Part shown: positions 1 to 64,000 of the stretch, one piece after another
Layout: the number at the start of each line of letters is the position of its first letter
Numbering within the stretch: position 1 is the first letter of the stretch
NCBI GenBank assembly: GCA_937923325.1
Contig: CAKZUQ010000013.1
Span: 124,001-188,000, forward strand
Reading direction: 5' to 3'
Origin: an uncultured Bacteriovoracaceae bacterium
Lineage (GTDB): Bacteria > Bdellovibrionota > Bacteriovoracia > Bacteriovoracales > Bacteriovoracaceae
DNA length: 64,000 bases
The notes under the pieces: generated by a model
What the model was told of the DNA's origin: nothing
The model's database searches: none
What the model saw: the letters and a program-made list of their open reading frames with translations, nothing else
Program-made: the position numbers and the translations under genes

Positions 1-2464
1 AAGTCGTTACAATTTGATCTTCTTTTACTATATAAGTAGAACCTCCATCCAGCTCAGCAATTTCTTTTGCATCCACTGCATCTTCTTTCCATGAGTTTAT
101 TGCCTGCACCCATGAATTACTTTGTTTTCGGAATTTTACTTTTTGAAAGTTTACATTAACCCACCTCAGTTCATTCTCAGCTCTTGTTGCAGCAACATAA
201 AAGAGTCTTTTAGATTCAGAAAAATCTTTTCTCTTTGCAATTTCTTTTTCTAGAAGTAACTGAGGTGTTTTATATCTTTTCTTTGAGTTTAGATCGTCTT
301 TCCAAATAAAACTAAGAGGAAACTTACCAAATAAAGATTGATCGGGAAATGCCTTATCATTAGTATAGATTCCTCCAAGATACACCCTATTAAACTCTAA
401 TCCTTTTGACGCATGAGCACTCATAATATTTAATGTCTCTGGCTCATTACCAAAGTTAAAATCAAGAGAGTATGACTGAGAACCTTTTTGAGAAATTACA
501 TAAATTAATGTTTCAACATCGTCCAAATATAATCGACAAATATTCTCAATGTACTTGATATTATTTTTATAATTTGAGTTGAAAATTTTCATCTCGGTTA
601 GAAATGCATAATAGCTTTGATATAGGCCAAAGAAAGGTACTGCTTCATAGAATGATTTTACGTTACTAATTAAGTCACTTTCATCAATACGAACGCCTAT
701 TATTTGAAAATAAGCGGTTAATATAAGAAGTAAGGATTCTTCTTTTTTATCATTCTTATTTAAATTCTTTTCTATTAACGTCAAAAATATAGCAAGGATT
801 GGATCTTCTAAATATGGAACCTTCACCTGTGCTGTAAAACTAATATTTTCCTTAATTAAAAGTCCCATAAGAACCAAGCTAGGTTTGAGTTTCTTATATA
901 GGACAACATCTTTAATTGGTTTATTGCGAATAATTTCATTAAGTATACCATAGGCTTCAATTAGCTCTAACTCTGAATTAGATAAGGACTCAACTCCCTC
1001 CAGATCAACTTGAATACTTTCAACTAAACCTTGAGCTCGTTCAGGAATAGGAACTTCTTGATACTCTACTTCGACAGGATTTCTTTCCTTGCCTTCAAAT
1101 TTTAAATCCTTAGCAAAGATATTTTCGAAAAACTTGTTATTAAAATTAATCACGCTTTGATCAGAGCGATAATTATTTTTCAAACTCAAAACGAGAGGAA
1201 TTTCTTTACTACAATTTAGAAAAACTCCAAGCTCACCACCTCTAAATCCATAAATCGCTTGCTTTATATCTCCAACACAAAATAATTTTTTTAAGTCATT
1301 ATCTAATACTTTTTTGATGATTTCATATTGAATAAATGACGTATCTTGAAATTCATCTACAATTAAATAATTGTATCTGTCCACAACACTTTTTTGTGCA
1401 TCTTTATTCTTTAATTCTTTATGGACGATATATTCTAAATCAGAAAAGGTAACTCCAGGTACAGAGTAGTACTTACTTTCAATAAAGTCGAAAGCAGACT
1501 TTATTGAATTAAACCAAGGAACTATTGAAGTATCAAACTGGTTTATATACTCTTTAATATCTTCACCGTCAGATTTGAGAAATTTATTTAAATCTTTTAC
1601 TAGTGTATAATAAGCTTTCTCTTCAGGTGTGACCGTCTTACCTCTAGGGCTCACAGGAATTTTATATTTTTTACTTTCAAAGAAACTATTTACTTTTAAT
1701 ATATTATCTAAAGTTAGCTCCTCAATTTTTAGCTGCTGAAACTCAATTAAAAAGTCATACCATTTTTTTCCTTGGTTCTCCTCATTTAATTCTGCTGATG
1801 TTGTAAAGAGTTCATCTAAAGAGTGAATCTCAAAAAGTTCTTTAATTGTAGAGTCACTTGTTTTATATGAAGTAATATCTATTTCGGCCCAAGACTTTCT
1901 TAAGACAGGGTCTGAAAAAACACCGACTAAAGACTCAATTACCTTTTCACTATCTTTAATTAAAAATGGATTCAACTCATCTTGCGTGTCGATCCAACTT
2001 CGAAAAAGAAATTTTATCTTCTTTGAGAATTCTTCAGAATCAATTATCACAGCTTGAGAGTCAATATTAATAAAATGACCTTCTTTTATTAACTTCAAAC
2101 AAAAACCATGAATTGTAGTAACAGTTAACTTATCCAGAGCTTGAAGTGCTTCAATCCAAAAACCACCTTCAATTTCGGCCTTTTGAGAAAATTCATTTCT
2201 TAGACGAATTTGTAGTTCACCAGCTGCCTTCTTTGTAAAAGTCATCAAAATTATTTTAGAGTACTGAGAGGATAAAAAATCTAAAAAAGAAGTATCAGCG
2301 CTCAGACTTTTGGAATTTAAATAGTCTTTATTCCATAATACTGTTCTATAGATCATATGCTCTTTTAAAACAAATGTTTTTCCAGACCCGGCTCCTGCTT
2401 TTAGCAGTACTCCACCAGTATGCTCAATAGCTTTAAGTTGTTCAGAATTTGCAGAGGTTCCCAT
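1..2464 (-). CDS. UvrD/RecB-family helicase, AddA-like (3' end beyond window)
   Basis: Superfamily 1 DNA helicase, read from the minus strand and running off the window at base 1, so only about 821 residues are seen. The start is the ATG at 2464-2462. The Walker A motif AGAGSGKT lies near residue 20, motif Ia-type 'LMTFTKKAAGEL' follows, Walker B 'LIVDEFQDTS' is near residue 370, motif III 'VGDIKQAIYGFRGGE' near 405 and motif IV 'NYRS' near 431. These order and motifs are those of UvrD/AddA/RecB helicases. The gene begins 7 bases after the stop of an AddB-like nuclease, so the two form an operon and probably one helicase-nuclease complex for double-strand break processing. Whether a C-terminal nuclease domain exists, as in AddA, cannot be seen. 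Helicase identity is firm; AddA versus RecB subtype is inferred from the partner. Confidence 0.9.
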   Translation of the reverse strand, partial: MGTSANSEQLKAIEHTGGVLLKAGAGSGKTFVLKEHMIYRTVLWNKDYLNSKSLSADTSFLDFLSSQYSKIILMTFTKKAAGELQIRLRNEFSQKAEIEGGFWIEALQALDKLTVTTIHGFCLKLIKEGHFINIDSQAVIIDSEEFSKKIKFLFRSWIDTQDELNPFLIKDSEKVIESLVGVFSDPVLRKSWAEIDITSYKTSDSTIKELFEIHSLDELFTTSAELNEENQGKKWYDFLIEFQQLKIEELTLDNILKVNSFFESKKYKIPVSPRGKTVTPEEKAYYTLVKDLNKFLKSDGEDIKEYINQFDTSIVPWFNSIKSAFDFIESKYYSVPGVTFSDLEYIVHKELKNKDAQKSVVDRYNYLIVDEFQDTSFIQYEIIKKVLDNDLKKLFCVGDIKQAIYGFRGGELGVFLNCSKEIPLVLSLKNNYRSDQSVINFNNKFFENIFAKDLKFEGKERNPVEVEYQEVPIPERAQGLVESIQVDLEGVESLSNSELELIEAYGILNEIIRNKPIKDVVLYKKLKPSLVLMGLLIKENISFTAQVKVPYLEDPILAIFLTLIEKNLNKNDKKEESLLLILTAYFQIIGVRIDESDLISNVKSFYEAVPFFGLYQSYYAFLTEMKIFNSNYKNNIKYIENICRLYLDDVETLIYVISQKGSQSYSLDFNFGNEPETLNIMSAHASKGLEFNRVYLGGIYTNDKAFPDQSLFGKFPLSFIWKDDLNSKKRYKTPQLLLEKEIAKRKDFSESKRLFYVAATRAENELRWVNVNFQKVKFRKQSNSWVQAINSWKEDAVDAKEIAELDGGSTYIVKEDQIVTT

Positions 2465-2471
2465 TAGTTTA

Positions 2472-4841
2472 TTACCTTGTACATATATTTTTCAAATCAC
2501 AAAACAAACAAGTTGCATCATTCAATGGATTTGCAGCGTAACTAGAGTCATCTTCAATCTTTTGAACAATTTCTTTCTCATAACTTTTATAATCTTCAAA
2601 CTGACTGTCAAAATCTTCACTGACAACAGATATTTTAGAAAAGATATGATTTTTTGAATTAAGAACTAAATCTTTGACTTCCTTTGAACTTGCAAAAATT
2701 AACGACTTTTCCGGTTCACTCAAATTAACATATCCAAAAATAAAATCTTTTTTTAAGAAATCTGGGTTCGTAATACTTATTTGTTTTAAATAAAACCAAA
2801 GTTGAACTTTATCGAACAAAAAGAAACCTTTTTGTGAAGGTATACTTGACGCTCCCCTTTTAAAATCTAACAACAAATTAAAGTCAGCCCCTACACCATA
2901 GCAGTCAATACTACCAACGACATTATTTAAAGATGAACTAATTTCCTTTTCAAAAGTATATTCAATATTATGTAGCTCTTTAATATCAATTAAATCGAGA
3001 ATTGCACGCTGAGTATATGATTTAATTTCAATAAAATAATGTTCTTTATCTACAGGTCTATCGAAGCTTTTCTTCACGTTATCTAATTCTATATTTATTA
3101 AATTATTGTGTACTTCCTCATCATAAGCAGCGTACTGACTTAAAAATAACTCGATGATTTTATGCTCGATCAGTCCAAGTTCCATTGGTGATAAATGATG
3201 TCTAACTGTCACATGTTTAGACTGCTTTAGAATGTAGTGATACCAATACTTTTGAGGGCAATCTATGTATGCTTGTAACCTAGACGCTGAATAACGTTTT
3301 AAGTTATGATCAACCTTTTTATCTTTAAAGTATTGAAATAAAGATTCTCTCTTCTTTGTAAGATCTAAATCATTTGTTTTTAAATTAAAGTTACTTAAAA
3401 TCTCACTCCATCCAGCATCTTCCTTTACAAGAGATTTCTCAATAATGAGAACTGACTTATCTAATTTCAATTTCTTAATGACTTTAGTTTTTAAAATTTC
3501 AAATTCAAACTCACTTCTTCTGATTGGTCCAATAGTCGCCAAGTACTTTTGCACATCCTCACTATAATCAACAACGCTAGATTTAATTGGACCATATTCA
3601 CTTGTGGCACAGAAAAAATATTTTTTAGAGTTATCCACTTTATCAAGAGAATTTAAACTCTCTACATCAATCTCTCCAGGAATAGAATTTACAAGAGAGT
3701 TTCTAGGAGTGTTAAGCCTTAAACTTTCCATAAATAACTTAACTTCAAAAGTTCCTATTTCTGTATTTTTATCAGATAACTCACTCCACTCATTTAGAAT
3801 TTCTTTTAAGAGCATAACTACTTTTATATATTTAAAGTCTTCTCTATCAATAGCTTTTTCTATTAAAAGTTCTAAAAGCGATAGGAAGTCATTCTTTGAA
3901 ATATTTGAATCCATTGTTGAAGTAACAAGACTTTCTTCTATTTGAGAGACCTCTTTATACAATAAATCTATTTGAACTTTAAACTTTGTATTTGAATACG
4001 GTATTTCGGCAATCATTTTTTGATCTACTTGTTTAGAACAAATAACAACACCATCTTCCTTTGAAAGATATAACTCTTTTAAACTTTTAGATAAATAGTT
4101 TTTTGATATTAAAATGGTACTTAATTTATTAAGCTCTTCCTGACATTCATCAATTTTTAATATTTTAGTGTCAAATCGAGTAATCCACTTTATCCAATCA
4201 AAATCTTTAGATTTATTAAAGACCTCAGATTGAAATGGAATATACACATCATTTCTTATTGCTAATGCCTGAATCATATCAATTTGGGCAGGTGTTAAAA
4301 AATCAAATCCCATAAAGACATACTTTTGTTCACTTTTAAGGAGAATAGGAAGATTACCCTCCCTCAATTTTTCTGAAATTAAAAAATAAGATTTATGTTC
4401 ATCAATTAGCTCTAATTGCTCCAAAGTTCTATGAAACCAAAGTACAGCATTTTTTATTTCATCATCATAATTTTCAAGTATCGTACTTAAAACATCTTCA
4501 TTTAAAGAAAATGCTCTAAAGTCAGTCAATAAAGTTAGGCTTTTTTGAAAAAGTTCATAACTCAAATCCTTATGAAGTATCCTCCACAAAGATCCAAGGA
4601 TTAAGTTTAAGTCAGATTTTCTCTTAAGCTTGAGCTCCATTTCCTCATCAAATATCTCACTTGTATAAGTTTTTATGAAATTTGAAATAGTAATAACATC
4701 AAAGTTTCGCTGCGAATCAAAAAATAGTCGACTCATATCAGCATGCATTGGACTTGGAGTTATAACAGTATAGTTACCGTCTAGCCCACTAAAGTGTTCC
4801 TTAAGCTTACTATCATCAAAAAAAAGTAAAAGATTAATCAT
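2472..4841 (-). CDS. AddB-like PD-(D/E)XK nuclease with Cys cluster
   Basis: Protein of 789 residues that probably acts with the downstream UvrD-type helicase in double-strand break resection. The C-terminal third holds a PD-(D/E)XK nuclease: 'YSASRLQAYIDCPQKYW' near residue 527, a 'LLLDFKRG' catalytic core near 655, and a closing 'CLFCDLKNIC' just before the C-terminus. One Cys before the nuclease and three after it match the iron-sulfur clamp known in AddB, Cas4 and related nucleases. The N-terminal part has no intact Walker A that I can see, as expected for the inactive helicase-like half of AddB. It is shorter than Firmicutes AddB (about 1,150 residues). First gene of a two-gene operon, 7 bases from the helicase. 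Nuclease call is strong; the name AddB is by analogy. Confidence 0.82.
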   Translation of the reverse strand: MINLLLFFDDSKLKEHFSGLDGNYTVITPSPMHADMSRLFFDSQRNFDVITISNFIKTYTSEIFDEEMELKLKRKSDLNLILGSLWRILHKDLSYELFQKSLTLLTDFRAFSLNEDVLSTILENYDDEIKNAVLWFHRTLEQLELIDEHKSYFLISEKLREGNLPILLKSEQKYVFMGFDFLTPAQIDMIQALAIRNDVYIPFQSEVFNKSKDFDWIKWITRFDTKILKIDECQEELNKLSTILISKNYLSKSLKELYLSKEDGVVICSKQVDQKMIAEIPYSNTKFKVQIDLLYKEVSQIEESLVTSTMDSNISKNDFLSLLELLIEKAIDREDFKYIKVVMLLKEILNEWSELSDKNTEIGTFEVKLFMESLRLNTPRNSLVNSIPGEIDVESLNSLDKVDNSKKYFFCATSEYGPIKSSVVDYSEDVQKYLATIGPIRRSEFEFEILKTKVIKKLKLDKSVLIIEKSLVKEDAGWSEILSNFNLKTNDLDLTKKRESLFQYFKDKKVDHNLKRYSASRLQAYIDCPQKYWYHYILKQSKHVTVRHHLSPMELGLIEHKIIELFLSQYAAYDEEVHNNLINIELDNVKKSFDRPVDKEHYFIEIKSYTQRAILDLIDIKELHNIEYTFEKEISSSLNNVVGSIDCYGVGADFNLLLDFKRGASSIPSQKGFFLFDKVQLWFYLKQISITNPDFLKKDFIFGYVNLSEPEKSLIFASSKEVKDLVLNSKNHIFSKISVVSEDFDSQFEDYKSYEKEIVQKIEDDSSYAANPLNDATCLFCDLKNICTR

Positions 4842-4916
4842 ATTTTGCTAGAACTTGTGCTAAAGATTTAATAAATAAGTACTATTAAAAACTATCAAGG
4901 AATTAACGGATTTTCT

Positions 4917-5744
4917 ATGAAAGAAAGCAGACTTTACAGTTTTTTAGATAATGATCTAGGATTCAACTTACACATACTAGATGGGTCAAAAATTTTAAAA
5001 GACCTATCTGACGTTCATAATATTGGACCAAATGCTATTGAGTATTACAAGAACACTGTTTTATCTTCTTTGCATATGACAACATTCTTAAAACCTGGAG
5101 AAAGCCTTGGGGTTTATATCGATAGTGAAGAGCCATACTTTAGGTTTAAAGTTGAAATGAATCACTCTGGATCAATGAGAACTTTATTACTTCCAGAGGA
5201 GTTTAAAGATTTTCCTACAACCCTTACAGGTGTTGCAAGAATTTCGAAGATCTTCAATCAAAGAGAACCTTATACATCTATCATTCAAATGAAAGAAGAC
5301 TCTAGTTCTGCAATTTTAAACAACCTTTTAAAAGATTCTTACCAAACAAACTCTCAAGTTTTTCTAGACAAAGAGTCTCAACATGCAATTATGCTTACAA
5401 AACTCCCTAGAAAAGAAATTAAAAAAGTTGTGGAAGACGAAGCTAAGAACTTAACTATAGAAGAGTTTAAAAGTAAGCATGAAGATCTTATTAAAGAAAT
5501 CTTCAAGCTCAAAGAAATTGACTTAAAAAGTATTGTGGATCAAGTTGAACAGCACAATCTTTTATATCTTCACTCAAAAGAAATCAAATTTGATTGCCCT
5601 TGCTCCGAAGAGAGAATGACTCAAAATTTGATGACGCTAAATGCTTCGGATAAAGAAGATATTTTTGATGGTAAAGACTCTATAGAAGTGAGATGTGATT
5701 ACTGTAATATCATTTACGATGTTAAAAAAGCCCATTTAAACTAA
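4917..5744 (+). CDS. hslO: Hsp33 redox-regulated chaperone
   Basis: Cytoplasmic holdase chaperone switched on by oxidative unfolding. The protein is 275 residues, normal for the family. The C-terminal redox switch is plain: 'FDCPCSEERM' (CxC, about residues 227-229) and 'VRCDYCNIIYDV' (CxxC, about 259-262), which bind zinc when reduced. Upstream, 'LLLPEEFKDFPTTLTGVARISKI' type sequence belongs to the N-terminal chaperone domain. The gene is divergent from the nuclease operon and its stop codon lies in the loop of a hairpin shared with the convergent lipoprotein gene. No dedicated promoter is obvious in the 75 bases before it. Confidence 0.93.
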   Translation: MKESRLYSFLDNDLGFNLHILDGSKILKDLSDVHNIGPNAIEYYKNTVLSSLHMTTFLKPGESLGVYIDSEEPYFRFKVEMNHSGSMRTLLLPEEFKDFPTTLTGVARISKIFNQREPYTSIIQMKEDSSSAILNNLLKDSYQTNSQVFLDKESQHAIMLTKLPRKEIKKVVEDEAKNLTIEEFKSKHEDLIKEIFKLKEIDLKSIVDQVEQHNLLYLHSKEIKFDCPCSEERMTQNLMTLNASDKEDIFDGKDSIEVRCDYCNIIYDVKKAHLN

Positions 5745-5753
5745 TTAAATGGG
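5724..5753 (-). terminator. Intrinsic terminator of the lipoprotein operon
   Basis: Perfect 9-bp stem CCCATTTAA/TTAAATGGG with a 5-base loop. On the minus strand it is followed by six T (5729-5724), so it mainly stops the operon that ends at 5741. The hslO stop codon falls in its loop; on the plus strand only three T follow, so termination there would be weaker. Confidence 0.75.
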
Positions 5754-6766
5754 TTTACAAACTCAAGCTCCACCCCTTGCTGTTTTGCACCTGAAAAAAG
5801 CCTTTTTAATATGTCACTTTGGTTAAAAATCCCACAAAAGTTTTCAGATCTAGCTCCCATAGCAAAAACATCTGCTAAAAGCTCAGATTCTTCAATTTTT
5901 ATATTTGAGCCTTGTTTTAAATAACGATCCCATTCCACGCCCTGATTTGGAAATGAAATATCAAGCGGTTTTACAGTTGTTACTAGTAATAAAGCATCTT
6001 TTTGCTTACTTATATAATTTTGAAAATATCTTACTGCAAGATCTAATTCAGTAAGAATTCTTTTAGCTTCAAGGTATTTATTGTTTTTAATTGCTTTTAA
6101 ATAGTTTTCATCTTGTACAAGAAAAACTCCTCTACTGGAGTTCTTCATAAACCTTTCAAAAGTTGCAACAATATTTTTAGAAGCAGAATTAAAACACTTA
6201 CCTGTTAAGCAAGAAGTATCAAAATATGTTTCTCCCAGGGTATACTTCTCTTCTTTTTCAAGATGAAAATACTTTACGTTCTCTCCATTCATTGGTTCCA
6301 TATTCCAAGATGTTAATCCTTTTTCAAATGCATCTTTTTCGACACAATTCAATTTAGATTTTAAAAAGTTCTCAGTTCTAAATAAACCTGTCTTATAGCC
6401 TTGAGTCGATAGATAGTTCCAAAGAGGTTTATGTTCATAGTCTTTACAAGTATTATCAACGTTCGCTTTTCCTGTTAACTGAGAAACAAAGCTTGCTTTA
6501 TGTGTTGGCCTTAAGTCATAAAGGTTATATTCCCAAGCATTTCCATAACATAAAAACTTTTCAAAGCTCGTTTGTTTATTTTCTGCTGAATAATCATATT
6601 TAATTAAAGCAAGATGCTCTTTAGTTAGCCCAGCAATTTGAAACCATATTATTTTTCGAGGCTGAACACCAAACTGATGCTTAGTTAGATTTAAACTAGT
6701 CACTTGAGCACAGCCCACTAAAATAGCGAAAAGGCTAAATAAGATCTTAAATTTTTGTTTTTTCAT
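5741..6766 (-). CDS. Predicted lipoprotein, possibly alkaline-phosphatase-like fold
   Basis: Exported protein of 341 residues with an N-terminal Lys-rich signal and a lipobox 'AILVGC' near residues 15-19, so probably a lipoprotein. After the signal, 'KIIWFQIAGL', 'THKASFVSQLTGK' and 'LWNYLSTQGYKTGLF' are spaced as in sulfatase/alkaline-phosphatase-like proteins, where a metal-binding Asp region, the nucleophile Thr/Ser and a helical segment follow in this order. I cannot identify a full metal site, and the C-terminal ligands are not evident, so it could be a degenerate member. Its start overlaps the upstream membrane-protein gene by 20 bases, and a terminator follows directly. Function unknown. 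Confidence 0.6.
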   Translation of the reverse strand: MKKQKFKILFSLFAILVGCAQVTSLNLTKHQFGVQPRKIIWFQIAGLTKEHLALIKYDYSAENKQTSFEKFLCYGNAWEYNLYDLRPTHKASFVSQLTGKANVDNTCKDYEHKPLWNYLSTQGYKTGLFRTENFLKSKLNCVEKDAFEKGLTSWNMEPMNGENVKYFHLEKEEKYTLGETYFDTSCLTGKCFNSASKNIVATFERFMKNSSRGVFLVQDENYLKAIKNNKYLEAKRILTELDLAVRYFQNYISKQKDALLLVTTVKPLDISFPNQGVEWDRYLKQGSNIKIEESELLADVFAMGARSENFCGIFNQSDILKRLFSGAKQQGVELEFVNPFN

Positions 6767-7328
6767 TCAATTCACTCATTTTTAATTTTAATTTTAAAGA
6801 ATTCAAAATTTGAAATTTCATATAAATTACAACTATTAGACCAACAAAGAATAAAGCGTCATCATAAATGAAAGACAAAAACATAGGTATTGTCATTAGT
6901 GTTGCTTTAAATTGTTGTCTATATGCATAATTATAGCGACTTTTGGCCTTAAATAATATTATAAAAAATATTAACTCTAAAATACAAAAACCAAGCTCAA
7001 CCTGCATCTCATTATAAAAACCTGCAATAAGTCCAAATATAAGAGGAACTCTCCACAGCACTTTATTCTTTTTAGTATCTACCTCCTTTAAAAGAAGTAA
7101 AACTATTATCCCAATAAAAGAGCCTTGAAATAAACCTAAAGACAGCTTTTCAAAAGGAAAATTATCAACAAAGAAACCAAAACAGTACACTATAAGTGAA
7201 ATATAAAAGGTAAGCTGGACAAGTTTAGACCACTTAAATCGATTAATTTGTAAAAGACCTCTTATAGAGCCAAATAGTGACAGTACTGACACTGAAATTT
7301 TTAATAATAAAGTAGTAATCGCAATCAT
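6747..7328 (-). CDS. Membrane protein of unknown function
   Basis: Protein of 193 residues, mostly hydrophobic, with about six membrane segments and short basic loops. The C-terminal tail 'KLKLKMSELNEKTKI' is charged and cytoplasm-like. I recognise no family. It is the first gene of a two-gene minus-strand unit and its 3' end overlaps the start of the lipoprotein gene by 20 bases, implying coupled translation. Divergent from the Fe-S oxidoreductase gene across a very AT-rich 90-base gap that must hold both promoters. Confidence 0.6.
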   Translation of the reverse strand: MIAITTLLLKISVSVLSLFGSIRGLLQINRFKWSKLVQLTFYISLIVYCFGFFVDNFPFEKLSLGLFQGSFIGIIVLLLLKEVDTKKNKVLWRVPLIFGLIAGFYNEMQVELGFCILELIFFIILFKAKSRYNYAYRQQFKATLMTIPMFLSFIYDDALFFVGLIVVIYMKFQILNSLKLKLKMSELNEKTKI

Positions 7329-7418
7329 GACTTAAACTATAAAATATTGTATATTATATAGATATAAAATTTTATAATTTTTTATATTTTAGATTTGTTA
7401 TCAATTTGGAGGAAAATG

Positions 7419-9419
7419 ATGGATGCAGTAACTGCAACTAGAGAAATTTTTTGGCATATACCGACAAGCTTTAAGGTTGTAATGTATGTTGTCATGTTTG
7501 GAGCACTTGGAATTTTTATAAAAGGTGTTTACGACAAGTACAAATATGTAACCCTAGGTAAAGGCTTTAAGAGTCTTATTGATACCAAAGATCTCAACTT
7601 TAAAAGTGCTATAGAAACAATTCTCTTCACTGGAAAAGTAACGAGAAAAAAACGAGTTGGTCTGTTTCACAGTTTAATTTATTACGGATTTACAATTCTT
7701 CTAATTGCTACAGAGTTAGTTGCTATTCATGCTGATACACCTTTTAAGATGTATAAGGGAACAACTTATATTGTTATATCTTTTCTTGCTGACTGGGCTG
7801 GATTGGCCATCATTGTAGGCTTAGCTTTTGCATATCATAGAAGATATATAAAAAAGCCTGAACACTTGAGTGCGACTAAGCCTAAACGTGAATTATATAT
7901 GTATTCAATGATTCTTGCTTTAGTCCTTTTAGGATTTTTACTTGAAGCAATGAGACTTGTGGGATCTGGAATGCCAGTGAACGAGCAACTATGGTCTCCT
8001 GTTGGTTGGATTGCAGCTTTATTACTAGGTTCTTTTAATTTATCTGACTCAACATTAATTACAATGTATCAAGTTGTTTGGATGGTTCACATGATAAATA
8101 CAATGGTATTTATAGCAACGATTCCTTATACGAAGTTCTTACATATGATCTCTGCTCCATTTGCGGCCTTAGTAACTCCTAAGATGAGAGGAGCTATTTT
8201 AAAGCCTATGGATTTTGAAGATGAAACTGCTGAGACTTTTGGACTAGGAAAAATTAGTGAACTAACTTCAAAAATGAGACTAGACACTATTTCATGTGTT
8301 GAATGTGGTAGATGTACTGAAGTATGTCCAGCAAACTTAGCTGGAAAGCCACTTAACCCTAAAACAATCATTACTAAAATGAGAGATGTAATGGAAGGGT
8401 CTAGCGAAGATGTCGATTTCTGGGAATCACAAACATATAGTGCTGTTGAATTAGACTCATGTACAACTTGTGGTGCTTGTATGGAAGAGTGTCCAATGAG
8501 TATTGAACATATTCAACCGATAATGGATCTAAAAAGATACAAAGCTCTTACTCTTGGTGAAATACCACCAGAAGCTGCAACAGCTGTAACAAATATCAGA
8601 AATAACGGTAACCCTTGGGGTGTATCACAAGATGACAGATTTAACTGGGCAGAAGGTCTTGATGTTCCAGTTATTGAAGTTGGAAAGAAAGTTGATTACC
8701 TTTACTATGTTGGTTGTGCTGGATCATATGACTCCTCTAACCAGCAAGTTGTTAAAGATACAATTGAACTCATGCATAAAGCCGGTGTATCTTTTGCTGT
8801 TATGGGCAAAACTGAAAAGTGTAATGGTGATCCAATTAGAAGATTTGGAGATGAGTATTCTTTCTTTGAAGTTGCTATTGAAAACATAGCAAATATGAAT
8901 CAATATGACTTTGATCAAGTTGTAACTCACTGTCCTCATTGCTTACACACTATTGGAAAAGAATACGCTAAATTTGATGATGGAGATTTCGATACAATTC
9001 ACCATACGGAGCTTTTGGCCGATCTTTTAAAGAAAGGTAAGTTAACTCCTAAAAAAGAAGTTAAAGAAGATCTAACATTTCACGATCCATGTTACCTAGG
9101 TAGGCATCATGGAGAATACAATGCTCCAAGAAGTATTCTAGAATCAATTCCAGGTGTTACATTCACAGAAATGGAAAAGAATAAAGATAAAGCTCAGTGT
9201 TGTGGAATGGGTGGAGGAAACATGTGGTATGAAGTTCATGAAGGAAATGACCTTGTAGAGAACAGATTAGTACATGTTGGAGAAACAAAAGCTGCAAAAT
9301 TAGCTACATCATGCTCATTTTGTATGATTAACTTTAATTCAGGAAAAGGAAAAGTTAAGGAAACAGAAGAGCTAGAAGTTGAAGATGTTGCATCAATACT
9401 TAAAAAATCTATTCAATAA
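7419..9419 (+). CDS. Membrane Fe-S oxidoreductase, EtfD/heterodisulfide-reductase-like
   Basis: Membrane-bound electron-transfer protein of about 666 residues. The N-terminal 265 residues have several membrane helices resembling the NarI/DsrM cytochrome b-type anchor. Two [4Fe-4S] sites follow: 'CVECGRCTEVCP' (about residue 291) and 'CTTCGACMEECP' (about 347). Two CCG domains then appear, with 'YYVGCAGSYD' (about 430) and 'CCGMGGGNMW' (about 593). This layout is that of EtfD-type proteins proposed to pass electrons from electron-transfer flavoprotein to quinone, and of DsrK/HdrD relatives. GGAGG at 7408-7412 places the start at the ATG at 7419 (or 7416), not at an upstream TTG. No etfAB is nearby. 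The substrate is inferred, not seen. Confidence 0.85.
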   Translation: MDAVTATREIFWHIPTSFKVVMYVVMFGALGIFIKGVYDKYKYVTLGKGFKSLIDTKDLNFKSAIETILFTGKVTRKKRVGLFHSLIYYGFTILLIATELVAIHADTPFKMYKGTTYIVISFLADWAGLAIIVGLAFAYHRRYIKKPEHLSATKPKRELYMYSMILALVLLGFLLEAMRLVGSGMPVNEQLWSPVGWIAALLLGSFNLSDSTLITMYQVVWMVHMINTMVFIATIPYTKFLHMISAPFAALVTPKMRGAILKPMDFEDETAETFGLGKISELTSKMRLDTISCVECGRCTEVCPANLAGKPLNPKTIITKMRDVMEGSSEDVDFWESQTYSAVELDSCTTCGACMEECPMSIEHIQPIMDLKRYKALTLGEIPPEAATAVTNIRNNGNPWGVSQDDRFNWAEGLDVPVIEVGKKVDYLYYVGCAGSYDSSNQQVVKDTIELMHKAGVSFAVMGKTEKCNGDPIRRFGDEYSFFEVAIENIANMNQYDFDQVVTHCPHCLHTIGKEYAKFDDGDFDTIHHTELLADLLKKGKLTPKKEVKEDLTFHDPCYLGRHHGEYNAPRSILESIPGVTFTEMEKNKDKAQCCGMGGGNMWYEVHEGNDLVENRLVHVGETKAAKLATSCSFCMINFNSGKGKVKETEELEVEDVASILKKSIQ

Positions 9420-11298
9420 TACAAACAAGGCCAGACTATCAATAGCTCTGGTCTTAATTTCACTAAACTCATTCTCTCAAACAGGACTTGTTGAGAGCTA
9501 TAGGAACCTTTTAAAGGGTAAACAAGTTTCACTTAAGATAAAATCTTCAACCGATCTTAAAAGAGATTGGAATAAAGCATATAGAAGAATTTATTTTGAT
9601 AAGAATTTTCTAAGTTCAATTCTTTTGTATACTCCAAAGAGATTCCTAAAACTTGGAACAAAAGATAAATGTAGCTTCTATGACCTAATTCTAAGTAATA
9701 CATTGAGATCTAAAGACGGACCAATATCAAAATTCACAATTATTGTTGAAGAAGATAACAAGAAAGAAAAAAATTATACAATTTCTAGATCTGAATTTAT
9801 TAGACATATCGCCAGCAAAGAATGTCCAAATTCAATAAATTTCTCTCTCTACTTTACGGCACAAAATTTAAAGAAGACTCTTCAAAAATTTTCATTTAAA
9901 GTTCCAAAAAACAGAAATGAATGCAAAGAAATTCATCAATACTACATCAAGGATCATAAAACGCCCTATTTTTGCTATTTAAATCAAGAAATTAAAAAAA
10001 TACCTAAACTAAGTAATGAAATAGCTTTAACTTCCACTTCAAACTACAAGAAGCTAGAGAAGTTAAAAAAGAAGATTAATAAATCTAGATCTATTGACTC
10101 CTCTTTCAATGACTCTGCAAAATCATACTTAAATAATATATGTCTCAATATCGATAAAGAAAAAAAGTTCTGTGACTATTTTTTTGACCAAAACTTCTTT
10201 AAAAGAATAAAAGAAAAGAAAGCAGATCCATTCTACATAAGAAATACTTGCTTAGAGATATTTAAAAGAACTGATAAAAGAATCTTAAGTACTTGCATTG
10301 ATAGAGTCGTTAATCAACCAAGTTCGTGTATGAGTATCAATAAAGAAGCAAAAGCTCTTTATCCAAGACCAAATTGCAAGGAAATATCTCAAGCACTAAA
10401 CCACACGAGGCTTAACGCTAAAAGCAATGACTGTCCTTCTCAGGTTCAAAATGACACAATTGTTAATATCAGTAGAATTATAAAGCACTTCTCGAAAGAG
10501 CCTATCGCTAATACAAAAGACTGTAAATTAAATGCAACCTCTACCTACGCGAGTCACAATCTTTTATATAATGGCCCCGAGTATTGGACAAGCTCTATTT
10601 GCTATGATGATAAAATACTTAATAAAAAAGTATGTGCACCGACCTTAATGGGAGACGGACCTAATTTAAAGATATCACTGAGTGAAAATATAAAAAAAGT
10701 TCTAATTAGAAAAAGAGGATTCTCAAAGGCATCAAAGTGTACAGTTATAGAAAGGAATAAGTATAACCCTTTACTCCTAAAGTTCAAAACTGGCTGCTTC
10801 ATTCTTATAGCTCCTGCTTCTTGTCTTGAAGATTGCAAACCCAAAATCTTACTTGAACAAGAAGAAGTAAAGTTTATAAAATTCAAATCTAACTTCAACC
10901 AAGACTACTTCCCTAGCTCTTATCTCAATGAAGGAAAGTCTCAAGCAAAACTACTTGTTAAGAACCTAAAGCTAAAAACAAGACCAGTTCTAAATACAAG
11001 TATCTTAAAACAACAATTTAAAAATCATCCTAAATCGATTCTACATGCTGTTGGGTGTGCAGAGCATCTCTATCCAAAAATGTTTCAATTAAATTATGTA
11101 AATCAATGTACTCCTGTTGGGATTATTGCCGATTCATTTATCATGGATAAATCTGAACTTTCTTTAATCCTAAGGTCTTCAATTGATTCATTAGAAGCCC
11201 CAAGAGTTATTCCATGGCGAAACTTATTTAGTGCTGTTAAGTCATACCAAAACATTCACCCTCTAAATAAATGGACTCTGCATGCATTATATAATTAA
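9385..11298 (+). CDS. Exported Cys-containing protein, unknown function
   Basis: About 637 residues; no family recognised. A signal peptide-like segment 'ARLSIALVLISLNSFSQ' ends near residue 32, so the mature protein is periplasmic or outside. It is Lys/Ser/Asn-rich and contains many spaced Cys, consistent with disulfides in an oxidising compartment. The start is unclear: ATG at 9385 lies inside the oxidoreductase gene, and no good ribosome binding site is seen before it. Its end overlaps the next gene by 17 bases and that gene overlaps a third by 4, so the three exported proteins are probably made together and may form one complex or secretion-related unit. Confidence 0.65.
   Translation: MLHQYLKNLFNNTNKARLSIALVLISLNSFSQTGLVESYRNLLKGKQVSLKIKSSTDLKRDWNKAYRRIYFDKNFLSSILLYTPKRFLKLGTKDKCSFYDLILSNTLRSKDGPISKFTIIVEEDNKKEKNYTISRSEFIRHIASKECPNSINFSLYFTAQNLKKTLQKFSFKVPKNRNECKEIHQYYIKDHKTPYFCYLNQEIKKIPKLSNEIALTSTSNYKKLEKLKKKINKSRSIDSSFNDSAKSYLNNICLNIDKEKKFCDYFFDQNFFKRIKEKKADPFYIRNTCLEIFKRTDKRILSTCIDRVVNQPSSCMSINKEAKALYPRPNCKEISQALNHTRLNAKSNDCPSQVQNDTIVNISRIIKHFSKEPIANTKDCKLNATSTYASHNLLYNGPEYWTSSICYDDKILNKKVCAPTLMGDGPNLKISLSENIKKVLIRKRGFSKASKCTVIERNKYNPLLLKFKTGCFILIAPASCLEDCKPKILLEQEEVKFIKFKSNFNQDYFPSSYLNEGKSQAKLLVKNLKLKTRPVLNTSILKQQFKNHPKSILHAVGCAEHLYPKMFQLNYVNQCTPVGIIADSFIMDKSELSLILRSSIDSLEAPRVIPWRNLFSAVKSYQNIHPLNKWTLHALYN
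9429..9453 (+). terminator. Hairpin just after the Fe-S gene stop
   Basis: Stem GGCCAGA/TCTGGTC (one G-T pair), one bulged C, then CTAT/ATAG with a two-base loop, followed by TTAATTT. It begins 10 bases after the stop of the oxidoreductase gene and looks like a weak intrinsic terminator, but it lies inside the signal-peptide codons of the next gene as called here. Confidence 0.45.
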
Positions 11299-12325
11299 CT
11301 TACTAATAATATTTTCATCTTATGGACAGGTAAAAAAAATAGCTGAACTTGAAACAAAACAAGCCTCGAATAACCTGAGATATGTATCAAGTGATGGAAA
11401 AGTAACATATTATCAAAATCGATCTGGTACTTTATCTTATTCAACAAACTATTCAAATCTAGAGCTCATAAAGAGTCCAAAACATACACAATACTCTGTT
11501 CATGTCTCTAACTCTAAAAAGAAAGTGTTAGTAAGTGCTGACGAAACTTATTATTCAAAAATGAACTTTAACAAACTGAAAAGCATATATATAATCGACT
11601 ATGCGAAAGAAAAAGCAAAAGAAATAGGAAAGGGCGTAGACCCTCAACTACATTTAAATGATTTATATGCTAGCTTTTATAATCCGAATTCTAAGCTCAT
11701 TACTCTATATAATACAAGCACTAAAACAAAGAAAAGCTTTAAAGTTTTTAATAATTTAGCTCCATTTTTTAGACCTAAAGTTGAATTGATAACCACAAAT
11801 GAATTATTATTTACCGATATTAACAAATCAGGAGAAACAGCAATTTTAAACTATTCATTTATTTCTAAAAAGTTCATTCCTGTTTTTAAGTCAAAATTAA
11901 AAAACTCTCACTTAAACTTCTGTATTAATAATCAAAAAGCTATTGTTTTCGAAAGCTCAGCCAACAACTTAAAACCGCAAACAAATATCTATACTATAGA
12001 TTTATTTAATAATGATTCCTTCAAAAAGAGAAACCTTATTTACTCGTCAATTTTTAATGATATCGGTAATTTATTATGTAATAATAATTCAATATTTTTT
12101 ATAAAGACTATTGGAGTTAAACAAAACTTAAACTCTCAAACTTCTGACATTGTGAAAATTGATCTACAAACAAATATATTAAAAAGATTTGAGTCCGATA
12201 TAAACCCAACACAACTTCTTAAGATGGATAGCTTGATCCTCACTCCAAAGAATGGGAAACTATTTCTTGTTGAAGGAAACAATACATCTCTTATTAACGA
12301 CACAATCGTAAAAGACAAAGAATGA
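11282..12325 (+). CDS. Exported protein, possible beta-propeller, unknown function
   Basis: About 347 residues with a short signal peptide 'MHYIINLLIIFSSYGQ'. The mature part is rich in repeated beta-strand-like stretches of roughly 45-60 residues with phrases such as 'YYQNRSGTLSYST', 'KSIYIIDYAKEKAKEIG' and 'ANNLKPQTNIYTIDLF', which resemble TolB/WD-like propeller blades; this fold is an inference. Overlaps the preceding gene by 17 bases and the following one by 4 (ATGA). No enzyme motif seen. Confidence 0.65.
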   Translation: MHYIINLLIIFSSYGQVKKIAELETKQASNNLRYVSSDGKVTYYQNRSGTLSYSTNYSNLELIKSPKHTQYSVHVSNSKKKVLVSADETYYSKMNFNKLKSIYIIDYAKEKAKEIGKGVDPQLHLNDLYASFYNPNSKLITLYNTSTKTKKSFKVFNNLAPFFRPKVELITTNELLFTDINKSGETAILNYSFISKKFIPVFKSKLKNSHLNFCINNQKAIVFESSANNLKPQTNIYTIDLFNNDSFKKRNLIYSSIFNDIGNLLCNNNSIFFIKTIGVKQNLNSQTSDIVKIDLQTNILKRFESDINPTQLLKMDSLILTPKNGKLFLVEGNNTSLINDTIVKDKE

Positions 12326-13089
12326 AATTTTTAATACTGATACTAATACCTTTTACTCTTTTTGCACAAATGATAAAAGTTGAATCAATAGAGCTTGGCC
12401 AACTATCAAAAAGTGCGATAGCCCACCTAAACGAAATTAGTCAAAAAGACTTAGAACTAAAAGATATTTTTTCTAAATTAAACCTTAACTACAAAAAAAT
12501 TAGTAATGAATCAAAAGGCAACATACTAGAAGCTGCTATAACGAATAAACTTCTTCTAAATTCACAGATTAAAACAGGCATTACAAATATTACGACAACC
12601 ACAATCAAAAAAACTCAAGAAAAACTCAAAGACAACAGCGATATCTTAACAACTTTCTCCAAAGAAATAATGAATCGTATTATTGATGACTATCTTCCTT
12701 ATTTTGAAGGAGGTTTTTTAAACAGGTATGAAAGTTTTTCAAGAACTAATGAAGTAGAGCTAAAGAAATACCTATCCTTAAAATCCAAGCTAAAATTCAC
12801 ATCAACATGGATACATACCTTCATAAACTCAAGTGCTGAAGACTTTAACATCCTTTGCTCAGAAATTATAAAAGAGGCACTTAAACTAAGCATTGACGAA
12901 TCGTATTATTTTGGGACCTTTACCAAGACAAATGCCTCCAACCAGATATCATTTTTATTAACACAAGAAGTTAAAGAGGTTAAACCCTCTCCTTCTTCGC
13001 AAACATTAAAGTCCGCCATAAATGGTATTGAAGATAATATCCTGGAAGGTGCGAGCACAGAAATTGACAAGCTAAAAACAGCCAACTAA
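12322..13089 (+). CDS. Exported protein, unknown function
   Basis: 255 residues with a clear signal peptide 'MKFLILILIPFTLFAQ'. The mature part is mainly helical by composition, with Thr/Lys-rich segments ('TNITTTTIKKTQEKLKDN') and one Cys. No family recognised. ATGA overlap with the preceding propeller-like gene and a 49-base gap to hisS, so it ends a three-gene exported-protein set. Confidence 0.65.
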   Translation: MKFLILILIPFTLFAQMIKVESIELGQLSKSAIAHLNEISQKDLELKDIFSKLNLNYKKISNESKGNILEAAITNKLLLNSQIKTGITNITTTTIKKTQEKLKDNSDILTTFSKEIMNRIIDDYLPYFEGGFLNRYESFSRTNEVELKKYLSLKSKLKFTSTWIHTFINSSAEDFNILCSEIIKEALKLSIDESYYFGTFTKTNASNQISFLLTQEVKEVKPSPSSQTLKSAINGIEDNILEGASTEIDKLKTAN

Positions 13090-13138
13090 CTCATCGCAAA
13101 AACTTAACATTAAGCATATAGTCTGGTAGATTCTCACA

Positions 13139-14455
13139 ATGACTATTTCAAAAAAACCATACAAAGGCTGCAGAGATTTTTTTCCTTCTACAATGAAAGA
13201 GAGAAACTATATATTCAATAAAATGCATGAGACTTCTAAAGTCTTTTCATATGAACAATACGATGGGCCAATCCTAGAAGAAGTCGATCTTTACCTAGCA
13301 AAGTCTGGAGAAGAGCTGATTGGAGAACAAATATATGACTTTGTTGATAAAGGTAAAAGACATGTTTCAATAAGGCCAGAAATGACTCCAACTGTTGCAA
13401 GGATGGCAGCTCAAGTCTACAAAGAAACACCAAAGCCATTTAGATGGTATTCAATCTGTAACTTCATGAGATACGAAAAACCTCAAAAAGGTCGACTCAG
13501 AGAGTTCACCCAATTAAATGTAGATATATTTGGAGCAGAAGAACATTTAGCAAGCTATGAAGTTTTAGATTATTTTTGCTCGTTACTAAAATCCTACGGT
13601 GCAAATTCAAAGATGTTTGAGATACAAGTAAATGATAGAATCATTGTTGATGCTATATTTAACGATATTTTAAAATTAGACAAAGATAAATCACTTAAGC
13701 TTTACAAAGTAATTGATAAATCCAAAAAGGTTTCAAACGAAGTTTTGGATAAAATGATTAAAGAAGTAATAACTAACAATGAAACAGTTAGTAAATTCAA
13801 AAGATATTTATCACTAAGCTCTTTTGACGAATTAGTATCATTCTTAGACGAAAATAATATTAAACTTGAAGAGAGCTCTTTACTAAAGTTAATTAACTTA
13901 ATTTCAAGCTCAGAACTTAATGAGTTTATAAACTACGATCCAACAATAGTCAGAGGACTTGACTACTATACAGGAGTAGTCTTTGAGTGCTTTGATAAAC
14001 ACCCTGATAATAGAAGAGCCATCGCAGGCGGTGGTGCCTATGCAAACCTTCTTCAAATTTTTAAAGAGGGTCCTCTTGGAGGTGTTGGATTCGGTATGGG
14101 AGATGTAACACTTAAAGATTTTCTTGAAGTTCACAACCTACTTCCTCAACAAGTAAAATCTGATAGTGAAGTTATGATTGCCTACTTTGATGAAGATTGC
14201 CAAAGTGAAGCATTAAAAATTGCCTCAGGCCTAAGATCAAAAGGAATTAAAACAGAGCTAAATCTAGGAACTATTAAATACAACAAAGTTTCAAAGCTTG
14301 TTATGAACAAAGGCATTTCAAATCTAATCCAAATTGGCTCAAGAGAAAAAGAACAAGGTATTATTCAAATAAAAAATATTTCAACAAAAGAAAGTCAAAA
14401 TATTGATTCTACAAAGTTAGATTCAATTATAGGCTTCATAAAAGGTACAAAATGA
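13139..14455 (+). CDS. hisS: Histidyl-tRNA synthetase
   Basis: Class II aminoacyl-tRNA synthetase charging tRNA-His; cytoplasmic. The protein is 438 residues, as usual. Motif 2-type 'FRWYSICNFMRYEKPQKGR' is near residue 105, and the His-specific signature 'RGLDYYTGVVFE' near 271, with 'AIAGGGAYANLL' after it. The C-terminal 90 residues form the anticodon-binding domain ('LRSKGIKTELNLG'). The end overlaps valS by 4 bases (ATGA), so the two synthetases are co-translated, with a Crp/Fnr regulator third in the unit. Confidence 0.96.
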   Translation: MTISKKPYKGCRDFFPSTMKERNYIFNKMHETSKVFSYEQYDGPILEEVDLYLAKSGEELIGEQIYDFVDKGKRHVSIRPEMTPTVARMAAQVYKETPKPFRWYSICNFMRYEKPQKGRLREFTQLNVDIFGAEEHLASYEVLDYFCSLLKSYGANSKMFEIQVNDRIIVDAIFNDILKLDKDKSLKLYKVIDKSKKVSNEVLDKMIKEVITNNETVSKFKRYLSLSSFDELVSFLDENNIKLEESSLLKLINLISSSELNEFINYDPTIVRGLDYYTGVVFECFDKHPDNRRAIAGGGAYANLLQIFKEGPLGGVGFGMGDVTLKDFLEVHNLLPQQVKSDSEVMIAYFDEDCQSEALKIASGLRSKGIKTELNLGTIKYNKVSKLVMNKGISNLIQIGSREKEQGIIQIKNISTKESQNIDSTKLDSIIGFIKGTK

Positions 14456-17112
14456 TAGAAAGCAATCTTCCAAAAACTTATGAGCCACAAGGTGTTGAGA
14501 ACAAATGGTATAAAATCTGGGAAGAAGGTAAACACTTCAAACCAGTAAAAAAGGACAAAGGTCCTTTTACAATAATTATGCCTCCTCCAAATGTAACTGG
14601 AAAATTACATATGGGTCATGCCCTAGATCATATAGTTCAAGATGCAATTATTAGATTTAAGAGAATGCAGGGTTTTGAAACACTATGGGTTCCAGGACAA
14701 GACCACGCTGGAATTGCAACTCAAGCAAAAGTTGAAGAGAAAATTTTTAAAGAAACCAACCAAACAAAGCATGACTTAGGTCGAGAAAAGTTCCTAGAAG
14801 AAATTTGGAAATGGAAAGAAGAATACGGTGGACACATTATAGACCAGGTCAAAAGACTCGGTGATAGCTGTGACTGGGACTACTTTACATTTACAATGGA
14901 TGAAGGACCTGCAAAAGCAGTAAATAAGTTCTTTGTAGATATGTATAAAGAAGGTTTAATTTATCAAGACAAGTACATTATAAATTGGGACCCAAAGCTT
15001 CAATCAGCAATTAGTGATGCGGAAGTTGAACACAAAGATATAGATGGAAACTTCTATCATATAAAATACCAAGTAAAAGGCTCTAAAAAGACTCTAGAAA
15101 TTGCAACAACTAGACCAGAAACTCTTTATGGTGATACTGCAATCGCTGTGAATCCTTTAGATGATAGATATGAAGATTTAATTGGAAAAACTGCGATAAT
15201 TCCGATCTGTAATAGAGAGGTTACAATTATTGGTGACTCACATGTCGATATGGAAAAAGGAACTGGATGTCTAAAAGTTACACCAGGTCACGATTTCAAT
15301 GATTATGAAATTGGAAAAAGAAATGATCTAGAAATAATTAATATCTTAAATAAAGATGGAACAATGAATTCAAATGCAAAAGCAGTTGAAGGCATGACAT
15401 CAAAACAAGCTAGAAAAGAAACAGTTAAACTTTTAAAAGAATTAGACATTCTAATCGATACTAAACAACATAGACATCCTGTGGGTCACTCTCAAAGAAG
15501 TGGAGAGATTGTGGAACCAATGGTTTCAATGCAATGGTTTTTAAATACAGATGAGATGGCCGCAACTTCAGTAAAAGAAGTTGAGGATGAAAAAATGAAA
15601 TTCTTCCCTAAAGGGTGGGAAAATACTTATTTTTCTTACCAGAAAAACCCTAGGCCTTGGTGCATATCAAGACAACTATGGTGGGGTCATCAAATCCCTG
15701 TTTATACTTGTAATTCTTGTGGTGAAGTTATAGTTCAAGAAAATGCACCAAGTGAATGTCCAAAATGCTCTCACAAAAAATTAACACAAGATCCAGATGT
15801 TCTAGATACTTGGTTCTCTTCTGGATTATTTCCTTTAAGTACACTTGGTTGGCCAGATGAACAAAGTATGAAAGATAAAGGTTTTCATACCTTCTATCCA
15901 ACATCAACATTAGTTACAGGTTTTGATATTATATTCTTTTGGGTTGCAAGAATGATGATGCAAGCTAATAAAGCAACTGGCATTTCTCCGTTTAAGGACG
16001 TATATATTCACGCTATCGTCAGAGATAAAAGTGGCGTAAAAATGAGTAAGTCATTAGGTAATGTAATTGATCCTCTTGATATTATTGATCAATATGGCTG
16101 CGACGCTCTGAGGTTCACACTAGCAATAAACTCTGGATATAATAGAAATATAAACCTTGATCCTGAAATAATTGAAGGAAACAGAAACTTTGTAAATAAG
16201 TTATGGAATGCCTTCAGGTTTATAGAGCCATACTTACAAAATGCAAGTGAACTAGGTTTTGAAGCTCAAGACCTTCATCATCATGAAAAATGGATTTTAA
16301 GTGAGTTAAATGAAGTAATAAAGCTTACAACTGCATCATTTGAAGAATATAGATTTGATGATGGATGTAATGCAATTTACTCTTTTGTTTACGACAAATT
16401 TTGCTCTTGGTTCATTGAGCTTTCTAAAGGAATGCTAAATAGTGAAAATGAAGCTTTAAAATCACAAAGAGCAAACGTTCTTAAGTACTGTTTTAAAGAA
16501 ATAATGAAACTCATTCACCCTATAACTCCATTTATATCTGAAGAGCTGTGGAGCCATTTAAAATCAGAAAATGAAAATCTTCTAATTAGTTCTGAATACC
16601 CTGTTTACAAAGACGAGTATAACTTCACTACAGATAGAGAAAACATGTCTAAATTTATGGAGATTGTTACTTCGATCAGAAATTTAAAAAATAGTGTTCA
16701 AATCAAACCTAAAGAAGATATTTCTGTTCATATGTTTACTGATGATGAAGATTTGGCCCTTTATCTCTATAAATCGAGAGGTTTTTTTAAAGAACTTGCA
16801 AATATTAATTCTGGCAAAATAAAGTCTAAATCAGACGAAAGACCTGAAAAGTCGATAATGAGTGCTACAACGCATACTGAAATTTTTATTCCACTAGATG
16901 GAGTTATTGATCTTCAAACATATTCTTTAAAATTAGAGAAAGACCTTGATAAAACAAAAAAGGAATATGAGAAGATTGAAAAGAAAATAAAAAATGAAAA
17001 GTTTATGGCCAATGCACCAGAAGCAGTAGTTGTTGAAGTAAAAGAAAAAGCTTTCGGATTTGAAGAAAAGATAAAATCCTTAGAAAACAGTTTGGAAATG
17101 TTTAAACAATGA
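14452..17112 (+). CDS. valS: Valyl-tRNA synthetase
   Basis: Class I synthetase charging tRNA-Val, 886 residues. 'NVTGKLHMGHALDH' (HIGH, about residues 46-59) and 'GVKMSKSLGN' (KMSKS, about 528) are intact. The editing domain lies between them with 'TTRPETLYGDTAIAVNP', and 'WCISRQLWWGHQIPV' is typical of the family. A zinc-ribbon-like 'CNSCGE...CPKC' is present. The C-terminus ends in the coiled coil known for ValS ('KLEKDLDKTKKEYEKIEKK'). Overlaps hisS and the following regulator by 4 bases each. Confidence 0.97.
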   Translation: MIESNLPKTYEPQGVENKWYKIWEEGKHFKPVKKDKGPFTIIMPPPNVTGKLHMGHALDHIVQDAIIRFKRMQGFETLWVPGQDHAGIATQAKVEEKIFKETNQTKHDLGREKFLEEIWKWKEEYGGHIIDQVKRLGDSCDWDYFTFTMDEGPAKAVNKFFVDMYKEGLIYQDKYIINWDPKLQSAISDAEVEHKDIDGNFYHIKYQVKGSKKTLEIATTRPETLYGDTAIAVNPLDDRYEDLIGKTAIIPICNREVTIIGDSHVDMEKGTGCLKVTPGHDFNDYEIGKRNDLEIINILNKDGTMNSNAKAVEGMTSKQARKETVKLLKELDILIDTKQHRHPVGHSQRSGEIVEPMVSMQWFLNTDEMAATSVKEVEDEKMKFFPKGWENTYFSYQKNPRPWCISRQLWWGHQIPVYTCNSCGEVIVQENAPSECPKCSHKKLTQDPDVLDTWFSSGLFPLSTLGWPDEQSMKDKGFHTFYPTSTLVTGFDIIFFWVARMMMQANKATGISPFKDVYIHAIVRDKSGVKMSKSLGNVIDPLDIIDQYGCDALRFTLAINSGYNRNINLDPEIIEGNRNFVNKLWNAFRFIEPYLQNASELGFEAQDLHHHEKWILSELNEVIKLTTASFEEYRFDDGCNAIYSFVYDKFCSWFIELSKGMLNSENEALKSQRANVLKYCFKEIMKLIHPITPFISEELWSHLKSENENLLISSEYPVYKDEYNFTTDRENMSKFMEIVTSIRNLKNSVQIKPKEDISVHMFTDDEDLALYLYKSRGFFKELANINSGKIKSKSDERPEKSIMSATTHTEIFIPLDGVIDLQTYSLKLEKDLDKTKKEYEKIEKKIKNEKFMANAPEAVVVEVKEKAFGFEEKIKSLENSLEMFKQ

Positions 17113-17708
17113 ACCAACATCAAAAGTTAATTCAACTTGAAAATATATTTATATCTAACAGTATAGAGATTCCAATGGATGAATTGACTTTATTCGCTGA
17201 TATTTTTGAAGTCAAAAATTTTCAAAAAGGTGAGATTATTCAAGAGATGAATTCAACTTATGAAATTTTTGGCTACATCACTTCTGGCCTTGTTCGTTTT
17301 TACTTCATAACAAGGGATGGTAAAGAGTTTAATCAAACATTTAAGTCGGAACATCAAATTTTTTCTAATTACCACACAAGTTTCACCAAAGAACCAACAC
17401 CAATTACTATTCAAGCCTTAGAAGATACTACAGCATTAGTAACTAACTATAATAAAATACTACCCTTTTATGAGAAATCTAGATGCTGGGATAAGCTTGG
17501 TAGAAAAGTAACTGAAGCAAACTTCATGTACAAGGCAATGAGAGAAAGAGATCTACTCATAAACGATGCTGCGACACGACTTAAAAACTTCAGAACACAT
17601 TTTCCAAAAGTAATAATTGACCGTATTTCAAAACACCATCTTGCATTATACCTAGGAATAAACCCAGCTTCGCTGAGTCGACTACTAAAATCAAATAGTG
17701 AAAGCTGA
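17109..17708 (+). CDS. Crp/Fnr-family transcriptional regulator
   Basis: 199 residues. The N-terminal half is a cyclic-nucleotide-binding-type beta-roll ('FQKGEIIQEMNSTYEIFGYITSG'), and the C-terminus has a helix-turn-helix 'LALYLGINPASLSRLL' as in Crp-like repressors. There is no Cys cluster for an Fnr-type iron-sulfur site, and residues for cAMP binding are not evident, so the ligand is unknown. The start ATG overlaps the valS stop (ATGA), so it is translated with hisS and valS, an unusual partner for a regulator. Close relatives in other phyla regulate single targets, but no target is apparent here. Confidence 0.85.
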   Translation: MNQHQKLIQLENIFISNSIEIPMDELTLFADIFEVKNFQKGEIIQEMNSTYEIFGYITSGLVRFYFITRDGKEFNQTFKSEHQIFSNYHTSFTKEPTPITIQALEDTTALVTNYNKILPFYEKSRCWDKLGRKVTEANFMYKAMRERDLLINDAATRLKNFRTHFPKVIIDRISKHHLALYLGINPASLSRLLKSNSES

Positions 17709-17788
17709 CATTTCTTCAATCTGACTTACCCTCTACTTTCATGATCAACAAAAGAAATAGAGAGCGATACATACCTTGCCCTCTATGT

Positions 17789-18697
17789 TTATAATAGAAA
17801 CTTAACTAAGACTAAAGTCACAAAAGAAACAAGCAAACCAAAACCTACAAAGGCAACACTTAAATCATCTTCTAACTTCGCAGCTGAAGCCATGGCACCA
17901 GCAGTAATCATCGGAGGCATCCCCGATTGTAAGATAGCAGTATCAACAGCAATACCCTCTAGACCAAATAAAGATTTTACTACAAATAAAATAACGAGTG
18001 GAAGAATTAATAACTTGATACTAAGACCTGTTACAAGTGGAATCAATGTGGTTTTCGAGACCTTATACTTCATCGAAAAACCAACTGCAATCATAGCACA
18101 AGGGATTAAAGTTGAAGACAACTGTAATAACGTGTTTGTGACAAGCTCAGGGATGGGAGGTAAAAAGCTTAGAGCTAGCCCCAAGATTAGTGCTAAAAAA
18201 GCTGGAAAAGTTAAAAGTTTTTTTCCAATTTCTTTTAACTTCTGCTGCTTACCACCTGTAAACAAAGGAAGGATAAATGCACCATACAGAATAAACCCAA
18301 TTCCTGAACCTAATTGATCATAAAGAACAGCAAAAGGAACTGCGTTATCACCAAAAAAGCCCTTACTCATTGGTATTCCTATAAAGGCAGTATTACCAAG
18401 AGTTGTGACAATGATTAAGCATCCTAAAACACTTCTTGAGAATTTAAAGATCTTATAGGCAGCAAAAACAAAAACAAGATGTAAAGCTAATGCAAACCAA
18501 TGAATTGCAATTGGATATATAAGCTCTGAGCTCAATTGTAATTTTGAAACACTGATAATTATAATTGCAGGAAGAGAAATATTTAAAACAAATGAGTTTA
18601 GAACTGATGCTGTATTTTGAGGAAATCTATCAGATCGCCTCATTAACCCTCCAAGAAAGATTAAAGAAACAACGAGTACAATATTTTCAACGATCAT
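17789..18697 (-). CDS. AEC-family transporter (auxin efflux carrier-like)
   Basis: Inner-membrane protein of 302 residues with about ten hydrophobic helices. 'GNTAFIGIPMSKGFFGDNA' near residue 100 and 'LQSGMPPMITAGAMA' near 262 are typical of the PIN/AEC family, which moves malate, malonate and other small acids in bacteria. The substrate here is unknown. It is the last gene of the fabI unit, and its start overlaps the GT9-like gene by 4 bases. Confidence 0.88.
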   Translation of the reverse strand: MIVENIVLVVSLIFLGGLMRRSDRFPQNTASVLNSFVLNISLPAIIIISVSKLQLSSELIYPIAIHWFALALHLVFVFAAYKIFKFSRSVLGCLIIVTTLGNTAFIGIPMSKGFFGDNAVPFAVLYDQLGSGIGFILYGAFILPLFTGGKQQKLKEIGKKLLTFPAFLALILGLALSFLPPIPELVTNTLLQLSSTLIPCAMIAVGFSMKYKVSKTTLIPLVTGLSIKLLILPLVILFVVKSLFGLEGIAVDTAILQSGMPPMITAGAMASAAKLEDDLSVAFVGFGLLVSFVTLVLVKFLL

Positions 18698-19596
18698 TTA
18701 CTTTTCCTTACTTCTTTAACATCTTTAGATAATTTCTCGTATATCATATCAAATACAACACCAATATCTTCATTACTAGGATTTATGTCATAAACCTTAC
18801 CAATATAAAACTCAAAAGATGTTTCAACTCTCTCTTCTTCTTTTAGATAAAAACAAGGAACTCCGACGTAAGATGATATTAAAGATTTTTCATAACTATT
18901 TGTTATGTATCCTTTAGATAAATATATAAGTTTAGCTAACTCAATATCATTTCTATTTTCTATAGACGTATACATATTATATGCCAATGGTACATCGCCA
19001 AGAATTAGGATTTTATTAAGTTCAAACATCTCAAAAAAGTCAAGCCAATCGTCGCCGACTAGTATGTTTGCATCAATAAGAATATAGCTTTCTAACTCTT
19101 TTTCAAGATCTACTTTAAACTCTTTAGAAGCAATATTTTTAATTATATTCTCATTGATATTTTTATCAAAAACAGATAGCAATTTAAAGTATTGCTCAAC
19201 TGTTTTTCTTCCTTTTAACCTATGAATCTTTTCAGAAACAAGAAAGTCGAAACCAACATCATCAAAAGCAACTAACTTCTTAGCTCTTAAAATTTTTCCT
19301 AATAACACATCAGACTTTAAGTTTGTTAAGCTAATATAAAAATCATATCTTTGTAAGTTTAGCTTTGAATTTTTATATGCCCTCAAAACCTTAATAACAG
19401 ATTCCGAATCTTTTTGATCCAAATCGTAATAAAATGCTTTAAACGGCAAAAGATTTAAAACGGCAATATTATCACAAGCTGTAATTAGATGAATGTTCAC
19501 ATTTTCTTCAGAGTGAATTTCATAAAGTTGATGTAAAAATGGAAATGTATAAATAATCTCTTCTAAATTATTCGGTAATTTTACTGCGATATTCAT
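18694..19596 (-). CDS. GT9/heptosyltransferase-like protein
   Basis: 300 residues. The N-terminus 'MNIAVKLPNNLEEIIYTFPFLHQL' matches the opening Rossmann half of ADP-heptose:LPS heptosyltransferases (GT family 9), where G/N-D-x-I/L-x-T-P follows strand 1. The mid-part 'YDFYISLTNLKSDVLLGKILRAKK' resembles the 'aD..i.l....sa....l.ga...iG' region. The C-terminal sugar-nucleotide motif is not well preserved, so it may be a divergent or inactive member. Overlaps the EI24-type gene by 29 bases upstream and the AEC gene by 4 downstream. Confidence 0.6.
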   Translation of the reverse strand: MNIAVKLPNNLEEIIYTFPFLHQLYEIHSEENVNIHLITACDNIAVLNLLPFKAFYYDLDQKDSESVIKVLRAYKNSKLNLQRYDFYISLTNLKSDVLLGKILRAKKLVAFDDVGFDFLVSEKIHRLKGRKTVEQYFKLLSVFDKNINENIIKNIASKEFKVDLEKELESYILIDANILVGDDWLDFFEMFELNKILILGDVPLAYNMYTSIENRNDIELAKLIYLSKGYITNSYEKSLISSYVGVPCFYLKEEERVETSFEFYIGKVYDINPSNEDIGVVFDMIYEKLSKDVKEVRKSK

Positions 19597-20308
19597 TATT
19601 CTCTAACCAAAGTAAAGTAAAATAGCTTGTTGCAAGTGGTGATACGATCAGATTTATAATGGGAATTGAAACCAACACAAAAAAGAATACACCTCCAAGA
19701 GAGTATCCCCAAAGATTACTCTTTACATCCTTAACACAATCTCTAAACCTTATGTCATGCCTAGACCAAGAATAATCAATGAAACCCATAGCTAGCAATA
19801 GTATCGTTATAAATAAGCTAACAGGTGCAAGTAAAGGAATGTAACCAAATAAAAACGCAATGATTGAAAGCACTAGTATTAACGATACTTTTTTTATCTC
19901 ATTAAAAACAACGCCAAAAATACCAGAAAAGAATCCATTAAAAGCTTCAGATAAAATTCGATTCTCTTTTCCTAAAAATGTTTTTTCAATCCTTGAACTT
20001 AATAAATCATTAAAAGGGCTAGCAATGACAGATACAACTAAAACAAATGTCCAATTAACTAGCAAAAACAATAATACTGATACTACTGCTGCAACGATAT
20101 AATATACAACAGTTCCAAAGCCACCTTCAGAAACATAAGAAGATATTAACTCTTGCCCTTTAGTAAGAACACTACCGTATAACCAAGAACCTAAAAAATA
20201 ATAAATCAAAATACCAATAAGTATCGGTATTAGAGTTAATAAGAAATTTACTTTATCTTTTGTTAGCTCCTTAAAGGCTGGTCTAAATACAGATAGTGCA
20301 TTTTTCAT
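19568..20308 (-). CDS. EI24/CysZ-type membrane protein
   Basis: 246 residues with about four to five long membrane segments. 'VIASPFNDLLSSRIEKTFLG' near residue 92 is the signature of the EI24/CysZ family; in Escherichia coli CysZ takes up sulfate, while most other members have no proven role. The context (fabI upstream, GT9-like downstream) gives no sulfur link, so a sulfate role should not be assumed. Its start shares one base with the fabI stop (TAATG). Confidence 0.8.
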   Translation of the reverse strand: MKNALSVFRPAFKELTKDKVNFLLTLIPILIGILIYYFLGSWLYGSVLTKGQELISSYVSEGGFGTVVYYIVAAVVSVLLFLLVNWTFVLVVSVIASPFNDLLSSRIEKTFLGKENRILSEAFNGFFSGIFGVVFNEIKKVSLILVLSIIAFLFGYIPLLAPVSLFITILLLAMGFIDYSWSRHDIRFRDCVKDVKSNLWGYSLGGVFFFVLVSIPIINLIVSPLATSYFTLLWLENNEYRSKITE

Positions 20309-21078
20309 TAGAATCCACCAAGAATAGATAATCCACTATCTACATATAATACTTGTCCAGTAACACCATTTGATAGAGAAGATGCCAAATAGACAGCAGT
20401 TCCACCAACATCATCAGGTGAAATATTTTTTCTCATTGGAGCAACCTCCTCCACCTGAGATAACATATCTCTAAAACCAGAAACTCCGGAAGCAGCCAAT
20501 GTCTTAACTGGTCCAGCAGAGATTGAATTAACCTTTATTCCTAGCTCTCCCATCTCGTTAGCTAAATATCTTGTACTTGCCTCTAGGGCCGCTTTTGCAA
20601 CTCCCATGACATTATAATTAGTAATTACTTTTTGAGATCCATAGTAACTCATACTCATAATTGAACCACCTTGGTTCATCAAAGAATTTAAAGAATGAGC
20701 TAACCCGACTAATGAAAAAGCCGAAACATCACAAGCTAATTTGAAACCTTCTCGAGATGTATTTACGAACTTATCTTTTAAATCTTTTCTGTCAGCAAAA
20801 GCGATTGAATGAACAAGAACATCAAATTTTCCCCATTTTTCTTCAATTATTTTTGTAACATTTTCATAGTGCTCATCATTGCAAACATCCATCTCAAATA
20901 TAAAATCAGCTCCCAGCTCTTGAGCTAAAGGTTCAACTCTTTTTTTGATTGCATCATTAACATAAGACAAAGCAACACTGGCACCCTGTGCTTTAAGCGC
21001 TTTGGCAATTCCCCAAGCTATTGATCTATCATTTGCAACTCCAAAAACTACTGCTTTTTTCCCTTCTAATATATTCAT
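20308..21078 (-). CDS. fabI: Enoyl-[acyl-carrier-protein] reductase, FabI type
   Basis: Last reductive step of fatty acid elongation, NAD(P)H-dependent. 256 residues, a short-chain dehydrogenase fold with the FabI-type glycine motif 'GVANDRSIAWGIAKAL' at residues 13-28, 'VHSIAFAD' near 92 and the catalytic Y-x6-K in 'YNVMGVAKAALE' near 156-163. 'NSISAGPVKTLAASGV' near 190 is characteristic of FabI. First gene of a four-gene minus-strand unit, divergent from hisC. Confidence 0.95.
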   Translation of the reverse strand: MNILEGKKAVVFGVANDRSIAWGIAKALKAQGASVALSYVNDAIKKRVEPLAQELGADFIFEMDVCNDEHYENVTKIIEEKWGKFDVLVHSIAFADRKDLKDKFVNTSREGFKLACDVSAFSLVGLAHSLNSLMNQGGSIMSMSYYGSQKVITNYNVMGVAKAALEASTRYLANEMGELGIKVNSISAGPVKTLAASGVSGFRDMLSQVEEVAPMRKNISPDDVGGTAVYLASSLSNGVTGQVLYVDSGLSILGGF

Positions 21079-21187
21079 TTCCTATCCTTATTTTATAAGC
21101 TCGATATTGTCATAAACTTGATAAAATGGAAACTTGCGTATACTTTATTCAAACCTAATAACTAAATTAAAAGATAGAGATTTCGCC

Positions 21188-22315
21188 ATGCAAAAAAGAC
21201 TTATTCCTGAATATTTAGATAAACTAAAAACTTACCAAGCAGGTAAACCTATTGAGGAAGTTATAAGAGAAAAAGGTCTAACAAAGATTTCTAAGTTAGC
21301 CTCTAATGAAAACCCTTTAGGTCCATCTCCACATGCGATTAGAGAGATGACGAATGCTTTATGGGATGTTCACAGATATCCAGATATGCATGCTACTGAC
21401 TTAAAAGGAATGCTTTGTGAAAAGTATGACCTTAGTCCCAAGAACATTATTTTAGGAAATGGTTCTGAAGGAATTATGGCCTATATAGCAAGGGCCTTCA
21501 TTCAGCCAGGAGATGAAGTACTTACTGCAGAACAAACATTTATCGGTTTCCATATTTTAGCAACTGGAGCTGGAGCCAAAGTAATAACATGTCCAAGAAC
21601 AGAAGATATGAGATATGATGTTAAAGCTCTTGCAAAAGCAGTAAATGAAGATACAAAAGTTCTTTATATTGCAAACCCAGATAATCCAACTGGAACATAT
21701 ATTACCGAACAAGAGTTTGATTACTTAATGGGCTTTGTTCCAAAGCATACAATTGTAATTTTAGATGAAGCCTACTTTGAATTTGCTCAATCAACTTTAG
21801 ATTATCCAGACTCTATGAAATACAGATATGACAATGTAATTACTTTAAGAACATTTTCTAAAGCTTATGGAATTTCTGGAGTAAGAGCAGGTTATGGTTT
21901 TGCAAATGAATCATTTATAACAGCTCTACATAAAGTAAAGCTACCTTTTGAGCCAAGTTTAACTGCTCAAAAAGGTGCTATTGGTGCTCTAACTGATTTC
22001 TCTCACTTGGAAAGAACAATCAGAAATAATACAAAAAGATACTACGAACTTTTAAAGTACTTAAAATCTAAAGGCTTTAATCCAATTCAATCTTTAACAA
22101 ATTTTGTTTGTTTTAAAACTGGGAGTACAGAAGCAAGTGACTACCTTTTCGAACAACTTTTAAATCACGGTGTTATCATCAGACCTTTAAAAGCAAACAA
22201 TATGCCAGACTGGATTAGAATTTCTATCGGTTTAAAAGAAGAAATGCAGCATTTGTTTGAAGCAATGGACGCTATCTTACCGGAATATGATAAAAAGTTT
22301 GGTCGTCCGGAGTAG
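21188..22315 (+). CDS. hisC: Histidinol-phosphate aminotransferase
   Basis: PLP-dependent aminotransferase (fold type I) for histidine synthesis, about 375 residues from the ATG at 21188. 'ISKLASNENPLGPSPHAI' near residue 35 is the HisC N-terminal signature. 'NPDNPTGTYI' holds the PLP-binding Asn, and 'TFSKAYGISGVRAGYG' near 225 has the Schiff-base Lys. 'IIRPLKANNMPDWIRISIG' closes the protein. An in-frame start 54 bases earlier is possible but lacks family support. Other his genes are not near, and relatives can also act on phenylalanine or tyrosine, so the exact substrate is likely but not certain. Ends with TAG. Confidence 0.9.
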   Translation: MQKRLIPEYLDKLKTYQAGKPIEEVIREKGLTKISKLASNENPLGPSPHAIREMTNALWDVHRYPDMHATDLKGMLCEKYDLSPKNIILGNGSEGIMAYIARAFIQPGDEVLTAEQTFIGFHILATGAGAKVITCPRTEDMRYDVKALAKAVNEDTKVLYIANPDNPTGTYITEQEFDYLMGFVPKHTIVILDEAYFEFAQSTLDYPDSMKYRYDNVITLRTFSKAYGISGVRAGYGFANESFITALHKVKLPFEPSLTAQKGAIGALTDFSHLERTIRNNTKRYYELLKYLKSKGFNPIQSLTNFVCFKTGSTEASDYLFEQLLNHGVIIRPLKANNMPDWIRISIGLKEEMQHLFEAMDAILPEYDKKFGRPE

Positions 22316-22379
22316 ATTAATATACTCAACTAAAAAATTTATTATTAAAAGCTAAGGCCTATTCTTCCGATAAGTTACC

Positions 22380-22970
22380 ATGAAGAATTTTGGTCTTTTC
22401 TTTTTATTCATTTCATTTAATCTCTTTTCTCAGGAGATATTCAACCTTGAACCTAGATATCAGCTTGAAGCAAAGTATCCAAATGTTGTTTATGATTTTG
22501 GAAGACACGTAAAAAAAACGGTTAAGTATTTTTCAAAAGAGGAAGCAGAATTATTTAAAATAGATTTTAGCTCTGGACGAATTTCTCAAAATGGAAAGAA
22601 TTATTTTACAGATCTAAATAGGCCAAGGCCTCACACTATTTTTATCTTAGATGTTGAAGACAACTTATATCTTTGTGATTGTAATTCAGTTAATGAAATT
22701 CATCACTCATCATTTAATCAAGGTAAAGCTGTAAAAGCGGCGGGAGAAATGTATATTCACGATGGAGTTATTCTTGAAGTTAATAATTTTTCAGGTCACT
22801 ACAGACCAAGTGATCAAAGCCTATACTATTTAATAGATACGATTGAGGATAAAGGTTACAAATGGAATTCCTGGCTTGAAATTGTAGATAAAAGAATTGA
22901 AGCAAGTACTCCGCAATATTTACAAAAGCTAAAAAAGTTTAATCCATGTGAGGCAAATTTTCTTCTTTAA
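22380..22970 (+). CDS. Small exported protein with a SGHYRP motif
   Basis: 196 residues with signal peptide 'MKNFGLFFLFISFNLFSQ'. Near residue 120 it contains 'AAGEMYIHDGVILEVNNFSG' directly followed by HYRPS. A short 'G(E/H)...I..G.I..I.N.SGHYRP' module recurs in bacterial secreted and effector-type proteins of unproven activity. Two Cys in 'LYLCDCNS' may form a disulfide. No catalytic site is known. The 3' end overlaps the convergent gene by 4 bases. Confidence 0.65.
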   Translation: MKNFGLFFLFISFNLFSQEIFNLEPRYQLEAKYPNVVYDFGRHVKKTVKYFSKEEAELFKIDFSSGRISQNGKNYFTDLNRPRPHTIFILDVEDNLYLCDCNSVNEIHHSSFNQGKAVKAAGEMYIHDGVILEVNNFSGHYRPSDQSLYYLIDTIEDKGYKWNSWLEIVDKRIEASTPQYLQKLKKFNPCEANFLL

Positions 22971-23476
22971 TGGCCAGTCCACTCAAAGTAATCATCACTA
23001 AGACTTTCTATTAAGTTAGCATCGCGATCAAATACAAGATATGTAGTCCAACTAATATCTGCATCTGTTGAGCAACTATCAGACTCTGCTTCTTTTTTTG
23101 TATTATAGTGGTGAGGACTTCCATTTCTTAAGTCATCTTCAGCGAACATACACCCAGCTTGAAATACTTTTATCCCAAAACCTAAAACTTTATTATCACT
23201 GGAATGAAGTATTGAATATGTTAACTGAAATTCACCAACAGAGGAATAATAATTAGCTTCGAAGTAAAGTTCTGCAACTTGTTTTTTGGAATCGTGATAT
23301 AAATTGGCATACCTTGGATTTAAATCTTTTTCACTTCTTACCTCTGTTACGATCTGAGATTTAGAATCAATGTTTTCATCAAGGTATGAATATTGATCAT
23401 CTAAACTGAGCATCGAAAAATCGTTAAAAGTAATAAAATGACTAAGGGCAAAAATTGTTAATAAGTTCATAAACAT
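22967..23476 (-). CDS. Small exported protein, unknown function
   Basis: About 169 residues with a signal-like N-terminus 'MNLLTIFALSHF'. The mature part has two Cys ('AGCMFAEDD', 'SDSCSTDAD') and an acidic, beta-rich look. No family recognised. ATG codons at 23476 and 23470 are both possible starts; an upstream TTG at 23485 is less likely. Convergent with the SGHYRP protein, overlapping by 4 bases. Confidence 0.55.
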   Translation of the reverse strand: MFMNLLTIFALSHFITFNDFSMLSLDDQYSYLDENIDSKSQIVTEVRSEKDLNPRYANLYHDSKKQVAELYFEANYYSSVGEFQLTYSILHSSDNKVLGFGIKVFQAGCMFAEDDLRNGSPHHYNTKKEAESDSCSTDADISWTTYLVFDRDANLIESLSDDYFEWTGH

Positions 23477-23583
23477 AGCTATCAATTTAACAGTCTACTA
23501 GTCTAAGTTTATGATTAGATATTACCAATCTAATTTTTTTAATATCAGTGTAACTATGGTAAAAAATATTAAAGGAATTTAAT

Positions 23584-24600
23584 ATGAAAGTATGTACTTA
23601 TAACCGTCAAACTCCACTGGGACAATTTAAAAGACTGGGTGTTTTTTTTGATCAGTATACAGTTATCGATGTTAACTTAGTGTGGCAGAGAATCTTTGAA
23701 GATGAAGGTCACTACGATGCCAAACAAAAAGCTAAAGAAATAGCACCTTCTTCTTTAAGTCAATTTTTAACACATTACCAAGATGCTGCTATCGAAATGC
23801 TTCATGAAACACTAGATGCTTATAAAGATTTAGTCTCTAACAATATTTTAAAAACTTATGACCAAGCTGATTTATCTTTTAACTTAAAAGATTCTCATGA
23901 TGTAAAACTAGATAATCCAATTGATAGAATCAATTGCTATAGAGATTTCTATGTTCATGAAAAGCATGTTGCTAAAGGCTTTGAAAAAAGAAATGAACCA
24001 ATACCTGAAGCTTGGTATGAAATACCTGCTTACTATAAAGGACCTACATCTGGCTTTATAGGAACAGATGAGATTGTTCCTTGGCCATCATATACTAAAA
24101 AGCTTGATTACGAGTTAGAGTTTGGTGTTGTTATTGGTAAGGATGGAAAAAATATTAAAGCAGAAAATGCTTTAGAACATGTTTTTGGTTACACTGTCTT
24201 TAATGATATAAGTGCTAGAGATATTCAAAAGAAAGAGATGGCCATCAGATTAGGTCCAGCAAAAGGGAAAGATTTTTGTAGTATCGTAGGCCCTGTAATT
24301 TTAACTGCCGATGAATTTAAAGGTAAAGAGCCAAACCTTCTCATGACGGCCACAGTAAATGGAAAAGAATGGTCTAGAGGATATACTGGAGATGCACACT
24401 ATACATGGGCGCAGATGATTGAACATGCTTCTAAAGAAGAGTGGCTACTTGCTACAGATTTTATGGGAAGTGGAACTGTAGGAACGGGTTGTGGTCTTGA
24501 GATCGATAAATGGATACAACCTGGCGATGTTCTAGAACTTGAAATTGAAAAGATTGGTAAAATTAAAAATATCATAGGTACACCTAACGAGGAATTATAA
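23584..24600 (+). CDS. Fumarylacetoacetate hydrolase family protein
   Basis: 338 residues. The C-terminal two thirds match the FAH fold: 'KGPTSGFIGTDEIVPWP', 'KLDYELEFGVVIGK' (metal ligands E-x-E, about residues 179-181), 'GYTVFNDISARDIQ' (metal Asp) and 'TDFMGSGTVGTGCGLE'. The family cleaves C-C bonds or decarboxylates and isomerises aromatic-degradation intermediates, with Mg2+ or Ca2+. A good ribosome binding site (AAAGGAATTTAAT before ATG) starts the unit. The stop shares a base with the next gene (TAATG), followed by a VOC protein and a flavin-reductase-like protein, pointing to aromatic amino acid breakdown; true fumarylacetoacetase activity is inferred only. Confidence 0.82.
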   Translation: MKVCTYNRQTPLGQFKRLGVFFDQYTVIDVNLVWQRIFEDEGHYDAKQKAKEIAPSSLSQFLTHYQDAAIEMLHETLDAYKDLVSNNILKTYDQADLSFNLKDSHDVKLDNPIDRINCYRDFYVHEKHVAKGFEKRNEPIPEAWYEIPAYYKGPTSGFIGTDEIVPWPSYTKKLDYELEFGVVIGKDGKNIKAENALEHVFGYTVFNDISARDIQKKEMAIRLGPAKGKDFCSIVGPVILTADEFKGKEPNLLMTATVNGKEWSRGYTGDAHYTWAQMIEHASKEEWLLATDFMGSGTVGTGCGLEIDKWIQPGDVLELEIEKIGKIKNIIGTPNEEL

Positions 24601-25148
24601 TGATTGACTTAAAAAGAATTCACCATGTTGCTTACAGGTGTAATGACGCAAAAGAAACAGCTGACTTTTATAAAGATGTTCTAAATATGGATCTAACAGT
24701 TTCAATTTCTGAAGACAAAGTACCTTCAACTGGAGAGCCTGATCCCTATATGCATATATTTTTAGATGCTGGAATGGGAAATGTTTTGGCATTTTTTGAA
24801 CTTACAGGTCAAAAGAAGATGGATAGAGATAATAATACTCCTATCTGGGTTCAGCATATTGCTTTTGAAGTTGAAGATGTTAAGGCATTAGAAAAAGCAA
24901 AAGAACATATTCAATCTAAAGGTATTGATGTTTTAGGACTTGTTAATCACGGTGTTTTTGAATCTATTTACTTCTTTGATCCAAATGGACATAGAATTGA
25001 GCTTGCAGCAAATAAGGGAACAAAAGAACAAATGGATGAACTAAAAAGAATTGCTCCAGAAATGCTTGAAGAATGGAGCAAAACAAAGCAACCACCAAGA
25101 GGAGCTGCTTGGCTACATGACGAAAACTTCTTAAATAAAGGAAAGTAA
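24600..25148 (+). CDS. VOC-family (glyoxalase/dioxygenase) protein
   Basis: 182 residues with two betaalphabetabetabeta units: 'RIHHVAYRCNDAKETADFYK' at the start and 'VQHIAFEVEDVKALEKAKEH' near residue 85, with 'YFFDPNGHRIELAAN' near 125. His and Glu at the usual metal-ligand positions ('IHHVAY', 'HIAFEV', 'HRIELA') are kept, so it may be a metal-dependent dioxygenase or lyase. Translationally coupled to the FAH-family gene before it and to the flavin-reductase-like gene after it (TAATG junctions). Confidence 0.85.
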   Translation: MIDLKRIHHVAYRCNDAKETADFYKDVLNMDLTVSISEDKVPSTGEPDPYMHIFLDAGMGNVLAFFELTGQKKMDRDNNTPIWVQHIAFEVEDVKALEKAKEHIQSKGIDVLGLVNHGVFESIYFFDPNGHRIELAANKGTKEQMDELKRIAPEMLEEWSKTKQPPRGAAWLHDENFLNKGK

Positions 25149-25777
25149 TGAAATCTTTTGATACAACGAAAACAGAGTTTACAGATAATTATAAATTTAT
25201 GATTGGATCGATTCTTCCAAGGCCAATTGCATTTGTAACTACAACAAATGAAGATGGCTCAACTAATGCTGCGCCTTTTTCATTTTTTACAGGTGTTAGT
25301 GCAAAACCATTTATTGTGGCATTTGCTCCTTTGATTAGAACATCAACTGGAGAAATTAAAGACACAGTAAAAAACATTCAAAGAACAAAAGAGTTTGTTA
25401 TTAATTTTACAACAGAAGACAATGCAGACCTTGTAAATATGGCATCGGCGGAACTACCTTACGGGGAAGATGAACTTAAGTTTGCAGGTCTAAGCTCTAT
25501 AGATAGTAAAGTTGTTAATGTTCAAAGAGTAAAAGAAAGCCCTATACACTTTGAGTGTAAATTAAAAGACATAGTATCTTATGGAGATACTCCAGGAGCT
25601 GGGTCTCTTATTACAGGCGAAGTTGTTATGGTTCACATAAATGAAGACATATATGATCAAGGTAGAATAAATACAAGTAAGTTTAAACCTGTTGGAAGAG
25701 GTGCTGGAAACGATTGGTTCAGAACTAATGAACCAATGATCAAAGAAAGACTTATGAAGGCACAAATACAAAAATGA
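25148..25777 (+). CDS. Flavin reductase-like, FMN-binding split barrel protein
   Basis: 209 residues. 'GSILPRPIAFVTTTNEDGST' near residue 20 followed by 'NAAPFSFFTGVSAKPFIVAF' is the standard FMN-binding start of flavin-reductase/NtaB-like proteins; 'NFTTEDNADLVNMASAELP' and 'HFECKLKDIVSYGD' follow in family order. It may serve an oxygenase or act directly in aromatic-compound metabolism with the two upstream genes. Overlaps the next lipoprotein gene by 4 bases (ATGA). Confidence 0.85.
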   Translation: MKSFDTTKTEFTDNYKFMIGSILPRPIAFVTTTNEDGSTNAAPFSFFTGVSAKPFIVAFAPLIRTSTGEIKDTVKNIQRTKEFVINFTTEDNADLVNMASAELPYGEDELKFAGLSSIDSKVVNVQRVKESPIHFECKLKDIVSYGDTPGAGSLITGEVVMVHINEDIYDQGRINTSKFKPVGRGAGNDWFRTNEPMIKERLMKAQIQK

Positions 25778-26535
25778 AATATCTCTTACTCGCTATCTTA
25801 TTTATCAGTTGTACTAATACTCATGAACTTGAGTTTGGTAACGGACTTCACTATATAAAGAAATTAGAATTCGAAATGAGTGATCTTAAAGAGCTGGAAT
25901 GGGAAGTTGGTCGAAAAAAAGATAAAACCATAACACAAGGTATTTTCTTTGAAATAGAAATACCGAAGTTAGGTAGCGAGGAAATTGATACGTTAAGAGA
26001 AAAGTATGGAATTGATTCTTGGCTATTTAAAGTTGAAAAGCAAACAAGAAGAGGGTCTCAAGACATCGGCCACATAGAGTATAGACTTGCCAATTTTTCA
26101 AATGCAGTGCAATCTTTTAGCGTAAAAATTCTTTATCATGCTGCAAGTATTTCAGCTGATTTTAGACGCTTTCACTGCCCTGCTTTTAAGCATAGATCTT
26201 TAATAAAAGGGCTATCTTTAGAAGATTATGAGAACAGAAGTAAAACTCTATATACTAGCTCTAATAAAAGATTAAAGAGAAAAACTGTAAGACCCTCATT
26301 TACGACTATCAGTTTCTCTGGAGGAACCTCACTAAAAGGTAAGATTGTAACAAAAGTGGCTTTTTACAATTCCCAAAGAAAGAAAATTTTTGGAAACTTC
26401 ATAGCCAGTACAAATGCAATCGCTATCTCTGATGAAGAAAAAGTCGCACTTCCAAGTTGTATTGGAATAAAGGAAGAGATTAAGCCTCTTCCAGAGAGTA
26501 GAGCTCCAGGCTTAAGAGACTTAGAAGTTAGATAA
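25774..26535 (+). CDS. Predicted lipoprotein, unknown function
   Basis: 253 residues with a short signal peptide and lipobox 'LLLAILFISC' (Cys about residue 13). The mature part is basic and beta-rich, with no recognised domain. It is the last gene of the FAH/VOC/flavin-reductase unit through an ATGA overlap, though its job there is not evident. It ends 7 bases from the convergent M24 peptidase-like gene. Confidence 0.65.
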   Translation: MKYLLLAILFISCTNTHELEFGNGLHYIKKLEFEMSDLKELEWEVGRKKDKTITQGIFFEIEIPKLGSEEIDTLREKYGIDSWLFKVEKQTRRGSQDIGHIEYRLANFSNAVQSFSVKILYHAASISADFRRFHCPAFKHRSLIKGLSLEDYENRSKTLYTSSNKRLKRKTVRPSFTTISFSGGTSLKGKIVTKVAFYNSQRKKIFGNFIASTNAIAISDEEKVALPSCIGIKEEIKPLPESRAPGLRDLEVR

Positions 26536-26542
26536 ATATACT

Positions 26543-27190
26543 TTAAAAGAGTATATCTTCGTAAAAAGCACCAACATTATTCTTTACATCAATGATGTGA
26601 ACTTCTAGGACCCAAAGGTTTTCTATTGGTGTTTTATCTACATCAGATAAGCTGCCTCTGTAATGAACATGATGAGGAAAGTCAGCAAGTCTATGACCTG
26701 TCATTTTTGTATCTAGTTCGTATCCAAGCTTTAATGTTTCATCATTTAAAAAAGTATAAAGGTCTTCACCAGAGGGAGATTCTTTTTTCCAATAATCTTT
26801 AGCAAGATTAAAAAGATCTCGACTTGCTTTTTGCAAACGTGCAAAGTCAGGATTATTTCCTTTTGTAAAAGTCATCCCAAAGTCAGCTTCATGATTATTA
26901 ATAACAGGACCAATATCTAAAAAGAATATATCGTTCTCAGCTAAACTAATACTAGGATCGGACTTTTCTTTAAATGATTTTACAGTATCTGAGCCAATTC
27001 TTATTTTAGACATATGCCATTTCTTTTCAACTTTTAAAAGTTTGAAGGTCTCCTCTAAAAGTCCTTCCATATCTTCTAAGTTCATACCGACATTTACATG
27101 TTGAGCAAATAGCAAAGTTGCTTTCATAGCAACTTTTCGAGCCTCCATATAAGTTTCTAAGTTAAATTTTTCACCAACTGTTTCAATCAT
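26543..27190 (-). CDS. M24-family metallopeptidase-like protein
   Basis: 215 residues with the pita-bread fold of methionine/Xaa-Pro aminopeptidases. 'FFLDIGPVINNHEADFGMTF' holds the two metal Asp ligands (about residues 92 and 103), and 'TGHRLADFPHHVHYRG' and 'WVLEVHIID' carry the later His and Glu. It lacks the N-terminal creatinase-like domain of full Xaa-Pro peptidases. Overlaps the GNAT gene by 8 bases. Peptidase activity is likely but unproven. Confidence 0.8.
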   Translation of the reverse strand: MIETVGEKFNLETYMEARKVAMKATLLFAQHVNVGMNLEDMEGLLEETFKLLKVEKKWHMSKIRIGSDTVKSFKEKSDPSISLAENDIFFLDIGPVINNHEADFGMTFTKGNNPDFARLQKASRDLFNLAKDYWKKESPSGEDLYTFLNDETLKLGYELDTKMTGHRLADFPHHVHYRGSLSDVDKTPIENLWVLEVHIIDVKNNVGAFYEDILF

Positions 27191-27653
27191 TTTTCACCTC
27201 AAAGTACGAACAATCATGTCCATAATACATTCTATTATCGATATATTTAAAACCACTTTTCTTTAAAACTTTTTTTGAGACTAAATGCTTGGGATCTGTA
27301 ACTGCAATCAACTTACCTAGCTTTAAATCCTTAAGCCCAACTTCAACCATTTTTTGACACAACTCAGTTGCATAACCTTTATTCCAAAATTCAGGAAAAA
27401 GTCGATAACCAACCTCAATATTATTAATAAGTTTTAACTCTGCATGTAAAAATAAAACCCAGCCAATAAGCTTTGCTGTTTCTTTTTCAAAGGCCAAAAA
27501 AAGACCATAGTTTAGATTTTGTCTAGAATACTTAAGCATCTCTTGCATTCTTAATCGTGTTTGTTCAAGAGACTTATCAGGCTCTCTAATAAATTTCATT
27601 ACATTGGGATTTGAGTGCAAAGGAAAAAGAAGCTTGTAGTCAGTATCACACAA
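27183..27653 (-). CDS. GNAT acetyltransferase, N-terminus probably longer
   Basis: GCN5-related N-acetyltransferase of the RimJ/RimL-like type; 156 residues from the TTG at 27653. 'NKGYATELCQKMVEVGLKDL' near residue 90 contains the acetyl-CoA loop, and 'LVSKKVLKKSGF' the C-terminal motif. The codons upstream of the TTG, in frame without a stop back to 27693, read 'NLETKRLKIRSL', the usual first strand of this family. No ATG, GTG or TTG lies there, so translation may start at the ATT at 27689-27687, which overlaps the E1 stop and has AAAGAG 10 bases ahead. The family call is firm; the true start is open. Substrate unknown. Confidence 0.8.
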   Translation of the reverse strand: MCDTDYKLLFPLHSNPNVMKFIREPDKSLEQTRLRMQEMLKYSRQNLNYGLFLAFEKETAKLIGWVLFLHAELKLINNIEVGYRLFPEFWNKGYATELCQKMVEVGLKDLKLGKLIAVTDPKHLVSKKVLKKSGFKYIDNRMYYGHDCSYFEVKND

Positions 27654-27660
27654 GCTTCTT
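27624..27660 (-). terminator. Intrinsic terminator of the E1 gene
   Basis: Perfect 11-bp inverted repeat AAGAAGCTTGT/ACAAGCTTCTT with a 12-base loop. On the minus strand it is followed by five T (27628-27624, partly in the stem). It lies 25 bases after the E1 stop, inside the N-terminal codons of the GNAT gene, so GNAT transcription from the E1 promoter would need readthrough. Confidence 0.65.
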
Positions 27661-27684
27661 ATTTTTAATCTTTTCGTTTCTAAA

Positions 27685-29853
27685 TTAATACTCTAATAAC
27701 TCTTTAAGCTTATTATAAACATCATCAGTTTGAGGAAGAATTACTTCTTCAAGACCTGGGCAATAAGCAACGTGAGTATCTTTTGAGCAAACTCTTAAAA
27801 TTGGAGCATCTAAAGAATTAAAACACTCTTCATTAACTCTAGCTGTAATCTCTCCAGCAAACCCAGACGTTTTGTGTTCTTCATGAGCAATCATTAATCT
27901 ATTTGTTCTAGATAAGCTTTCTTTAATAGTTTCCATATCAAATGGAGCTAATGTTCTTAAGTCTATAACCTCTACATCATGACCTTCAGATTCTAGTTTT
28001 TTAGCTGCATCAACAGACTTTTGAACTAGTGCTCCCCAAGCAACAACAGTTGCGCTTGTCCCAGGCTTTACAATATTTGCTTTTCCAAAAGGAATCATAA
28101 AGTTTTCACCTGGATCACTCGTTCTATTATATCCTTGATAGTATAAGTGTTTATGCTCTAAGAACATTACAGGATCTTCCGATCTAATTGCAGTCCTTAA
28201 AAGTCCGGCAGCATCTTTTGCATTCGAAGGAAATACAACTCTAATTCCTGGAATATGAGTAAATAAAGACTCTCCAGACTGAGAGTGATAAATAGATCCA
28301 CCTTTAAGGTAACCACCAATTGGAACTCTAACAACCATTGGACATGAAAAATCTCCACCAGATCTATATCTCAGTGTTGCCATCTCATTTTTTAATTGCA
28401 TATAAGCAGTCCAGATATAGTCAAAGAACTGTATCTCAACAACTGGTTTTATACCTCTCATGGCCATACCAATTGCTCGACCAATAATATTTGCTTCAGC
28501 TAAAGGCGAATTAAATACTTGCCCTTCTTTAGATACTTTTTGACAACCAGAAGTAACTTTAAATACTCCACCTTTTCCAGAAAGCTCTGGGTTATTTAGT
28601 TTTTCTAATTCAGAAAAATCAGCAACATCCTCACCAAACATTCTCATAAGAGGGTTATTTAAAAGCTCTCCCTTTAAAACGGAGTTAATAGCTCCGGCCA
28701 TTGGTATGTCGCTCTTCCCTTCAAAAGTACCTTCTGTTTCAAAGTCACTTGAAGTTGGATCTACATCCATTGAATATAAATGGTCTTCAAATGTGTCTTG
28801 TGATGGCCACTCAGTATCAATAGCTCTTTTCATTGCATCTTTAACTTCAGCTACAACATCTTTTTTAATTGCATCTAATTCTTTTTGAGTTGCAATTTTA
28901 CCTTCAATTAAAAAAGCTGGATAAGTATTAACAACATCTATCTTCGCCTCTTCTTCTAGTTCAGCTTTTGTTCTATAAAAGGAATGATCATCAGATAGAG
29001 AGTGAGAATACGGTCTCGTTACATGAGCATGAACAAGAGTTGGGCCATTACCAGCTCTCATATATTCAGCAGCTTTTTTTACAGCGTCATAACTATCCAC
29101 TGGATCAGTTCCATCACATTCATAAATTTTAAGACCTGGAAAATTTTCTAAACATTGAGATATAGATCCTGATGGTGTTTGAACAAAAGTTGGTACAGAA
29201 ATAGCAAACCCATTGTCTTCAACCATAAACATAACTGGAAGCTTATTTACACAAGCTGTTGTTACACCTTCCCAAAACTCTCCTTGAGATGTTGTCCCAT
29301 CACCTGTTGAAACGTACACAATCTCATCATCGTTATAAACTTGATTGTGTTGAACACCATCTTTAGCCATCTTTGACAAAAATTTTCCGGCCTCGGCAAC
29401 ACCTACAGCTTGTAAGAATTGAGTTCCAGTACATGAAGATTTATTTATAATATTAAGATTTACATTTCCCCAGTGGGCAGGCATTTGTCTACCGTGGCTT
29501 GCTGTATCGCCAACGTTACCATTTGCTTGGCAAAGCATTTCATATGCAGTTACCCCAAGCCCTGTACATAAGGCCCTATCCCTATAATATGGAATAAAAT
29601 AATCGTGTTTAGGTTTTAAAACTTTTGATACAGCTGAAAGAATTCCTTCATGTCCAGCTCCTGAGATTTGAAAATAAGCTTTAGATTGCTTTTTCATTCT
29701 TATCTCTGCATCATCTAACTCTCTAGATAAAACAACATTTTTATACATATCTAAAAGTAGCTCTTTATCCATTTTATTTTTTTTAATAATAGATAGCTTT
29801 GCTTTAGTAGACTCTGATACTTTTCTACGTTGACCTGATTGAGTTGTTGCCAT
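27685..29853 (-). CDS. 2-oxo acid dehydrogenase E1, fused alpha and beta subunits
   Basis: Thiamine-diphosphate enzyme of 722 residues that decarboxylates a 2-oxo acid and passes the acyl group to E2. The N-terminal half is the E1-alpha unit: 'GAGHEGILSAVSKVL', 'RDRALCTGLGV', and the ThDP motif 'VSTGDGTTSQGEFWE' with 'EDNGFAISVPT' (about residues 178-220). From about 375 on comes E1-beta: 'SPLAEANIIGRAIGMAMRG' and 'VRVPIGGYLKGGSIYHSQSG'. A fused alpha-beta E1 of this kind is known in branched-chain type dehydrogenases of several phyla. AAGGAG lies before the ATG. No E2/E3 genes are in the window; substrate (branched-chain or pyruvate) is not decided. Confidence 0.9.
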   Translation of the reverse strand: MATTQSGQRRKVSESTKAKLSIIKKNKMDKELLLDMYKNVVLSRELDDAEIRMKKQSKAYFQISGAGHEGILSAVSKVLKPKHDYFIPYYRDRALCTGLGVTAYEMLCQANGNVGDTASHGRQMPAHWGNVNLNIINKSSCTGTQFLQAVGVAEAGKFLSKMAKDGVQHNQVYNDDEIVYVSTGDGTTSQGEFWEGVTTACVNKLPVMFMVEDNGFAISVPTFVQTPSGSISQCLENFPGLKIYECDGTDPVDSYDAVKKAAEYMRAGNGPTLVHAHVTRPYSHSLSDDHSFYRTKAELEEEAKIDVVNTYPAFLIEGKIATQKELDAIKKDVVAEVKDAMKRAIDTEWPSQDTFEDHLYSMDVDPTSSDFETEGTFEGKSDIPMAGAINSVLKGELLNNPLMRMFGEDVADFSELEKLNNPELSGKGGVFKVTSGCQKVSKEGQVFNSPLAEANIIGRAIGMAMRGIKPVVEIQFFDYIWTAYMQLKNEMATLRYRSGGDFSCPMVVRVPIGGYLKGGSIYHSQSGESLFTHIPGIRVVFPSNAKDAAGLLRTAIRSEDPVMFLEHKHLYYQGYNRTSDPGENFMIPFGKANIVKPGTSATVVAWGALVQKSVDAAKKLESEGHDVEVIDLRTLAPFDMETIKESLSRTNRLMIAHEEHKTSGFAGEITARVNEECFNSLDAPILRVCSKDTHVAYCPGLEEVILPQTDDVYNKLKELLEY

Positions 29854-30019
29854 ATTACTGGACTCCTTAAATAACTGATTTTATTTAGACTAACTTAGTA
29901 AAAGATAGACCTTTTGGCCATAAATTGATCCATTGTCGACTATATTTCAAGTACTTAGCATGTTGATTATTTACTTTTTACTAAATACTTATTTCGAAGA
30001 CTCTTGTACAATAAAAACA

Positions 30020-30658
30020 ATGAATAAATCTCTATTATTTTTATTTGACGGAGCTTATGCCTATTCTCCTAAAAGATATAATGCCTATCAATCTAATCAT
30101 AAAGATCTCTCTCAAATACCAAGTCATGTTCTTTCAAAAATAAACATAGAAAGAAAAAGAGTATCTTACACCCCCTTTCTGGATTTAGTCTACTCATCTA
30201 AATATCCAAAGACTCATACTATTATTTACAGTGCACAGACTTCTATAAAGAAGTCTTTAAAAGCTATTGATTCTCTTAAAGAAACTAAAGACTTTCAAAT
30301 AGACGTTGCTGGATACAGTTGGGGTGCAGATGCTGCAATGAGGTTTATTAGAAAGCTTAAACGAAGAGGTATCAAAGTAAATAAAGTTCTTACCTTAGAT
30401 CCGGTTAGACGTGGACTATTTTTTACAGGGTTTATTAAAAGTATCAACGGCAATACTGACTACTTCAGAAAAGAAGAAAATGTACAGCTACACCATAATA
30501 TATATCAAAAAACCGATAAATTCTCATTACCTCTGATTCACATAAGAGGTAATCTCGTTCATGGAGCCGATTTGAATATCAACCTCAGTGAACAATCTAA
30601 ACAAGCGTCACACACAAATTTGCATAAGTTTCGTGATGTTCAAGAGCTGTTTAAATAA
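30020..30658 (+). CDS. Alpha/beta-hydrolase-like protein
   Basis: About 212 residues from the ATG at 30020, where strand 1 'KSLLFLFDGAYAYS' begins. 'VAGYSWGADAAMRFI' carries the G-x-S-x-G nucleophile (about residue 117), 'KVLTLDPVRRG' a candidate acid and 'HTNLHKFRD' a candidate His, as in lipase-like hydrolases. In-frame starts upstream (ATG 29959, TTG 29933) would add a hydrophobic stretch that might serve as a signal sequence; no clear ribosome binding site settles it. Substrate unknown. Divergent from the E1 gene. Confidence 0.65.
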   Translation: MNKSLLFLFDGAYAYSPKRYNAYQSNHKDLSQIPSHVLSKINIERKRVSYTPFLDLVYSSKYPKTHTIIYSAQTSIKKSLKAIDSLKETKDFQIDVAGYSWGADAAMRFIRKLKRRGIKVNKVLTLDPVRRGLFFTGFIKSINGNTDYFRKEENVQLHHNIYQKTDKFSLPLIHIRGNLVHGADLNINLSEQSKQASHTNLHKFRDVQELFK

Positions 30659-30735
30659 TAAACCTTGATTCATTGAGCTCTGTGCTATAAATTTTTCAAA
30701 AGTCTACTTCAAAAAGCTCTTTAGTGTTATTACCT

Positions 30736-30763
30736 TTGATAACTTATTTAAAATACATATATA
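30736..30763 (+). promoter_or_regulatory. Candidate promoter of the subtilisin gene
   Basis: TTGATA at 30736-30741 and TATATA at 30758-30763 with a 16-base spacer, 17 bases ahead of the protease ATG; GGGAG at 30772-30776 is the ribosome binding site. Confidence 0.5.
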
Positions 30764-30779
30764 GATACAAAGGGAGCCT

Positions 30780-32501
30780 ATGTTATCCAAAAACAAATTA
30801 CTTGCTTTTGCACTACCTCTTTCAATGACTACTGCATTTGCTGCGCCACTAGTTATTCCTCAAGCACAATTGGATCTCAACTTTATTAAAAGTGAGAAAT
30901 CTCTTCTGCTTAAAAATATTAAAGGAACTCAACTAGGAATGTCTCTAGAAAGCATAGCTCCAAAAAACTGGTATAATCTATCGCCATCAGAAGGTATCGA
31001 AGGCGTAAGAACAGATGAAACATATGTAACTTTCTCTCAACCTGCAAGTAATGATATCATTGTTGCAGTTATTGACTCTGGAGTTGATGTTAATCATGAG
31101 GACCTTCAAGGAAAGATCTGGATAAACTCAGGTGAAATTGCAGATAACGGAATCGATGATGACAATAACGGATATATTGATGATGTGTTTGGATGGAACT
31201 TTATCGGAGGAACAAAAGGACAAGCTAAAATAGTTGAAGACCACTCTTTAGAGAACGGATATAGATTAATCAAAGGTGATCCTTCAGGACAAGTAGATGC
31301 TGATACTCTTGAAGTGACAAGAGAATTTATCAGAATGAAAAAAGAGCAAGCAAAGCCTGGTAGACTTTCAAGTAAAGATGCTAAGTATCTTAGAGAGCTC
31401 GCTAAAATTGTTAAATCAAAACAAAAAGAAGCGAAGAAGGCTGTTTCAAGTCATAAAAAATATTTAAAAATATATAAGAGTAGTGCAAAAACGTTAAAAG
31501 CAGCTGGCCTAAAAGTGATAACAAAAGAATCTGTAAGAAATTTTAAAACTTATAATTTTAGAGTACAATCTGCCAAAAAAAATATGCTGACCCTACTAGA
31601 GAATGGCCTTACACTTAAGCGCCTTACTAGAATTATTGATTACTACACAAGTCAAAGAGATTTTTATTATAACGTAAAGTTTAATTCAAGAAAAATCGTT
31701 GGAGACAACTACTTTGATGTTACTGAAAAATTTTATGGAAACAATGATGTCATTGGACCAGACTCATCTCACGGAACTCATGTTTCTGGTTCTATCGCGG
31801 CATCAAGAAACAACGGTATCGGAATAAACGGTGTAGCTACTAATGTTAAAATTATGGCCTTAAGAGCAATTCCTAACGGAGACGAAAGAGATAAAGATGT
31901 TGCAAACTCTATAAGGTATGCTGTTGATAATGGAGCTAAGATTATAAACATGAGTTTTGGAAAGTCTTACTCTCCATATAAATCAGTTGTTGATGAAGCT
32001 GTTCAATACGCACAAAGCAAAGGTGTTCTTCTAGTTCATGCAGCAGGAAACTCAAGCCAGAACAATGATGTTTCTCCAAACTTTCCTAACAGAAAGAACC
32101 AAGAAAAAGGAACAGAATTTAATAACTGGCTAGAGATAGGTGCATCGTCATTTAAAAAAGGTGCAAGTCTTCCAGCAAGGTTTTCAAACTATGGAAAAAA
32201 GAGTGTTGATTTATTTGCTCCAGGAGTAGATATTCTTTCAACAACTCCTGACAATTCTTATGACACTTACTCTGGTACTTCTATGGCATGCCCAACGGCA
32301 GCTGGAGTTGCAGCATTAATACTTTCTCACGATGAAAGTTTAACGGCATCTGAACTTCGTTCAACAATAATCAAAACATCAAGAAACTACAAAGGGTTAA
32401 AAGTTAACCAACCTGGATCTGAGACGAAAGTTCTTTTTGACTCTCTTTCAAGGACAGGAACAATTGTTGATGCTTTTGAAGCTGTAAAGTCGTTAAAATA
32501 A
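30780..32501 (+). CDS. Secreted subtilisin-like serine protease (S8)
   Basis: 573 residues with a signal peptide ending in 'MTTAFA'. The catalytic triad is complete: Asp in 'VAVIDSGVDVNHEDL' (about residue 97), His in 'DSSHGTHVSGSIAA' (about 330) and Ser in 'YSGTSMACPTAAGVAAL' (about 499). The oxyanion Asn is in 'LVHAAGNSSQNND'. The Asp-His distance is about 230 residues, far more than the 35-60 of plain subtilisins; residues about 150-315 form a Lys-rich, helical insertion ('RELAKIVKSKQKEAKKAV'). Extracellular or periplasmic action fits a predator or degrader. It has its own promoter and a strong terminator. Confidence 0.92.
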   Translation: MLSKNKLLAFALPLSMTTAFAAPLVIPQAQLDLNFIKSEKSLLLKNIKGTQLGMSLESIAPKNWYNLSPSEGIEGVRTDETYVTFSQPASNDIIVAVIDSGVDVNHEDLQGKIWINSGEIADNGIDDDNNGYIDDVFGWNFIGGTKGQAKIVEDHSLENGYRLIKGDPSGQVDADTLEVTREFIRMKKEQAKPGRLSSKDAKYLRELAKIVKSKQKEAKKAVSSHKKYLKIYKSSAKTLKAAGLKVITKESVRNFKTYNFRVQSAKKNMLTLLENGLTLKRLTRIIDYYTSQRDFYYNVKFNSRKIVGDNYFDVTEKFYGNNDVIGPDSSHGTHVSGSIAASRNNGIGINGVATNVKIMALRAIPNGDERDKDVANSIRYAVDNGAKIINMSFGKSYSPYKSVVDEAVQYAQSKGVLLVHAAGNSSQNNDVSPNFPNRKNQEKGTEFNNWLEIGASSFKKGASLPARFSNYGKKSVDLFAPGVDILSTTPDNSYDTYSGTSMACPTAAGVAALILSHDESLTASELRSTIIKTSRNYKGLKVNQPGSETKVLFDSLSRTGTIVDAFEAVKSLK

Positions 32502-32540
32502 AAGATATCAATTTTCATTAATTAAGCTTAAAAGAATAGG

Positions 32541-32571
32541 GCCTCATCAGTAAAATGATGAGGCTTTTTTT
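32541..32571 (+). terminator. Intrinsic terminator of the subtilisin gene
   Basis: Perfect 9-bp stem GCCTCATCA/TGATGAGGC, six-base loop, then seven T. It follows the protease stop by 40 bases. Confidence 0.9.
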
Positions 32572-32573
32572 AT

Positions 32574-32792
32574 TTAATCATTCAAACATTTTCTACAAAT
32601 AGAATTACTATCTAGCTCTCTACTTATGTAAGCATATCTATTTTCTATGAAATTAGAGCTAGTTGGATCTAGGTGTTTTTCTAATCTTGTTTCTCCATAA
32701 GAACTATAGCTATATCCTTGATAAATATCCCCTTTATAGTCTAGCAGTTCTCTTACTGAATTCAAGTGATCTTTAGTAGTTAGACAACACAA
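32574..32792 (-). pseudogene. Rhs/YD-repeat core fragment A
   Basis: Open stretch of 72 codons with 'DHLNSVRELLDYKGDIYQGY', matching the 'DHLGSvRe..d..G.i...y.YdpyGe' part of the Rhs-associated core, then 'NRYAYISRELDSNS', matching 'n.yrYtgRelD..tgLYy'. A whole Rhs protein has over 1,000 residues, so this is a remnant. A second copy about 1.1 kb upstream (33670-33879) is roughly 80% identical by eye in the shared 105 bases. Both flank a toxin-antitoxin pair. Confidence 0.65.
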
Positions 32793-32870
32793 CTGATTGA
32801 TTGTTTTGCTTGACCTTTAAACGAGTTATCCATGATCTTTTCACATGACAAGAAATACCTTTCAAAGTCT

Positions 32871-33281
32871 TTAAAGCAACTCAGTCTTATGAAGATCAAA
32901 CCAATCTATAAGTTCACTCTTACCAACCTTACCTGCAGCACAACCCTCAACAATATTCGCCAAAGAAGATTTTCCGTTCTTTTCTTTGAGACTATAGTTC
33001 AAAGCCCAGCCATTCATATTCATAAACTTAATGGCTACAAGGACCCCAACTCTTTTGTTCCCATCAAGAAATGCATGTGCTTGAACTAAATAAAAACAAA
33101 GCGCTCCTGCAATTTTAGCTATTCCTCCAGCAACAAAAGGATATGAACCAGGATAAAAAGCAGAATGAAGAGCACTTTCAATTTTAGCTCTATCAATAAG
33201 AGTAAAAGTACTACCTTCCTTTTTACATAAAAACTTATTTGTAAAAATAACCTGTTCAACAGTTGGAACTATTACTTTCAC
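32871..33281 (-). CDS. doc: Doc-type (Fic superfamily) toxin
   Basis: 136 residues. 'AHAFLDGNKRVGVLVAIKF' near residue 70 is the Doc form (HxFxDxNKR) of the Fic motif; phage P1 Doc phosphorylates elongation factor Tu. The start is GTG at 33281-33279, directly after the stop of the antitoxin gene (TAAGTG), so translation is coupled. The length matches Doc (about 125-135). All motif residues are kept, so it is probably active unless bound by its antitoxin. It sits among Rhs remnants, a mobile-type location. Confidence 0.88.
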   Translation of the reverse strand: MKVIVPTVEQVIFTNKFLCKKEGSTFTLIDRAKIESALHSAFYPGSYPFVAGGIAKIAGALCFYLVQAHAFLDGNKRVGVLVAIKFMNMNGWALNYSLKEKNGKSSLANIVEGCAAGKVGKSELIDWFDLHKTELL

Positions 33282-33515
33282 TTAAGCTAATTCACCTAAC
33301 GCTTTACTATGCTTAGAGAAAACTTGTTCTATCCCATCTTTCCAGTCACTATCCTTAGCTTCAATAGGCTCAAGCTCTATAGAGTTTGGTTCAGAAATAT
33401 ATTTTTTCACAGCAATATTAATCAATTGATTTAGCTTCAAACCATTCTTCATTGTATACTCGTCTACTTGAGAATCTAGTTGTTCATTAAATCTAACAGT
33501 TCTTGTTTTTGACAT
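33282..33515 (-). CDS. Ribbon-helix-helix antitoxin partner of Doc
   Basis: 77 residues from the ATG at 33515, preceded by GAGGAAACT. The N-terminal 'TRTVRFNEQLDSQVDEY' and 'LKLNQLINIAVKKYI' are those of ribbon-helix-helix repressors, and the acidic C-terminal tail ('EPNSIELEPIEAKDSDW') would bind the toxin. P1 Doc pairs with Phd, which has a different fold, so this is an RHH-Doc pairing. Longer starts in the same frame lie across the promoter and palindrome and are unlikely. Confidence 0.82.
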   Translation of the reverse strand: MSKTRTVRFNEQLDSQVDEYTMKNGLKLNQLINIAVKKYISEPNSIELEPIEAKDSDWKDGIEQVFSKHSKALGELA

Positions 33516-33554
33516 AGTTTCCTCACTTTCCAAGAGTTTATTGCTCTTCGGTAT

Positions 33555-33586
33555 ATTATAACACAAAATGAAGCAATTTTGCTTCA
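33555..33586 (-). promoter_or_regulatory. Toxin-antitoxin promoter with palindromic operator
   Basis: On the minus strand TATAAT (33560-33555) lies 39 bases before the antitoxin ATG. Just upstream, over the -35 region, is the inverted repeat TGAAGCAA-TT-TTGCTTCA (33569-33586); a third half-like GAAGCA follows at 33591. This is the layout of an autorepressed type II toxin-antitoxin promoter; repressor binding is inferred. Confidence 0.6.
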
Positions 33587-33669
33587 AAAGGAAGCACTCA
33601 AGCTCAACACAAGTAGCTGTAATCACGCAATTTTCCAATAATTTTCTCAAGCGAACTGATCAAAGGGCA

Positions 33670-33879
33670 TTAACAAAATCCCAGATCTAATAAATACAAG
33701 AAATTGATGAATCTAATAATACGATCTAGCTGGAATCTAAAACAATATAGTCCTGTTTCTTTATCTAGTTCTCTAGATGTATAAGCATATCTGTTTTCTG
33801 TGAAATTTGAACTAGTTGGATCTAGATGTTTCTCCAATTTAGTTTTTTCGTAAGCAGAATAACTATATCTTTGATAAAT
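33670..33879 (-). pseudogene. Rhs/YD-repeat core fragment B
   Basis: Start-less reading frame with 'YQRYSYSAYEKTKLEKHLDP' and 'NRYAYTSRELDKETGLYCFR', matching the Rhs core '..YrYtgRElDkeTGLYyyrARyYd'. The last part 'IIRFIN' recalls 'GRFis'. It runs into a TAA at 33672-33670. Copy A (32574-32792) has the same order of motifs in the same orientation. It is a decayed end of a Rhs gene or one of its duplicated C-terminal tips. Confidence 0.65.
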
Positions 33880-33901
33880 AAAAAAGGCCGCTTAAGCGAC
33901 C
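33879..33901 (-). terminator. Intrinsic terminator of the radical SAM gene
   Basis: On the minus strand GGTCGC-TTAA-GCGGCC (one G-T pair) followed by six T. It lies 30 bases after the stop of the radical SAM gene and directly abuts Rhs fragment B. Confidence 0.8.
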
Positions 33902-33930
33902 TTCCTATTAATTTAAATTTAATTATTTTG

Positions 33931-36639
33931 TTACATTTGAACTTCACACTTAACAGGTCTACTAACATTTACACCATGATCATTAAGGCTTTTTACGAGT
34001 TCTGCTGGCCTTACACTAGATCCAGACTGTACAAATGTTTCAACAAAGATACCCTCTCCTCGACAAGGAGAAACTTCATTTATGACATCTAATACACTTT
34101 CTTCTAATTCTAATTTTCCGCTATAGGCCGTTGCTATTTTTGGTCTAATATCTTTTTGGAAGTATCCCTTTTTCTTTTTGTTAAAAGATTCTACCAATAT
34201 TTGATCTGACTCATTTAGAAATTTTAAAGCTACATTTCTTTGATCTTCATTATCTATTTGTAAGTAATAAACAAACTTTTTACCAGCATCTTGAATAGAA
34301 GGAGTTTTCTTATCAATAGTATGAATACCTTTAAAGATGATTCCATTCTCACTATGCTTTTGTAATAGATCAAGCATATCTTGAGGGTTTTCCCAGTCCT
34401 TTGGAACTCTAACATCAAAGAACTCAGTTAAAGAACTAATACCTAAAGTTAGTGCTGGACCAAAAGAAATAAGTGGTCTTGTTCTATATCCTTCAGATAA
34501 TAAAACCTCTATTTCTGCCCTTCTAAAGATTCTAGCAATAATTTTTTGTAAATCTAAATGAGAGATAAAACTTAAAGGTCCAATTTTAGAGAATTCTATT
34601 CTGTACCTATGACCTACGAACTGACCTCTTTTTTCTCTAAGATCAATTATTTTCTTTCTCTCTTTTGGAGCTTCATAGTCTTCTTTCTTTATAGCATCCA
34701 TTGAAACAAGATATTCTCTTCTCTCTTCAACCATTCCAGTTAAGTCACATGCAACACCACAAGAATAACAAACAAGTTTTTTCTTATCTTCATCAAAAGT
34801 TTTTTCTAATGATTCTAAATCAGAGTGGTGAACAATCATTCCATGAACTTTTCCACATGGAGGAGAGATTCTATTCTTTGTTGCTTTCGTCCATTCTCTT
34901 TGTAAGAATTTATCCTCAAGCCCCACATCAATATGATCCCATGGAGTTCTAGATTTTACAGGTATTGTTCCAAGCATATACTTTGGATCTATTTCTGATT
35001 CATCAACGGCCTCAATCCACTTTTCATAATCAAAAGTTTCATTCCAACCATCAAATCTACATCCTTTTTTCCATGCATTATAAATAATATGCCCAACTCT
35101 TCTATCACCACGAGATACGATTCCTTCAAGGTGTGAAATTTTCGAATAATGCTTTCTAAAGTTTAATCCATACTTTACAGCATAATCTTTTAGAAGGTTT
35201 TGTTTTCTAACAATCTCTTCGTGAGTAATCATTGCAGCCCACTGAAATGGAGTATGTGGTTTAGGTACAAATGATGATGCCGAAACAGTAATTGCTGGGT
35301 TTTTAACTCCACATTCTTTTCTAGCTATTTCAGTAGCCTTTCTTCCTGTTTCCATTATTGCGATAACATCTTCATCTTCTTCTGTAGGAAGACCGATCAT
35401 GTAATAAAGCTTCATTTTAGTCCAGCCACGAGAAAAAACATCTCTAGCTGTTTGAAGCATATCTTCTTCAGTAACATTTTTATTTATTACTTTTCTCATT
35501 CTTTCACTTCCTGCTTCAGGAGCAAAAGTAAGAGAAGAGTTTTTAACTTCAGCTAACTTATCTAAAACTTTATTATCTAATCCATATGCTCTTAATGATG
35601 AAATTCCTAGAGTCGCATTTTTTTCAGACAGCTTATCTAATAAATCTACAACAAGTGGAGTAACTGCTGAGTAATCAGCAGTAGAAAGACAAGTTAATGA
35701 TGCTTCATCGAATCCACCATTTTTCATTCCGTCTAGAACTAAGTTCATAACATCTACGGGTTTTCTTTCTCTAACTGGCCTATAGATCATTCCTGCTTGG
35801 CAAAAACGACATCCTTCAGTACAACCTCTACTGAGTTCAACTGAAAATCTATCAAAGATAGCTGTCATATGAGGGATTGGAGATTTTGTTGGGAAAGGAT
35901 AATCTTTAAGACTATCAACGAAAAATCTTTCTACTCTATCTGAAACAAGTCCATCAAATTCAGGCTTAACACCAGTAACAACTTCTAACATCGAATCTTC
36001 ATCTATTTCAGTGTCATAAAATGAAGGAACGTAAATACCTTGCCACTGTGCAAGTTCAAATAGAATTGCTTCTCTTTTTATTCCGTTTTCTCTAGCCTCT
36101 CCAATAAAGTGAACAATTCTTGAAAATAGCTTTTCACCATCTCCAATAACTATAAAGTCCATAAAAGGAGCAATTGGTTCTGGGTGAGTCGCACAAGGAC
36201 CACCAGAAATAACAAAAGGCTCATGCTCTTGTCTGTCTTTTTGGTAAATCGAAATTCCACCAAGGTCTAGCATATTTAAAATATTTGAATAACTCATTTC
36301 ATACTGAAGAGAGAATCCAACAACATCAAAGTCTTTAAGTGGTTTAAAGTTTTCTAAAGTAACAAGAGGAAGATCTCGATCTCTCATTTCTTTTTCCATA
36401 TCTACCCATGGAGCAAAACATCTTTCTGCACACATAGTTTCTTGCTTATTTATTTCTTCATAAAGGATCTTAAAACCAAGATGACTCATCCCAATTTCAT
36501 ATGTGTCTGGAAAACATAAAGCTGCTTTTCCAATCATTTTATCCCAGTCTTTTCTGATGATAAAATGTTCTCCGCCGATATATCTTGCTGGTTTTTCTAG
36601 AGAATCTAGAAATGATGCATAAGGATTATTAATGCTCAT
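33931..36639 (-). CDS. Radical SAM protein fused to a DUF2344 domain
   Basis: 902 residues. The N-terminal about 200 residues are B12-binding-like ('FPDTYEIGMSHLGFKILYEE', 'VISGGPCATHPEPIAPFMD'). The radical SAM core has 'SRGCTEGCRFCQAGM' (C-x3-C-x2-C, about residue 272). The last about 230 residues, from 'RYRIEFSKIGPLSFISHLDL', are the DUF2344 domain often found as a separate gene beside Rne/Rng nucleases; 'SEGYRTRPLISFGPALTLG' belongs to it. These proteins (TIGR03960 type) are widespread, and their reaction is not established. Four additional Cys near residue 625 ('CYSCGVAC') may hold a further metal. Single gene with its own terminator. Confidence 0.9.
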   Translation of the reverse strand: MSINNPYASFLDSLEKPARYIGGEHFIIRKDWDKMIGKAALCFPDTYEIGMSHLGFKILYEEINKQETMCAERCFAPWVDMEKEMRDRDLPLVTLENFKPLKDFDVVGFSLQYEMSYSNILNMLDLGGISIYQKDRQEHEPFVISGGPCATHPEPIAPFMDFIVIGDGEKLFSRIVHFIGEARENGIKREAILFELAQWQGIYVPSFYDTEIDEDSMLEVVTGVKPEFDGLVSDRVERFFVDSLKDYPFPTKSPIPHMTAIFDRFSVELSRGCTEGCRFCQAGMIYRPVRERKPVDVMNLVLDGMKNGGFDEASLTCLSTADYSAVTPLVVDLLDKLSEKNATLGISSLRAYGLDNKVLDKLAEVKNSSLTFAPEAGSERMRKVINKNVTEEDMLQTARDVFSRGWTKMKLYYMIGLPTEEDEDVIAIMETGRKATEIARKECGVKNPAITVSASSFVPKPHTPFQWAAMITHEEIVRKQNLLKDYAVKYGLNFRKHYSKISHLEGIVSRGDRRVGHIIYNAWKKGCRFDGWNETFDYEKWIEAVDESEIDPKYMLGTIPVKSRTPWDHIDVGLEDKFLQREWTKATKNRISPPCGKVHGMIVHHSDLESLEKTFDEDKKKLVCYSCGVACDLTGMVEERREYLVSMDAIKKEDYEAPKERKKIIDLREKRGQFVGHRYRIEFSKIGPLSFISHLDLQKIIARIFRRAEIEVLLSEGYRTRPLISFGPALTLGISSLTEFFDVRVPKDWENPQDMLDLLQKHSENGIIFKGIHTIDKKTPSIQDAGKKFVYYLQIDNEDQRNVALKFLNESDQILVESFNKKKKGYFQKDIRPKIATAYSGKLELEESVLDVINEVSPCRGEGIFVETFVQSGSSVRPAELVKSLNDHGVNVSRPVKCEVQM

Positions 36640-36860
36640 TATAAATTTCCGTTTGTTTCTGCACTCGTGCAGGAAGGGTTAAAACCTTCTATGTTGTCAG
36701 TTACCTTATATGTAAATGTTCAGACTAATAATTGCAAGAACTTTAATTGTAACAGACATAACGACAACTTTTAATATTAATAAATTCAAATCAGTTACGG
36801 CACCGCAACACTTATAAAAGGTTCACTAAACTTGATCTATTACCACAAAACACACTTCTC
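36640..36860. other. Intergenic region with tandem hairpins
   Basis: 221 bases between two minus-strand genes. Just before the radical SAM gene, the minus strand carries two adjacent inverted repeats, AGAAGG/CCTTCCT (about 36690-36671) and CTGCA/TGCAG (36672-36659), in its probable 5' untranslated leader. No known riboswitch is recognised. The rest shows nothing distinctive; a TATAAG (36711-36706) may be a -10 element. Confidence 0.35.
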
Positions 36861-38432
36861 CTATCTACTATAATGAACTGTGGTCCTATTCCCTTTTCCA
36901 AATATTTCTGTCATTTCGTCTGTTCTAGTATCAAGAACATAAATTGTTAAATAACCTAAGAACATTAATTTTTTTGAGTCAGTTAAATCGGGAGTAATTT
37001 CCACTGCAGCCTGTACCTGCTGAAGTCCATTAGTATCTAAACCAATTGGAAATTCATCACTTGTATTATAAATCTCGAGGCTAGGATTTGTAGCAATAGG
37101 GCTATAGGTACTCACACCATTACTTCTAACGAATTTACCAACTCCATAAGCAGCGATATAGGCTGTAAAATTATTACTATTAGTATACTCAGAAATATAT
37201 ATGGCCCTAACATTAGATCGTCTAAATGATGCAGTACTTGTAATTGGTGCGCGAAATGCCTCTACTGTCCAATTAGCTGGATCCGTAAAGCTACCAGAAT
37301 TATGTGTCATTCTCATAAGGTGTAGATCTTTCAACACAAGATCTTCAAAATCAGTACCAGCGCGAACAGATTCAGTATACTCAGTTATTGCTAACCAATA
37401 GCTTCCATCAATCCCCTTAATTGGTCTCGATACTCTACTATTATTTGGAACCCAAGGACTTCCTACTGCTGCAAAAAATGCATCTCCCAAATGAGCTTCA
37501 TCCCAAGATGTTCCATTCCAATTGATAATATTAATAGCCTGATTCCTATAGTAACTAAATCGAGCAGTTCCTAAAAATATAGTTTCTCCATTTTGTTGTC
37601 CCAAGCCTGCAACTAACCAATATCTAAGTCCGTTTGCACCAAAAGGTACTCCCATAGAAGTGAATTGCCATCCGCCAATTCCAGTTCCATCATTAGTAAC
37701 CTTGTAAGCATCTAGAGTTCCTCTTCTAAAATAAGTATATCCTACATCATGACCATTTACTTGTGGAAGAGCTGGATCAAATTGTAACTCATCCATTCTA
37801 TCATCAGGAGTATCACCGATTGCTATTTTTCTGTAATTATTTTCTGGTAAAAGTTGATAAGCTGATAATTGTGTAGAGATCCACTCTTGAAGAATATAAT
37901 ATTCTCCATTAACAGGGGTAAAGAACTCTCCATCAATATGATTATCACCATCAACGTATAAGATACTTTCAGAGGATGATGAAATTAAATTACGAAAAGT
38001 AGAATCTGTATAAAGGCTAGAGTTTATTTTTATATTAAAAGCTAAGTTCTCTGCTTCACCTTTATTTTTCGACAAACCACGAATATCTCCCTTAGTACTT
38101 GTCTCATCTGCATCAGTGAGACCAATACTGGCCAGTGCAGTAATGTCAGCGGCAGATAAAGGGTCATCATATTTCCCTTTAATTATTACAATTGGTGAAT
38201 TTGAAAATTTTGAGAGAGTGAAAGAAGTTAAAATATAGGTTGAACTCTCAACTCTACCCGTAGACGCCAAGAGGTTCTGTGCATTTAATTCGATATTGTC
38301 CACAGGAGTAATTGAATTTTGTATAATACTTAAACTTGGCTGGCTGCCTGGGTCCCTAATTTTAATTTTTAAAACTTCATTACAGGAAAAGCAACTATAA
38401 AAAGTAATAGTAATAATTAACAGCCTCAACAT
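36861..38432 (-). CDS. Large predicted lipoprotein, unknown function
   Basis: 523 residues with a hydrophobic N-terminus ending in 'YSCFSC', a plausible lipobox. The mature protein is beta-rich, with segments such as 'YRKIAIGDTPDDRMDELQFD', 'FLGTARFSYYRNQAINIINW' and 'GYLTIYVLDTRTDEMTEIFG' that recall propeller or carbohydrate-related extracellular domains; no family is recognised. Few Lys compared with its neighbours and a composition closer to adhesins. Monocistronic, with no terminator seen. Confidence 0.6.
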   Translation of the reverse strand: MLRLLIITITFYSCFSCNEVLKIKIRDPGSQPSLSIIQNSITPVDNIELNAQNLLASTGRVESSTYILTSFTLSKFSNSPIVIIKGKYDDPLSAADITALASIGLTDADETSTKGDIRGLSKNKGEAENLAFNIKINSSLYTDSTFRNLISSSSESILYVDGDNHIDGEFFTPVNGEYYILQEWISTQLSAYQLLPENNYRKIAIGDTPDDRMDELQFDPALPQVNGHDVGYTYFRRGTLDAYKVTNDGTGIGGWQFTSMGVPFGANGLRYWLVAGLGQQNGETIFLGTARFSYYRNQAINIINWNGTSWDEAHLGDAFFAAVGSPWVPNNSRVSRPIKGIDGSYWLAITEYTESVRAGTDFEDLVLKDLHLMRMTHNSGSFTDPANWTVEAFRAPITSTASFRRSNVRAIYISEYTNSNNFTAYIAAYGVGKFVRSNGVSTYSPIATNPSLEIYNTSDEFPIGLDTNGLQQVQAAVEITPDLTDSKKLMFLGYLTIYVLDTRTDEMTEIFGKGNRTTVHYSR

Positions 38433-38604
38433 TAAATTCCTCCACAGTTACAATGACTATCTACTTTATCCCTACAATAATATTGTAACATGCCAGTAAA
38501 TAAAGATTAAGACTTTGAGAAGAACCAAATAAAATCAATAACCTAGAGTTAAAAAGAAGAAAACTCTAAACGTTTAATCTCCTAACAATAGCCAAATTAA
38601 TTTG

Positions 38605-38646
38605 ACATTCTCGATTACTTACTACACATTCTCGATTACTTGCTAC
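38605..38646. repeat. Two tandem 21-bp units
   Basis: Units 38605-38625 and 38626-38646 share 20 of 21 bases, with the pattern ACATTCTCGATTACTTRCTAC. They lie in the 243-base gap after the cyclase-family gene, which otherwise shows no gene. A role is unknown. Confidence 0.8.
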
Positions 38647-38675
38647 ATAAAAGATCGTTTTAACTTTAGAGATAA

Positions 38676-39269
38676 TTAAATATAACTCTTTAATTCTTCA
38701 TGTGTAAATAAGACAGGAGTCACAGGTGATTCGCTAAAGTTTTCTATTCTCAAAGGATAAGCAACGATGAAATAATCTCCACCTGGTACTTTTTCAAGGT
38801 CCAAACACTCTAGAATGACAGCTTGTTTAAAAAGTGTTTTATGAATAGGCCGCTCTAAACTATCAGGTAAATAGTCAGAACTTTTCCAACTAGTACCATA
38901 CAAATTAAAGTCTGAAGAACTAATTAACCACTCTGCTGGTTCATGGCTCAAAGTCAGCATATACTTAGGATCGTGATACCCGTCGCTATTTTTTAAATAT
39001 ACACCAGTTGTAAGAAGAAGTTTTTTTGGAATTTTATTTTTCAAAGCCTCTTTTATCTCAGATAAGGTTACCACCCAATGAAAGACTCCATTACCAAGAT
39101 CTTTATAGTTGTTACCTTTTAAACGTACGACAGTACAAGATCCAAAAAAATAATCTGAACTAAAGAAGTTATCAATAGTTTTACCGTTATCAATAACATG
39201 CCTTGGAGCCTCTGCATGCGAAAGACTATGACTATTAATAATATGTTTATCATAGTTTACAGGTGGCAT
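38676..39269 (-). CDS. Cyclase/kynurenine-formamidase-family protein, N-terminus cut by a TAG
   Basis: 197 residues from the ATG at 39269. 'HSLSHAEAPRHVIDNGKTID' near residue 15 resembles the metal-binding 'H.GTHvDAPaHf..nGktid' of the putative cyclase family, and 'DYFFGSCTVVRLKG' follows it. The frame continues upstream to an ATG at 39374 with a good AAGGA site, but a TAG at 39326-39324 (codon 17) breaks it; the lost part would read 'MPYILSPLITEKSKGM'. The conserved metal region lies after the break, so a shorter product may still be made. No ribosome binding site precedes 39269. Could be a recent pseudogene. Neighbour of a VOC-like gene 38 bases upstream. Confidence 0.6.
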   Translation of the reverse strand: MPPVNYDKHIINSHSLSHAEAPRHVIDNGKTIDNFFSSDYFFGSCTVVRLKGNNYKDLGNGVFHWVVTLSEIKEALKNKIPKKLLLTTGVYLKNSDGYHDPKYMLTLSHEPAEWLISSSDFNLYGTSWKSSDYLPDSLERPIHKTLFKQAVILECLDLEKVPGGDYFIVAYPLRIENFSESPVTPVLFTHEELKSYI

Positions 39270-39412
39270 TTTACCAGGCTCTAATGAATAATTGATTTCT
39301 TTACTGTAAGCAGCCCCCTCAAACTACATCCCTTTGCTTTTTTCAGTGATTAGAGGAGATAATATATATGGCATATTAAAATTCCTTTTAATTTAAATTA
39401 ACTATTACTTTT

Positions 39413-39937
39413 TTAATAAATCAATTCAAAGAAGTACTTTGGTATTTTATACTCTTTTAACTCTTCAGGTATAAAGAATTTATCTTGAGGATTAAGTGAT
39501 TCTTTTGAAATTTTATTATTATTTTGTGGCTCTGATTCTTTTGGATTACTAAACCTAGCGTCTATAAATATCAAAGGCATCGATACATCTTCAATAGACT
39601 CTTTTAAAACGAAAAGTTTTGTATTTGGGCTATAAGGAGGGATATAAGTAATGAACTCCTTTAAATATTCTTCTGGAAGTTGACCGACAAAACACAGGCC
39701 ATATGGACAAGCCCCCTGCTCTGTTCTCTTATAAAGTTTTAAGAGATTATTTTTTGAAGCTTCAGTATCATCAATCCAAATATATTCAAAATAGTTTTTA
39801 GGAAACAATACAAATTCAGCACTTGTTCCCTGTCCCTTATGACGAGCCGGCCCACAAAGCTTAAAACCTTGTTTAACTAAACTTTCTCTTTCAAGAAAGA
39901 GTGGGTCAACAATAGTAAAGTAGTGATTTAAATTCAT
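39413..39937 (-). CDS. Glyoxalase-like (VOC) domain protein
   Basis: About 174 residues from the ATG at 39937 ('MNLNHYFTIVD'). The start, then 'HKGQGTSAEFVLFPKNYFEY' and 'IWIDD', follow the single-domain glyoxalase-like pattern 'H.GqGt.n....f.n.yLEllwv.d'. The C-terminal half is less conserved. An ATG 21 bases upstream is an alternative start. Lies 38 bases upstream of the broken cyclase-family gene in the same direction, so the pair were probably an operon of small-molecule enzymes. Confidence 0.65.
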   Translation of the reverse strand: MNLNHYFTIVDPLFLERESLVKQGFKLCGPARHKGQGTSAEFVLFPKNYFEYIWIDDTEASKNNLLKLYKRTEQGACPYGLCFVGQLPEEYLKEFITYIPPYSPNTKLFVLKESIEDVSMPLIFIDARFSNPKESEPQNNNKISKESLNPQDKFFIPEELKEYKIPKYFFELIY

Positions 39938-39991
39938 AATTACATATAGCATAGTCAACGAATACGTTTAACACAAGTTAAAGGCACTCGA

Positions 39992-40351
39992 TTATTTATA
40001 AAGCTCAGAAAGGATCAATATAAAAAATTGACTCTGAGAAGTCTTGTAACCAAATGAAGTTAGATACTTTGCTTTTGTGAAAGCTAAAGTCGCCAAACAA
40101 CTTATTAAAGCAACGATAGTTGGAACAGTATGAAATAATGACCTTAATTCTTGATGTGAGAAAGATGCATTTAGCTCTAAATCCAAGTGGATTAAAATTA
40201 GAAGGACTAAACAAACTGCTAATATATAGACAAAGGGTACTACAACTGCGCACTTAATATACGTAGAAATTAAATTACTAAACTCAACCCTTTTCTTTAT
40301 AAATGGATTTAAGTATCTAATAATAAGAAGTCCATACGTTTTCCATGTCAT
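39992..40351 (-). CDS. Small membrane protein, unknown function
   Basis: 119 residues with two membrane segments, about residues 33-55 ('VVPFVYILAVCLVLLILIHL') and about 75-92 ('TVPTIVALISCLATLAF'). The N-terminus is basic. No family recognised. It lies in the degraded accessory stretch and shares no clear operon with its neighbours; an overlapping shorter frame in another phase is less likely. Confidence 0.45.
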   Translation of the reverse strand: MTWKTYGLLIIRYLNPFIKKRVEFSNLISTYIKCAVVVPFVYILAVCLVLLILIHLDLELNASFSHQELRSLFHTVPTIVALISCLATLAFTKAKYLTSFGYKTSQSQFFILILSELYK

Positions 40352-40472
40352 AACTCATTATACCACAGTACCAAAATTTAGAAGGCTTAATTAACTACTG
40401 TGTGATTTCAAATACATGTAAGTTTCTAAGTTTTTAATATCTTTGCACTCCTCTCGCTAAGAAGGAGACGCT

Positions 40473-40946
40473 ATGAATAATAACTTTAGAATTCAGAAAC
40501 CATTTGAAACAAGACCACCAAGACTTAAGGATTTAGTAAATGAACATGTCATGGGAGATGTATGGATAAGGGATACTCCTTTTAGTCCAGTTACTGACTC
40601 TCTTAAGATAACTAAATACTTTAATATGAATCATAAGCATATTTTAAGGGCCATAGACAAATGTAATAAAGAGTTATCCATTTAGCCCAAATTTGGGCTG
40701 AATAAAAACTTTATAGAAAACAGCTACTTAGGTGGTGCAAAAGGCAGACAAAGGAAAGCTCGTAAAGTTGATATTACTGAGTTTGGTCTTATGCTCTTAC
40801 TTCTTTACATCAATACCCCCAAAGCTAGAATGATCTCAGCAGAGATTCTTTATCGTTTCTTTATTTTAAAAACATATCTCGATGGCCTCAATGAAAATCA
40901 AATAGGAGCTTTAAAAGGTTATTATCGAAAAAAGATGAAGGATTAA
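40473..40946 (+). pseudogene. Rha-type phage regulatory gene broken by TAG
   Basis: AAGGAG precedes the ATG at 40473. Codons 1-70 give 'SLKITKYFNMNHKHILRAID', like the N-terminus of phage Rha-type regulators ('vsSreIAe.lgK.Hk.vlrdI'). A TAG at 40683-40685 stops it, but the same frame continues to a TAA at 40944-40946 with 'NKNFIENSYLGGAKGRQRK' and 'VDITEFGLMLLLLY', like the Rha 'F..s.Y.d..Gr...ey.iTkdGf.lL'. The whole would have 157 residues. A perfect palindrome starts in the TAG. It is a remnant of a prophage or integrative element; no other phage gene is nearby. Confidence 0.65.
40684..40699. repeat. Perfect 16-bp palindrome at the nonsense codon
   Basis: AGCCCAAATTTGGGCT is exactly self-complementary and begins with the last two bases of the TAG that breaks the Rha-like gene. 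It could form a hairpin in RNA but has no T-run after it. Confidence 0.85.
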
Positions 40947-41051
40947 AGAGAGCTATACTTTTTATCTCTTAAGGTCGCGTAACCAGTTGATTTCAGGTTG
41001 TAATTTTGTTTATCCTAATTCAACCTTAATAGCTGAAATTCCGATAAATAT

Positions 41052-42605
41052 ATGATGTTTATTATTTTATTTCTATTTACATTTACTTTACTTGCTCAGG
41101 ATCAATCAATAATAATTCTCAAAAAAAATGATCTTTCTACAAAGGGTCAAGCTTTTGCAAAAAAAGTTCAAAAGCAACTCAAATTGGACCTAGAAAAAAA
41201 ATATATACACCACCACTCTCAACAAGATATTTCAAATATAGCACTCACTAATATTGAAACAAGTAATTGCTTAAAAAGTTTAAAATCAATGAGCACAAAA
41301 ACATTTTTAAGGGCTGCAGAAGATTGTTACAAAGATCATGATCTATTTCAATTTGAAAATGGCTCTGCAAGACTCAAAAAGTTAAAAAATAATCGATCTA
41401 TTAAAAATAAAGACCAAATTAATCAAATTACAAGCAAAGCAAAAATAAATGCACTTAAACTCAATAAGAATGATGAGGTTAACTCAATCGAAAACCCTTA
41501 TTTTTTTGAAGCGAATAATACAGAGAGTTCAAACATAGAACTTTCAGGCCTTGATGAGACAGTGAACAAATTAGCTCAATTTAAAGAACTTTTTATACAT
41601 TTAAATCAATCCAAAGATATCAATCAATTAGCAAAAACAACTAATGATGAAACTTTAAAGCTAGATTTACAAAGACTTATCTATTCCCTCAATGTGAAAA
41701 AAAATAAAGAAAAATGTTCAAACAGGATTTCAAAGCTACCCCCCCTTGAAAAAGAAGCAATCCTAAAAAAGAATATCAGATCCTACAAAGATTTAACTCA
41801 AACAGATATCATAAGTCTTTACTTTAAAGACTCATCTCCAAAAAATGTAGAAGCGTTTAAAATAAAACATATGGAAAAAGTTTTTTTTCTTTTTAGAGAT
41901 AAACATGAATTATCAGATAGCTGGCTCTTAAGCTATACCGATGAAAACGGAGAACTAATTTATAGAAAGTTCAAAGTTTTTAACACAGACAGACAGGAAC
42001 AAATAGCTCAACGGGACACAAACAGAAGCAAACATCTCTCTATATTTAAAATGACTGATTATCATAATAAAATTTTAAAAAAACAAAACAAAGAAGTTGA
42101 TTTAGACATTAACTTAGCTTTAGATATAAAACTTAATAAAGAAAACATCCCCTTAGTTGGACCTCGATATATTCCAACTGATGATATAACAATTGGCAGT
42201 GTGGGACTTCAAACAAAAAGTGAAAAATACATCTCAAATTCAAGTTTAGATATTCACTCCGATGAAGTAAAACTTGAGACACATCTCTTATTATTAAAGA
42301 AAAATAAGATTTCAATTGATTCAGGAATAAAATACAAAACCTTTGATGGTAAATGGAAACAATACTCAAGAGTTAAAACTCAAAACTTCATGGTGGAGTA
42401 TAATACCGATATTGACTCAGAGACAAACCTTGGCGCCGAATACTATCTAAAGAATTCCTATATTGGGTATAGAACAAACTTTAAAAACAAAAAAGAATTT
42501 ACAGCTGGAACAATGTTTAAAAATAAAAAAGGCGGCGTACATACGTCAATAGAAGTCAACAAAAGCTACAATCAAAACGTTACATTGTTTTTGATTTTAG
42601 ACTGA
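41052..42605 (+). CDS. Exported protein, unknown function
   Basis: 517 residues with signal peptide 'MMFIILFLFTFTLLAQ'. The first two thirds are Lys/Asn-rich and probably helical. The last 150 residues alternate hydrophobic and polar residues ('YISNSSLDIHSDEVKLETHL', 'GAEYYLKNSYIGYRTNFKNK') and end in 'NVTLFLILD', which recalls an outer-membrane beta-barrel or autotransporter-type end; this is an inference. Seven bases before the HExxH protein gene, so likely co-transcribed. Confidence 0.6.
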   Translation: MMFIILFLFTFTLLAQDQSIIILKKNDLSTKGQAFAKKVQKQLKLDLEKKYIHHHSQQDISNIALTNIETSNCLKSLKSMSTKTFLRAAEDCYKDHDLFQFENGSARLKKLKNNRSIKNKDQINQITSKAKINALKLNKNDEVNSIENPYFFEANNTESSNIELSGLDETVNKLAQFKELFIHLNQSKDINQLAKTTNDETLKLDLQRLIYSLNVKKNKEKCSNRISKLPPLEKEAILKKNIRSYKDLTQTDIISLYFKDSSPKNVEAFKIKHMEKVFFLFRDKHELSDSWLLSYTDENGELIYRKFKVFNTDRQEQIAQRDTNRSKHLSIFKMTDYHNKILKKQNKEVDLDINLALDIKLNKENIPLVGPRYIPTDDITIGSVGLQTKSEKYISNSSLDIHSDEVKLETHLLLLKKNKISIDSGIKYKTFDGKWKQYSRVKTQNFMVEYNTDIDSETNLGAEYYLKNSYIGYRTNFKNKKEFTAGTMFKNKKGGVHTSIEVNKSYNQNVTLFLILD

Positions 42606-42612
42606 GGTTACA

Positions 42613-43680
42613 ATGAAAAGTATATTAATATACATTATTCTTTTTTCTTTATTAGCATTTGGAGACTGCAATGCTCCTTTTAAAAATACACCTTACAATA
42701 AAAGAAAGTTTTCCTATGAGGCAAAGCTTAATCAGCTTTCTAGTCGTAACTCGATAGAAGATATTACGAGCTCATTAAAAGAGGATCGAATTCGTTACAA
42801 AGTTGTTAACTTTGAAGAAGAGAAAGTAATCGAACTTTTAGGAAAAGATAAGTCTCACCTCTCAAAACTTGTCAGACATGCTAAAAAGTATGAAACGAGA
42901 GTTTTTATAGCTCCAAGTCTTAAAGAAGAAGGTCTACTTGGCTTCTTTCAAACAAATGAAGACTTGCAAAGGTATATCTTTTTATCTCCAACAGAAGTCT
43001 TTATAAAATCGACAGAAGGCTATTCAACATTAGTACATGAACTTAGACATGCCAGATATGATTTTTTACGCGAACTTCAAGTCGATTCATTTTATCATAC
43101 AAGCTTAATTAGTAAGAATGACGCAGAAGGACTATTGCTTAAAGGACATAAATTTCATGGATATAAAAACTTTCAAAGTATAGAAGAGCTACCTTTACAT
43201 ATAAAGGACATTCACTCAGAAATACTAACTCTTCGAAAAATGCAAAGAGTTACAAATCCTGATTTATTAGATTTTAGATTAGGTATAAATCAAACGATAG
43301 AACTTCACGAAAGAGTGCTACATAAGATCCCCACAGAGATCAATAAAAAGACATTAATATCAGCTCTAAACGATGGAGATGAAGTCATTATAACTGTAAA
43401 TTATAAAAAGTCACAAATGGTTTATAGTAGTTTTGATGAGCGCCTCTTAGACCAGGATGAAATTAGGCTAACGAAGGAAAATCTTGATATTGTTAAAGAG
43501 ATAATCTCAGAGAAAAACTTTAAAATCTCACAACAAAGTCAAAAGATAGTCGAAAACCTAAAAGCGATCAATAAAAAAATCGACGATATAAATATTAGAA
43601 AAGGTAAGAATCAGTTAGATAAAGATCTCGATGAGATCTTACAACTTAGTAAGAAAAACATACAACTTATAAGAGAATAA
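42613..43680 (+). CDS. Exported protein with HExxH zinc-protease-like motif
   Basis: 355 residues with signal peptide 'MKSILIYIILFSLLAFGDC', whose Cys could make it a lipoprotein. 'STLVHELRHARYDFLRE' near residue 140 contains H-E-L-R-H, the HExxH pattern of zinc metallopeptidases. A third ligand is not clear. The C-terminal 80 residues are helical and charged. No family recognised. It follows the barrel-like gene by 7 bases, and the two may work together at the surface. Confidence 0.6.
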   Translation: MKSILIYIILFSLLAFGDCNAPFKNTPYNKRKFSYEAKLNQLSSRNSIEDITSSLKEDRIRYKVVNFEEEKVIELLGKDKSHLSKLVRHAKKYETRVFIAPSLKEEGLLGFFQTNEDLQRYIFLSPTEVFIKSTEGYSTLVHELRHARYDFLRELQVDSFYHTSLISKNDAEGLLLKGHKFHGYKNFQSIEELPLHIKDIHSEILTLRKMQRVTNPDLLDFRLGINQTIELHERVLHKIPTEINKKTLISALNDGDEVIITVNYKKSQMVYSSFDERLLDQDEIRLTKENLDIVKEIISEKNFKISQQSQKIVENLKAINKKIDDINIRKGKNQLDKDLDEILQLSKKNIQLIRE

Positions 43681-43742
43681 GTTTGCTTTTGATTCTTTTA
43701 AAAACATGCTATTTTTTAGCTTTGATTTAGCTGGAGAATATC

Positions 43743-44906
43743 ATGTTTCATACTTTATTACTTATAGTCCTCTCTTTAACTTTCTTTTCTTGTAGCCAAC
43801 ATAACATTGATGGTAATTGGAAAGTAAGCTTGAACTTACAAGAGACTGAACTTCCATTTAATCTTGAGATTAGTGATAACTCGACAAAGGCCAAACTCTA
43901 CAATGGAGCTGAAACACTTGAACTCGATATAAAAATCAAAAATAATAAATTCATAATACCAATTCAAAGTTTTGATAATGCACTCGTATTAGAAAAAGCA
44001 AATGATAAAGAATCCTTAAAAGGACAGTGGATTAAATATAATAAAAAGAATGAATACCGATTAAACCTTAAAGCTGTTGAAGGTGAATGGGAACAAGAAG
44101 TTGAGTATCCAGACAACTTTCCAATGAGGTGGAAAATTTCTTTCCTATCATCTAAAGGAGAAGTTAAAGATGCAATTTTATTATTTACTAATGATCACGC
44201 AACTATTTTAACTCCAACTGGAGATTATCGTTACTTAAGACCACACTTTAATGGCAAAAAGTTAAACCTTTATGGCTTTGATGGAGCCTTTTCATTTAAC
44301 TTTGATGGCTTCCTAACGAAAGATTCCTTCACAGGTACTGTATACAGTGGACTCTCATGGAATCAAACCTTTAAGGCAAGACCATCAGAAACATTCAAAC
44401 TACCTGATGCAACTAAAGTAACAACGATTCCTTCAAAATCTCTAAACTTTTGTCTTAATAACTTACAAAATGAAAAGAAATGTATTTCGACAAAAGACAA
44501 CAGAGCAAAAGTAATTCAAATATTTGGTTCTTGGTGTCCAAACTGTATTGATGAAACTAGATTTATTAAAGAGTTTAGATCAAAGAACAAAGTAGATGTT
44601 GATTTTTATATTATAAGTTTTGAAAGAGGTATTACTGAGAAAATTTCAAAGAAAAACTTAAAAAAAGCTATCAAAACTTATTCTATCGACTATCCAGTAT
44701 TAATTGGTGGTCTATCTAAAAGTGTAAAGGTAAGCGATATTTTTAAGGACATTAATAATTTTGCCTCTTTCCCAACAACTATATTCGTTTCAAAAAAAGG
44801 AAAAGTTACAGGGGTACATTCTGGTTTTAATGGGCCTGCAACAGGTAAATACTACGAAGACTTCACAAAAGAGTTTTCAAAGTTAATAAAAAAGATTCAA
44901 GAATAA
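43743..44906 (+). CDS. TlpA-like thioredoxin-fold lipoprotein
   Basis: 387 residues with lipobox 'LSLTFFSC' near the N-terminus. The first 220 residues are beta-rich and lack a known signature. The C-terminal domain is thioredoxin-like: 'VIQIFGSWCPNCIDETRFIK' holds the CxxC site (about residue 264), and 'FPTTIFVSKKGKVTGVHSGF' has the cis-Pro and last strand. This is the TlpA/ResA arrangement, a periplasmic disulfide reductase. The next gene starts 3 bases after its stop, so the pair is co-transcribed. Confidence 0.85.
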   Translation: MFHTLLLIVLSLTFFSCSQHNIDGNWKVSLNLQETELPFNLEISDNSTKAKLYNGAETLELDIKIKNNKFIIPIQSFDNALVLEKANDKESLKGQWIKYNKKNEYRLNLKAVEGEWEQEVEYPDNFPMRWKISFLSSKGEVKDAILLFTNDHATILTPTGDYRYLRPHFNGKKLNLYGFDGAFSFNFDGFLTKDSFTGTVYSGLSWNQTFKARPSETFKLPDATKVTTIPSKSLNFCLNNLQNEKKCISTKDNRAKVIQIFGSWCPNCIDETRFIKEFRSKNKVDVDFYIISFERGITEKISKKNLKKAIKTYSIDYPVLIGGLSKSVKVSDIFKDINNFASFPTTIFVSKKGKVTGVHSGFNGPATGKYYEDFTKEFSKLIKKIQE

Positions 44907-44908
44907 TA

Positions 44909-45928
44909 TTGAAAATTTTGGTTGTAGAAACTTTTTTTAAAGGTTCCCATAAATCTTGGGCCAAAGAATTAGTATCTAATTTAGATGAATTTGAGATTGA
45001 TCTTTTAACTGATGACTCTTCGACTTGGAAAGAAGCGATGTTATCCTCTGTTGAAAATTTTAAACTTTCAAAATCAAAGAAATATGATTTAGTAATTGTT
45101 ACTTCAATGGTGAACCTATTAAAGTTTAAGCAAAAGTTTAAGTTAGACGCACCACATGTCATCTACTTTCATGAGAACCAAAAAGCCTACCCATGGACAA
45201 AAAATGGAAAGAACAATAAACAAGACACTTTCATTAATATTCAAAACACCTCTGCCAAAATAGCTGATGCTCTCTTATTTAACTCAAAGTTTAATCTTGA
45301 TTCTTTTTGTGAGGGTAGCAATACGTTTAAAAAGAAAGCTCAGATACTTCCAGTTGGATTAGATATAGGTATACTTTGTAAAAATAAAGTTAATAAAAAC
45401 AAAGAACTGACAATACTTTGGAATCATCGCTGGGAATATGATAAGAACCCCGCTACTTTCTTTCAAGAACTAAGAAAGTTAAAAAAAACTATAGATTTTA
45501 AGTTAATTGTGACAGGAGAATCTCCGCCTCACGTAGAGAATCAAATATTTCAAAAAGCAAAAGAAGAGTTCAAAGATAATATTCTCCACTTTGGACATGT
45601 TAAAAGTAAAGATGAATATTATAGACTTCTTTGGCAGTCACACCTTGCGATAGTAACATCTAACCACGATTTTTTTGGCATTAGTATATGTGAATCAACT
45701 TTATGTGAAGTTGAAAACTTATTGCCAATGAAACTTGCATATCCAGAACATTTTAAAACTCACTCTAATTTTTACTCATCAAATGAAGAGCTCACTCAAA
45801 AACTAAATCACTTCATACAAAAGCCGAGCTTAAATAAGAATCATATTATTGCATCTTACTCTTGGGAAAATATTAAAAAGAGATATTATAATTGTTTTAA
45901 ACAACTGATAAAAGATCAAAAAAGTTAG
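44909..45928 (+). CDS. Glycosyltransferase, DUF3524/tRNA-queuosine mannosyltransferase-like
   Basis: 339 residues, starting at a TTG. The opening 'MKILVVETFFKGSHKSWAKE' matches the DUF3524 start ('mkIlliEpfygGSHk.wa..l'), and 'HVIYFHENQKAYPW', 'LWNHRWEYDKNP' and 'VTSNHDFFGISICES' follow in the order of the human GTDC1/QTMAN enzyme, which adds mannose to queuosine in tRNA-Asp. A bacterial homologue may decorate queuosine as well, but other glycosyl acceptors are possible. It follows a TlpA-like gene by 2 bases and its 3' end overlaps aroA (opposite strand) by 32 bases. Confidence 0.75.
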   Translation: MKILVVETFFKGSHKSWAKELVSNLDEFEIDLLTDDSSTWKEAMLSSVENFKLSKSKKYDLVIVTSMVNLLKFKQKFKLDAPHVIYFHENQKAYPWTKNGKNNKQDTFINIQNTSAKIADALLFNSKFNLDSFCEGSNTFKKKAQILPVGLDIGILCKNKVNKNKELTILWNHRWEYDKNPATFFQELRKLKKTIDFKLIVTGESPPHVENQIFQKAKEEFKDNILHFGHVKSKDEYYRLLWQSHLAIVTSNHDFFGISICESTLCEVENLLPMKLAYPEHFKTHSNFYSSNEELTQKLNHFIQKPSLNKNHIIASYSWENIKKRYYNCFKQLIKDQKS

Positions 45929-47012
45929 GAAAAGACTTTTTCACACAGTTCTTATTAACCGCTATTTCTTTTCCAATACTCTTTAGAAATAAAGCACTTA
46001 TCATCACAGATCGATGGTCACTTAAAGGTGTAATATTAAAGTCTGATTTATGCGTATAACCAGAGATTGAAAGTGAATTCGTTGAAATAGTATACTCAGC
46101 ACCAATGGAATCTAATATATCTTTAATAGCTGCTAACCGATCAACTTCTTTATATTTTAAATTCTCTATACCATAGAGAGTACTCTGTCCCTTTAAATGG
46201 CATGCTAGATAAACCAACGCCATACTAAGATCTAAACACTCACTAACATCAAATTCAAAAGCAAAGAGATCATCTGACTTAAATACAGTTAAACCTTTTT
46301 CAGTAAATTTCCACTTTGCACCAATAAGTTTAAGAACATCAAATATCTTATCATCGGCCTGAGATCGATCTCTCTTAAGAACCTGTTCAAACAAAATATT
46401 TTTATTTAAAAGAGCATATACTATAAAATAAACACTAGAGCTTGAATCGACAGGAACATAAATATCAGATTCTTTTTTTAAATCATTCATTACTTTTTTT
46501 GTTAATTCAAAATAAGATTTAGAGCAGTGAAAATTTAACAAATTAAGTTTTAAATTAATTCTTTCACTTATTAACAATAAACCACTAGCAAATTGACTAG
46601 TCTTTGTGCAATCTACATCAATTAGTATATTTTTTTTTAATGGTCCTTTAATCGTACAAAGAACATCTTCCTTAGATGACTCTTTTATAGTAGCTCCGAG
46701 TAACCTTAAATAATCAAATAATTCTTTAATTGGCCTAAATTTAAAACGAGGATGAACTTTAACTGTTGTTTCATAATCATTTAAGGCCAAAGCACAAAGC
46801 ATAAATCTTATTGTTGTTCCGCCCTCTCCTAAATGAACAATAGATGTTCTTTTTTCTAAAGAAGTAATTGCGTTTTTAGTATTTACCACATCATCTGAGT
46901 TAGATAAGTTTAAAATGTTGGAATTTAAATTTTGAACATAAGAATAAATAATTGCTCTATTTGCATAAGATTTAGAGCAAGGAAGAGTATTAATTAAAGT
47001 ATTTATTTGCAT
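45897..47012 (-). CDS. aroA: 3-phosphoshikimate 1-carboxyvinyltransferase (EPSP synthase), divergent
   Basis: 371 residues, shorter than the usual 420-450. Conserved points: 'PCSKSYANRAI' near the N-terminus (PEP/shikimate-binding K-S), 'LGEGGTTIRFMLCAL' near residue 62, 'KTSQFASGLLL' near 135, 'KEVDRLAAIKDIL' near 288 and 'DHRSVMISALF' near 333. It catalyses the sixth shikimate step and follows aroB with a 23-base overlap. Several positions differ from typical enzymes, so kinetics or inhibitor response may differ. Overlaps the convergent glycosyltransferase gene by 32 bases. Confidence 0.85.
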   Translation of the reverse strand: MQINTLINTLPCSKSYANRAIIYSYVQNLNSNILNLSNSDDVVNTKNAITSLEKRTSIVHLGEGGTTIRFMLCALALNDYETTVKVHPRFKFRPIKELFDYLRLLGATIKESSKEDVLCTIKGPLKKNILIDVDCTKTSQFASGLLLISERINLKLNLLNFHCSKSYFELTKKVMNDLKKESDIYVPVDSSSSVYFIVYALLNKNILFEQVLKRDRSQADDKIFDVLKLIGAKWKFTEKGLTVFKSDDLFAFEFDVSECLDLSMALVYLACHLKGQSTLYGIENLKYKEVDRLAAIKDILDSIGAEYTISTNSLSISGYTHKSDFNITPLSDHRSVMISALFLKSIGKEIAVNKNCVKKSFPNFFDLLSVV

Positions 47013-47925
47013 AAGAGTCTTCCAAAATTTTACTTTTTAAATCTGTTAAAGAAATTTTCTTAATATTTTCGGGTAAGACAAACCTAATATCTTCGTCTAT
47101 ATTTTTTTTGTCTAACAACAATAAACTTAAAACCTTATCTAAAGGTACTTTAAATTCTGGAGTTACAACCTTTAATTTTTCTTTATACTCTTTTAATAAC
47201 TTCAGTTTCTCTTTATCAAACAAACTAAAGACTATTTCAAGCCCTATAACAACGCAGGTTCCATGAGTAATTGAAGTTAAAGCCTCAATAGCATGACCAA
47301 ATGTATGTCCTAAGTTTAATTTAATTCTACCACTACCCTCTAGTGGATCTTTGGAGGTTATATCTAATTTGTATTCGGCGCACTTATAAATTAGTTCATC
47401 TAAACTCAAATCCATACTGACAGCAATATCACTTGATAAAAAGCAATACTTAAGTAATTCTCCTAGTCCAGAGTCATAATCTTCTTTATCCAAAGAGTCT
47501 AGAAATGGAGTATAAAAATATATATTCGTTGGAAAATGAAAGCTACCTATTAAATTTTTACCTTGAGCTGTATTTATTCCAACCTTTCCACCAATCGAAG
47601 CATCAATCATTGCTAAAAGTGTTGTGGGTATGACATTCCATTTCACACCACGTAGAATAGTTGAAGCTACAAAGCCTGCTAAATCAGAAGTGGCTCCACC
47701 ACCGATGGCCAAAATCTCATCATTTCTATGAATTCCATTTTTAAGAAATAAACTAGAGATTTCTTTAAACACTACTAAATTTTTTGATTTTTCAGGCTTA
47801 TCTACAACATAGATCACTCCATCAATATCATCTTGAAAATATAGATCTTTGACCCTTTTATCGATGACAATGAATTTGTGCTTAGCAATCACTTTATGAA
47901 GATTAATTTTATCTATCTTTTGCAT
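46990..47925 (-). CDS. aroB: 3-dehydroquinate synthase
   Basis: Second shikimate pathway enzyme, NAD+ and Zn2+/Co2+ dependent. About 311 residues from the ATG at 47925 ('MQKIDKINLHKVIA'); an ATG at 47952 is possible. 'ILAIGGGATSDLAGFVAST' near residue 77, 'IPTTLLAMIDASIGGKVGIN' near 105, 'GLGELLKYCFL' near 165 and the metal-binding 'LNLGHTFGHAIEAL' near 213 are intact. Slightly shorter than the usual 340-360. Overlaps aroA; divergent from the zinc-ribbon gene with under 50 bases between. Confidence 0.93.
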   Translation of the reverse strand: MQKIDKINLHKVIAKHKFIVIDKRVKDLYFQDDIDGVIYVVDKPEKSKNLVVFKEISSLFLKNGIHRNDEILAIGGGATSDLAGFVASTILRGVKWNVIPTTLLAMIDASIGGKVGINTAQGKNLIGSFHFPTNIYFYTPFLDSLDKEDYDSGLGELLKYCFLSSDIAVSMDLSLDELIYKCAEYKLDITSKDPLEGSGRIKLNLGHTFGHAIEALTSITHGTCVVIGLEIVFSLFDKEKLKLLKEYKEKLKVVTPEFKVPLDKVLSLLLLDKKNIDEDIRFVLPENIKKISLTDLKSKILEDSYANKYFN

Positions 47926-47971
47926 TAATGACTTTGTACAATAATTTAACATATTTGCAAAGGATACCAAT

Positions 47972-48688
47972 ATGATTGAAAACTTTAAAATAATTAAGGA
48001 AATTGATAGTTTAGATAGGAATATCAAGACTTTTATAGATCTTATTGAAAATCAGAATAAAAGAATTTTAAGTATAAATAATAAAATTAATGATAAAAAT
48101 GAAAAGATCGATAAACTAAATAAAGAACTAAAGTCTATAAGTTCAGAACTAACGAGTTCCGAAAATGAACTTTCATCCACTCAACAAAAATTAGAAATAA
48201 AAGTATCTCAAAAAGGACAAGTTTTCACAGATTCTCAAATCCAAGCATTAGATAAAGAAATAAAACTCTATGAAGAGAAAATAGATTCTTTAGAAGAAAC
48301 AGTTTTTAGCTTTATGGAAAAAAAAGAATCTATAGAAGAAAATATTAAAGACTCACATACTTTTATAAAAGGAGCTTCTAACTCACTAATAGAGATTCAA
48401 AAAGAAGTAGATATAGAAATTGAACAACTAACAAAGAAAAAAACAAATACGCAATTACGAGTAGACACTTTATTAAAACAATTACCTGAAGGCTATCAAT
48501 CAAAAATAAAGGGTATGCTAGATAAAGACTTTCGATCAACAATAGTTGCAACAATTGTTGATCGAAGTTGTAATTACTGCAGGGCCTCTTTGCCTACTCA
48601 ATTTATTTCTGATGTTGAAGACAAACACATATTAAAAACATGCAGTGCATGTAAACGCGTGTTTATTCCTTCAAGCTCTTCTTATTAA
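47972..48688 (+). CDS. Coiled-coil zinc-ribbon protein (DUF164/CdsZ-type)
   Basis: 238 residues. The first about 180 residues are a long two-stranded coiled coil ('KTFIDLIENQNKRILSINNK'). The C-terminus has a four-Cys zinc ribbon, 'CNYCRASLPTQFI' (about residues 200-203) and 'LKTCSACKRVFIP' (about 225-230). These proteins are widespread, with no settled enzymatic role. AAGGA before the ATG supports the start. The 3' end overlaps the RND gene (opposite strand) by 26 bases. Confidence 0.85.
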   Translation: MIENFKIIKEIDSLDRNIKTFIDLIENQNKRILSINNKINDKNEKIDKLNKELKSISSELTSSENELSSTQQKLEIKVSQKGQVFTDSQIQALDKEIKLYEEKIDSLEETVFSFMEKKESIEENIKDSHTFIKGASNSLIEIQKEVDIEIEQLTKKKTNTQLRVDTLLKQLPEGYQSKIKGMLDKDFRSTIVATIVDRSCNYCRASLPTQFISDVEDKHILKTCSACKRVFIPSSSSY

Positions 48689-51600
48689 TAAAGTCTACGT
48701 AGACTTTATAGCAGCATGGAACAAAAACTAGAGTTATCAATGATGAAAATAATAATCCATAAGCAAAACTTGTGGCCATAGGCTTTAAAAATGGATCTCC
48801 ACCTGGCATATGAGCAACTGGCAAAAGTCCAACAACAGTAGTCACAGTTGTTAGAACAACAGGTCTAAATCTTGATGACGTAGCCTTTACAATTGAGCTA
48901 AAACTTGAATCTTGCATTACGGCCCTATTAATAAAAGTAACTAAAACGATTGAATCGTTAATAACAACCCCGACAAGTCCCAAAATACCCATCAATGCCA
49001 TAAAACCAATAGATAGATCTAAAATCCAAAATGAAGCTACAACTCCAATAAGACTAAAAGGAATAGCTGTCATAACAATAAAAGGCTGACCGATACTTGA
49101 AAATTGCATTACAAGAATAATAAAAATAATAAAAACACAGGCAACTAAAGCTATTCCAAAACTTCTAAAAGACTCTAGAGTTTCTTTGTTTTCTCCTTCA
49201 AGTCTATATGTTATATCAGGGTACTTTTTCATAAGTTCAGGTAATATTATATCAATTTTTTCATTAACTTCTAAAGAAGTGGATTTAGTTAAGTCTACAT
49301 CACCAGTAAGTGAAAAAGCCTTTTGCCTATCTTTTCGCCGAATTACATAGACACCAGGAACTTCCTTAAAACTTGCTACCGCGCTTAGCCTTATTCTCAT
49401 CCCCATTTGATTTGTTATTCTAAGATTAGTTAAAATATCAGCACTTTCTCTAGATTTGTCATCTAAAGTTACAAGAACATCAACATCTTCATCATTCTTC
49501 TTTATAGTAGTTGCAACAATCCCCTCATAACCATTTCTTATTTCCATAGCTATATTTGAATTACTTACACCTAGTCTTCTTGCTTCTTTTGCATTAATTT
49601 GAACTAAGACTTGCTTTTTACCTTCTTCATAATCTAATTCTAAAGAGGTAACTCCATCAATTTCTAATATTTTTTCTTTTGCAGTCTTAGATAACTCTTT
49701 AAGATCATTAGTGTTATTTCCTAAAAATAGTACGTTTACTGCAGATCCTTTTGGTGGTCCTCCCGTAAATTTATTTAAACTGAACTCATAGTCTTTAATT
49801 TTTTCTTTTAACTCAGTACTTATGCCTGAAAGAATTTCATCTGTCGTTCGGTCTCTTTGATCATTCATAACAAGTTCTAAGTATACACTTCCATAATGAG
49901 AACCCGTTTTAGATCTTCCACCTTGAAAGAATTGAAATCCCGCACTACTTCTGATTCCCTTCACTTCATTTTCTTTTACGTTATTAAGAATAATCTCTTC
50001 AATTTTTTTTATTTCTTGATTTGTTCTTTCTAAACTTGTTCCAACTTTTGATTTGATATTAATTGAAGTCAAATTAACATCATCAGAAGGAAACATTTCT
50101 TTTCTCATTCCTTTTAGAACAACCACACTTGCTAAGAATGCAATAACAAAGATTAAAATTGTCTTTTTTGAATGAGTCATTGTTAAAACAAGATATTTTT
50201 CATAAACGACAATCCACTTTTTATACCAAGGTTCTTTATCTGTTTTTTTCAACTTAGGGGCAAAATCAGCTAAGTGACCTGGTAAGATTATGAAACACTC
50301 AAACCAAGACGCTGCAAGAGCAATGATTACAACTGCAGGAACAGACCAAAGAAACTTCCCCATTATTCCATCAATAAAGAAAAGTGATCCAAAGGCAACC
50401 ATAGTTGTAACAACTGTCCCAGTTACTGGCGCAAGTGTATCAATCGCAGCTTTTTTTGCTGCTTTTCGAGGATCTAGCCCATCTTCTAGATATTGATAAT
50501 ATTGCTCGGCAACTATAATAGAGTCATCAACAAGCATTCCTAAAACCATTATTAGTCCAAACATAGACATTAGATTTATCGTAACCCCTAAACTTCCCAT
50601 TAAAGAGAATGCTACCAAGAATGCAAAAGGTGCACCTAATGCAGTAATTATTGAAACCCTTAAATTCATAAATAAATACAAACTTAAAATAACTAAAAAG
50701 ATTCCTTGAACACCATTTTGAGTAAGAACTCCTAATCTTCTTTTTACGTAAAAAGAGAAATCATCATATATTTTATAATTTACATTTTCTTTTTTTGTGA
50801 ACTCTGCAATTGTTGCTTTAGTACTGGCAGCAGTAGCTAGTACATCAGCACTTGACTTTGCTTTAATATCCAAAAAGATGGCCTGCTCATTCTCAGCTTT
50901 TTCATACCTCTCCCACTCAGAAAAATTTAACTCTACAGATGCAACATCTTTAACTAAAATACTTTTTCCAATGTCATTAGATCTAAGAATGATATTTTCA
51001 ATATCTTTTTTTGTCTCTAATTCATTAAGTGTTCTAATTAGTTTTTCTGACGATGTATTTTTTGTACTTCCTGCAGATACATTTGTCTGTCTATCTTTAA
51101 TTGCACTTACAACTTCAAGTAATGATATATCATATAAATTTAAAAGCTCTGGATTGGCCTTAACATTAAAAACTTCATCTCTATATCCGCTCAAATCAAC
51201 AGATGAAATATTCTTATCAAGTTCTAATTTTCTTTGTAATCTTTTTGCTTTAATTCTTAGTTCTGACTCTGAAACACCCCAAAGAGCAATATTCATGATC
51301 CCTCTATTTTTAGTATTTCTTTTACTTACAATAGGGTCTTCAACTTCATCAGGTAGATCGGATATAGAATCTAAAGATGTTTGAGTATCTGCCAAGACAT
51401 CATCTACGTTATACTCAGGGTCAACTTTAAGAGAAACAATCAGGCCATTTTCACCACTTATTGTATTTAGCTCATCAATCCCATCAACAGCTTTTAATGC
51501 CTTTTCAACATCAATTGCTAATAGTTTTTCAACATCCTCAGTAGCAGCTCCAGGATATGGATATTGTACAATTACAAAGTTAAACTCAACATTTGGAAAT

Positions 51601-51710
51601 GTCTCTTTATTAAGAGTAAGTACCGAATATCCTCCCATAATAATAATTAAGACAGTTAAAAGATTTACAATAACTGAGTTATCTACAAAATAGTTAATCA
51701 TTTTTTTCAT
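48663..51710 (-). CDS. RND-family efflux transporter, inner membrane
   Basis: 1,015 residues with the twelve-helix RND pattern. 'SIIVAEQYYQYLEDGLDPRK' near residue 393 and 'GVVINDSIVLVTFINRAV' near 935 match the helix 4 and later-helix regions of AcrB-like pumps. The large loops (residues about 35-335 and about 545-850) are the periplasmic porter parts. It extrudes drugs, metals or lipids by proton exchange; substrate unknown. The TolC-like gene lies 3 bases upstream, but there is no membrane-fusion adaptor gene beside them. Confidence 0.9.
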   Translation of the reverse strand: MKKMINYFVDNSVIVNLLTVLIIIMGGYSVLTLNKETFPNVEFNFVIVQYPYPGAATEDVEKLLAIDVEKALKAVDGIDELNTISGENGLIVSLKVDPEYNVDDVLADTQTSLDSISDLPDEVEDPIVSKRNTKNRGIMNIALWGVSESELRIKAKRLQRKLELDKNISSVDLSGYRDEVFNVKANPELLNLYDISLLEVVSAIKDRQTNVSAGSTKNTSSEKLIRTLNELETKKDIENIILRSNDIGKSILVKDVASVELNFSEWERYEKAENEQAIFLDIKAKSSADVLATAASTKATIAEFTKKENVNYKIYDDFSFYVKRRLGVLTQNGVQGIFLVILSLYLFMNLRVSIITALGAPFAFLVAFSLMGSLGVTINLMSMFGLIMVLGMLVDDSIIVAEQYYQYLEDGLDPRKAAKKAAIDTLAPVTGTVVTTMVAFGSLFFIDGIMGKFLWSVPAVVIIALAASWFECFIILPGHLADFAPKLKKTDKEPWYKKWIVVYEKYLVLTMTHSKKTILIFVIAFLASVVVLKGMRKEMFPSDDVNLTSINIKSKVGTSLERTNQEIKKIEEIILNNVKENEVKGIRSSAGFQFFQGGRSKTGSHYGSVYLELVMNDQRDRTTDEILSGISTELKEKIKDYEFSLNKFTGGPPKGSAVNVLFLGNNTNDLKELSKTAKEKILEIDGVTSLELDYEEGKKQVLVQINAKEARRLGVSNSNIAMEIRNGYEGIVATTIKKNDEDVDVLVTLDDKSRESADILTNLRITNQMGMRIRLSAVASFKEVPGVYVIRRKDRQKAFSLTGDVDLTKSTSLEVNEKIDIILPELMKKYPDITYRLEGENKETLESFRSFGIALVACVFIIFIILVMQFSSIGQPFIVMTAIPFSLIGVVASFWILDLSIGFMALMGILGLVGVVINDSIVLVTFINRAVMQDSSFSSIVKATSSRFRPVVLTTVTTVVGLLPVAHMPGGDPFLKPMATSFAYGLLFSSLITLVFVPCCYKVYVDFINKKSLKE

Positions 51711-51713
51711 ATA

Positions 51714-53120
51714 TTAATCCCTGTATGAGTCTAGATAAGCTTCAATATTACCTTCTAAGAATGCTAAGTTTGCTATTAAAAGCTCTAGTCCAGCAAGATT
51801 AGACTTTTCTTGTAGTATTGCACTAATATAGTTCTCTTCTCTTCTTAATACTTCATCAAAGTTACTTTGCCCTCTCGAGTATAATTTATTTGTTTCTTCT
51901 AAAGCCTTTTTTAGTAAGAATGATCTTTTTTTGGAGTTATCCAAAGCATTTTGTGTGAAGTAAATTTGTTTCTTTATCGCATTTATACTTGTTTGGATTT
52001 CCCCTTTTTTATTCTCAAGTTGCATTTCTCTTAACTTTTTATCTAGAGTTAATCGATTCTTAAGAGCAGAGTTTTTTTCAAGGCCTAAAGGGATTGTCAT
52101 AATTAATGATGCTGACCTGTTATGATCACCTTCGAAGTTGTCAGAATAAGCTTTTGATCGGCTATTACGAACTCCATTTGTTTCATACTCTAAATTTAAA
52201 GCAAGTCCAATTTTTGAAGTATTTTTTATTTGTTCTAATGACCTCCTAGAGACTTCAAGTCGTTTCTCTAAAAGATCTAGTGTTGGATTTTTCCTTCTGG
52301 CTGCTTCAAAAGTAATGGGAACTTTATCCCACTTTACATACTGCAAAAGAGAATCATCAATTTTAACTCCTAAAATAAATTCTAAAATAGATAAGTTTTC
52401 TTCGAGGTTCTTCTTTGAGTTCTCAATACTTTCACTTTGAGTGTGATAAGCACTTTGCGCTAGATAAAGATCAACTTTTCTACTAGAACCTGATTTAACT
52501 CTTTTAGATAGTAATTTTATCCTTTTTAAATCTTTTTTTACACTTTTTCGAGTTAATCTAATTTGATATAAACTTAACTTCGCTTGAATAAATCTAGTAA
52601 AAACATCTAAGAATTCTTGCTCTTGCTCTAGGTTTTGTGAAGAAAGCTGTTCATCAAAATTAGATTTTACAAGATTAGATTGAATTGCAATGTCTTTTTT
52701 AAAAAAGTCATAGCTATATGAGACTTTAGTGCGAACATCATATTGTAAATCTCCATTGAAGTTTGCCCTTAGTGCCGGTTGCCAGTTAGATAAGTCGTAA
52801 TCTATATGTGAGTGTTCAACTGCAAATGTTCCAAAATATTTGGTTGCCTTTGACAACTTTGCCGAATATGTAGAAACAATTGTTTCTCTTGGACTAAATG
52901 CATTTAAATTTTTTAAAGCATCGTCTTGATAGGCAGCTGATAGATCCAAAGAGAAGTCATTAAATTTTTTATCGTAATTAAAAGTTTCAACAACTGTTGA
53001 TTTTGAAAGGTCTCTTATTTCTTTAGTTTTTGATTTCTTATAGGCCGTCCATATTTGCTGGAAAGCTCCAAAAGAATTAACAGAAATCAAACTGATCATG
53101 CATAGCAATATAAACTTCAC
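51714..53120 (-). CDS. TolC-family outer-membrane channel
   Basis: 468 residues from a GTG at 53120, which has CAAGGAG five bases ahead; the longer ATG frame upstream is not supported. Signal peptide 'VKFILLCMISLISVNSFG'. The sequence has the two repeated helical hairpins of outer membrane efflux proteins, with 'KSGSSRKVDLYLAQSAYHTQ' near residue 210 and 'LYSRGQSNFDEVLRREENYI' near 420 as the paired segments. It would serve as the outer exit for the downstream RND pump (3-base gap). Divergent from rnpB. Confidence 0.85.
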   Translation of the reverse strand: MKFILLCMISLISVNSFGAFQQIWTAYKKSKTKEIRDLSKSTVVETFNYDKKFNDFSLDLSAAYQDDALKNLNAFSPRETIVSTYSAKLSKATKYFGTFAVEHSHIDYDLSNWQPALRANFNGDLQYDVRTKVSYSYDFFKKDIAIQSNLVKSNFDEQLSSQNLEQEQEFLDVFTRFIQAKLSLYQIRLTRKSVKKDLKRIKLLSKRVKSGSSRKVDLYLAQSAYHTQSESIENSKKNLEENLSILEFILGVKIDDSLLQYVKWDKVPITFEAARRKNPTLDLLEKRLEVSRRSLEQIKNTSKIGLALNLEYETNGVRNSRSKAYSDNFEGDHNRSASLIMTIPLGLEKNSALKNRLTLDKKLREMQLENKKGEIQTSINAIKKQIYFTQNALDNSKKRSFLLKKALEETNKLYSRGQSNFDEVLRREENYISAILQEKSNLAGLELLIANLAFLEGNIEAYLDSYRD

Positions 53121-53197
53121 GTACACTCCTTGAATTTTACAGGAGTATAATAAATATAGACTCTTATGAATAGTTTTGAATTTTAGACAAGTGATTA

Positions 53198-53226
53198 TTG
53201 TCATAGAAACTTATAAATATTATATA
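53198..53226 (+). promoter_or_regulatory. Promoter of rnpB
   Basis: TTGTCA (53198-53203), 17-base spacer and TATATA (53221-53226), putting transcription start near 53233, exactly where the P1 helix of RNase P RNA begins. Confidence 0.65.
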
Positions 53227-53232
53227 GGTACT

Positions 53233-53533
53233 GCCAAGAAGAATAGATTATCGCGAGCTTTTATTAGCTCGAGGAAAGTCCGGACACCATAGAGTAGCGT
53301 AGCGGGTAATGCCCGTCCACCGTGAGGTGAGGACAAGTGCAACAGAAAGTATGTACAGGTAATGCTGTAGTGAAACCAGGTAAACTCTACGCGGTGCAAA
53401 TCCAAATAGGCCAGTGCTTTAGCATTTCTCGTGTGAACTGGCGGGTAGGATGCTTGAACCCTAGAGTAATCTAGGGTCTAGATGAATGATAATCCTTTGA
53501 CAGAATCCGGCTTAAAATTCTTCTTGGCTTTTT
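53233..53533 (+). ncRNA. rnpB: RNase P RNA
   Basis: Catalytic RNA that removes the 5' leader from precursor tRNA. The conserved blocks are in order: 'GAGGAAAGTCCGGACACC' near 53272, 'ACAGAAA' near 53342, 'GTGAAACCAGGTAAACTC' near 53373, 'GGTGCAAATCC' near 53394 and 'GATGAATGATAATCC' near 53480, then 'ACAGAATCCGGCTTA'. The 5' and 3' ends (53233-53244 and 53517-53528) form a perfect 12-bp P1 helix, followed by TTTTTC, which doubles as a terminator. At about 300 nt it is a compact bacterial type A RNA. An open frame on the opposite strand is incidental. Confidence 0.97.
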
Positions 53534-53617
53534 CAAAAATGAAAACCTTTTAATCTAATGACTTCATTTATACTCATTGTAATTCTAGTAGATTATAAAA
53601 GTCACATCTTTCGTGAT

Positions 53618-53647
53618 CCTCAATGAAAAAGACCTTTTTTAATGAGG
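53618..53647 (+). promoter_or_regulatory. Hairpin that hides the ribosome binding site of a 21-residue peptide
   Basis: CCTCA at 53618-53622 pairs with TGAGG at 53643-53647, continued by seven further A-T or G-T pairs with one A-A mismatch, around a GACC loop. The right arm contains the GAGG ribosome binding site, nine bases before ATG 53657. It would keep translation low unless opened. Confidence 0.65.
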
Positions 53648-53656
53648 TTAAACACT

Positions 53657-53722
53657 ATGGAAGATGTAATTAGGGTGCTGACTCTAGTTAGTTTGATTCT
53701 ACAGCTGTTAGCTGTTGTTTGA
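53657..53722 (+). CDS. 21-residue hydrophobic peptide, candidate type I toxin
   Basis: The frame reads MEDVIRVLTLVSLILQLLAV plus one more V, then TGA. Three acidic or basic residues at the start are followed by a single hydrophobic helix long enough to span a membrane. GAGG lies nine bases ahead inside a hairpin, and a perfect hairpin follows 20 bases after the stop. Together with an antisense promoter at 53773-53800 this is the layout of short membrane toxins under antisense control, such as Ibs, TxpA or BsrG, but I see no sequence match to a known family. Alternatively it is a chance frame; the surrounding structures argue against that. Sense promoter: a weak TATAAA at 53594-53599. Confidence 0.5.
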   Translation: MEDVIRVLTLVSLILQLLAVV

Positions 53723-53742
53723 GATATAACTAAGTAAGCTTT

Positions 53743-53770
53743 ATGAGTATGTGCACCAACACATACTCAT
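53743..53770 (+). terminator. Perfect hairpin after the peptide ORF
   Basis: 11-bp stem ATGAGTATGTG/CACATACTCAT with a six-base loop CACCAA, 20 bases after the peptide stop. No T-run follows on the plus strand, so it may protect the 3' end or form the shared overlap with the antisense RNA, rather than being a classic terminator. Confidence 0.6.
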
Positions 53771-53772
53771 CT

Positions 53773-53800
53773 ATTATAGCAGATCTAAATATTCTCTCAA
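53773..53800 (-). promoter_or_regulatory. Antisense promoter with extended -10
   Basis: On the minus strand TTGAGA (53800-53795), 16-base spacer, then TGCTATAAT, an extended -10 with a perfect TATAAT (53778-53773). Transcription would start near 53766 and run through the hairpin and the 3' end of the peptide ORF, in antisense. Confidence 0.6.
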
Positions 53801-53840
53801 AAAATTTAAATAGCTTCTAATTCATTGAAATTACGACTGA

Positions 53841-54554
53841 CTATGTAAGCTTTTCAATATTAGTGAAAGCTATCTGAATCTTAGTTCAAATGAGAGCAAA
53901 GTTCAAAATGCTGCTCAAATAGAACAACTTCTAATAAACTCTTTCGTATCTAACTCATCTTCTGCTTTAAACGGAAATGTTGACTCTGGATTTGATACTC
54001 AAATCAATAGCTCTAGTGGATCAAAATCTTTAGATGGTTTCTCTTCACTTACTTTAGGTCCATCGCTTATTGTAGCGAACACTATTGATTCTATCTCATA
54101 CACAATAGAACATGTTGATGATGATGGTGAACTTGGTGGAACACGAAGAAATTTATATGTTGAAAATCCTGTTGCTCAAGATTCTGCAATTGGTGATTTA
54201 CATGGGATAGACTTTCGTTACGGCTCACTAACAACAAGAAACTCTATGCTTTTAAGCTTCAACTCTCCTATTGCTCACTTTGGAATAGATCTTTTAGACT
54301 TTGAATCAGACTCAAACTTTACACTTGGTCAAGTAAGGGCCTACGATTGTTCTACTACTCCAGTAAAGATTTATGAAAACGATATAAATTTCAATTCTGA
54401 AAATGGTGACTCGGAAATACACTTTTTAGGAATTATTGCCAACCATGCTTCTATATGTAAAATAATTATTGCTGTTGGAGACGATAGCTCTGGAGAAGGT
54501 AAAAGTGAAAGGTTTGCTATCGACAATCTAAGATTTGGAACTGCAACAAATTAA
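53841..54554 (+). pseudogene. 5'-truncated exported/surface protein gene
   Basis: The frame is open for 237 codons from a TGA at 53838-53840 to a TAA at 54552-54554, yet has no ATG, GTG or TTG until 54246. The reading is protein-like, with 'SGFDTQINSSSGSKSLDGFS', 'ENPVAQDSAIGDLHGIDFRY', 'SFNSPIAHFGIDLLDFESDS' and 'GKSERFAIDNLRFG', which resemble extracellular surface domains of the PEP-CTERM-associated kind. The missing 5' end suggests a deletion or rearrangement next to the small antisense locus. A short product from 54246 (102 codons) is possible but would lack the export signal. Confidence 0.55.
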
Positions 54555-55585
54555 ATTTTCAAAGCTTTAAGAGAAGCTATTGTTAAATTAAGTTTAGGGT
54601 TATTTAAATTAATAAAGTTATATTTTTTAATTTCTGTCCCAACAATTTTCTTAAATTCTTCTTTTGAGCATATCAATACATGATTTGTTATTTTATATTG
54701 GGTTATACTTGTTTTTATTGCAGGTAAAAGCTCTGACTCAATTATTTTTTTTAAAAATGGGTATTGTTTTAATTTTTCATCTTCGGAATAAATTGTATAT
54801 GTAGGTATTTCGTTTTGACCAGACAACCACTCGTCTTTACTTTTTCTATAAACTAAAATTGAATCATTTTCTACAACGACAAACCTTAAGAGTGTTAATT
54901 CATAAAACTTCTTTTTTTCTTTTTTATCTTGAACAGGAATAGATAATGATTCACCTTTTTTATAAGAGGTACATTCATTACTCATTGGACAAATTAAGCA
55001 ATCTGCCTTTCGAGATTGGCAATAAACTCTTCCAAGATCCATAAGGGCTTCATTATAAGCTCTTGCTCCATATTTATCTAAGTCGGTAGCGATGAGATTT
55101 TGTTTAAAGTCTTCATTTATTTTTTTTATTAGTTTTGGGCCTTTTTTTACTAAGATATAGTTTAAACGAGATAAAACTCGTTCTAAGTTTGCATCGACAC
55201 AAAGAGCTTTTTTATTTCCTCCAATGGCCATTATTGCATTTGCTGTATACTCTCCAATTCCAGGAGCTTTGATTAGTTCCTCATATTTTAGTGGTATAGT
55301 TGAATTAAAGTTTTCTTGAAAAAATTTACAGGATTTGTGTAAATTACGAGCTCTTCTATAATAGCCCAAACCTTTCCAATTGATTGTTAAATCTTCTTCA
55401 GTTGAATTTGCCAAGGAATCAATGTCTGGATATATCGTTAAAAACTTTTCAAAGTGATTTAAAACTGTTGAAACAGTTGTTTGCTGAAGCATTATTTCAG
55501 AAACAAGTGTTCTATATAGAGTTCTATTTTTTCTCCATGATAAATGAGAAAATTCTTTTTTACTCCATTCAATGAGTTCTTTCAT
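54551..55585 (-). CDS. mutY: A/G-specific adenine glycosylase
   Basis: Base-excision repair enzyme that removes A opposite 8-oxoguanine. 344 residues. 'SEIMLQQTTVSTVLNHFEKF' carries the catalytic Glu (about 29); 'APGIGEYTANAIMAIG' is the helix-hairpin-helix near 108; 'CVDANLERVLSRL' has the catalytic Asp (about 131). The iron-sulfur site is C-x6-C-x2-C-x5-C in 'CQSRKADCLICPMSNEC'. The C-terminal NUDIX-like part ('LRFVVVENDSILVYRKSKDE') recognises 8-oxoguanine. It overlaps the preceding pseudogene by 4 bases. Confidence 0.94.
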   Translation of the reverse strand: MKELIEWSKKEFSHLSWRKNRTLYRTLVSEIMLQQTTVSTVLNHFEKFLTIYPDIDSLANSTEEDLTINWKGLGYYRRARNLHKSCKFFQENFNSTIPLKYEELIKAPGIGEYTANAIMAIGGNKKALCVDANLERVLSRLNYILVKKGPKLIKKINEDFKQNLIATDLDKYGARAYNEALMDLGRVYCQSRKADCLICPMSNECTSYKKGESLSIPVQDKKEKKKFYELTLLRFVVVENDSILVYRKSKDEWLSGQNEIPTYTIYSEDEKLKQYPFLKKIIESELLPAIKTSITQYKITNHVLICSKEEFKKIVGTEIKKYNFINLNNPKLNLTIASLKALKI

Positions 55586-55591
55586 AGTTTA

Positions 55592-56386
55592 TTACATACA
55601 ATATTTTTTAAGGTTAGCAATAGGTTTAGTCATTTGAGATAAATCTATCTTTTCATCTATACCTTTAACCTTTATATTTGGTCTTGTCTTTAAAAATGCC
55701 ATTAGCTTACCTTGTGCATAATATTCATCTAACACAATACTCAAGCTTAAAGCTTTATTTACCCTTATCCACTTTATTAGTTTATCAATAGAAATATTTA
55801 ATTTTGCACTTTGACAACTCTGCCTAAGAGTTCCCAATTTTTTTTTGATATTTGAAATAGAATACAAATTAAAAGTATTTGCATTAACACAACTACTTTC
55901 TAATAAGTTTAAGAAGTCACTTCTTTTACATGAGCTATCGTCTTTTTTAGAATCATATAGACCCATAACTTTAGATGTATCAATCCATATTTCATGAGTT
56001 GCTTGAGACGATTGCCCTTTAGATCTTTTAGATTTCCGGTTACAAAAGACATCATAGAAATTATTCTTGTCACAGTTTATCATTTCAGTATTAAAAAATC
56101 CTTCTGCTCCGAGACCTCGAACTTTTCGTTCACTGACTTCAAGATCTTGAGACTCTTTTACTCTTATTGCTTTATTTTCATCTTTAGGATCATAAAGACC
56201 CACTTGGGGGTCAAAGCAATATTCTCCCATTTTCTGGCATTTTAACTCAAACCTATTCTCAGCAACAACAGCAGAAAGTATATCTTTAACAAAGCTAACT
56301 TTACTACTCGATGTAAAATAAACAGTAACTTTAGCAAAGCTAGATAAAGACAAACAAATCAAAGACAATAGAGCTAATAGCTTCAT
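55592..56386 (-). CDS. Exported protein, unknown function
   Basis: 264 residues with signal peptide 'MKLLALLSLICLSLSSFA'. The mature part has ten or so Cys, spaced as for disulfides, and a basic region 'NRKSKRSKGQSSQATHEIWI'. Phrases such as 'ATHEIWIDTS' and 'LSIVLDEYYAQGKL' give a Rossmann-like impression but no family is recognised. It lies between an XRE regulator (next base upstream) and mutY, in the same direction. Confidence 0.6.
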   Translation of the reverse strand: MKLLALLSLICLSLSSFAKVTVYFTSSSKVSFVKDILSAVVAENRFELKCQKMGEYCFDPQVGLYDPKDENKAIRVKESQDLEVSERKVRGLGAEGFFNTEMINCDKNNFYDVFCNRKSKRSKGQSSQATHEIWIDTSKVMGLYDSKKDDSSCKRSDFLNLLESSCVNANTFNLYSISNIKKKLGTLRQSCQSAKLNISIDKLIKWIRVNKALSLSIVLDEYYAQGKLMAFLKTRPNIKVKGIDEKIDLSQMTKPIANLKKYCM

Positions 56387-56938
56387 TTAAAAATCTGCCT
56401 TACTTTGACTAAAATACCTAAACAATGAATTTCCAAGATCAACAACTAAATCTCTTCCTTCCATGTCTAAATCTAAAAAGTCAGTTAAAAAACCTTTTTG
56501 TCTTGGACTTAGAGTTCCAAGTTTTTCTTTTATCGTTAAATCTTTTTTATCCTCAGCTTTTATTTCTCCAAAAGGAACATTAACATTACCTATCTTAGTT
56601 GTAGTTATTGTCCTAGTGCTTTCTCGACCAGGATTATTAGTTTGAGTAGGATCTGACTCTTCTTTATAGAAGCTAACAAGTTTTTTAAATTTATCGGTTG
56701 AACCTTCTTCAATAAAATCAATAATCTCATGTAAAGGGATATCAAGCTTTGCAACAAGAGTTGCTATTATCTGAGCATCTAATTCTTTAGTTTTTTGATT
56801 CAAAAACCTACTCATAGTGGAAATTCCAACACTTACCTTCTCAGCTAAGTCTTTTTGAGAAAGGCCTCCTCTAATTTGCATGTACTTTCTTACTACACCC
56901 AAAAACATCTCTACATAGTCTTGATTAAAATTAATCAT
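56387..56938 (-). CDS. XRE-family transcriptional regulator
   Basis: 183 residues. The N-terminal helix-turn-helix is 'GLSQKDLAEKVSVGISTMSR' with 'FLNQKTKELDAQIIATLVAK' following. A Thr-rich linker and a C-terminal region 'LSPRQKGFLTDFLDLDMEGR' follow, unknown in function. It is divergent from a pentapeptide-repeat gene, and an inverted repeat lies between. The exported-protein gene downstream starts at its last base. Confidence 0.8.
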   Translation of the reverse strand: MINFNQDYVEMFLGVVRKYMQIRGGLSQKDLAEKVSVGISTMSRFLNQKTKELDAQIIATLVAKLDIPLHEIIDFIEEGSTDKFKKLVSFYKEESDPTQTNNPGRESTRTITTTKIGNVNVPFGEIKAEDKKDLTIKEKLGTLSPRQKGFLTDFLDLDMEGRDLVVDLGNSLFRYFSQSKADF

Positions 56939-57009
56939 TTCTTACTCCTTGTAAGTTCCCAATATTCTTATCGGATGTGAAATAAAATTCCTTAATGCAA
57001 TTTTATTTC

Positions 57010-57026
57010 TTGACGCAACTAGTCAA
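57010..57026. promoter_or_regulatory. Inverted repeat in the XRE/pentapeptide gap
   Basis: TTGAC (57010-57014) and GTCAA (57022-57026) form an inverted repeat with a seven-base gap. The left arm is also the best -35 (TTGACG) for the pentapeptide gene, with an ACTATA at 57034-57039 (18-base spacing). It could be an XRE operator; inferred only. Confidence 0.4.
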
Positions 57027-57069
57027 TCGTGAGACTATATATTCAGGCAAGAGAACAAGAGGGATTACT

Positions 57070-57498
57070 ATGAAAACTCAAATTTTAAGCTTTAAAAGTA
57101 GAATAAAAACAGGCACTTACCTATTTATCAACAACACTACAGAGTTGAATACTATTAAGGATAAAATGAGCATCTCTGGTTCTAATATAAATAATAATCA
57201 TTATGAAAATGTCATTTTTAGCGATTGCACATTCCAATCAAGTGACATTTGTAATTGCAAGTTCATCAATTGTTTATTTTTAAATTGCAAGTTCAACTTT
57301 TGTAAACTTGAAAATTGCAATTTTATTTCGTGCACGATAGAGGATACCCTATTTTACCTAACCAATTCCCTTAATTGCAATTTTCTATCGTGCACGTTTA
57401 ATAACATAGAGAGCATCGAGTCATACAATAACAATGGATATATCCATAATTGCAAGGACTTAGACAACAAAAATTCAAATTTCGCTATTGCAGCTTAA
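57070..57498 (+). CDS. Pentapeptide-repeat protein, Cys-rich
   Basis: About 142 residues from the ATG at 57070, with AGAGGG six bases ahead. From about residue 42 it shows the five-residue rhythm of right-handed quadrilateral beta-helices: 'VIFSDCTFQSSDICNCKFIN', then 'LNCKFNFCKLENCNFISC'. Leu is replaced by Cys/Phe at many inner sites, so the Cys content is high. The octamer AATTGCAA recurs at 57253, 57283, 57313, 57373 and 57448, all multiples of 15 bases apart, as expected for five-codon repeats. Some relatives mimic DNA and inhibit gyrase; no such claim is made here. Divergent from an XRE regulator. Confidence 0.8.
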   Translation: MKTQILSFKSRIKTGTYLFINNTTELNTIKDKMSISGSNINNNHYENVIFSDCTFQSSDICNCKFINCLFLNCKFNFCKLENCNFISCTIEDTLFYLTNSLNCNFLSCTFNNIESIESYNNNGYIHNCKDLDNKNSNFAIAA

Positions 57499-57596
57499 TA
57501 TTTGAGATATTGCCAATGAAGGCGCAATTCTTTCATGGATGACTACCTACCTTGAGCTACGCTCTTCCAGTATTTTAACTTATTCTAGTTTTCATA

Positions 57597-57628
57597 AGGC
57601 CTAACTTTAAGTTAGGCCTATCTTTTTT
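57597..57628 (+). terminator. Intrinsic terminator after the pentapeptide gene
   Basis: AGGCCTAAC-TTTAA-GTTAGGCCT followed by ATCTTTTTT; a 9-bp stem with five-base loop. It lies 100 bases after the pentapeptide gene stop and before the next gene; the bases between (57499-57596) show no gene. Confidence 0.85.
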
Positions 57629-57700
57629 ACAATGCACTGGATCAGATCTATAAAATGTAATACATTGCAACGAATTACAACCAAAAACAAAGAGGTATTT

Positions 57701-58624
57701 ATGAAATTCTTGCTAGTAGTATTCTGTATAAGTATTAGTGCAATTGCACAATCACTTACAGTTGGATTAAACCAGTCTTATTTAATAATGGACAATGGTA
57801 AAGCATTAACTGTTAGATCATATGTTCCGGCTCCAAGCCAAAATTTAGTACCTCTATTTATGATTGAAGATCACTTCTTTGATACAACACAAATTGAAGT
57901 ATTTAAAAGTAGTTATATTATTGATAACGATGACAATATCTTTACTGTTACTGCAGATGGATTCATGTATAAACTTGAAAACTTTAAACTAGATTCAAAA
58001 ATTAAATATTATGGTGAAACATTTTTTATTACGAAAAAAGGAAGCGTATATGTAATTGATAGCCAAGGTTATATCATAAAGACTTCATATAAAGACCTTA
58101 AAGAAAAAATTAAGCCAGAAGTTCTTGGTGCGAACTATATCATTACATCTAAGAATAAAGTTATAATGATTAACACAATGACAGCGAAGCTTCATTTTCT
58201 AAAAGATGAGATAGAAGTTGAAGATATTAAAAAGCACTCGAACAACTTTTTAACGACAAAGAAAGGTTATGTATATACTTTTGGGTTTATGCAAAATGCA
58301 GACTTCAGCTACAAGCCAATAGTATCAAAGCTTAAAGCTCCATATGTTAAAAGAAATATTATAATGGGTGGTAACTTCTTTTTTGACTACTTAAATAACC
58401 TACATACAGTTTCATTTAACGGATTATATGATGGTGGAATAGCCAATAGAAAACTAAAAGTAAATCTATCATTAGACAACACTGATAGATCTACAATGAC
58501 TCCAGCGAAACTTGGTTCAAATTATTTCATCTATAGAGATGGATCAGTTTATCATGTTGACTCTTATGGATTATTTGGACAATTAACAACAATTGATTTT
58601 AGACTAGGTCAAACTACTAAATAA
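57701..58624 (+). CDS. Exported repeat protein, possible propeller
   Basis: About 307 residues from the ATG at 57701, with AGAGG five bases ahead; longer in-frame starts lie across the terminator side. Signal peptide 'MKFLLVVFCISISAIAQ'. The mature part has about six repeats of roughly 45 residues of the form '..YFI..KGSVYVIDSQGYI', for example 'SNYFIYRDGSVYHVDSYGLF' and 'NFLTTKKGYVYTFGFMQN'. These resemble beta-propeller or RCC1-type blades; no function known. Ends 5 bases from the convergent LolA-like gene. Confidence 0.65.
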   Translation: MKFLLVVFCISISAIAQSLTVGLNQSYLIMDNGKALTVRSYVPAPSQNLVPLFMIEDHFFDTTQIEVFKSSYIIDNDDNIFTVTADGFMYKLENFKLDSKIKYYGETFFITKKGSVYVIDSQGYIIKTSYKDLKEKIKPEVLGANYIITSKNKVIMINTMTAKLHFLKDEIEVEDIKKHSNNFLTTKKGYVYTFGFMQNADFSYKPIVSKLKAPYVKRNIIMGGNFFFDYLNNLHTVSFNGLYDGGIANRKLKVNLSLDNTDRSTMTPAKLGSNYFIYRDGSVYHVDSYGLFGQLTTIDFRLGQTTK

Positions 58625-58628
58625 TTAA

Positions 58629-59297
58629 TTACTTCAAATATGTTTTAGTTGTATTTTTAGGGATTGTGAAAACAAAATCGGAGCTTTTAAACTTTGTATC
58701 TGTTTTCACATTCTTTATATTATAGACGATATCTTTTTTTACTTTTTTTCTTTTTACAGTTTTACTTAGTTTCGTTTTAGACTCTTTACTCACGATCTCT
58801 TTATGCTTAATCCTCATTACAGTTACATCGGCTAAAGAAAGATCATCAGATATTTTTTTATCAAACTTAAATTCAATAGAGCTAATACCACCTAGCTCAT
58901 CTTGAGCACCACTAGAAAAGTTAAAATGAACCATCGACTTTTTTTCATCTTTAACTACGGTATAAACTGAGTTTTTCTTAAAGCCATATTTCAGTGAATC
59001 AAAAATATGATAAAAACAGTACTTACTTGAATTACCAATAAAAACATCACCTTTTTGTGTTTTTACGAAAGGTGGAACATATCTCCAAGTAGTTTCTGAA
59101 TTACAAACATAAGTCATTCCCTTAAGATCCATAACAATATTTTTAGGAAACTTATATTTTAAAGCTAAGGCTTTTTTGGATGTTTTACCAATTCTACTTT
59201 TAACAACTTGCTCTAAGTTTGCTTCAAACTCTTTAGGGATGAAGCTCGCTGCAAATGATAAACTTGAAAAAAGAACTAAAATAGTTTTAAACATCAT
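58629..59297 (-). CDS. LolA-like periplasmic lipoprotein carrier
   Basis: 222 residues with signal peptide 'MMFKTILVLFSSLSFAA'. 'KFPKNIVMDLKGMTYVCNSE' and 'TWRYVPPFVKTQKGDVFIG' match the LolA pattern 'rP.kfr.........lv.dG..lW.Y.P', and 'FVFTIPKNT' the end. Unusual are the two Cys and a Lys-rich stretch ('KLSKTVKRKKVKK') near residue 175. LolA carries outer-membrane lipoproteins across the periplasm. The smc gene lies upstream with a 15-base gap, in the same direction. Confidence 0.75.
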   Translation of the reverse strand: MMFKTILVLFSSLSFAASFIPKEFEANLEQVVKSRIGKTSKKALALKYKFPKNIVMDLKGMTYVCNSETTWRYVPPFVKTQKGDVFIGNSSKYCFYHIFDSLKYGFKKNSVYTVVKDEKKSMVHFNFSSGAQDELGGISSIEFKFDKKISDDLSLADVTVMRIKHKEIVSKESKTKLSKTVKRKKVKKDIVYNIKNVKTDTKFKSSDFVFTIPKNTTKTYLK

Positions 59298-59312
59298 GCT
59301 TTCCTTTATATC

Positions 59313-62300
59313 TTAATGAAGTTGAACTGATACAGCTTTAGAAACACCTGGTTCCTGCATTGTTACACCGTAAAGAGTATCATTTAATTCCATTGTCTTT
59401 TTATTGTGGGTAATCAGTATAAATTGAGATTCACTACTCATCTCTCTTAATAACTCATTAAATCTTCCAACGTTTGCATCATCTAAAGGAGCATCAACCT
59501 CATCTAAAAGACAAAATGGCGAAGGTTTTACTAAAAAGATTGAGAAGATCAAAGATACAGCTGTCATGGCCTTCTCTCCACCACTCATTAGATTTATTGA
59601 CTGCATTTTCTTACCAGGAGGTTTGGCAACAATATCAATACCACATTCAGTTGAGTTGATATCACCAACAATATCTAGCCTCGCTTCACCACCACCAAAT
59701 ATGATAGGGAAAACTTTTTCAAACCTAACATTTACTTCATCAAAAGCTTCTTTGAATCTTGTCTTTGATTTTTCATCGATATGGTTGATTGCAGTCTCAA
59801 GATCTTCAAGAGATTTTTTAAGTTCAATTTCTTGTGTCTTTAAAAAGTCGTATCTTAATTTTTGTCTATCGTAATCCTCAATAGCTTGCCAATTGATCTC
59901 ACCTAATCTTGTTAAGTCAGACTTATATCTTTTAAACTTATCTTTTGATTCTCTTAGTGCTGCAGGGAAACGTTTTTCAAATGAATACTCTTCAAAATCA
60001 ATCGTTCTAGTTCCTTCCTCGGTTTCACTAACATTCATTAAAGATAAGTCAGCTAAATCTTCTACCTTTTCAGAGTGGACTTCTAAAAAGTTTAATAAAG
60101 AAGATCTTAAATTAACTTTATGGTGATCAAATGCATTTCTAACCAAAATTTCTTCATCTATAATGATTTGTTCAGTTTTAAGGTTAAGCTCAACATTCAT
60201 TTTTTCGATTTTATTAATTTTTGCTGTAAGTTCTTTTACTTCACTTTCTCTTTCTTGCATTCCAGTTAGTAAAGAAGTTAAGTCATCTTTAATGATGTTT
60301 AAGAAACTTTCCTTCTCACTTAAAGTATCTGCTTTTTGAGAGTTTTCATCTTCAAGTAATGAAACAGTCTCTTCTGCAGTTTTTAACTCTTCTTCAATTT
60401 CATCTAGGGCATTATTGTTATGCTCTAATTTCTCTTCATATCTTTGAACTTGTGATTTAACATCTTCAATTTGAGACTCTAGTCCAACTAATTGAGCTTC
60501 GAATGTTTTAGCATTTGCTTGAAGTTCTAAAAGCTCTCCTCTTTGAGTTTCATATTCAGATCTAAAGTTCTCTAAATCAATTTTAGAGTTCTCGATACTT
60601 TCACTTAATTCTGAAACTTTTGATTCAATTACTTGCTTTTTATTCGTAGTACTTTCTTCTAGCTCTAGTAGGTCAAGTTTTGCTTTCGAAATTTCAATTT
60701 TTCTATTAGTTAAAATATCTAATCTAGAAGAAACACCACCATGAGTCTTCTCTTTAGATTCTAAAGATGCTTTTAAAGCTGCAAACTTTGTAGTTGTCTC
60801 ATTTAATGAACTTGTTAGCTCTTCAAATTCAACAGACATTAATGAAACTTCTTCCTCTAGAGTTTGAATCCCTACTTCCAGATTCTTAAGAGTTTCACTT
60901 TTCTCATCAAACTCAACAGTCATTTCATTAATTAAATTGTTTCTTTGAACAACTCCCATTGACGTTGAATCAGGAGTTCTTGCTGATAACTTTAAAGCTC
61001 CATTATTTTTTACAAGATAAACATGGCCATCTTTAGAAACAAGTCCTTTAAAGTTTAGATCGACAGTTAACTTAAGTGCCAATTCAGAAGTTAAGTTTTC
61101 AACAATAAAGTATCCATTAAATAAGTTATTTAATGAGTCAGTATATTCTGAGTTATTAATGTTTAGAACGTCATTAATAGGTGTTATTCCCTCTAAACCT
61201 TTGATTCTTAATCTTTCCAGACTCTCTTCAGAAACTTTAGATTCTGAACTAGAAAGGTTTAAGAAATCAAAACTCATATCACTAGCATCTTTGGCCCAAT
61301 CACTCAAAGAACTGAAATCTTTATCTTTGCCAATTAAAGCATCAAAAGAACTTTCAAACATTACTTCTAAAGCTTTAGCATACTCTGGCTTACACTCAAT
61401 TAAGTTTCCTAGGATTTCAAATGATGCGTTTGATTTTTCAATAAAATCTAATGCTCCCTTTTTTACCCCTTCACCAGTTTTATTAATTTCAATTAAAGAC
61501 TGTCTTTTTGAATCTAAAGAAATAACTTCTTTAGATAAAGATCTATGCTCGGAGTCTTTAGACTTTAAGCTCTCTTTTTTATTCGTTAAAGAAACTTTAA
61601 GTTCCCTATGTTTATTTTCAATAAGATCAAGTTCATCTCTAGTTGTATTTGTCTCTTTTCTTAGCTCAATTAATTCATCTGAAAAATTAGCAGTATTTTT
61701 TTCTATTTCCTCAATCTCTGTTGAAATATCTTCTAGAGAAGTTGAATACTCCGTCAGCTTAGAGTTATTCTTAAAGACTGTTTGATCTAAATCACTCAGT
61801 TCGTTTTTATTTTCTTCAAATAATGAAGTTAACTCTTTAAAAGAGTCTTCTCTATCCGTTAACTCTTCTTTTAAATTATTTGCTTTGTCTTCAAGAGAAG
61901 CAAAGTCTAAGTCTTCATAATTTGTAGATTTAATCTCTTCAAGCTTTTCGCTTAGCTCAAGAATCTTAGATTTTCTTTCCTCAATATCCTTTGTTAACTC
62001 TTCATTTTCATCTGTTTTAGAGTCAATTATTTTTTCTTTATCTGCCCTTGTGTTTCTAAGATACTTTAATCTTTCTTCACTTTTGGCCAACTCTTTTGCT
62101 AATTCATTAAAGTCAGCTTGCTCGCCATCAATTTTTTCAATAAGGTCAGTTTTCTTATTTCTTTCATCTTCCAAGGCCAATTCTAAGGCATCTTTTTTAA
62201 GATTAGATTCCTCAAAGACCTCAGCATTATTTTGAAGAATTGTTTTAGAGTTAATAAACTCATTAATAAAGTCAAATTCTTTATGAGAGTCTACAATTAG

Positions 62301-62996
62301 GCCATGGTGCTTAATTCTATCTCTAAGCCTTTTGGCCTTTTCAGCTTTTTCAGCTTGTTTTTCAAGAGCTTTTAAATTTTTATAAATTTCACTTTGAAGA
62401 TCACTTAGTCTGTTTAAGTTACTTTGAGTTTGATCAATTTTTTTAAGAGAGTCTTTTTTTCTAAGTTTAAACTTAGTAATTCCAGCAACTTCTTCGATCA
62501 TTGTTCTGCGTTCTTCTGGCTTTGCTTGAACTAATCTATTGATTTCACCCTGAGCGATAATAGAGTAGGACTTGGCCCCAGCTCCAGTATCCATAAATAC
62601 TTCATGAATATCTTTTAGTCTAGCAGGCTCAGAGTTAATTCTATATTCTGTCTCACCATTTCTATACAGCTTTCTTGTAAGTGCTATTTCAGCAGGTTTA
62701 GAAACCTGATTACCAATATGAATATGCTTACCTGTATCATTTTCCAGAACAAGAGTTACCTCTGCAAATGATCCGGGAGTGTATTTTGAAGAACCTGCAA
62801 AGATCAAATCCTTCATCTTAGTTCCCCTAAGATGTTTTGCAGACTGCTCACCCATTACCCAAAATAAAGCATCAACAATGTTAGATTTTCCACAACCGTT
62901 TGGACCAACAATTCCAGTGATTCCTTCATCAAATTGAATAGTGGTTCTATCTTTAAACGATTTAAATCCTTGCAAATGCAAACGAAGTAGCTTCAT
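59313..62996 (-). CDS. smc: Chromosome segregation protein SMC
   Basis: Condensin ATPase of 1,227 residues from the ATG at 62996 ('MKLLRLHLQGFKSFKDRTTI'). Walker A 'GIVGPNGCGKSNIVDALFWV' near residue 32, ABC signature 'NLMSGGEKAMTAVSLIF' near 1137 and Walker B 'PFCLLDEVDAPLDDANVG' near 1160 are complete. Two long coiled coils flank a hinge about residues 520-670. An ATG 18 bases upstream is less likely: the GAGAGAA site fits 62996. No scpA/scpB beside it. Followed by the LolA-like gene. Confidence 0.97.
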   Translation of the reverse strand: MKLLRLHLQGFKSFKDRTTIQFDEGITGIVGPNGCGKSNIVDALFWVMGEQSAKHLRGTKMKDLIFAGSSKYTPGSFAEVTLVLENDTGKHIHIGNQVSKPAEIALTRKLYRNGETEYRINSEPARLKDIHEVFMDTGAGAKSYSIIAQGEINRLVQAKPEERRTMIEEVAGITKFKLRKKDSLKKIDQTQSNLNRLSDLQSEIYKNLKALEKQAEKAEKAKRLRDRIKHHGLIVDSHKEFDFINEFINSKTILQNNAEVFEESNLKKDALELALEDERNKKTDLIEKIDGEQADFNELAKELAKSEERLKYLRNTRADKEKIIDSKTDENEELTKDIEERKSKILELSEKLEEIKSTNYEDLDFASLEDKANNLKEELTDREDSFKELTSLFEENKNELSDLDQTVFKNNSKLTEYSTSLEDISTEIEEIEKNTANFSDELIELRKETNTTRDELDLIENKHRELKVSLTNKKESLKSKDSEHRSLSKEVISLDSKRQSLIEINKTGEGVKKGALDFIEKSNASFEILGNLIECKPEYAKALEVMFESSFDALIGKDKDFSSLSDWAKDASDMSFDFLNLSSSESKVSEESLERLRIKGLEGITPINDVLNINNSEYTDSLNNLFNGYFIVENLTSELALKLTVDLNFKGLVSKDGHVYLVKNNGALKLSARTPDSTSMGVVQRNNLINEMTVEFDEKSETLKNLEVGIQTLEEEVSLMSVEFEELTSSLNETTTKFAALKASLESKEKTHGGVSSRLDILTNRKIEISKAKLDLLELEESTTNKKQVIESKVSELSESIENSKIDLENFRSEYETQRGELLELQANAKTFEAQLVGLESQIEDVKSQVQRYEEKLEHNNNALDEIEEELKTAEETVSLLEDENSQKADTLSEKESFLNIIKDDLTSLLTGMQERESEVKELTAKINKIEKMNVELNLKTEQIIIDEEILVRNAFDHHKVNLRSSLLNFLEVHSEKVEDLADLSLMNVSETEEGTRTIDFEEYSFEKRFPAALRESKDKFKRYKSDLTRLGEINWQAIEDYDRQKLRYDFLKTQEIELKKSLEDLETAINHIDEKSKTRFKEAFDEVNVRFEKVFPIIFGGGEARLDIVGDINSTECGIDIVAKPPGKKMQSINLMSGGEKAMTAVSLIFSIFLVKPSPFCLLDEVDAPLDDANVGRFNELLREMSSESQFILITHNKKTMELNDTLYGVTMQEPGVSKAVSVQLH

Positions 62997-63198
62997 AAAT
63001 GTGTTCTCTCTCATTAAATAGTGTGTGTACCCAGCATTTTCTCTATTCGAGTGTCGATTGTCTAGGTTTAATCACGTTTTCGACCAAAAACTGTATATCA
63101 AAAAGACTCAACAAGACAAAGCGCATTATTTTGTTGTAAATATGTTCTTTAATTCGACTTATAAAAGATAACTTACTAAAATCATGTTAAGATGTGGC

Positions 63199-64000
63199 AT
63201 GAATTTAAGAAACACTATCTCTTTTGGCTTCGAGCAAACCTTTACTATATCTAACTGGTGGGAGGATGAAGGTTTTTGTAATACTTCTGACACAAAGCTA
63301 AAGAGACAAAAAATGCTCGATTTAGCGACTACACTCTCAACAGAGCTTGATGCTAACCTTAAAGAGTCTAAAGATGTATGGGATAACCTTCAATACGATA
63401 TATTAAAAAATGGTATTACTGAATTTACTATAACAATGGATCCTGGTTGTATTGAAGTAAAAACAAGACCACAGCTTGTCGATGATCTAGAAAGCTATGC
63501 TTCGCCATTATTTATAGCTGCTCAAAAAGCTGAGCTTTATCCATATAGAGGTTGGTGGTATGGTGTAAATAAAGGAACTGAAGGTGGTTGCCACGTAAAT
63601 ATGGGCGGCCTAACTCAAGAACAAAACATTTTTTTAAAACAACCTGATCTATTAATCAAATATGCTGCATTTACTCATAATAGACCATTTTTGACATACG
63701 CATTCGCTGGTGTTGATGTCGGAGCAGGTGGTAATTGCCAAAGGCTTGATGAAAAAAGTGATTTCAATAAATCTATACAACTTTTCAAAGAAGCTTCTTC
63801 TGTAGAGTTTAACTCACTAGAAGATGTTTATAATTATTTTAAAAACAGTAGCATAGTTACAGACAGGTCTTCTCACCCTTCTTTTAGAAAGTTGGCGGCT
63901 CCATTTAACATGATTGAAGATAGAGCTAGTCAATCTGTTAGATCTGCACACGAATTCAAGCTTTTAGCCGAAATTAGAATTAAAATTTTAGAGTACATAA
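63199..64000 (+). CDS. DUF2126/amidoligase-like protein (3' end beyond window)
   Basis: 267 codons are seen, open to the edge. 'TITMDPGCIEVKTRPQLVDD' near residue 85, 'GTEGGCHVNMGGLTQEQN' near 130, 'LKQPDLLIKYAAFTHNRPFL' near 152 and 'AFAGVDVGAGGNCQRLDEK' near 175 match the DUF2126 pattern ('TID..PGviEvn.hP', 'GGGnHv.lGG', 'L.rPDLL.S...y...hP.lsylFsG'). Such proteins have a glutamine-synthetase-like fold, and are often fused after a transglutaminase domain, absent here. The start could be ATG 63184 or 63199. Divergent from smc over a 200-base region. The activity is unknown. Confidence 0.55.
   Translation, partial: MNLRNTISFGFEQTFTISNWWEDEGFCNTSDTKLKRQKMLDLATTLSTELDANLKESKDVWDNLQYDILKNGITEFTITMDPGCIEVKTRPQLVDDLESYASPLFIAAQKAELYPYRGWWYGVNKGTEGGCHVNMGGLTQEQNIFLKQPDLLIKYAAFTHNRPFLTYAFAGVDVGAGGNCQRLDEKSDFNKSIQLFKEASSVEFNSLEDVYNYFKNSSIVTDRSSHPSFRKLAAPFNMIEDRASQSVRSAHEFKLLAEIRIKILEYI

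Follow-up and report, generated by a model that had tools for sequence, protein, structure and literature searches.

What, if anything, does the DNA between the RNase P RNA gene and a mutY-like gene of this Bacteriovoracaceae bacterium encode? In the 64,000-nucleotide stretch analysed here (the window), rnpB of class A lies on the plus strand (53235-53530); its match to Rfam RF00010 scores 237.5 bits, the cut-off being 100. The mutY-like gene (54551-55585, PF00730 and PF00633) converges on it from the minus strand, and among the best 120 of 7395 relatives, the window's own protein being the first, its product is 58% identical to that of a Bacteriovoracaceae bacterium and 55% to that of Halobacteriovorax sp. 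GB3, the seven closest other relatives lying at 63-79%; the host probably belongs in or near that family. The original prediction placed a new type I toxin-antitoxin locus beside rnpB, and each of the sequence features it named is indeed found at its coordinates. The fold described below does not originate in rnpB itself, whose Rfam match ends at 53530. By eye, a short A+T-rich hairpin followed by TTTT (53526-53551, plus strand) is the probable rnpB terminator. A small locus acting like a type I pair is our leading reading of the gap, held tentatively and unproven, and the original interpretation is partly supported.

The proposed toxin is a 21-residue open reading frame on the plus strand (53657-53722) translating to MEDVIRVLTLVSLILQLLAVV, with GAGG 9 nt 5' of its ATG. 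It could be a toxin or a severed signal peptide. Its best 15-residue hydropathy is 2.73, and its size is well below the 60 residues under which type I toxins fall, the hydrophobic helix being judged by hydropathy alone. In dinucleotide shuffles of the gap (53531-53866), an 18-60-residue ORF with a ribosome site reached a hydropathy of at least 2.5 in 1 of 500 cases and of at least 2.0 in 7 of 500. No other ORF on either strand of the window passes the 2.5 filter. The peptide codons, by contrast with those of the genes, look non-coding: they score -0.05, where genes average 0.37. Of 497 gene pieces 97% score higher, and of 101 antisense open pieces 79% score lower; a value this low occurs in only 3 of 47 hydrophobic gene pieces. 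CTG supplies two of the six leucine codons, versus 27 of the 1123 leucines in the genes counted.

The folding of the sense strand, a check named beforehand, bore out the claim that the ribosome site is buried. The minimum-energy fold nests two plus-strand stems over GAGG and the start codon. The outer one pairs 53604-53615 with 53656-53667 in 12 pairs and also covers the start codon of the ORF; the inner one (53618-53647) forms 12 pairs in its 13 positions, with one A/A mismatch and a loop of 4. The unpaired probability of GAGG is 0.0006, the next lowest value being 0.003 among the 25 genes with a recognizable site (31 were examined), so that it is more closed than all 25; shuffles equalled this closure in 10 of 1000 cases. 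Of six transcript models, five gave a value of 0.00 and the remaining one, which lacks the outer arm, gave 0.01. Ribosome-site hiding, a major hallmark of type I loci according to the available text of PMC6733600, is thus extreme at the candidate locus by the GAGG measure. This hallmark of a type I primary transcript is found here computationally and through GAGG; the broader zone, 5-16 bases upstream of the ORF, has an ordinary mean openness, lower values being found in 21 of 31 genes, and 3 of the 31 have a start codon as closed as that of the ORF.

The gap as a whole is also strongly structured, with z of -4.7 and -4.96 in two calculations for the sense strand and -4.1 for the antisense strand. 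It has the best fold of the 10 gaps of at least 100 bases between the listed genes from 2472 to 63014, and its best tile ranks third in a coarse scan of 1420 tiles. The strongest tile of that scan (57241) falls within a gene for a pentapeptide-repeat-like protein (56995-57498, plus strand) whose Pfam matches are below curated cut-offs. The second-best gap fold (33651-33930, z -4.4) lies beyond what looks like a type II toxin-antitoxin pair, composed of a small protein that matches no Pfam family and, directly behind it, a Fic/Doc-family protein (32871-33650, minus strand; PF02661, E 8e-7).

Downstream of the ORF, the perfect 11-bp hairpin of the original prediction is confirmed at 53743-53770, with a loop of 6 and no T-run on either side. 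Only 2 of 500 shuffled gaps contain one, and the window holds just two such hairpins, compared with none in 10 window shuffles. The other (1479-1507, loop 7; loops of 3-8 were allowed) likewise has no T-run. A mobile palindromic element was considered and rejected, as all further matches to the hairpin arm in the window carry 1-2 mismatches, and their number, 21 versus 17.5 expected, is that of chance. The hairpin directly follows the first copy of a 14-nt direct repeat (53729-53742) that matches the second copy (53840-53853, both on the plus strand) at 13 of 14 positions with a spacing of 111; this repeat separates the ORF from the gene remnant discussed below, and comparable repeats arose in 4 of 200 shuffles.

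The antisense RNA is the part of the original prediction that fared less well. The promoter-like TTGAGA-16-TATAAT exists on the minus strand (53800-53773), matches the consensus at 11 of 12 positions and has TG before the second hexamer. Across the window such 11/12 sites are no commoner than chance predicts (4 observed versus 5, 1 and 5 in three shuffles) and occur on either strand in 12 of 500 shuffled gaps, so this one is weak evidence for an antisense promoter. The RNA would presumably start near 53766, judged by the distance we assume from the -10 element. This position falls within the hairpin, so the antisense RNA would miss its outermost pairs and carry a shortened 5' stem. An alternative role for the minus-strand site, as promoter of the efflux operon at 48663-53204, was discarded since rnpB intervenes and a nearer site (53180-53153, 9/12) is available. 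The outer-membrane efflux protein of that operon (51714-53204, minus strand, PF02321) is listed from an ATG about 84 bases upstream of a better-looking start, by eye a GTG at 53120 behind AAGGAG and followed by a signal-peptide-like stretch. On the sense strand, the best promoter-like site of the gap matches at 8 of 12 positions under the scan rules. Neither strand of the gap yielded a terminator-like site at the thresholds of two scans, both crude enough to leave the apparent rnpB terminator unreported. Of the four type I hallmarks announced within 180 bases, the ORF, the hidden site and the hairpin stand, and the antisense RNA is a prediction from one consensus match at chance density. None of 500 shuffled gaps combined an ORF of hydropathy at least 2.0, an 11-bp hairpin and an 11/12 promoter.

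What the original account overlooked is a decapitated lipoprotein gene directly downstream, from which the part corresponding to its relatives' leader is missing. Its body (53862-54554, plus strand, 5' limit approximate) is open, with neither start codon nor signal peptide, and is 52-71% identical to six relatives of 246-271 residues (P0001-P0006). These begin with a signal peptide and lipobox (consensus MKKxLL...GCGKNA), the cysteine standing at codons 15 to 18. The window copy lacks any such leader in frame with the body: the frame is interrupted by stops up to 53840 and then offers no ATG, GTG or TTG until 54246. Nonetheless the body has no internal stop, retains 66 of the 67 columns invariant in the six relatives and has a codon score of 0.33, a normal gene level (mean 0.37). 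Each relative, compared with the others in the same way, kept 66 of 66 to 81 invariant columns. In P0001, P0002 and P0004, three of the six, the lipoprotein and a MutY relative probably also lie side by side. An open body with nearly all its invariant columns means that the truncation is recent, that the assembly is in error or that translation is unusual; as judged from these relatives, the gap is bordered by an apparently recent gene truncation. Translation of an unusual kind would have ribosomes initiate at the hidden GAGG and ATG, synthesize the hydrophobic leader and cross the hairpin stretch of about 140 bases, by bypass or frameshift, into the body. Such recoding would account for a start-less body staying clean and constrained, and we nevertheless regard it as highly improbable.

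The truncated gene may instead be a rival source of the hydrophobic ORF and its ribosome site, which would then be the severed 5' end of the lipoprotein gene. An insertion or rearrangement bearing the hairpin and the 14-nt repeat would have detached the ribosome site, the start codon and the signal peptide from the body, with at least one frameshift besides. The body lacks exactly this part while keeping its invariant columns and an uninterrupted frame; a body still this clean suggests a recent loss, so that the old leader would be expected nearby. The 13/14 repeat lies between ORF and body, and a lipobox-like AVSC overlaps the ORF in another frame, its cysteine standing at codon 19 (15 to 18 in the relatives); a shifted-frame lipobox at codons 14-21 arises in 66 of 3000 shuffles. 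However, the peptide begins with the acidic MEDVIR and lacks the lysines present in five of the six relatives, its codon score is low for a hydrophobic gene piece, and several separate events would have to be packed into some 60 ancestral bases, with the roughly 690 bases of the body remaining clean. Ungapped similarity to the relatives' leaders is at chance (117 of 300 shuffles as good), and when frameshifts and one long insertion were allowed 66 of 160 shuffles did as well, the best path bypassing the ORF; both comparisons have little power on hydrophobic leaders, and the profile left out P0005 and P0006 owing to their lengths. On balance we consider a severed leader doubtful; were it true, it would warn that the remains of a signal peptide, ribosome site included, can mimic a type I toxin.

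We give equal weight, and hence equal doubt, to a structured RNA or leader that encodes no peptide, whose stems would be regulatory or stabilizing on either strand and whose ORF would be incidental. The stable folds of both strands (z -4.7 sense, -4.1 antisense) suit it, as does a codon score below that of 97% of gene pieces, tempered by its exceeding 79% of antisense pieces. Against it, the gap matches no Rfam family above cut-off, a hydrophobic ORF with a ribosome site came up in only 1 of 500 shuffles, and the sole same-strand frame that a leader could serve on the way to mutY lacks a usual start codon as far as 54246. More improbable, in our judgement, is that chance produced the whole arrangement, the gap being an A+T-rich scar of recent rearrangement, or an error of assembly, whose unrelated fragments happen to mimic a toxin-antitoxin locus. 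The features were chosen after the fact and the promoter match is at chance density; moreover, 10 gaps of at least 100 bases per roughly 60 kb imply several hundred in a genome of a few megabases, so that each genome should contain about one ORF of 1-in-500 rarity. The joint occurrence in none of 500 shuffles speaks against chance, and closure of the ribosome site adds a further factor of about 1 in 100. The weights given to the four readings are judgements and not computed posteriors.

Database searches agree with the original statement that the sequence recalls no known family: no match from Pfam, NCBIfam or Rfam exceeds its cut-off. The peptide hit no Pfam or NCBIfam family at E 10, HMMER filters being liable to drop so short a query, and the gap gave three Rfam matches at E 10, none above cut-off and none to Sib. 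The best of these, the SymR antitoxin (E 0.11; 20.9 bits where 61 are required), was taken as chance. The tBLASTn search of the peptide that had been named beforehand as a check was run on plasmids and phages and returned no match. Plasmids searched with 53540-54560 and with P0001 were equally empty, as were phages searched with the gap. Genome contigs searched with the MutY protein yielded one distant contig (35% identity over residues 24-185), and when 192 genomes from the phylum of this contig were searched with rnpB, 19 gave matches, all fragmentary; the 39 of these genomes that were listed measure 0.5-2 Mb. This phylum was therefore judged not to be that of the host, and loci L002-L021 were set aside. 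Among viral contigs, the rnpB stretch found none in one scan and one (L022) in another, the 3' flank of L022 being unrelated by eye; the lipoprotein alignment gave 82 candidates, none of them confirmed, the hairpin gave none, and the MutY alignment gave four at 29-42%, none a near relative. The accessible text of an RNA-seq study of Bdellovibrio (PMC3627812) does not contain the terms 'rnpB' or 'RNase P', and among the titles listed in a literature search none paired rnpB with type I toxin-antitoxin systems.

In the type I-like reading, which we still place first, a sense RNA would start near 53600 and fold so as to conceal GAGG and the start codon, as computation predicts. It would encode a membrane peptide of 21 residues, and an RNA from about 53766 on the opposite strand might base-pair with both hairpin and ORF, so marking the messenger for cleavage. 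Opening of the hidden site or loss of the antisense RNA would then allow the peptide to be made and, by analogy with known toxins, the membrane to be depolarized. The lipoprotein gene next to it may have lost its 5' end when the locus arrived, or through the event that brought it. The hidden ribosome site, the size and hydrophobicity of the peptide and the antisense promoter-like site just beyond the ORF argue for this reading. Against it stand the lack of a terminator-like site at the thresholds used, a hairpin without a T-run, a best sense promoter-like match of 8/12, gene-unlike codons and no family match; in addition, the part missing from the neighbouring gene is of the very kind that the ORF resembles.

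If correct, this reading would place a type I-like locus, unrelated in sequence to those known, in or near Bacteriovoracaceae, kin of predatory bacteria. Bdellovibrio and its kin were long classed as Proteobacteria. Among the titles listed in searches on Bdellovibrio and toxin-antitoxin systems, none concerned a type I locus in that group. Ibs peptides of Escherichia coli are about the size of the candidate, and the antisense Sib RNA covers the ibs ORF. The likeness to Ibs/Sib lies in a peptide that is very short, hydrophobic and devoid of positive charge at its C-terminus; the difference is that the candidate matches no Pfam, NCBIfam or Rfam family and that its antisense RNA is a prediction. 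The candidate shares a C-terminus free of positive residues with IbsC, ShoB and DinQ, as described in the available part of PMC8309996, and this too speaks for the type I-like reading. With AapA/IsoA of Helicobacter, as far as the text available from PMC6733600 describes it, the candidate shares a ribosome site hidden in hairpins and, as predicted here, a cis-antisense RNA; AapA messengers also use 5'-3' long-distance pairing, whereas the minimum-energy fold of the candidate contains none. MsoT1/MsoA1 of Microcystis differs in that its toxin has two predicted membrane helices and was assayed for toxicity in E. coli, the candidate being known from sequence alone. According to the accessible text of PMC12390103, Proteobacteria, Firmicutes and Tenericutes were the only phyla with identified type I loci before that cyanobacterial case, and MsoT1/MsoA1 provides a precedent for a type I-like locus beyond the phyla then known to carry one.
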